Of a stretch of DNA of 35,186 nucleotides, positions 1-35,186 are shown one piece after another. The notes below the pieces were generated by a model. It was not told the origin of the DNA. It did not search any database and was given only the letters and a program-made list of their open reading frames with translations. The position numbers and the translations under genes are program-made. The first letter of the stretch is position 1. Every line of letters starts with the position of its first letter. This DNA is from an uncultured Clostridia bacterium (GTDB taxonomy: Bacteria > Bacillota > Clostridia > TANB77 > CAG-508), in the NCBI GenBank assembly GCA_904384205.1, contig CAJFJY010000017.1, positions 1-35,186 on the forward strand, given 5' to 3'.

Positions 1-128
1 GTTTTTTCAACCATTCTCAAATTACCATTCTTTATCTTTGGTTCACAATTACTAAAAGTGCAAGCCCATTCAATCTTAGAACGTAATTCTTTTTCTATTG
101 CTATTTCTCTTTTAACTGTAGATATCAT
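1..128 (-). CDS. 5' part of a CDS running off the window start, unknown product (MISTVKREIAIEKELRSKIEWACTFSNCEPKIKNGNLRMVEK...)
   Basis: Open frame on minus from ATG at 128 to the window edge; AAAAAAGGAGG Shine-Dalgarno-like sequence upstream; absent from the ORF track because it is truncated. Confidence 0.5.
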   Translation of the reverse strand, partial: MISTVKREIAIEKELRSKIEWACTFSNCEPKIKNGNLRMVEK

Positions 129-190
129 ATCACAAAAACCTCCTTTTTTCAATATTTTGAGGCCATTATTTACTTTTATTTCCAAAAAGC

Positions 191-218
191 AAAAAATAAG
201 CCGACTAAATCGACTTAT
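191..218 (-). terminator. intrinsic terminator/attenuator in the leader of the partial CDS 1..128
   Basis: Minus strand ATAAGTCGA-TTTAG-TCGGCTTAT followed by a T run, between upstream leader sequence and the start codon at 128. Confidence 0.55.
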
Positions 219-473
219 ATATTGTGAAATGATATTCACTTTTTTTGTTTTCTTAAAACTCACTTGTTGTAATACTTTCAAGTGGTTCGACGAAAACGCA
301 TAATGGAGCGAGTGTCGTAGATATTTACAACTTTTCTCTCATTAACGATTGATATAAAAATCAATCAAACTATATATAGATTAACAGATTATTGAAAAAA
401 TTTCAAGATATTTACTATAAAAATTTTTGCAAATATTTGTTTGTTTTCTATCGCCTTATTGTACAATATATGT

Positions 474-479
474 TATACT
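474..479 (+). promoter_or_regulatory. extended -10 promoter (TGtTATACT) for the small ORF 556..675
   Basis: TG-T-TATACT at 471-479; no good -35; predicted start about 486. Confidence 0.45.
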
Positions 480-555
480 AACTGACATAGGAAATGATGA
501 TAAGCAGATGTGGTTTTGCCACCAATTTATACGAATCTTCGTAGGAGAGGTGGTG

Positions 556-675
556 ATGTTTATGATTAAAGTGATACTATTTTTTATAATATCCTTAATG
601 TTATCTTTAACATTAAACGTTGCCTTGACAGCAGTTCTGTATAAGAACTGGGTTGACAAGCAACTACATAAATAA
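556..675 (+). CDS. 39-aa hydrophobic small protein MFMIKVILFFIISLMLSLTLNVALTAVLYKNWVDKQLHK, candidate type I toxin-like peptide
   Basis: Strong SD AGGAGAGG 5 nt before ATG 556; single TM segment with a charged tail; immediately followed by a hairpin terminator. The longer 427..675 ORF has no comparable start signal. Confidence 0.55.
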   Translation: MFMIKVILFFIISLMLSLTLNVALTAVLYKNWVDKQLHK

Positions 676-719
676 AAAAAGCTCACATCTGTAAACTTGG
701 CGGTTTATATGTGAGTTTT
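674..719. terminator. bidirectional intrinsic terminator shared by the small ORF and the antisense RNA
   Basis: CTCACAT/ATGTGAG plus GTAAAC/GTTTAT stem; T7 run on the minus side (674-680), TTTT on the plus side. Confidence 0.7.
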
Positions 720-764
720 CTAATCTATACTGGCAAGACCACGTTTGTGGAATTGTCATTTCCT
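674..764 (-). ncRNA. candidate ~90-nt antisense RNA convergent with the small ORF
   Basis: Near-consensus minus promoter TTGACT-17-TATAAT (794-799 / 771-776), no ORF with SD, ends at a hairpin with T7. Confidence 0.55.
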
Positions 765-770
765 ATATTT

Positions 771-799
771 ATTATACACACATTGTTTAGAAAAGTCAA
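771..799 (-). promoter_or_regulatory. promoter TTGACT-N17-TATAAT for the candidate antisense RNA
   Basis: Motif and 17-nt spacing read directly from the sequence. Confidence 0.7.
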
Positions 800-815
800 C
801 AAAATTTACTTAAGT

Positions 816-1805
816 TTATCTGTCAATTCCATCAACAAATGGTTCTCTATAATCTCTCATTTGTGCTGTTACACTTCTCAAATTTTGTAAATATCTATTT
901 GAATTATACAAGTATGAAGGATCTTCATATCCAAAATTTGCATATGAAGCTCTTTTTAATAACCCCATATATTGTACTTCTTTTATAAATGATGGCATTT
1001 GTCCGTCTCTAGAATACTCATTTAATACACTGTTAAAAAAGTTTGGAGATAGAGCTCTACTAGATAACATACGTAATGCTATCATATCATTTTCTTCTTT
1101 TCCTATACCTCTTAAAGTTCTTGCGAACATTGTTGCTGGTTCTTGTAGCTCTCCATAATAGTCAAAATTTGATTGATATGGCTGTCCATCAAATAATCTT
1201 CCATTTTTGTAAAATGCTAGTTGTGGTCTTCTTTTACCAGAAAATTCATAAACAAAATCTTCAGCCCTATCTTGCGTTGTAGCTTCATCTAGCATTGAAA
1301 AACCGTCATAAATTAATTGAGCGTGTTCTTGGGTTAATCTTCCTTGTCTTATATTTTGATTACAATATTCTATAACTTTTTTCATCCATCCATCATTTAT
1401 AACGTGACCTAATTCGTGAGCCATATATAATCTTGTTCTTTCTTCTCCTGTCAAGTTTTTACTACTACGCAAATCTGGATTTATAAAAATCATTTGATTT
1501 TCAACTTCCGTTCTACCATAGATACCTCTTTCTTCCTTTGGCAAAACTGAAATTGTCTTAACCTTATTCATAGTAGAATTAAGTATATGATTAAATGTTT
1601 GAGGAGATTTTTGAAAATTATAATATAAATATTCTTCTATATTCTCTATTCCTCCTGCTAGTGCATCGGCATCGTGTTCACTATTTCTTACTTGTCCATT
1701 TCTAATCTGTTGTTGAAATTGAGCTGTACTCTTTTCTACTAATACATCCATATATACAGACATAACTTCATTATATTGTTTAAAATCATATTTTAAATTG
1801 TACAT
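816..1805 (-). CDS. putative zinc-metallopeptidase-like protein (HELGH), otherwise unknown
   Basis: ORF 816..1901; likely start MYNLKYDF at 1805 preceded by GGAGGTG; MAHELGHVINDG matches HExxH. Confidence 0.6.
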   Translation of the reverse strand: MYNLKYDFKQYNEVMSVYMDVLVEKSTAQFQQQIRNGQVRNSEHDADALAGGIENIEEYLYYNFQKSPQTFNHILNSTMNKVKTISVLPKEERGIYGRTEVENQMIFINPDLRSSKNLTGEERTRLYMAHELGHVINDGWMKKVIEYCNQNIRQGRLTQEHAQLIYDGFSMLDEATTQDRAEDFVYEFSGKRRPQLAFYKNGRLFDGQPYQSNFDYYGELQEPATMFARTLRGIGKEENDMIALRMLSSRALSPNFFNSVLNEYSRDGQMPSFIKEVQYMGLLKRASYANFGYEDPSYLYNSNRYLQNLRSVTAQMRDYREPFVDGIDR

Positions 1806-1916
1806 ATATACACCTCCTCGTTTACCATGAATTATTATATAAAACGAGCATTTTCTAATGTTATCACCTTTTATTATAACATGTTTTATAGAATTTTTCA
1901 AATTTTTCCATGCCTT

Positions 1917-2219
1917 TCACACATAATTAATAGTGTTAAACAAATGCAATGCAACTTTATTCTGTTCTTTTGTTTCCATCTCCATAAGCTTAGCCATTGC
2001 AAACATTACAAGTTTATACTTTCCGAAATTTATGAGTGTTGTTCTATATTCTTCATCTATGTCTTTTAACATAGTATCGAATTTATCATAATTTTCATTA
2101 GTATTATATATAAGACCAGACCATTTACTATGGCTCATACATATTGCTAATCTTAATTTATCTTTTATATCCATATCATTTATCATATCTATTAAATATT
2201 TTACTTTTTCATTTTCCAT
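1917..2219 (-). CDS. hypothetical protein (100 aa)
   Basis: Complete ORF co-oriented with neighbouring mobile-element genes. Confidence 0.5.
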   Translation of the reverse strand: MENEKVKYLIDMINDMDIKDKLRLAICMSHSKWSGLIYNTNENYDKFDTMLKDIDEEYRTTLINFGKYKLVMFAMAKLMEMETKEQNKVALHLFNTINYV

Positions 2220-2237
2220 ATTCTAATTTCCTCCATT

Positions 2238-3626
2238 TTAAAATCTTGTATCATTATTTTTCTTTTTAATTTTATTATTCTTATTTTCATTTGGTATAGT
2301 TACTTTTCTTAAAATGTTATTAGCAATTTCATTATCGTTATCATCAAATATTCCATTCTTATATAAATCATCACTAACTATTTTATAATTTTGGTCATTA
2401 TCATAAGTTATCTTCTTATGAAAGTGACTCATTAAACTATGCCAAAAGCCTTTGAATTTCTGTAATTGTACTTTTAGATTTTCTTTTTCTTCTTGTAGTT
2501 TAATAATAATCTTATCTTTAGCAGATAATTTATCCTTTAAATTACTGATTTCATCATCTTTTTGTTCTATTTGATATTGAAGTGAACGATTTTCTTGACC
2601 TATTTCAAGTGTATACAATTCAAAATCTTCAATAGCTACATTTAAGTCATTTACACTTCTAACAGTCTGAGTAACATCAGTTACGTTTTCAATATAATTT
2701 TTGATATTTTCTATATTCTCGTTTGAAATAAGTTTATTATTTTTATCTAGCAAAGGCGATTTTAGATTATCTAATATTTGAGAAATATCTTTACTTGTAT
2801 TATCAAGTTTTTTAGTTTGTTTATTAGCATTTTCTAACTTTTGTTTTTGCTTTTCTAGTTTTTTCTTCATTTCTCTATAATTGCCCATTTCATTGACATT
2901 GATATCTTGATTTCTACCTTTTTGTTTAGTTTTAAGTTTACTATCAACATCATAAAACTTGTTATAAGACTTTATACAAGCATTTCTCATTTTATCTTGT
3001 ATTTCAGAAAGTAAAGTTTTAGTAAATAGTTGTGATTTACCAATTTGTTTTTTCATACCTCTTTTACAATTATCTATTACTGGAATACCAATAACGTGCA
3101 TATGTGGAGATGTTTCATCATAGTGTATTGTAGCATTTGCTATCTTAAAGGTAGGGAGTATCTTAGATAAATCTTGAATTTGCTCATTATATACATCTGT
3201 CATTTTATATCTATACTCATTGTCTTTATCTTGCCAGAAGTCCATATCTCCAAGCTCAATAATAATTTCACAAGCAATATCATTTTGAGAATCACACACC
3301 TTTTGAAAATAGTTTTCTATTTTTCTATCGTTCCTAGTTTGTTTATTATTAAATTCAATTCTAGCTTGTTCAAATTCATCTAAATATACTTGCTTAACAT
3401 CTTCTACAATATCATTTGTTCCATATATAGTTGTAATAAGTTCTCTTTGATTATCATAATCTCGTAAATTATGCTTATTTGCTTTTGATAAATCTTTTGC
3501 ATTTTGAATAGCATTATTTGAAAATGAGGTAGTACCTGATACATTTCCTTTTGATACTTTCCTTGCTAGTTTACTCTTATTCTTATCACTACCCAAGTGA
3601 AAAGAATATGCTAATTCTTGTTCCAT
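2238..3626 (-). CDS. MobV/Pre-type relaxase (plasmid recombination enzyme family)
   Basis: Motif NATIHYDETSPHMHVIGIPV typical of MobV (HxDExxPHxH), coiled-coil C-terminus; oriT-like hairpins just upstream. Confidence 0.85.
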   Translation of the reverse strand: MEQELAYSFHLGSDKNKSKLARKVSKGNVSGTTSFSNNAIQNAKDLSKANKHNLRDYDNQRELITTIYGTNDIVEDVKQVYLDEFEQARIEFNNKQTRNDRKIENYFQKVCDSQNDIACEIIIELGDMDFWQDKDNEYRYKMTDVYNEQIQDLSKILPTFKIANATIHYDETSPHMHVIGIPVIDNCKRGMKKQIGKSQLFTKTLLSEIQDKMRNACIKSYNKFYDVDSKLKTKQKGRNQDINVNEMGNYREMKKKLEKQKQKLENANKQTKKLDNTSKDISQILDNLKSPLLDKNNKLISNENIENIKNYIENVTDVTQTVRSVNDLNVAIEDFELYTLEIGQENRSLQYQIEQKDDEISNLKDKLSAKDKIIIKLQEEKENLKVQLQKFKGFWHSLMSHFHKKITYDNDQNYKIVSDDLYKNGIFDDNDNEIANNILRKVTIPNENKNNKIKKKNNDTRF

Positions 3627-3660
3627 TAAAAGCCCCTCCTTGTAATTTCTTCGAAGCCAC

Positions 3661-3781
3661 AGGACTTTGACCTTGTCATAAGTCCTAACCCCCTATGAGT
3701 TATGACGTGCCATCATAACTCGGGGGCTCTGCGAGGTAATAAATTTTCTCCCACAGTGATAAAATTTATTCAAATTACCTC
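3661..3781. other. candidate origin of transfer (oriT)
   Basis: Three consecutive inverted repeats upstream of the relaxase: AGGACTT(T)GAC..GTCA(T)AAGTCCT; CCCCC-tat-GAGTTATGA-CGTGCCA-TCATAACTC-GGGGG; GAGGTAATAAATTTT..AAAATTTATT..ATTACCTC. Confidence 0.6.
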
Positions 3782-3875
3782 ACACAAAACTTATATTGCT
3801 ACCTGCAAATATAAATTTGTTCTCGTTAATTTGACTGTTGTAAAATGGCAATAACTAAAGTAATAGTTGCAACAA

Positions 3876-5850
<1,975 letters not shown>

Positions 5851-5855
5851 CTATC

Positions 5856-5899
5856 AAAAAAGAGACATCAAAGTACATACAAGTACTATTGACATCTCT
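5856..5899 (-). terminator. attenuator-like terminator directly upstream of the recombinase SD
   Basis: Minus RNA AGAGAUGUCA...UGAUGUCUCU (two GU pairs) with nested AGTAC/GTACT, then U6, then SD AGGAGGG. Confidence 0.65.
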
Positions 5900-6018
5900 T
5901 AAATCCATTTATCACGTAATAAAATACAATATAATTGTAATATAATATAAATCTTTCAAAGTACTCATAAATTTATATATAGTTCTCGCCGAATAACTAT
6001 ACATAATTAATTGCCTAT

Positions 6019-6046
6019 ATTATATCACGATTTAAGAAAATGTCAA
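6019..6046 (-). promoter_or_regulatory. promoter TTGACA-N16-TATAAT driving the recombinase leader
   Basis: Consensus hexamers on minus at 6041-6046 and 6019-6024. Confidence 0.7.
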
Positions 6047-6057
6047 TTTTTTACAGA

Positions 6058-6327
6058 TTAAATTTTTTTCAAATATTCTTCTAATTCAGATAATCGGATT
6101 TTTTGTACTAAATTAGAGATATAAACATCATTAGAATAATTGAAAACTAGAAATGTAGTATCTTTCGCAATTACTCTATGCGGTTCAATGTAAGAAAGAT
6201 TAGTATTTTCAATCTTTCTAATACTACCATTTATAAACTCTGGAGTAACTTTTGCAAACTCACATATAAATTCAAGCCTTTGTTTTAGACTTTCTTCAAA
6301 TTGTAATTCTTGCTTAATTATCTTCAT
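6058..6327 (-). CDS. hypothetical protein (89 aa)
   Basis: Complete ORF with upstream AAAGGA SD-like sequence. Confidence 0.55.
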   Translation of the reverse strand: MKIIKQELQFEESLKQRLEFICEFAKVTPEFINGSIRKIENTNLSYIEPHRVIAKDTTFLVFNYSNDVYISNLVQKIRLSELEEYLKKI

Positions 6328-6381
6328 TTATTTGCACCGTCCTTTCTATCGGATAATTTTTTATTTGTCATTTTAGACAAT

Positions 6382-6414
6382 AAAAAATCAACCAGATTTA
6401 GTTCTGATTGATTT
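6382..6414 (-). terminator. terminator downstream of tRNA-Gly
   Basis: AAATCAATCAGA/TCTGGTTGATTT hairpin followed by T run on minus. Confidence 0.65.
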
Positions 6415-6457
6415 CATATCTATCTGTTCTATAAAAAAGTTCGAACAGAAACGTTAC

Positions 6458-6531
<74 letters not shown>

Positions 6532-6544
6532 AATTACAATATCA

Positions 6545-6573
6545 ATTATACAATAAAAGAGCAAAAAAGTCAA
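6545..6573 (-). promoter_or_regulatory. tRNA-Gly promoter TTGACT-N17-TATAAT
   Basis: Motif read on minus at 6568-6573 and 6545-6550. Confidence 0.7.
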
Positions 6574-6584
6574 ATAGCACACAG

Positions 6585-6637
6585 GTCTGTCCCTTTTGAA
6601 CAATTTTTGTTCTTTTTTGTACGTCCCCAATTGACCA
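6585..6637. repeat. GGGACG-type dispersed palindromic repeat
   Basis: Reverse complement contains GGGGACGTACAAAAAAGAACAAAAATTGTTCAAAAGGGACAGACC, similar to 33989-34033; also shares GTCCCCAATTGACCA with 25088-25102. Confidence 0.6.
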
Positions 6638-6638
6638 C

Positions 6639-6667
6639 TTGATTTTTTAGGACATATAAAGTATAAT
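6639..6667 (+). promoter_or_regulatory. alaS promoter TTGATT-N17-TATAAT
   Basis: Hexamers and spacing read directly. Confidence 0.6.
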
Positions 6668-6697
6668 AAAGAGCGTAAAAAGACGGGAGGAATATCG

Positions 6698-8455
6698 ATG
6701 AAAGCAATAGAAATAAGAAATAAATATTTGAATTTTTTTAAAAAACATGGGCATGCTGTAATACCATCAGCATCTTTAATACCTGAGAATGACCCATCAG
6801 TGTTGTTCACAACAGCAGGAATGCAACCATTGGTGCCATATTTATTAGGAGAAAAGCATCCAGAAGGAACAAGACTTACAGATTACCAAAAATGTTTAAG
6901 GACAAATGACATAGACGAAGTTGGAGATAATCGTCATTTAACATATTTTGAAATGCTTGGAAACTGGTCTTTAGGAGATTATTTCAAAGATGAATCTATA
7001 AAAATGAGTTTTGAATTTTTGACAAAAGAATTGAATATACCAGTAGAAAAATTATCTGTAACTTGTTTTGCGGGAGATGAGGATTGCCCAAAGGATGAAG
7101 TTTCAGCAAATGCATGGAGAAAAGCCGGAATTCCAGAAGATCATATTTATTTTTATGGTAAAGATGACAACTGGTGGATTGCTGGAGAAGAAGGACCATG
7201 TGGACCTGATACAGAGATGTTTTATGATACTGGCAAGCCAGCATGTGGACCAGATTGCCAACCTAGTTGTGATTGTGGAAAATATGTAGAGATATGGAAC
7301 AATGTGTTTATGGAATATTTCAAAGATTCTAATGGAAATTATTCTAAATTAAAACAAAGAAATGTAGATACAGGTTTAGGATTAGAGAGAATGACAATGT
7401 TACTTCAAGGAAAAGAGACGCCATTTGATACAGAGATATTTGAACCTGTAATGAAACAAATAGAAAACTTACAAAAAGTAGATAATATTCAAAGTAGAAG
7501 AATAATTGCAGAACATTTAAGAGCAAGTATAATGGTAACATCAGATGGTGGAAGACCAAGCAATATTGATAGAGGATATATTTTAAGAAGATTAATAAGA
7601 AGAATGATAAGACATATGAATAAATTAGGTATAGATTTATCAGAGTTAGCAAATTTAATTGACTTAAATATTGATACATTAAATGAGTTATATCCAGAGC
7701 TAGAAAAGAATAGAGAGACAATAAAATCAGTAATAATTGAAGAAAAAGATAAATTTGTAAAAACTATTGCTCATGGAGAAAGAGAATTTAATAAAGAAAT
7801 TCAAAAACTAAAAGAGCAAGGAAAAAATGAAATAAGTGGAGAAGTTGCATTTAAATTATATGACACATATGGATTTCCACCAGAAGTGACACAAGAATTA
7901 GCTGAAGAAAACGGAATGACAATTGATTTAAAGAAATTTGATGAATTATTTAAAGCTCATCAAGAAAAGTCAAAAATGGGAAGTGACCAAAAATTCAAAG
8001 GTGGATTAGCAGAGCAAAATGAGAAAACAATAGCATATCATACAGCTACACATCTTTTACATCAAGCTTTAAGAACAGTTTTAGGAGACCATGTAAAACA
8101 AAGTGGATCAAATATAACAGAAGAAAGATTAAGGTTTGACTTTACACATCCTCAAAAAATGACTAAAGAGGAAATTCAAAAAGTAGAAGACTTGGTAAAT
8201 GAGCAAATAAAAAGAGATTTGCCTGTAACTTGTGAAGAAATGAGTTATGAAGATGCAAAAAATTCAGGAGCAATAGGTTTATTTACAGATAAATATGGAG
8301 ATAGAGTAAAAGTTTATACAATAGGTGATTTTAGTAAAGAGATTTGTGGAGGACCTCATGTGACACACACAGGAGATATGGGAACTTTTAAAATAAAGAA
8401 AGAAGAATCAAGTTCTTCAGGAGTTAGAAGAATAAAGGCCGTATTAATAAAATAA
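6698..8455 (+). CDS. alaS: alanine--tRNA ligase, short form (585 aa)
   Basis: Class II AlaRS core (FTTAGMQPLVPYLLG..., RNVDTGLGLERM) and editing-domain motifs HTATHLLHQALR and CGGPHV; ends right after the editing domain. Confidence 0.92.
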   Translation: MKAIEIRNKYLNFFKKHGHAVIPSASLIPENDPSVLFTTAGMQPLVPYLLGEKHPEGTRLTDYQKCLRTNDIDEVGDNRHLTYFEMLGNWSLGDYFKDESIKMSFEFLTKELNIPVEKLSVTCFAGDEDCPKDEVSANAWRKAGIPEDHIYFYGKDDNWWIAGEEGPCGPDTEMFYDTGKPACGPDCQPSCDCGKYVEIWNNVFMEYFKDSNGNYSKLKQRNVDTGLGLERMTMLLQGKETPFDTEIFEPVMKQIENLQKVDNIQSRRIIAEHLRASIMVTSDGGRPSNIDRGYILRRLIRRMIRHMNKLGIDLSELANLIDLNIDTLNELYPELEKNRETIKSVIIEEKDKFVKTIAHGEREFNKEIQKLKEQGKNEISGEVAFKLYDTYGFPPEVTQELAEENGMTIDLKKFDELFKAHQEKSKMGSDQKFKGGLAEQNEKTIAYHTATHLLHQALRTVLGDHVKQSGSNITEERLRFDFTHPQKMTKEEIQKVEDLVNEQIKRDLPVTCEEMSYEDAKNSGAIGLFTDKYGDRVKVYTIGDFSKEICGGPHVTHTGDMGTFKIKKEESSSSGVRRIKAVLIK

Positions 8456-8546
8456 TGTTATACTTCAGTTAAAAATGATTATACTTAATTTGAGAACTAA
8501 GAATTATTTAAAATTTAAAATAATTTGGAAAGGAATGTGATTAAAA

Positions 8547-8891
8547 ATGGAAGATTGTACTTTTTGTAAAATTATAAAAGGAGAGATACCATCTACTAAA
8601 GTATACGAAGATGATGAAGTATTAGCATTTAATGATATAAATCCAGCAGCACCAATTCATATATTAGTAATACCAAAAAAACATATCAAATCACTATTAG
8701 AAGTAGACAAAGAAGATGAAAGATTAATAGGAAAAATATATAGAATAATCAACCAAATAGCAGAAGAGAAAAAATTTGATAAAAACGGATTTAGAGTAAT
8801 AGTAAATTGTGGAAAAGATGGAGGACAAGAGGTAGAACATCTACATTTTCACATATTAGCAGGAAAACCATTAGGAGAAAAAATTATTTAG
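8547..8891 (+). CDS. HIT (histidine triad) nucleotide-binding protein
   Basis: CTFCKIIKGEIPSTKVYED and HLHFHILAG triad. Confidence 0.95.
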   Translation: MEDCTFCKIIKGEIPSTKVYEDDEVLAFNDINPAAPIHILVIPKKHIKSLLEVDKEDERLIGKIYRIINQIAEEKKFDKNGFRVIVNCGKDGGQEVEHLHFHILAGKPLGEKII

Positions 8892-8993
8892 AGCATTACA
8901 ATTCAGTAAAACTAAGAAGATTTAAACTAAAGATTGAAAAGAATAGTCTAATATGGTATAATAATAGTAGAGTAAAATACGGAGGTAAAAGAT

Positions 8994-9674
8994 ATGTTTG
9001 AGAGTAAATATAGTAAAGTATTAACTGTAATTTTAGTAATCGTAATAATTGCCATTTTAGGATTACTAGGATTTTTAGGATATGATTTTTATCAAAAATA
9101 TACAACAACACAAGATGCATCAGACTTTGTTGACAATTATCAAGGAGATGTAGCAAATTCAAATGACTCATCAGAAAATACTACACCAACAACAGATGGA
9201 AATTCTGTAGAACTAGAAGCAACACCAACTGGAGACGGTAGTACAACAAATAAGAGACAACAATTTAAAGGACATGATGTAGCAGGAACTATATCAATAC
9301 CAAAAATAGATATAAATTATCCAATTCTAGAAGAAATATCTCCATCAGCACTTTCAACATCAGTAATATTATTATACCCAACAAATGCAGAAGCAATAAA
9401 TCAACCAGGAAATGTTGTAATAGCAGGACACAATTATAGAAATGGAGCATTCTTCTCTAATCTAAAAAGAGTAGAAAACGGAGACAAAGTATATATAACA
9501 GATTACCTAGGAAATAGAAAAACATATACAATCTACAATAAATTTGAAGCAGACCAATCAGATACATCATTCTATCAAAGAGATACAGGAGGAAAAGCAG
9601 AGATTACATTATCAACATGTACAGATGCAAGTAACAACATAAGAACAATAGTATTAGCAAGAGAAGACAGCTAA
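8994..9674 (+). CDS. sortase
   Basis: N-terminal TM, GTISIPKIDINYPI, AGHNYRNGAFFSNL, TLSTCTDASNNIRTIVLARE (TLxTC and catalytic R). Confidence 0.88.
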   Translation: MFESKYSKVLTVILVIVIIAILGLLGFLGYDFYQKYTTTQDASDFVDNYQGDVANSNDSSENTTPTTDGNSVELEATPTGDGSTTNKRQQFKGHDVAGTISIPKIDINYPILEEISPSALSTSVILLYPTNAEAINQPGNVVIAGHNYRNGAFFSNLKRVENGDKVYITDYLGNRKTYTIYNKFEADQSDTSFYQRDTGGKAEITLSTCTDASNNIRTIVLAREDS

Positions 9675-9767
9675 GAAGGTTACATTCGGGAGCGTAAATA
9701 TTTTCAAAGGTACTGAAATGTAATCTAAGGTATATTGTAAAAGTAAAATATAAAATGTAATCTAATA

Positions 9768-11861
<2,094 letters not shown>

Positions 11862-11874
11862 GGAGTAAATAGAA

Positions 11875-12120
11875 ATGGAAAAAGAATATACATTTGAAAT
11901 GATGTGGGAAGACTTAGATGACGGATATCAAATATATTATACCTATGTAAAAAATAGATATTTACTATTTAAAACAGCACCAAATTGTTATACACAAAAA
12001 CTACTGTCAGATCATAAAAAGAATCCACAACCTAAAATGACAATGCTAACATTAAAAAGAGTAAAAGAAATGTTTCCTTTTATGGAGGATATAGAATATA
12101 AAATATTAGATGAAGCATAA
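11875..12120 (+). CDS. hypothetical protein (81 aa)
   Basis: Complete ORF with GGAG SD, 14 nt after ligA. Confidence 0.65.
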   Translation: MEKEYTFEMMWEDLDDGYQIYYTYVKNRYLLFKTAPNCYTQKLLSDHKKNPQPKMTMLTLKRVKEMFPFMEDIEYKILDEA

Positions 12121-12159
12121 TCTTGAAAAATAATTGTAGAAAAGACGGAGGAAACAAAA

Positions 12160-13014
12160 ATGGCAATAATCATAGATGGAAAAGAACTATCAAAGAAAAT
12201 AAGAGAAAAACTAAAAATAGAATGTGAAAATTTAGAAAAAAATAATATAAAACCACAATTAGCTGTAATAATGGTAGGAGATGATCCTGCATCTAAAGTT
12301 TATGTAAGAAATAAAAGTAAAGCTTGTAAAGAAGTTGGAGTAGATTATGTTGAATATTTGTTAGATAAAAGTATAAAACAAAAAGAACTAATTGATTTAA
12401 TTGAAAAATTAAATAATGACAAAAATATAAATGGCATATTACTACAAAGCCCAATACCAAAACATTTAAATATAGAAGAAGCGTTTGAAAAAATAGATTA
12501 CAGAAAAGATGTAGATGGATTCCATCCAATGAATGTAGGAAAATTAGCTTTGGGACAAGATTCATTTGTATCATGCACACCATTTGGAGTAATTAAAATG
12601 TTTGAAGAATATGACATTGACTTATGTGGAAAAAATGTGGTAATATTAGGAAGAAGTAATATTGTAGGAAGACCATTAATACAATGTTGCATAAATAAAA
12701 ATGCAACAGTAACTGTATGCCATTCAAAAACAAGAAATACAAAAAATATAACTAGAGAAGCAGATGTTTTAATATCTGCAATAGGAAAACCTAATTTTGT
12801 AACAGAAGATATGGTAAAAGATGGAGCAGTTGTAATAGATGTAGGAATAAATAGATTAGATGACGGAAAAATAGTTGGGGATGTAGATTACGAGAAGGTA
12901 AAAGAAAAAGCAAGCTATATAACACCAGTTCCGGGGGGAGTTGGACCAATGACAATAGCGATGTTAATAAATAATGTAATTAAAGCTACAAAACAACAAA
13001 ACAATATAAAATAA
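12160..13014 (+). CDS. folD: bifunctional methylenetetrahydrofolate dehydrogenase/cyclohydrolase
   Basis: VGDDPASKVYVRNKSKAC, GILLQSPIPKHL, PVPGGVGPMT motifs. Confidence 0.97.
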   Translation: MAIIIDGKELSKKIREKLKIECENLEKNNIKPQLAVIMVGDDPASKVYVRNKSKACKEVGVDYVEYLLDKSIKQKELIDLIEKLNNDKNINGILLQSPIPKHLNIEEAFEKIDYRKDVDGFHPMNVGKLALGQDSFVSCTPFGVIKMFEEYDIDLCGKNVVILGRSNIVGRPLIQCCINKNATVTVCHSKTRNTKNITREADVLISAIGKPNFVTEDMVKDGAVVIDVGINRLDDGKIVGDVDYEKVKEKASYITPVPGGVGPMTIAMLINNVIKATKQQNNIK

Positions 13015-13022
13015 AAAAGTTT

Positions 13023-13063
13023 AGAGACACTTTTTAAATAATTAAAAGTGTCCCTATTTTTTT
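13023..13063 (+). terminator. folD terminator
   Basis: GACACTTTT/AAAAGTGTC hairpin then CCTATTTTTTT. Confidence 0.75.
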
Positions 13064-13131
13064 GAAATCAATTGCTGATGCAGGATTTAAGTAATTATAG
13101 CTGAATAATTAAAAGAAAGGAAAAATAGAAA

Positions 13132-14001
13132 ATGAATAATTTAGAAAATAAAAAATATTGGATATGGTTTAGTTTAATAGAAAATTTAGGTAGTGCAAGA
13201 GGAAAAATATTGCTAGAAAAATTTAAGAAACCCGAAAAAATTTATTACGCAAAAAAAGAGGAATTAAAGAATATAAAAGGAATAGGAGAAAAGATAATAG
13301 AAAATATAATGAATAAACAAACAAAAGAAAAAGTAAATAAACATATAGAATATATGGAAAAGAGCAATATCGATTTAATAACTATAGAAGATAAAGAATA
13401 TCCAATCAATCTGAAAAATATATATGATTATCCATTATATTTATATATAAAAGGAAATAAAAAAATATTAAACGAAAACTGTATAAGTATAATAGGATGT
13501 AGAGAATATTCAACATATGGCGAAAAATGTACAAAATATTTTTCATATAATCTAGCAAAAGAAGGAAAAGTAATAGTAAGTGGACTAGCAAGGGGGATAG
13601 ATAGTTTTGCACATAAAGGAGCCATAGAAGCAAAAGGAAAAACAATAGCAGTTATTGGAAGTGGATTAAATATAATTTACCCGTCAGAAAATATTGAACT
13701 TGCAAATGAAATAATTAGGACAGGAGGAGCAATAATAACAGAATATCCAATCGGAATCAAACCATTAAAATTAAACTTTCCAGCAAGAAATCGAATAATT
13801 AGTGGAATAAGTGATAGACTACTTGTAATAGAAGCAAAAAAACAAAGTGGAACATTAATAACCGTAGATTTTGCATTAGAACAAGGAAAAGATATATATG
13901 TTGTGCCAGGAAATATAGATTCAATGAATTCAGTAGGAACAAATGAATTAATAAAACAAGGAGCAAGATTAGTTACAAATTATAAAGAAGTCATTACATA
14001 A
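13132..14001 (+). CDS. dprA: DNA-processing protein DprA
   Basis: Rossmann core: IIGCREYSTYGEKC, VSGLARGIDSFAHKGAI, AVIGSGLNIIYPSEN, QGKDIYVVPG. Confidence 0.95.
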   Translation: MNNLENKKYWIWFSLIENLGSARGKILLEKFKKPEKIYYAKKEELKNIKGIGEKIIENIMNKQTKEKVNKHIEYMEKSNIDLITIEDKEYPINLKNIYDYPLYLYIKGNKKILNENCISIIGCREYSTYGEKCTKYFSYNLAKEGKVIVSGLARGIDSFAHKGAIEAKGKTIAVIGSGLNIIYPSENIELANEIIRTGGAIITEYPIGIKPLKLNFPARNRIISGISDRLLVIEAKKQSGTLITVDFALEQGKDIYVVPGNIDSMNSVGTNELIKQGARLVTNYKEVIT

Positions 14002-14109
14002 AATGAAAAAAATCTATTATAAGTATTGATAAATTGTCATATTTGTAATATAATTGAAATGATTTTGTAATAAAAGAATATAAACAAATAGAAAGCTTGA
14101 GGGAAAAAT

Positions 14110-15111
14110 ATGTTTAAATTCGGTCAAGATGTTGGAATTGATTTAGGAACAGCAACAGTAATTGTATATGTAAAAGGTAGAGGAATTGTATTAAGAGAAC
14201 CATCTGTTGTAGCTGTAGATAACAATACAGGAGATGTATTAGCAGTAGGAGGAGAAGCAAGAAGAATGCTTGGAAGAACGCCAGGAAATATTGTAGCAAC
14301 TAGACCATTAAGAGATGGGGTAATTTCCGACTATACTGTTACAGAAAAAATGTTAAAATATTTTATAAACAAAGTGTGTGGGAAATTTGTATTTGCACCT
14401 AGAATAATGATTTGTATTCCTTCACAAGTAACTGAAGTAGAAAAAAAGGCGGTAATTGATGCTGCAACCCAAGCAGGAGCAAGAAGAGTATATTTAATAG
14501 AAGAACCTATAGCAGCAGCAATAGGAGCAGGAATTGATATTGCAAAACCATGTGGAAACATGGTAGTAGATATAGGGGGAGGAACAACAGATGTTGCAGT
14601 TATATCATTAGGAGGATCTGTTGTTAGTAGTTCTATAAAAGTTGCAGGTGATAAATTTGACGAAGCAATTGTAAAATATATAAAAAAGAAACATAATATT
14701 GCTATAGGAGAAAGAACAGCAGAAGACCTAAAAGTAAATATAGGTTGTGTATATCCTAAAATACAGGACTTAGAAATGGATATTAGAGGAAGAGATTTAA
14801 TTACAGGCCTTCCTAAAACAGTAACAATACATTCTTCAGAAATGTTAGAAGCATTAATTGAACCAGCAATGATGATTGTAGATGCAGTTCATGGAGTATT
14901 AGAAAGAACACCACCTGAGCTTGCAGCAGATATCAGTGATAAAGGAATATACATGACAGGTGGAGGATGTCTAATTGATGGTCTTGATAGATTGTTACAA
15001 GAAAAAACAGGAATAAATGTAATGATTGCACAAGACACAGTATCATGTGTAGCACTAGGAACAGGAAAAGCGTTAGAAAACCTAGATGCACTAGATGGAA
15101 AAAGAAAATAG
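14110..15111 (+). CDS. mreB: rod shape-determining protein, MreB/Mbl family
   Basis: DVGIDLGTATVIVYVKGRGIVLREPSVVA; actin-like phosphate motifs. Confidence 0.95.
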   Translation: MFKFGQDVGIDLGTATVIVYVKGRGIVLREPSVVAVDNNTGDVLAVGGEARRMLGRTPGNIVATRPLRDGVISDYTVTEKMLKYFINKVCGKFVFAPRIMICIPSQVTEVEKKAVIDAATQAGARRVYLIEEPIAAAIGAGIDIAKPCGNMVVDIGGGTTDVAVISLGGSVVSSSIKVAGDKFDEAIVKYIKKKHNIAIGERTAEDLKVNIGCVYPKIQDLEMDIRGRDLITGLPKTVTIHSSEMLEALIEPAMMIVDAVHGVLERTPPELAADISDKGIYMTGGGCLIDGLDRLLQEKTGINVMIAQDTVSCVALGTGKALENLDALDGKRK

Positions 15112-15142
15112 ATTAACATTAAATTTATAATATCATATTTAG

Positions 15143-15162
15143 AAGAGAGCACATGCTCTCTT
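15143..15162. terminator. hairpin after mreB (weak terminator)
   Basis: AAGAGAGC-ACAT-GCTCTCTT, no long T tract. Confidence 0.45.
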
Positions 15163-15249
15163 AATTAAATTTAAAATAAAAAAGGTAAATAAACAAAAAA
15201 CAAAATTTAATTCTTTTCCAACCTAACTAATTTATGCCTTAAGAAAGGA

Positions 15250-16566
15250 ATGAGAGCAATTATGTCAAAGAAAGTAGCATTTATAACATTAGGATGTAAA
15301 GTAAATCAATACGAGTCAAATGGAATGGCACAAAAGTTTTTAGAAAAAGGATATAAAGTAGTAGAACATACTGAAAAAGCAGATATATATGTTGTAAATA
15401 CATGTACAGTAACAAATATTTCTGATAGAAAATCAAGACAAATGTTAAGAAGAGTCAAAGAAATAAATAAAGACAGTATTGTTATAGCAGTTGGATGTTA
15501 TGTACAAGTAGCAAAACAAGATGTAGAAAAAATTCCAGAAATAGATCTATGTCTAGGAAATGATGAAAAAGCCAATATTGTAGATTTTGCAGAAAAATAT
15601 ATAAAAGATAAAATAAAAGAAGTGCCAATGCAAGATGTATTAAAATCAAAAGAATTTGTAGATTTTGGTGAAGTTGTCTTTACTGAAAAAACAAGGGCTG
15701 TAGTAAAAATCCAGGATGGATGTGATAGATATTGCTCATATTGTATAATACCATATGCAAGAGGAAGAGTAAGAAGTAGAAATCCAGAAAATATAATAGA
15801 AGAGATTAAAGAAATTGTAAAAAAAGATATTAAAGAAGTAGTTATAACAGGAATACATATCGCATCATATGGCAAAGATTTTAAAAATGGATATAAATTA
15901 ATTGACTTGTTAGAAGAAATAAACAAAATAGAAGGATTAGAAAGAATTAGATTAGGTTCAATAGAACCATTACTTATAAATGAAGAATTTATATCAAGAT
16001 TAAAAAAATTAGATAAAATGTGTCCTCATTTTCATTTATCATTACAAAGCGGATGTGATGAAACTTTAAAAAGAATGAATAGAAGATATACAACCGAAGA
16101 ATTTAAAAATATTGTAAAAATAATAAGAAATAATTATAGTGATGCAATGCTAACAACAGATGTTATTGTTGGATTTCCAGGAGAAACAGAAGAAGAATTC
16201 GAAAATACATATAAATTTTTAAAAGAAATCAAATTCTATAAAATCCATGTATTTAAATATTCACAAAGAAAAGGCACAAAAGCAGCAGTTATGCCAAATC
16301 AAATAGATGGAAATATTAAAGAAGAAAGAAGTAAAAAGATAATAGAGCTATCAGACTCAATACAAGAAGAATATAACAAATCATATATTGGAAAAGAAAT
16401 AGAAGTCCTATTTGAAGAAGAAAAAGGAGAAATATACAAAGGACACACAAAAAATTATATATTAGCTTACTGTAAAACAAATGAAAATCTAAACAATAAA
16501 ATAGTAAAAGTTGTATGTAAAAAAGCCTATATAAATCATTTAGAATGTGTTATAAATAATAAATAA
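15250..16566 (+). CDS. mtaB: tRNA (ms2t6A37) methylthiotransferase MtaB
   Basis: TLGCKVNQYES, VNTCTVTNISDRKSRQ, radical SAM CDRYCSYCIIPYARG. Start may be 15262 (MSKKVAF). Confidence 0.93.
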   Translation: MRAIMSKKVAFITLGCKVNQYESNGMAQKFLEKGYKVVEHTEKADIYVVNTCTVTNISDRKSRQMLRRVKEINKDSIVIAVGCYVQVAKQDVEKIPEIDLCLGNDEKANIVDFAEKYIKDKIKEVPMQDVLKSKEFVDFGEVVFTEKTRAVVKIQDGCDRYCSYCIIPYARGRVRSRNPENIIEEIKEIVKKDIKEVVITGIHIASYGKDFKNGYKLIDLLEEINKIEGLERIRLGSIEPLLINEEFISRLKKLDKMCPHFHLSLQSGCDETLKRMNRRYTTEEFKNIVKIIRNNYSDAMLTTDVIVGFPGETEEEFENTYKFLKEIKFYKIHVFKYSQRKGTKAAVMPNQIDGNIKEERSKKIIELSDSIQEEYNKSYIGKEIEVLFEEEKGEIYKGHTKNYILAYCKTNENLNNKIVKVVCKKAYINHLECVINNK

Positions 16567-16698
16567 TTTCACAGTGTAATAGAAATGTAATAAAAATGTA
16601 ACACAAAAATAATAAAAAAATATATGGAAAAACTTGCATATTTTAGAAAAATATAGTATAAATTAGTTAAAAGTAAAACCACAAAGGAGGAAATAAAA

Positions 16699-17028
16699 AT
16701 GGCAGATTTAGGAGAAGAAAATAAAGTACAAGGTGTTTTTGGTGGAGTTGAATTTGGAAATGTTGGAGAATCAAATGTAGACAACGTATTTGAAAATGCA
16801 GGTACTATTAGAAATCAAGATTTACCTGTAAAAAGAGGTTTTTGGTCTAAATTCAAAACATTTTGGTTACAAGAAATAGATTGGAATAAAGAGATAAAAG
16901 TAGAATTAACACCATATCAACAAAAAGTAGAAGACGAAGTAAATGACTTCCTACATCAACAAATTACATGGGATAAAGTACATGATTTCTTATTCCAAGA
17001 AGTAAAATTCGGTAAAGGAAACAAATAA
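16699..17028 (+). CDS. uncharacterized 109-aa protein with three F-x-x-Q-[EQ]-[IV]-x-[WF]-x-K repeats
   Basis: GGAGG SD; own promoter (TTGCAT-N17-TATAAA) and strong downstream terminator. Confidence 0.8.
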   Translation: MADLGEENKVQGVFGGVEFGNVGESNVDNVFENAGTIRNQDLPVKRGFWSKFKTFWLQEIDWNKEIKVELTPYQQKVEDEVNDFLHQQITWDKVHDFLFQEVKFGKGNK

Positions 17029-17051
17029 TAATTATGTATAAAAATAGAAGG

Positions 17052-17087
17052 GTATAGCATATATGTAAAAAATATGCTATACTTTTT
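17052..17087 (+). terminator. intrinsic terminator of the 109-aa gene
   Basis: GTATAGCATAT/ATATGCTATAC then TTTTT. Confidence 0.8.
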
Positions 17088-17254
17088 ACATTATAGGAAA
17101 TTGTATTTCCTGTAATGTAAAAAAATATAGATGCACAGAAAAATTGTTTCACAATTTTTCGCGCCGACAAATCTTATACGCTTCTTGCTAGACCTTAAAT
17201 TAATGTAATCAAAATTTAAAAATAGAGAAAAGGTCTAGCGAAGCTAGATTTGTC
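17086..17254. repeat. three further consecutive inverted repeats
   Basis: TTACATTATAGGAAA/TTTCCTGTAATGTAA; GAAAAATTGT-TTC-ACAATTTTTC; GACAAATC..GCTTC..GCTAGACCTT / AAGGTCTAGC GAAGC..GATTTGTC. Confidence 0.85.
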
Positions 17255-17292
17255 TAGTGTTAAAGATAAATTTTAATAGAAAGGATATTATT

Positions 17293-18657
17293 ATGGCAAA
17301 AAATAAAACTATTTTTGTATGTAATGAATGTGGTTACGAATCTGCAAAATGGCTAGGAAAATGTCCAGCATGTAATAGTTGGAATACTTTTTTTGAGCAA
17401 AAAATAGTAGAAACGAAGAACTCAAATAATAATTTAAATGATGGAAAAATAAATACTCCGCAAAAATTAAATTCATATGTAGCAAGTGAAAAAGTAAGAA
17501 CATCAACAGGATTTGGAGAATTAGATAGAGTTTTAGGAGGAGGATTAGTAAAAGGTTCTCTAATTTTATTAGGAGGAGAGCCAGGGATAGGAAAATCAAC
17601 ATTAATATTGCAAATATGCAATAAAGTAAAAGGAGAAGGGAATGTACTATATGTTTCAGGAGAAGAATCAGCAGAGCAAATAAAATTAAGAGCAGATAGA
17701 CTAGGAATAAATAATGAAGATATACTATTTTTAGGAGAAACAAATATCGACATCGTAACTCAATCTATTTTAAATATTAACCCAAAACTTGTAATAATAG
17801 ATTCAATTCAAACTATGTATAGCGAAGAAATAACAGCAGCTGCAGGAAGTGTAAGCCAAGTAAGAGAGATAACATCACAAATAATGAGAGTTTGTAAATC
17901 AAGAGAAATAACAACAATAATAATCGGACATGTAACAAAAGATGGAACAATAGCAGGACCTAGAGTGTTAGAACATATGGTAGACACAGTTCTTTATTTA
18001 GAAGGAGAAAGATATTTCTCATACAGGATATTAAGAGGAGTAAAAAATAGATTCGGTTCAACAAATGAAATAGGTATGTTTGAAATGAGAGAAGAAGGAA
18101 TGACGGAAATCTTAAATCCTTCAGATGTATTAATTTCAGAAAGAGAAGATAATCCAGCAGGATCATGTGTAGTTTCATGTATAGAAGGAACCAGACCAAT
18201 ATTAGTTGAATTACAAGCATTAACAGCTCAAACAGTTTTTGGATATCCCAAAAGAACTGCAAATGGGATAGATTTTAATAGATTAGCCTTGCTTATCGCA
18301 GTAATGGAAAAAAAAGCAGGATTAAATTTAGGAAATCAAGATGTATATTTAAATGTTGTAGGAGGATTAAAAATAAATGAACCTTCAATAGATTTAGGAA
18401 TAATATTAGTTACAGCATCTATTTTTAGAAATATAGCCATATCTAAAGATGTTGTAATAATGGGAGAAGTAGGACTAACAGGAGAAGTCAGAAGAATAAA
18501 TTTTATAGAAAAAAGGCTAAGAGAAGCGGAAAAATTAGGTTTTAAAATATGTATAATTCCAGAAAGTAACAAAAAGGTCTTGAAAGATAAGTTCAAATTG
18601 GATATAATAGGGGTCAGGAATGTAAAAGAAGCAATGGAAAAATTACATTTAAAATAA
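17293..18657 (+). CDS. radA: DNA repair protein RadA
   Basis: Zinc finger CNECGYESAKWLGKCPAC, Walker A GGEPGIGKST, KNRFGSTNEIGMFEM. Start 17293 preferred (MAKNKTIF). Confidence 0.96.
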   Translation: MAKNKTIFVCNECGYESAKWLGKCPACNSWNTFFEQKIVETKNSNNNLNDGKINTPQKLNSYVASEKVRTSTGFGELDRVLGGGLVKGSLILLGGEPGIGKSTLILQICNKVKGEGNVLYVSGEESAEQIKLRADRLGINNEDILFLGETNIDIVTQSILNINPKLVIIDSIQTMYSEEITAAAGSVSQVREITSQIMRVCKSREITTIIIGHVTKDGTIAGPRVLEHMVDTVLYLEGERYFSYRILRGVKNRFGSTNEIGMFEMREEGMTEILNPSDVLISEREDNPAGSCVVSCIEGTRPILVELQALTAQTVFGYPKRTANGIDFNRLALLIAVMEKKAGLNLGNQDVYLNVVGGLKINEPSIDLGIILVTASIFRNIAISKDVVIMGEVGLTGEVRRINFIEKRLREAEKLGFKICIIPESNKKVLKDKFKLDIIGVRNVKEAMEKLHLK

Positions 18658-18706
18658 AATATAATAAATTGTGAATTTTGAGGCTATTATAGAAGGAGGC
18701 ATTTAG

Positions 18707-19789
18707 TTGAGAAAGAAAAATGAAAATGCTATTACTGATATTTTAAAACTTATAGCACCAGGAACACCAATAAGAGATGGATTAGAAAATATCTTAAGAG
18801 CAAAAACAGGGGCATTATTATTAATAACAGATAATAATGAAATTATAAAAGAAATTGTAGATGGTGGATTCACAATAAATGAAGATTATACATCATCAAA
18901 ATTGTATGAATTAGCAAAAATGGATGGCGCAATTGTACTTAGTGGAGACCTAAAAAAGATTCTTTTTGCAAATGCACAATTAATACCTTCAAGAGAAATC
19001 GAAACAATGGAAACTGGAACAAGACATAGAACAGCAGAAAGAACAGCAAAACAGACGGGAGAATTAGTTATAAGTATATCTCAAAGAAGAAATATAATAA
19101 CAATATTTAAAGGAAATGATAGATATATACTAGAAGATACAAATGCAGTATTAAATAAAGCAAATCAAGGAGTACAGACACTAGAAAAATATAAAAAAGT
19201 TTTTGATAATAAGCTAAATATCCTAAATGAATATGAATTTAATGATATAGTAACTCTGCAAAACGTAATCTTAGCAATACAAAGAGCAGAAATGGTTATG
19301 AGAATTGTAGATGAAATTCAAGGACAAATATATGAATTAGGAAATGATGGAAGACTAGTCAAAATGCAGCTAGAAGAATTAGTGGGAGGAGTAGAAAAAG
19401 AAGAACTACTCATTATAAAAGACTATTTAGCACCAACAAAAGATAAATTAAATCCAGAAGATGTATTAGATAGTTTATCAGAATTGACATATGAAGAACT
19501 AAATAAAGAATCATCAATAGCAAAATTGTTAGGATTTGATGTTTTTGATAATTATGACGAAGTAGGAGTGTACACTAGAGGTTATAGAATTCTAAGCAAA
19601 ATACCAAGAATGCCAACAAATATAGTAGAAAATTTAGTATCATCATTTAAATCTTTCCAACACATATTGGCGGCTGATATAGAAAGTTTAGACGAAGTAG
19701 ATGGAATAGGAGAAATAAGAGCAAGAACAATAAAACAATCATTAAAAAGAATGCAAGAACAATTCGTTTTTGATAATATATTAGATTAA
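18707..19789 (+). CDS. disA: diadenylate cyclase DisA (TTG start)
   Basis: DGAIVLS, GTRHRTAER, C-terminal HhH; GGAGG SD 6 nt before TTG. Confidence 0.95.
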   Translation: MRKKNENAITDILKLIAPGTPIRDGLENILRAKTGALLLITDNNEIIKEIVDGGFTINEDYTSSKLYELAKMDGAIVLSGDLKKILFANAQLIPSREIETMETGTRHRTAERTAKQTGELVISISQRRNIITIFKGNDRYILEDTNAVLNKANQGVQTLEKYKKVFDNKLNILNEYEFNDIVTLQNVILAIQRAEMVMRIVDEIQGQIYELGNDGRLVKMQLEELVGGVEKEELLIIKDYLAPTKDKLNPEDVLDSLSELTYEELNKESSIAKLLGFDVFDNYDEVGVYTRGYRILSKIPRMPTNIVENLVSSFKSFQHILAADIESLDEVDGIGEIRARTIKQSLKRMQEQFVFDNILD

Positions 19790-19879
19790 AATTTAGGTTT
19801 ATGAGTGAACCTTAAAACTCAAATATTAAAAAGGCAAAATGTTAAAAAAATATGTCTTAAGAAAGGAATGAAATAAAAA

Positions 19880-20641
19880 ATGGCAAAAAAAATTATATGG
19901 GCAATAGTTTTAATAGTGTTATTAGTATTAATAGGATGGGTAAGTTATGGATATTATATGAAATTAACAATGAATCCAGAAAATCCAGTTGCAACAATGG
20001 AAGTAGAAGGATTTGGAACAGTAAAAATGGAATTATATCCAGACCAAGCACCAGAAACAGTTGCAAACTTTATAGCATTAGCAAATAGAGGGTATTATAA
20101 TGGATCTTCATTTCATAGAGTAGTAAAAGACTTTATGATTCAAGGAGGAACTAAAAATGGAGACGGTTCTACAGAGCCAACATTAAAAGACCTAAAAGAT
20201 GATGGTAGCGATGATAAATATTCAATAAAAGGAGAATTCATTGCAAATGGAGTAAACAATACTATCAAATTTGAAGAAGGAGTAGTAGGTTTAGCTAGAT
20301 CTGATTATAGCCAAACTTCAGCATCATTAACAGATGAATCATATAATTCAGGATGTGCACAATTTTTCATAATGACACAAGAAAATGCAGGATTAAATGG
20401 TAATTACACAGCTTTTGGAAAAGTTATAGAAGGTATGGATGTAGTACACAACATAGAAAATGTTGAAGTAAAAGTAGCTGATAATTCAGAAGAAACAGGA
20501 AATACTGAAGAAAGTACGCCAGTAAATACAGTAAGAATAAGTTCAATTAGTGTAGATACTAAAGGAGTAGATTATGGCTTACCAGACACATTAGAATATT
20601 TTGATTATACAAATTGGTTCTATAGTCAATATGTAAATTAA
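19880..20641 (+). CDS. membrane-anchored peptidyl-prolyl cis-trans isomerase (cyclophilin)
   Basis: N-terminal TM; FHRVVKDFMIQGG, SGCAQFFIMT, LNGNYTAFGKVIEGMDVV. Confidence 0.95.
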   Translation: MAKKIIWAIVLIVLLVLIGWVSYGYYMKLTMNPENPVATMEVEGFGTVKMELYPDQAPETVANFIALANRGYYNGSSFHRVVKDFMIQGGTKNGDGSTEPTLKDLKDDGSDDKYSIKGEFIANGVNNTIKFEEGVVGLARSDYSQTSASLTDESYNSGCAQFFIMTQENAGLNGNYTAFGKVIEGMDVVHNIENVEVKVADNSEETGNTEESTPVNTVRISSISVDTKGVDYGLPDTLEYFDYTNWFYSQYVN

Positions 20642-20645
20642 AAAG

Positions 20646-20683
20646 AAATTGCCAAAAGGGACGGGGCTTTTTGGCAATTTTTT
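20646..20683 (+). terminator. intrinsic terminator with a GGGACGGGG loop
   Basis: AAATTGCCAAAA-GGGACGGGGCT-TTTTGGCAATTT then TTT. Confidence 0.75.
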
Positions 20684-20728
20684 AAAATTTACTTGAATTT
20701 AGATAAAATAAATGATAGAATGACAGTA

Positions 20729-20775
20729 GATTAAAAAAAAACCTATTTTGGCGATTTTTTTAATCTTTTTTTTTT
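20729..20775 (+). promoter_or_regulatory. candidate transcription attenuator upstream of pyrG
   Basis: GATTAAAAAAA/TTTTTTTAATC hairpin followed by T10, just before SD AAAGGGG. Confidence 0.6.
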
Positions 20776-20777
20776 AG

Positions 20778-22406
<1,629 letters not shown>

Positions 22407-22411
22407 GTTTA

Positions 22412-22582
22412 CACAAAGTGGAGGAATGTCTTGGCAAACCCAAGGAATAAAAATGTCTACAAATGCTCGTGGATGAGTAATGAAAAGTTTCTTCAGAGAT
22501 TCATTTGTCAAAAAACGTATTTTAAATTCGTTTTTGGCTATGAAGTCAGAATATTCACTTTGTGATTCAGTAAGTGAATATG
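22412..22582 (+). ncRNA. candidate structured RNA element in the pyrG 3' region
   Basis: 9-bp closing stem CACAAAGTG/CACTTTGTG; CTTGG-CAAAC-CCAAG; ACAAATG/CATTTGT; AAAAACG/CGTTTTT; alternative ATATTCACTT/AAGTGAATAT. Confidence 0.45.
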
Positions 22583-22677
22583 CCGAGATAGAAGCAAAAT
22601 CATAAGTATTAGAATATTATTTATTGAATGTGAATATATTAAATGTGAAAAAATTGTGAATTTTTAAAAAAAGGTAT

Positions 22678-22733
22678 TGACATTTTATATAATTGGGTAT
22701 AAATTATTAGCAGTCAGAAGTTAAGAGTGCTAA
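22678..22733 (+). promoter_or_regulatory. groESL promoter (TTGACA...) with CIRCE operator
   Basis: TTAGCAGTC-N9-GAGTGCTAA at 22707-22733; CIRCE consensus is TTAGCACTC-N9-GAGTGCTAA, one mismatch. Confidence 0.9.
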
Positions 22734-23051
<318 letters not shown>

Positions 23052-23061
23052 TAAGAAAGGC

Positions 23062-24875
<1,814 letters not shown>

Positions 24876-24919
24876 AATTAAATAAAATAGAATAAAATAA
24901 AATAAAATTAAATTAAGTA

Positions 24920-24960
24920 AAAATCCTATAGTAATTTTATCGAATTATTTATAGGATTTT
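24920..24960 (+). terminator. groEL terminator
   Basis: AAAATCCTATA...TATAGGATTTT. Confidence 0.7.
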
Positions 24961-25049
24961 AATTTTCATTCCAATCAAGCGTAGAAACTAAAAAAATGCT
25001 ATAATAGCAACATTTCAAAAAATATTGACTGAGAATTGTAACTTCGAAA

Positions 25050-25107
25050 CCTGTCCCAGATTGACCAAAAATGGTTAATTGGTACCTGTCCCCAATTGAC
25101 CAAAAAA
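25050..25107. repeat. tandem pair of GTCCC-type repeat units
   Basis: CCTGTCCCAGATTGACCAAAAAT and CCTGTCCCCAATTGACCAAAAAAT, shared with 6623-6637. Confidence 0.65.
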
Positions 25108-25202
25108 TAATACTTAAAATCAATTGCATTTTATTTAAATATGTGATAAAATAGCTCTTGAATTTAAAAAAGTGCTCAAAATAAGCAGAGAGGAGTAAAC
25201 AA

Positions 25203-25451
25203 ATGGAAATAGCAAGAACAATTGTGACAGTGATTTATTTTATAATTGCTGTAGCAGTAATAATATTAGCATTGATGCAATCAAAAGAAGATTCAGGGTT
25301 ATCTTCAACAATAACAGGTTCTTCTACAAATAACTTTTATGAAAAAAATAAAAGTAGAACAAAAGAAGGAAAGTTGAAAAGATGGACTGTTATTAACTCA
25401 ATAATATTTGCAGTATTAACAGTTGTTTTAGGAATATTATATATGGCATAA
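25203..25451 (+). CDS. secG: preprotein translocase subunit SecG
   Basis: Two TM segments, LALMQSKEDSGLSSTITGSS; position upstream of rnr. Confidence 0.9.
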   Translation: MEIARTIVTVIYFIIAVAVIILALMQSKEDSGLSSTITGSSTNNFYEKNKSRTKEGKLKRWTVINSIIFAVLTVVLGILYMA

Positions 25452-25517
25452 GGGCAGTTTTTTAAATTGTCCTTTTTGTATTGTAGAATAGTTTGACTTA
25501 AGAAGGAAAGTGAAGAA

Positions 25518-27638
25518 ATGAATAAAAAAGAAGAAGTAATATTAAATTTGATGAAAGATGATGATTATGTGCCGATGAAGGCTAAGGAGTTAGCCATGAT
25601 ATTAGGAGTTCCTAAAAAAGATTATAATGAATTTTTGGAAATTTTAAATAATCTTGAAATGAATTTTAAAATAGGAAAAAATAAGAAAAAAAGGTATAGA
25701 GTAATCGAAGAAGATTATCAAGAGGGAATATACAGGAGAAATGCAAAAGGATACGGATTTGTAAAAATAGAAGGACAAGATGAAGAAGTATACATATCAA
25801 AAGAAAATTCTTTAAATGCATTAAATGGAGATAAAGTTGTAATCGAGATAATAGAAGAAAAGAACAAAGTAAAGAGTGCAGAAGGAAAAATAAAGAGGAT
25901 TATTAAACATGAAAAAGAGACTGTTGTAGGGACATTTCAAAATAATAAAAATTTCGGTTTTGTAATTCCAGATGATAGAAATTTCGGAACAGATATATTT
26001 ATATCTAAAAACGATTTTGGAAAAGCAAGAGATGGTCATAAAGTCTTAGTTAAAATTACAAAATATCCAATGAATAATAAAAAAGCAGAGGGTAAAGTAA
26101 TAGAAGTATTAGGAAAACCAAATGAGGCAGGCATAGACATGCTTTCTCTGATTAAAGAATATAATTTGCCTTCAAAATTTCCAGAACCAGTTGTAGAAGA
26201 AGCAAAAAAATATGGAAAAGAAATAGACAAAAAAGATATAAAAAATAGAGTCGATTTAAGAAATGATATAATTTTTACAATAGATGGAGAAGATGCCAAA
26301 GATTTAGATGATGCAGTAAGAGTAGAAAAACTTAAAAATGGAAACTATAAGCTAGATGTCCATATTGCAGATGTTAGCAACTATGTAAAAGAAGGCAGTT
26401 TATTAGATAGAGAAGCTCTAATTAGAGGAACTAGTATATATATGCTAGGAAGAGTTATTCCAATGCTTCCAAGAGAATTATCAAATGGAATTTGTAGCTT
26501 AAATGCAGGAGAAGATAGATTTACACTTTCTTGTTCAATGGAAATAGATCCAAAAGGAAATGTAATATCATCAGAAGTATATAAAGGCGTTATCAATGTT
26601 ACAGAAAGAATGAATTATCATGATGTACAAGCAATACTAGATAAATCTGATGAAAAAGTATTAAAAAAATATGAAAAATATATAAAAGACTTTGAATTAA
26701 TGACAGAATTAGCTAACATACTAAAAGAAAAAAGGCTAAATGCAGGTTATTTGAATCTAGATATACCAGAAAGCAAAATAGATTTAGATATAAATGGACA
26801 TGCTATAAATGTAGGAAAATATGAAACAAGTTTTAGTAATGAAATAATAGAACAATTTATGCTAACTGCAAACGAAACAGTAGCAGAAAAGTTTTATTGG
26901 CTAGATGCACCATTTATATACAGAGTACATGAAGAACCAGATTTAGATAAAGTAAAAGAGTTAAATAAGTTTTTATTTGATTTTGGATTAAGAATAAAAA
27001 TAGTAGGAGATAAAGTATATCCAAAAGAATTTGAAAAAGTATTAGAAGAAATAAAAGGAAAAGAAGAAGAAAGAGTAATATCAACATTAATATTAAGAAC
27101 ATTAAAAGTTGCAAGGTATGAAGCAGAAAATAAAGGACATTTTGGAATAGCAAGTAAATGTTATTGCCATTTTACATCTCCAATTAGAAGATATCCAGAT
27201 TTATTTATACATAGAGTAATATCAAAATATTTAGAACAAAGTTATAATGTAGATGAAGAATTTGTGGAAGATTATAAGGAAAAAGCAACATCAAGAGCAT
27301 ATCAGTCATCAGAAAGAGAAAAAATAGCAACAAAAGTGGAAAGAGATAGTGAAGACCTTAAAAAAGCAGAATATATGGAATCTAAAATCGGAGAGGAATA
27401 CGAAGGAATTATATCATCTGTTACACAATTTGGAATATTTGTGGAACTAGAAAATACTGTAGAAGGTTTAATTAGATTTGAAGATTTAGGAGATGAATAT
27501 TTCATATATGATGAAAACAGAAAAAGGCTAATAGGAGAAAAGAGCCACAAAACATATAAAATAGGAGATAAAATAAAAATAAGAGTAAAAAAAGCTAACA
27601 AAATGTTAAGACAAATAGATTTTGAAATTTGCCAATAG
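25518..27638 (+). CDS. rnr: ribonuclease R
   Basis: RNB motifs DGEDAKDLDDAV, RVHEEPD, HFTSPIRRYPDLFIHR; C-terminal S1 domain. Confidence 0.97.
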   Translation: MNKKEEVILNLMKDDDYVPMKAKELAMILGVPKKDYNEFLEILNNLEMNFKIGKNKKKRYRVIEEDYQEGIYRRNAKGYGFVKIEGQDEEVYISKENSLNALNGDKVVIEIIEEKNKVKSAEGKIKRIIKHEKETVVGTFQNNKNFGFVIPDDRNFGTDIFISKNDFGKARDGHKVLVKITKYPMNNKKAEGKVIEVLGKPNEAGIDMLSLIKEYNLPSKFPEPVVEEAKKYGKEIDKKDIKNRVDLRNDIIFTIDGEDAKDLDDAVRVEKLKNGNYKLDVHIADVSNYVKEGSLLDREALIRGTSIYMLGRVIPMLPRELSNGICSLNAGEDRFTLSCSMEIDPKGNVISSEVYKGVINVTERMNYHDVQAILDKSDEKVLKKYEKYIKDFELMTELANILKEKRLNAGYLNLDIPESKIDLDINGHAINVGKYETSFSNEIIEQFMLTANETVAEKFYWLDAPFIYRVHEEPDLDKVKELNKFLFDFGLRIKIVGDKVYPKEFEKVLEEIKGKEEERVISTLILRTLKVARYEAENKGHFGIASKCYCHFTSPIRRYPDLFIHRVISKYLEQSYNVDEEFVEDYKEKATSRAYQSSEREKIATKVERDSEDLKKAEYMESKIGEEYEGIISSVTQFGIFVELENTVEGLIRFEDLGDEYFIYDENRKRLIGEKSHKTYKIGDKIKIRVKKANKMLRQIDFEICQ

Positions 27639-27775
27639 GGACGGACTCAGGGAAAAAGGGGGAAAAAGGGGACGGACCCCAAAATCCCTCCTGTATTAAA
27701 TAGTAATAAAGTTAAATATTAAGGAGGGATTTTGGGGTCCGTCCCCTTTTTCCCTGAGTCCGTCCCTATTGGCAA
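27629..27775. repeat. 147-bp near-perfect inverted repeat (GGGACGG family), probable bidirectional terminator
   Basis: Right arm 27722-27775 (54 nt) is the reverse complement of left arm 27629-27692 except for a 10-nt tandem duplication in the left arm. Confidence 0.95.
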
Positions 27776-27777
27776 TT

Positions 27778-27957
27778 TTAAACATTAATAAACATTAAGA
27801 TATTAGAAAATATAACTGCAACAATTCCAGTAATGATAAACGAAATTCCACCAAATTTATTATTTTCTTCTTTAATTTCATATATTCCATAAGCAATACA
27901 TCTAAGCAAAATATATAAAGTAAAAATTAAAAATATAATATCAAATATTAAAGACAT
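27778..27957 (-). CDS. small two-TM protein, germinant-receptor D-subunit-like
   Basis: Start MSLIFDIIF at 27957 with GGAGG SD; two TM segments separated by EIKEENNKFGGI; last gene of the ger operon. Confidence 0.65.
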   Translation of the reverse strand: MSLIFDIIFLIFTLYILLRCIAYGIYEIKEENNKFGGISFIITGIVAVIFSNILMFINV

Positions 27958-27980
27958 AAGAACCTCCATATAATACACGA

Positions 27981-29207
27981 TTACATTAATAAAAATCCAG
28001 ATTTTACATTTGTATCAACTGTTACATCAAAGAAAGAATTTTTGTAATTTTTTTGCCAATTATATTTACCACTTTCTTCAAGAGTAAAGAAATTATTCAA
28101 AGCATGTTCTCCAAAACCATTTATGTCACTATTTAAGTCCTTAGAAGTTTTGTATAAATAACTTGTAAATACAGATCTTAAATAACTATTACATGATTCA
28201 GAAATAGCAATTAAATTTACATTATCTAAATAATCAGAAGTTTTAGTCATTGAATAAATTCTTCCTGTAAATTTATAGTCGACTTTTATATATGGAGAAC
28301 CATTTATAATATCTACATTAATTCTGCAATCTTTAGCAGGTGTTAGATAAATATCTATATATTTACTATCATCATTAGGAGCAGGAACAGAAATTAGAAA
28401 GCCATCAATATCATTTCTAGTACATAAAAAACATAAATTTTCAATAGCAGTTAATTCTCCAACTAATTTATCATCTTTAAACACAGCAAGACCAACATTT
28501 TCAGAACGCAAATCTCCTGTAACAGAAGAGTCGTTTGCTTTTATTGCAGAATCTTTTTGAGAGTTAATGCTAGTATCTGGATTATTCTGTTCTGAATTAA
28601 TTCCGCCTAATATTGCAAAAGCCTCACAATTTTTGCAATTCAAATGATTAAAAAAATCACCTATTGTTGCATCTGTAGTAAAGCCTGTATACTGGCTAGA
28701 GTTATTATAAACTTCATAATACTTTGTTAAAAGTGGCTCTAATAATGGCTTAGAGTTTTCGATATAAGACTTAGCAGAACATTTACTAATTACTATATTT
28801 GTTGATGGTCTAACTTGATTATCATTCATTAATGTAAAAATTTCATCAGAAATGCCCTGTGATGCTAATTCTTCTGAAAATACAATTAACTTGCAATGAG
28901 ATAAACTCAATTCTTTTCCTATATATGAATTCATAAGATTTATTGCAGAACTTATAGAAGATGCATTTATAGTGTTTATTATTGATTCAGCCTTTTCCGT
29001 AGTTCCAGTTTCTGAAACAGATGAAGCAGGAGTAAATTGGAATGTAACTTTTAAATTATTATTTTCAGAAGTATCTATAGCCATTGCAACGACTATTGCA
29101 ATATTACTTAAATTTATTGCTCTATATGAAGAATTAAAGCCAATTGTAAGTACTATAATAATGAAGAAAATAATAATTTTTTTAATTTTGTTCTTGATTT
29201 TGGACAC
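27981..29207 (-). CDS. Ger(x)C-family spore germination protein
   Basis: INLSNIAIVVAMAIDTSENNNLKVTFQF resembles the GerAC N-terminal domain; operon context. Confidence 0.85.
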   Translation of the reverse strand: MSKIKNKIKKIIIFFIIIVLTIGFNSSYRAINLSNIAIVVAMAIDTSENNNLKVTFQFTPASSVSETGTTEKAESIINTINASSISSAINLMNSYIGKELSLSHCKLIVFSEELASQGISDEIFTLMNDNQVRPSTNIVISKCSAKSYIENSKPLLEPLLTKYYEVYNNSSQYTGFTTDATIGDFFNHLNCKNCEAFAILGGINSEQNNPDTSINSQKDSAIKANDSSVTGDLRSENVGLAVFKDDKLVGELTAIENLCFLCTRNDIDGFLISVPAPNDDSKYIDIYLTPAKDCRINVDIINGSPYIKVDYKFTGRIYSMTKTSDYLDNVNLIAISESCNSYLRSVFTSYLYKTSKDLNSDINGFGEHALNNFFTLEESGKYNWQKNYKNSFFDVTVDTNVKSGFLLM

Positions 29208-30288
29208 CTTCTTTCTTTTTTCTTATATTTGCAAAAATAAGAATTGCAAAACTTAATAAAAATACAACAGCTAATATAATGTATTTATAAACTGTATCTC
29301 CAATAAATCTAGAATCAGCAATAGTCTTTGGAAGTAATGCAATACCAAATATGAATAAAGGAAATATAAATGCCAAAGGTTTTAAGTATTTAATTTTAGT
29401 TATTTTCTTAAACGCAAACATCGAAAAATGACAAGCAATACTTAAATAACAACATATTTCTAAAACCCATATTAAAAGAAAAATTGCATCTAATCGTTGA
29501 AAAAATGTTCCAAATTCTATATAACTTGCAGCAGTATATAATGGTAATATTTCGTCTACTGTATCAAAAAACGAAAACATAAATAAAATAGTAGATGTGC
29601 AAAGTAATAAATAAAAAACACAGACCAAAACAGATGTAATTGCAATTTTTTTCATTTTCTCAGGTTCTTTTAATAATGGAGGTATAAAATATAAACAAGA
29701 AATACCACCAAATGCTACAATATTTCCAATTCCATAGATAAAAGTGTTATATATTCCATCTCCTAATATTGGTAATGCTCTTTGAAATGAAAAATTTTGT
29801 ATATTACCTATAAAGAGAAATATAATACTTATAATTACAATAGGTAAAATAATTGAAACAGCTTTAACATTTGAAGAAAAGTGTAATGTATTGGTATAAC
29901 AAAGAGTTACTATAAAAGCCAAAATAATAAATGCAATATTGGTATTTGGAAAATAAATTACTTTTAATCCTTCAGCAAAATTTCTTAAAAGAATACCAGA
30001 GCTACTTAAAAAATATACTATAAAAATTATGCCAATTATGTTTTTTAGAAAAGGACCTCCTAGATATTCTGAAACATCAATAATATCTTGACCTTGGAAT
30101 TTTTTAAATAATTGATATATAAGATAAGCTAATATCAGTGCTAGTATAGAAACATATATAAGATTTAATATAGTTGCAGATTTTGTTTCTTTTAAAAGTG
30201 TAGTAGGTAAAGTAACTATAGTATGTGATACAATTACTGTGACAACTAGCATAATAGCTTGTTTGGTTGTTATCTTTAAATCAGGCAT
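29182..30288 (-). CDS. GerAB-type endospore germination permease
   Basis: Multi-TM; ITTKQAIMLVVTVIVSHTIVTLPTTLL; QGQDIIDVSEYLGGPF. Confidence 0.88.
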   Translation of the reverse strand: MPDLKITTKQAIMLVVTVIVSHTIVTLPTTLLKETKSATILNLIYVSILALILAYLIYQLFKKFQGQDIIDVSEYLGGPFLKNIIGIIFIVYFLSSSGILLRNFAEGLKVIYFPNTNIAFIILAFIVTLCYTNTLHFSSNVKAVSIILPIVIISIIFLFIGNIQNFSFQRALPILGDGIYNTFIYGIGNIVAFGGISCLYFIPPLLKEPEKMKKIAITSVLVCVFYLLLCTSTILFMFSFFDTVDEILPLYTAASYIEFGTFFQRLDAIFLLIWVLEICCYLSIACHFSMFAFKKITKIKYLKPLAFIFPLFIFGIALLPKTIADSRFIGDTVYKYIILAVVFLLSFAILIFANIRKKKEGVQNQEQN

Positions 30289-30378
30289 TAAAAACTCCTT
30301 TCATAATTAATAAATTATTATATTTTAATGATATTAAAATTTTCATGTTACTGACAGTAAAAAGTAATTTATTAATAA

Positions 30379-32073
30379 TTATTTATTTTGATACTTCCAT
30401 TTCATAGAAATATGTTCTTGTTTTTTGTCTTTTTGTGCATTTAAAAAACTTGCTCTATATTCTCTTTTCCAAATAGGGGGAAGAAAATAGCCATAACCTT
30501 TTGTGTTTTCTAAACTAGATACACCAACCATATATGGAACTCCAAATGATTTTGTATCACAAAGAATAGCTAAATAAACAAATAAACCTAATGCAATGCC
30601 AAGGAAACCTGCGGCATAGCCTAAAAAGATAAATAAATATCTAAAATACCTTAAGTGAAAGCCAAAAGTATAATCAGGAATTGCGAATGATGATATACCA
30701 GTAATTGCAACAATAATAATCAATATTGGACTTACAATTCCCGCACTAACAGCAGCTTGACCTAAAATAATACCGCCAACAATACCTATAGTAGAACCTA
30801 TAGGTGATGGAATACGAAGACCAGCTTCTCTAATTAAATCAAAAGAAACTTCCATAATTAAAAGTTCAAAGATTACAGGGAATGGTACAGTATCTCTTGA
30901 AGCAAGTATTGAGAAAAGAAGTTCAGTAGGTAAAAATTCTTGGTGAAAGCTTGTTATTGCTACATATAACCCAGGTAATAATAATGCAAAAGTAGCAGCA
31001 ATAAATCTAATAGCTTTTATAAAATTAGAATAATTGGCTTTCAAATTTCTATCATCAGGAGATTTCAAAAAATCTACAAAAACAGCTGGAGTAATTAACG
31101 CATAAGGCGAACCATTTACAATAATAACAACCCTACCTTCTAGTAAATAAGCAGAAGCTTTATCTGGTCTTTCAGTTGACAAAATATCTGGAACAGATAA
31201 ATCATTTTCATCAGAAATTAATTCTTCTAATTGACCAGCAGAAAGTAGTGCATCAACACCAAGATTATTTAATCTATATCTTACTTCTCCAATTAAATCA
31301 GTATTTGCTATATTTTTTATATAACATAAACAACACTTTGTTTTTGAAACTTTTCCAATAGGAATATTTTCGATTGTTAGATTTTCATTATTAATAATTC
31401 TTCTTAAAAGAGAAGTATTAGTTCTTATATTTTCAACAAAAGCTTCGTGAGAACCTTTTATAACAATTTCATTTGTAGGTTTTTCAACGCTTCTTTGCTG
31501 AAATCCTTTGATTTCTATATTAAAAGCAATTGGTAAAGTATCTACAAATAATGCACAATTTCCAGAATTAATACCAGAAAAACATTCTGAAAAAGTCTTA
31601 ACCTCTTTCAAATCATTTTGAGGAATTAAGCAATTTTTTAAATAATCGCTTAAATTAAATTTTTTGACTTTTCGAATAGTAACATTATTAGTAACAGACT
31701 CATATACAACTTTGTTTTGGTCTCCTTCAAACAAATTATTTTTGTTTCTCATCATTAAAGGCTCTAAAACAAAGTCATTTAGCATTTGAGTATTTATCAT
31801 ACCATCAAAATATAAAATAAATGCGTGAAATTGTTTACCTCTAGCATTTAGAGTAAATTCTCTTAATACAATATCACTATTTATTAATGTATTATACTTA
31901 CTTTTTACATAATCTAAATTGACATTTACACTAGAAAAAATTTTAGTCTTATCTTCAGAAAAATTGTCTTCTTTATTTTCATCTTGTTCATATGGCTTTT
32001 CTAAAAGGGAAAAGGAATAATCATTTTCTGGTGTATATTTAATTAAATTTGAAAATATATTTTTTATATTCAT
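30379..32073 (-). CDS. GerA-family spore germination protein (A subunit)
   Basis: RPDKASAYLLEGRVVIIVNGSPYALITPAVFVDFLKSPDDR; PFPVIFELLIMEVSFDLIREAGLRIP. Start MNIKN at 32073 has GGAG SD. Confidence 0.93.
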   Translation of the reverse strand: MNIKNIFSNLIKYTPENDYSFSLLEKPYEQDENKEDNFSEDKTKIFSSVNVNLDYVKSKYNTLINSDIVLREFTLNARGKQFHAFILYFDGMINTQMLNDFVLEPLMMRNKNNLFEGDQNKVVYESVTNNVTIRKVKKFNLSDYLKNCLIPQNDLKEVKTFSECFSGINSGNCALFVDTLPIAFNIEIKGFQQRSVEKPTNEIVIKGSHEAFVENIRTNTSLLRRIINNENLTIENIPIGKVSKTKCCLCYIKNIANTDLIGEVRYRLNNLGVDALLSAGQLEELISDENDLSVPDILSTERPDKASAYLLEGRVVIIVNGSPYALITPAVFVDFLKSPDDRNLKANYSNFIKAIRFIAATFALLLPGLYVAITSFHQEFLPTELLFSILASRDTVPFPVIFELLIMEVSFDLIREAGLRIPSPIGSTIGIVGGIILGQAAVSAGIVSPILIIIVAITGISSFAIPDYTFGFHLRYFRYLFIFLGYAAGFLGIALGLFVYLAILCDTKSFGVPYMVGVSSLENTKGYGYFLPPIWKREYRASFLNAQKDKKQEHISMKWKYQNK

Positions 32074-32151
32074 TTTAAACTCCATAAAAATCTTTTATAC
32101 TATTATTTCTAAAATTTGAAAAAATATACATTGTGAGTGTATAAAATCGAA

Positions 32152-32245
32152 TTGTTTCTAGACAAACTTATAAATTTTTATTGAGACAAAATTATTTAAA
32201 AGGAGCTACACAATAAAAAGCAAGAATTTCTTGCTATTTTTCTTT
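32152..32245 (+). ncRNA. candidate orphan small RNA between divergent gerA and the PD-(D/E)XK gene
   Basis: TTGAAA-N18-TATAAA promoter-like sequence (32116-32145) and hairpin AGCAAG-aattt-CTTGCT + T-rich tail; no plus-strand gene upstream. Confidence 0.35.
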
Positions 32246-32321
32246 TTCTATAGTAGAATAACAGTATCAAAGCTAGGTAAAATATAAGTGTATAGATAAT
32301 AAAAGGAAGGAGCGTAAATAC

Positions 32322-33989
32322 ATGAAAGGCATAGGTATAGGAATAAGTGATTTTAAAATGTTAAGATTAAGAAAAAATTATTATATAGATAAAACAATGT
32401 ATATAAAACATATAATAGACAATCAAGCAAGCGTAATATTATTAACAAGACCACGAAGATTCGGAAAAACATTAAATATGAGTATGCTAAAATACTATTT
32501 TGACAGTACAGCAAAAGATAGTAAAGAGCTATTTGAAGGCTTAAAAATAATGGAACAAGGAGAAGAATATACATCAAAATTAGGATATTATCCAGTAATA
32601 TATTTAACATTAAAAGACGCAGGACTAATGAATTATGATTTAATGATTATGCAACTTAAAACAATAATGATGGAATTATATTATGAGCATAAATATTTAT
32701 TAGAAGGACAAATGTCAGAAGGAGAAAGAACAATATTTAATAAAATATTATCAGCAAATGCAAATGATGTTGACTTAATAAATTCAGTAAAGATGTTATC
32801 AAAACTTTTAAATCAATATTTTAATAAACCAGTAATACTACTAATAGACGAATATGACGTACCACTACAAAATGCATATGTAGAAGGATATTATGATGAA
32901 GCAGTAAAATTCTTCAAAACATTTTATGGAACAACATTTAAAGATAATCCATATTTAGAAAAAACAGTACTAACAGGAGTAAGTAGAGTAGCAAAAGAAA
33001 GTATATTTAGTGGGGCAAATAACTTTAAAGTATTTACAATATTAGATAATGAATTTAGCGAAGATTTTGGAATAACAGAAGAGGAAACGGATAAAATCAT
33101 AAAAGATTTTAACATAGAAGACGAAAAAGAAGAAATAAAAAAATGGTATGATGGATATACAATAGGAAATACAACAGGTATATATAATCCATGGAGTATA
33201 TTAAATTATTTAACAGACAGAAAATTAATGCCATATTGGGTAAATACAAGTTCAAATGATTTAATAAAACTAGTATTAAAAAATTCGGTAACAGTAAAAG
33301 AAAAAATTGAAACATTATTAAGAGATGAAGAAATAGAAGTGCCAATAAACCTAGAAACAATAATAGTAGGAATAGAAAATGACGAAGATAATATATGGGG
33401 ACTAATGCTCCAAACAGGATATTTAAAAATAACAGAGGTAGTAGATTTAGCAGTACATATATATAAAGTAAAGATTCCAAACTATGAAATAAATATATTG
33501 TTCCAACAAATAGTACATGAATGGTTTAGAAATAAAGTACCAGGGAATGACTTAAGAACTATATTAAAAGATTTAGTCACATTAGATTTTGAGAATTTTG
33601 AATATAAATTTAAAAGATTAGTAAAAGAAATGTTTAGTTATATGGATGTAGGAGAAGATACAGCAGAAAACTTTTACCATGCATTTGTATTAGGAATGTT
33701 AGTAGGACTAAAAGACACATACTATGTAAATTCAAATAGAGAATCAGGATTAGGAAGGTATGATATAATGCTAGAACCAAAAGATAAAAATGGAAATAGC
33801 TTTATAATGGAATTTAAACTATATAGTGAGGATAAAGAAGAAAGTATAGAAGAAATAATAGAAACTGCAAAAAAACAAATAGAAGAAAAAGGATATGAAA
33901 CAAACTTAAAAGAAAGAGGCTTTACAAATATAACAAAAATAGTATTTGCATTTAAGGGTAAAGAAGTAAAAATGGAAGTTGTGAATTAG
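32322..33989 (+). CDS. AAA-ATPase_like / PD-(D/E)XK nuclease superfamily protein
   Basis: YYIDKTMYIKHI, LLTRPRRFGKTLNMSML (P-loop), LLIDEYDVPLQNA, C-terminal GRYDIMLEPKDKNGNSFIMEFKLY. Confidence 0.92.
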   Translation: MKGIGIGISDFKMLRLRKNYYIDKTMYIKHIIDNQASVILLTRPRRFGKTLNMSMLKYYFDSTAKDSKELFEGLKIMEQGEEYTSKLGYYPVIYLTLKDAGLMNYDLMIMQLKTIMMELYYEHKYLLEGQMSEGERTIFNKILSANANDVDLINSVKMLSKLLNQYFNKPVILLIDEYDVPLQNAYVEGYYDEAVKFFKTFYGTTFKDNPYLEKTVLTGVSRVAKESIFSGANNFKVFTILDNEFSEDFGITEEETDKIIKDFNIEDEKEEIKKWYDGYTIGNTTGIYNPWSILNYLTDRKLMPYWVNTSSNDLIKLVLKNSVTVKEKIETLLRDEEIEVPINLETIIVGIENDEDNIWGLMLQTGYLKITEVVDLAVHIYKVKIPNYEINILFQQIVHEWFRNKVPGNDLRTILKDLVTLDFENFEYKFKRLVKEMFSYMDVGEDTAENFYHAFVLGMLVGLKDTYYVNSNRESGLGRYDIMLEPKDKNGNSFIMEFKLYSEDKEESIEEIIETAKKQIEEKGYETNLKERGFTNITKIVFAFKGKEVKMEVVN

Positions 33990-34033
33990 GGACGTATTAA
34001 AATGAACAAAAATTGTTCAAAAGGAACAGATCT
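33989..34033. repeat. GGGACG-type dispersed repeat overlapping the stop codon of 32322..33989
   Basis: GGGACGTATTAAAATGAACAAAAATTGTTCAAAAGGAACAGATC, homologous to the complement of 6585-6628. Confidence 0.65.
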
Positions 34034-34060
34034 ATTGAATATATAATTTTAATATATAAA

Positions 34061-34099
34061 AAAATCTCAGAAAAATAAAAAATAATTTCTGGGATTTTT
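34061..34099 (+). terminator. intrinsic terminator
   Basis: AAAATCTCAGAAA/TTTCTGGGATTTTT. Confidence 0.65.
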
Positions 34100-34264
34100 A
34101 ATTTTCTATAAAAAATTGCAAATAAAATTAAAATATTTTCATTAAGTAAGATACTTAATGAATAATGCTATGAATAAAACATTGAAAAGTCAATAAAAAG
34201 CAGTGAAAATAATATTAAAGATATAAATAAATTAAGAAATATAGTAAAGAAAGAAGATGATAAA

Positions 34265-35161
34265 TTGAATTTTAATATATTAGTAGAAGGATGGTTAGAA
34301 AATAAGAAAATATCCATAAAAGAATCGACTTATTGTAATTATGTATATGTAATAAATAAATATATAACACCGACATTTGAAAACATGGAAATTAAAGAAT
34401 TGCAAAATTATAATTTTAATGATTTTGTAATAGAACTTATGGAAGAACTATCAACAAAAACAGTAAGAGATATTTTATGTATTCTAAAAGCAATCTTATG
34501 CTATGTAAATGAAGAATATGATTGTAATATAAAAATTAGTAAAATCAAAAGTCCAAAATTAGTTCAAGGTAATGTTACTGTACTAAGTAATAGAGAAAAA
34601 GGAAGGTTAGAGAACTATTGTATTAGAGTAGATACATTAAAATCTATGGGAATACTCATTTGTTTAAATACTGGAATAAGAATAGGCGAATTATGTGCTT
34701 TAAAATGGAAGAATGTGGATTTAGATAAAAAGATATTATATGTAAATCATACTTTACAACGAGTTTATGATAAAAAACAAAAGAAAACTAAAATTATAAT
34801 AGATGTACCCAAAACAGCAAAATCAATAAGACAAATTCCAATATCAAATAAATTATATGAAATACTAAAGACAATAAAAAATAAATATAATGATGATAAT
34901 TTTTTCCTAACAGGAAGTAGTGAAAAGTTTATAGAACCTAGAAATTATCAAAAATATTTTAAAAATGTATTAAGAAAATGTAGAATAAAATCATATAAAT
35001 TTCACACCCTTCGTCATACATTTGCAAGTAATTGTATAGAAGTAGGAATGGATGTAAAAAGTTTAAGTGAGATGTTAGGACATTCAAGTGTTGAGATTAC
35101 ACTTAATAAATATGTTCATTCTAATTATAAATTGCAAAAAAAATACCTTGAAAAACTGTAA
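34265..35161 (+). CDS. tyrosine recombinase/phage-type integrase (TTG start)
   Basis: NTGIRIGELCALKWKNVD, HTLRHTFASNCIEVGMDVKSLSEMLGHSSVEITLNKYVH catalytic motifs. Confidence 0.93.
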   Translation: MNFNILVEGWLENKKISIKESTYCNYVYVINKYITPTFENMEIKELQNYNFNDFVIELMEELSTKTVRDILCILKAILCYVNEEYDCNIKISKIKSPKLVQGNVTVLSNREKGRLENYCIRVDTLKSMGILICLNTGIRIGELCALKWKNVDLDKKILYVNHTLQRVYDKKQKKTKIIIDVPKTAKSIRQIPISNKLYEILKTIKNKYNDDNFFLTGSSEKFIEPRNYQKYFKNVLRKCRIKSYKFHTLRHTFASNCIEVGMDVKSLSEMLGHSSVEITLNKYVHSNYKLQKKYLEKL

Positions 35162-35186
35162 ATAGTTCTTAAAGTATTTTACTTAA

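Follow-up and report, generated by a model that had tools for sequence, protein, structure and literature searches.

The locus considered here raises the question of whether a 39-codon reading frame, faced across a shared hairpin by a convergent promoter, is the toxin gene of a type I toxin-antitoxin module and, if so, of which family. It lies near the left end of a 35,186-nucleotide stretch of DNA from an uncultured Clostridia bacterium (the window), which is one entire contig of a 1.49-Mb genome in 86 contigs. A first-pass annotation had proposed such a module, laid out like Fst/par and carried by a mobilizable element. Comparison with related genomes suggests that the cassette is probably a type I toxin-antitoxin of a new family and works as an addiction module for the tRNA-targeting integrative mobilizable element that carries it.

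Anatomy of the cassette

Comparison of ~125 cassettes added to the anatomy listed in Table 1. The ORF with its strong Shine-Dalgarno (SD) sequence, both promoters and the hairpin all lie where the first-pass annotation had placed them, as does the run of seven T residues on the minus side of the hairpin, and the antisense promoter is widely kept among the other copies (Table 1). The small hydrophobic peptide, with a best 19-residue hydropathy window of 2.5 and a single transmembrane (TM) segment, is encoded behind its own promoter and SD, and the antisense RNA gene overlaps the toxin mRNA through the terminator hairpin, the predicted site of RNA-RNA interaction. These are sequence-level traits of a type I system. 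Both predicted RNAs start with ATAGGAAATGA..GGTTTTGCC, so that the two leaders form an inverted repeat at the borders of the cassette; the mRNA-leader model (R1) also scores the antisense RNA leaders.

Signal scans of the window returned two promoter sites, versus 2.9 expected by chance in such AT-rich DNA, and no terminator under strict rules. Since neither scan rises above chance in AT-rich DNA, the case must rest on conservation. Two features of the window copy speak against the preferred reading: the toxin promoter has a poor -35 hexamer, which is TTGATT or TTGCTT in relatives, and only four T residues follow the terminator on the toxin side. An antisense mini-ORF (664-759) was set aside, being by eye not conserved among copies.

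Table 1. Features of the cassette, its host element and related cassette-only elements (window coordinates, or locus identifier for copies in other genomes)
Feature	Position	Strand	Details
Predicted toxin, 39-aa membrane peptide, subfamily A	556-675	+	translation MFMIKVILFFIISLMLSLTLNVALTAVLYKNWVDKQLHK
SD of the peptide ORF	544-550	+	GGAGAGG, from sequence
Toxin-mRNA promoter	451-479	+	extended -10 TGTTATACT at 471-479; -35 TCGCCT at 451-456; spacer 17
Predicted toxin mRNA	about 487 to about 719	+	~230 nt
mRNA 5' leader	487-555	+	begins ATAGGAAATGA; shares homology with the antisense RNA (its first ~45 nt), opposite strand
Anti-SD hairpin (predicted)	518-555	+	GCCACC 518-523 pairs the SD region; apical stem TACGA/TCGTA 530-534/539-543; SD 544-550
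Leader arm of predicted 5'-3' long-distance pairing	503-518	+	AGCAGATGTGGTTTTG; partner 678-693
Shared bidirectional terminator hairpin	678-719 (stem about 680-716)	both	5' arm also predicted to pair with leader; T4 after plus side, T7 after minus side
Predicted antisense RNA (antitoxin)	about 764 down to about 674	-	about 90 nt, from sequence; promoter conserved in 115/125 cassettes
Antisense RNA 5' hairpin	739-750	-	CCACAAACGTGG; compensatory variants in other copies
Antisense RNA promoter	771-799	-	TTGACT-17-TATAAT; 11/12 consensus match
Integrative mobilizable element, 6.2 kb	304-6464	.	direct repeats TGGAGCG 304-310 and 6458-6464
Element cargo, 336-aa protein	816-1826	-	HELGH zinc-protease-like motif; no Pfam match
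Element backbone	1917-6327	-	100-aa ORF; Mob_Pre relaxase 2238-3626; 208-aa ORF; serine recombinase 4462-5838; 89-aa ORF
tRNA-Gly(TCC), integration target	6458-6531	-
Right end of second, tandem element of the same kind	1-310	.	89-aa-ORF homologue 3-281, then ..GGTTCGACGAAAACGCATAATGGAGCG
Cassette-only att-flanked element	L163		507 bp, tRNA-Leu
Cassette-only att-flanked element	L255		578 bp, tRNA-Gly
Cassette-only att-flanked element	L057		591 bp, tRNA-Gly
Cassette-only att-flanked element	L060		599 bp
Cassette-only att-flanked element	L081		639 bp
Cassette-only att-flanked element	L171		741 bp

Distribution of the family and selection on the peptide

A protein search recovered the peptide in 31 of 55 related genomes, and a profile built from 23 sequences extended this to 187 of the 385 genomes searched in the order, spanning 30 of 48 genera, with one to seven copies each. 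Outside the order, two marginal matches came from other members of the class; 298 additional genomes from the phylum gave no match. A DNA pattern matched public genomes in at least 120 places, almost exclusively in metagenome-assembled genomes of gut Clostridia, and the leader pattern had zero matches in a reversed-pattern control; a match in Eubacterium sp. 14-2, devoid of the cassette shell, was discarded as chance. Phage, plasmid and IMG/VR collections gave no cassette match, and Pfam, NCBIfam, PHROGs, PDB and Rfam gave no credible match to cassette or peptide, in line with the initial impression that the peptide belongs to no recognized family. Conservation of the whole cassette had been suggested at the outset as a check: the ORF, convergent promoters, shared terminator and ~90-nt antisense RNA recur together as one unit across gut Clostridia of one order, and aligned cassettes are conserved from the toxin promoter through the antisense -35, with nothing conserved beyond.

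Conservation of the reading frame, another check named there, points the same way. Judged from codon comparisons, the peptide frame is under purifying selection, with a pN/pS in the true frame of 0.39-0.48 over the whole ORF, and of 0.39-0.53 when codons covered by the search pattern are excluded, versus 0.65-2.7 in shifted frames. Subfamily A includes the window peptide as well as an IYI/WTNKQ branch; subfamily B peptides (e.g. MIEAVLLEIIYLLLFGLVVETIIVFALIILVIILSK) occupy the same shell, so by sequence comparison one regulatory shell is host to at least two peptide subfamilies. The peptide at L335, MVESALIIITYLLFYGLVAMTIINVALLIIICWLLHRQ, has B and A motifs together (TI-NVALL), and A and B are therefore probably one superfamily. 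The genome of the window has three shells, A in the window and B on contigs C15 and C13. Upstream of the toxin promoters of many A2/B copies (e.g. L018, L031, L255), a conserved TGTTCGCTTG motif overlaps the -35 region and is a possible regulator site; it is absent from the window copy.

Decayed copies also occur. Some carry a 5' truncation, frameshift or premature stop yet retain the antisense gene, and both orphan antisense genes and toxin-dead copies exist. In three toxin-less scars (L326, L329, L343) the ORF and terminator are deleted, and the toxin promoter and leader are joined via a GTGGTTT direct repeat to the antisense leader and promoter, leaving the two leaders fused into a palindrome with two convergent promoters. 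In three other copies (L044, L160, L178) an insertion-sequence-like insertion lies inside the shared terminator, adjoined in L178 by an IS3-like transposase.

Multiple copies, contig breaks inside cassettes, inverted repeats and palindromic scars could also describe a non-coding, MITE-like mobile repeat, whose ORF would be incidental and whose inverted leader repeats would be transposon ends. This is highly improbable, given the in-frame purifying selection and the conserved SD; moreover, the promoters lie outside the inverted repeat, conservation stops at the promoters, and the real element ends (att) are distinct sequences 180 bp away.

Predicted RNA structure and antisense specificity

The primary toxin mRNA is predicted to be structurally locked, a further type I trait, by an anti-SD hairpin and a covarying 5'-3' pairing. 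Across the leaders compared, the anti-SD hairpin is strongly covarying: 96% of 99 distinct leaders can form an apical stem with 5 bp or more, versus 25% after shuffling, and 53 different apical stem sequences retain pairing (TACGA/TCGTA, CACAAC/GTTGTG, GATAGT/ACTATC, CTCGA/TCGAG and others). The anti-SD segment pairs with the SD region at -13.1 kcal/mol versus -8.5 when shuffled, and the SD region is paired with a mean probability of 0.79. RNAalifold returned no consensus structure for the MAFFT leader alignment because MAFFT shifts the stems, and per-sequence stems and swap tests were used as evidence in its place.

The second pairing involves a leader segment, AGCAGAUGUGGUUUUG, that is complementary to the 5' arm of the terminator over 13-17 bp and changes together with terminator type (CTCACATCTG, AAACCATTCTGC, AACACATTCTAC, CACTACATTTTGC). 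Over 31 distinct terminator types, cognate leader-terminator pairs averaged -14.5 kcal/mol versus -11.7 for non-cognate pairs; none of 5000 permutations reached the observed value, and a reversed control gave -6.9 kcal/mol. These comparisons point to a predicted 5'-3' lock that covaries between types. In the window mRNA, the locked (-63.8) and terminator-closed (-65.1) folds are nearly equal in energy, and neither leaves the SD unpaired; a point against the preferred reading is that the fold of lowest energy retains the terminator instead of the lock.

The antisense RNA, in the copies aligned, has its own covarying 5' hairpin, with compensatory variants such as CCGT/ACGG, AACCGC/GCGGTT and AGTCAC/GTGACT. 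Pairing of the antisense leader with the mRNA SD in trans was rejected, being no better than swapped or shuffled pairings (some fam-1 and pooled means, spoiled by empty segments, were left out of this test). Among the three cassettes of this genome, predicted mRNA-antisense interaction energies are -45 to -51 kcal/mol for cognate and -2 to -8 kcal/mol for non-cognate pairs, and the three are predicted by this model to be mutually orthogonal.

Host element and cassette-only elements

The cassette had been placed on a mobilizable element from the outset, and it does lie inside one. The att-bounded 304-6464 element has a relaxase, a recombinase and att direct repeats at a specific target; its repeat at 6458-6464 is the 3' end (CCA) of tRNA-Gly(TCC), and the sequences of its two ends are found again in other elements of the genus. 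The window cassette begins 183 bp (~180) from the left end. A placement outside the mobile element, prompted by the relative L220, which has the cargo gene but no backbone, was overturned by the att repeats and the left end at 304.

Three further observations concern the element itself. The HELGH cargo, a possible metalloprotease, is rare in the genus (7 of 147 genomes). Homologues of the Mob_Pre relaxase occur in 52 of 144, often in several copies and many of them broken, an abundance and breakage that suggest a very active element family. Its members (the window element; L361, L364, L057, L163) share a TGGNGC end and use a serine recombinase, yet are integrated at the 3' ends of tRNA genes of many kinds, sites that a review of integrative mobilizable elements ascribes to tyrosine-recombinase elements (PMC5704250).

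Of 146 distinct cassettes, 22 have the same left end 166-196 bp upstream of the leader and one further cassette has it at 90 bp, which places 23 of 146 (16%) near an element end versus 0.7% of random positions. Nearly all cassettes with a tRNA gene within 700 bp (30 of 32; Gly, Leu, Thr, Arg, Cys, Gln, Met) face its 3' end, and tandem arrays occur, as at L167, where three cassettes lie within 1.4 kb beside a tRNA-Gly. A precise empty site was sought, and the orthologous flanks lacking the cassette were too diverged. The remaining 123 of 146 cassettes have no recognizable element end beside them, and the proposed addiction function may therefore not apply to every copy; most are flanked by ordinary chromosomal genes, among which no neighbour recurs. 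Those distant from element ends may be relics, or may have been retained in some other role. At L183-L187 and L191 the cassette runs right up to where a downstream gene begins, with the antisense -35 just upstream of that gene's SD, a position conserved across species.

This chromosomal setting, with the strong conservation of the peptides, would suit a small membrane peptide that is not a toxin but a regulatory or stress peptide whose level is tuned by the two RNAs. We consider this unlikely: several mutually orthogonal copies per genome, orphan antisense genes, toxin-dead copies and the element-end location fit selfish addiction better.

Some att-flanked elements contain the cassette and nothing else (Table 1). 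Integrative mobilizable elements (IMEs) often carry toxin-antitoxin genes, and CIMEs, att-flanked elements without integration genes, arise by accretion in tandem beside full elements (PMC5704250). The full element here has a serine recombinase at tRNA 3' ends, and the att-flanked remnant, unlike a typical CIME, holds only the toxin-antitoxin cassette in ~0.5-0.75 kb. CIME accretion is itself known; the part of the literature covered by our search contained no att-flanked element limited to a toxin-antitoxin cassette. Tentatively, a ~0.5-0.75-kb cassette with two att ends might be a mobile satellite having the addiction module as its only gene, using in trans the recombinase and relaxase supplied by full-size relatives and building up in tandem at the 3' ends of numerous tRNA genes, where diverged terminator and lock sequences would avoid cross-neutralisation.

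Relation to known type I systems

Fst/par of pAD1 combines a convergent toxin mRNA and small RNA, a bidirectional terminator that acts as interaction site, an SD-sequestering 5' stem and a single-TM peptide, with direct repeats DRa and DRb providing complementarity in trans (PMC7472228). The likeness proposed in the first-pass annotation stands for the layout: convergent promoters, bidirectional terminator, a toxin mRNA of ~230 nt, SD-sequestering 5' stem and single-TM peptide are common to both. It fails elsewhere. The leaders here are inverted repeats, whereas those of Fst/par are direct repeats crossed by both transcripts, and the cassette has in addition the predicted 5'-3' lock and an antisense RNA of ~90 nt. 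Could the peptide nonetheless be a diverged Fst toxin within the par layout? The shared RNA arrangement (PMC7472228) and a Trp between TM helix and charged tail, present in the window peptide and many A members, would agree with this. It is nevertheless very unlikely: the Trp is missing from several A members and most of B, the P/D/S/TxxxG-type TM motif is absent from the cassette peptides examined, and no Fst/Ldr match was found in Pfam or NCBIfam for 23 A members (E<=1), nor at E<=10 for nine (Pfam) or seven (NCBIfam) B members.

In aapA/IsoA of Helicobacter and Campylobacter and in hok/sok, the full-length mRNA is closed by a 5'-3' interaction together with anti-SD hairpins (PMC6733600), and both features are predicted for the cassette. 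However, the 3' end of aapA/hok mRNAs itself carries the anti-SD, whereas here the 3' partner would be the 5' arm of the shared terminator, with the SD masked by a separate leader hairpin; by profile search, the peptides are unrelated. Type I systems of Clostridioides difficile (CD2517.1/RCd8 and relatives) encode toxins of 34-59 aa with Lys-rich tails and are associated with prophages or CRISPR. They share with the cassette a convergent, overlapping pair of small membrane toxin and antisense RNA in Clostridia and a link to mobile-element stabilisation (PMC6563280, PMC7699646); no sequence match was found, and no phage copies of the cassette. In its anatomy the cassette thus resembles Fst/par in layout and hok/aapA in its predicted 5'-3' lock, and is a member of neither.

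Proposed mechanism and significance

For a type I addiction module, we infer transcription of both RNAs, toxicity, 3' processing and addiction in the following sequence. The toxin mRNA would be made in a locked form, its SD held in the leader hairpin, and the leader could also zip onto the terminator 5' arm, joining the two ends of the mRNA. Transcribed from the stronger of the two promoters, the antisense RNA would bind the terminator hairpin of its own mRNA, and pairing would extend through the overlap to give an inert or degraded duplex. If the element were lost, the short-lived antisense RNA would be depleted first; leftover mRNA would lose its lock, perhaps by 3' trimming, and the peptide would then enter the membrane and stop growth.

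The cassette would represent an extensive type I family that had escaped description and has no entry in the searched protein and RNA family libraries. It occurs in uncultured gut Clostridia, for which a review names few type I systems beyond those of C. difficile. The shell that regulates it appears to join an Fst-like layout, an end-to-end lock of the hok/aapA kind and an inverted-repeat leader that is novel, and its hundreds of naturally diverged copies make antisense specificity and orthogonality directly testable. Should the cassette-only elements prove mobile, few mobile elements maintained by addiction alone would be smaller.
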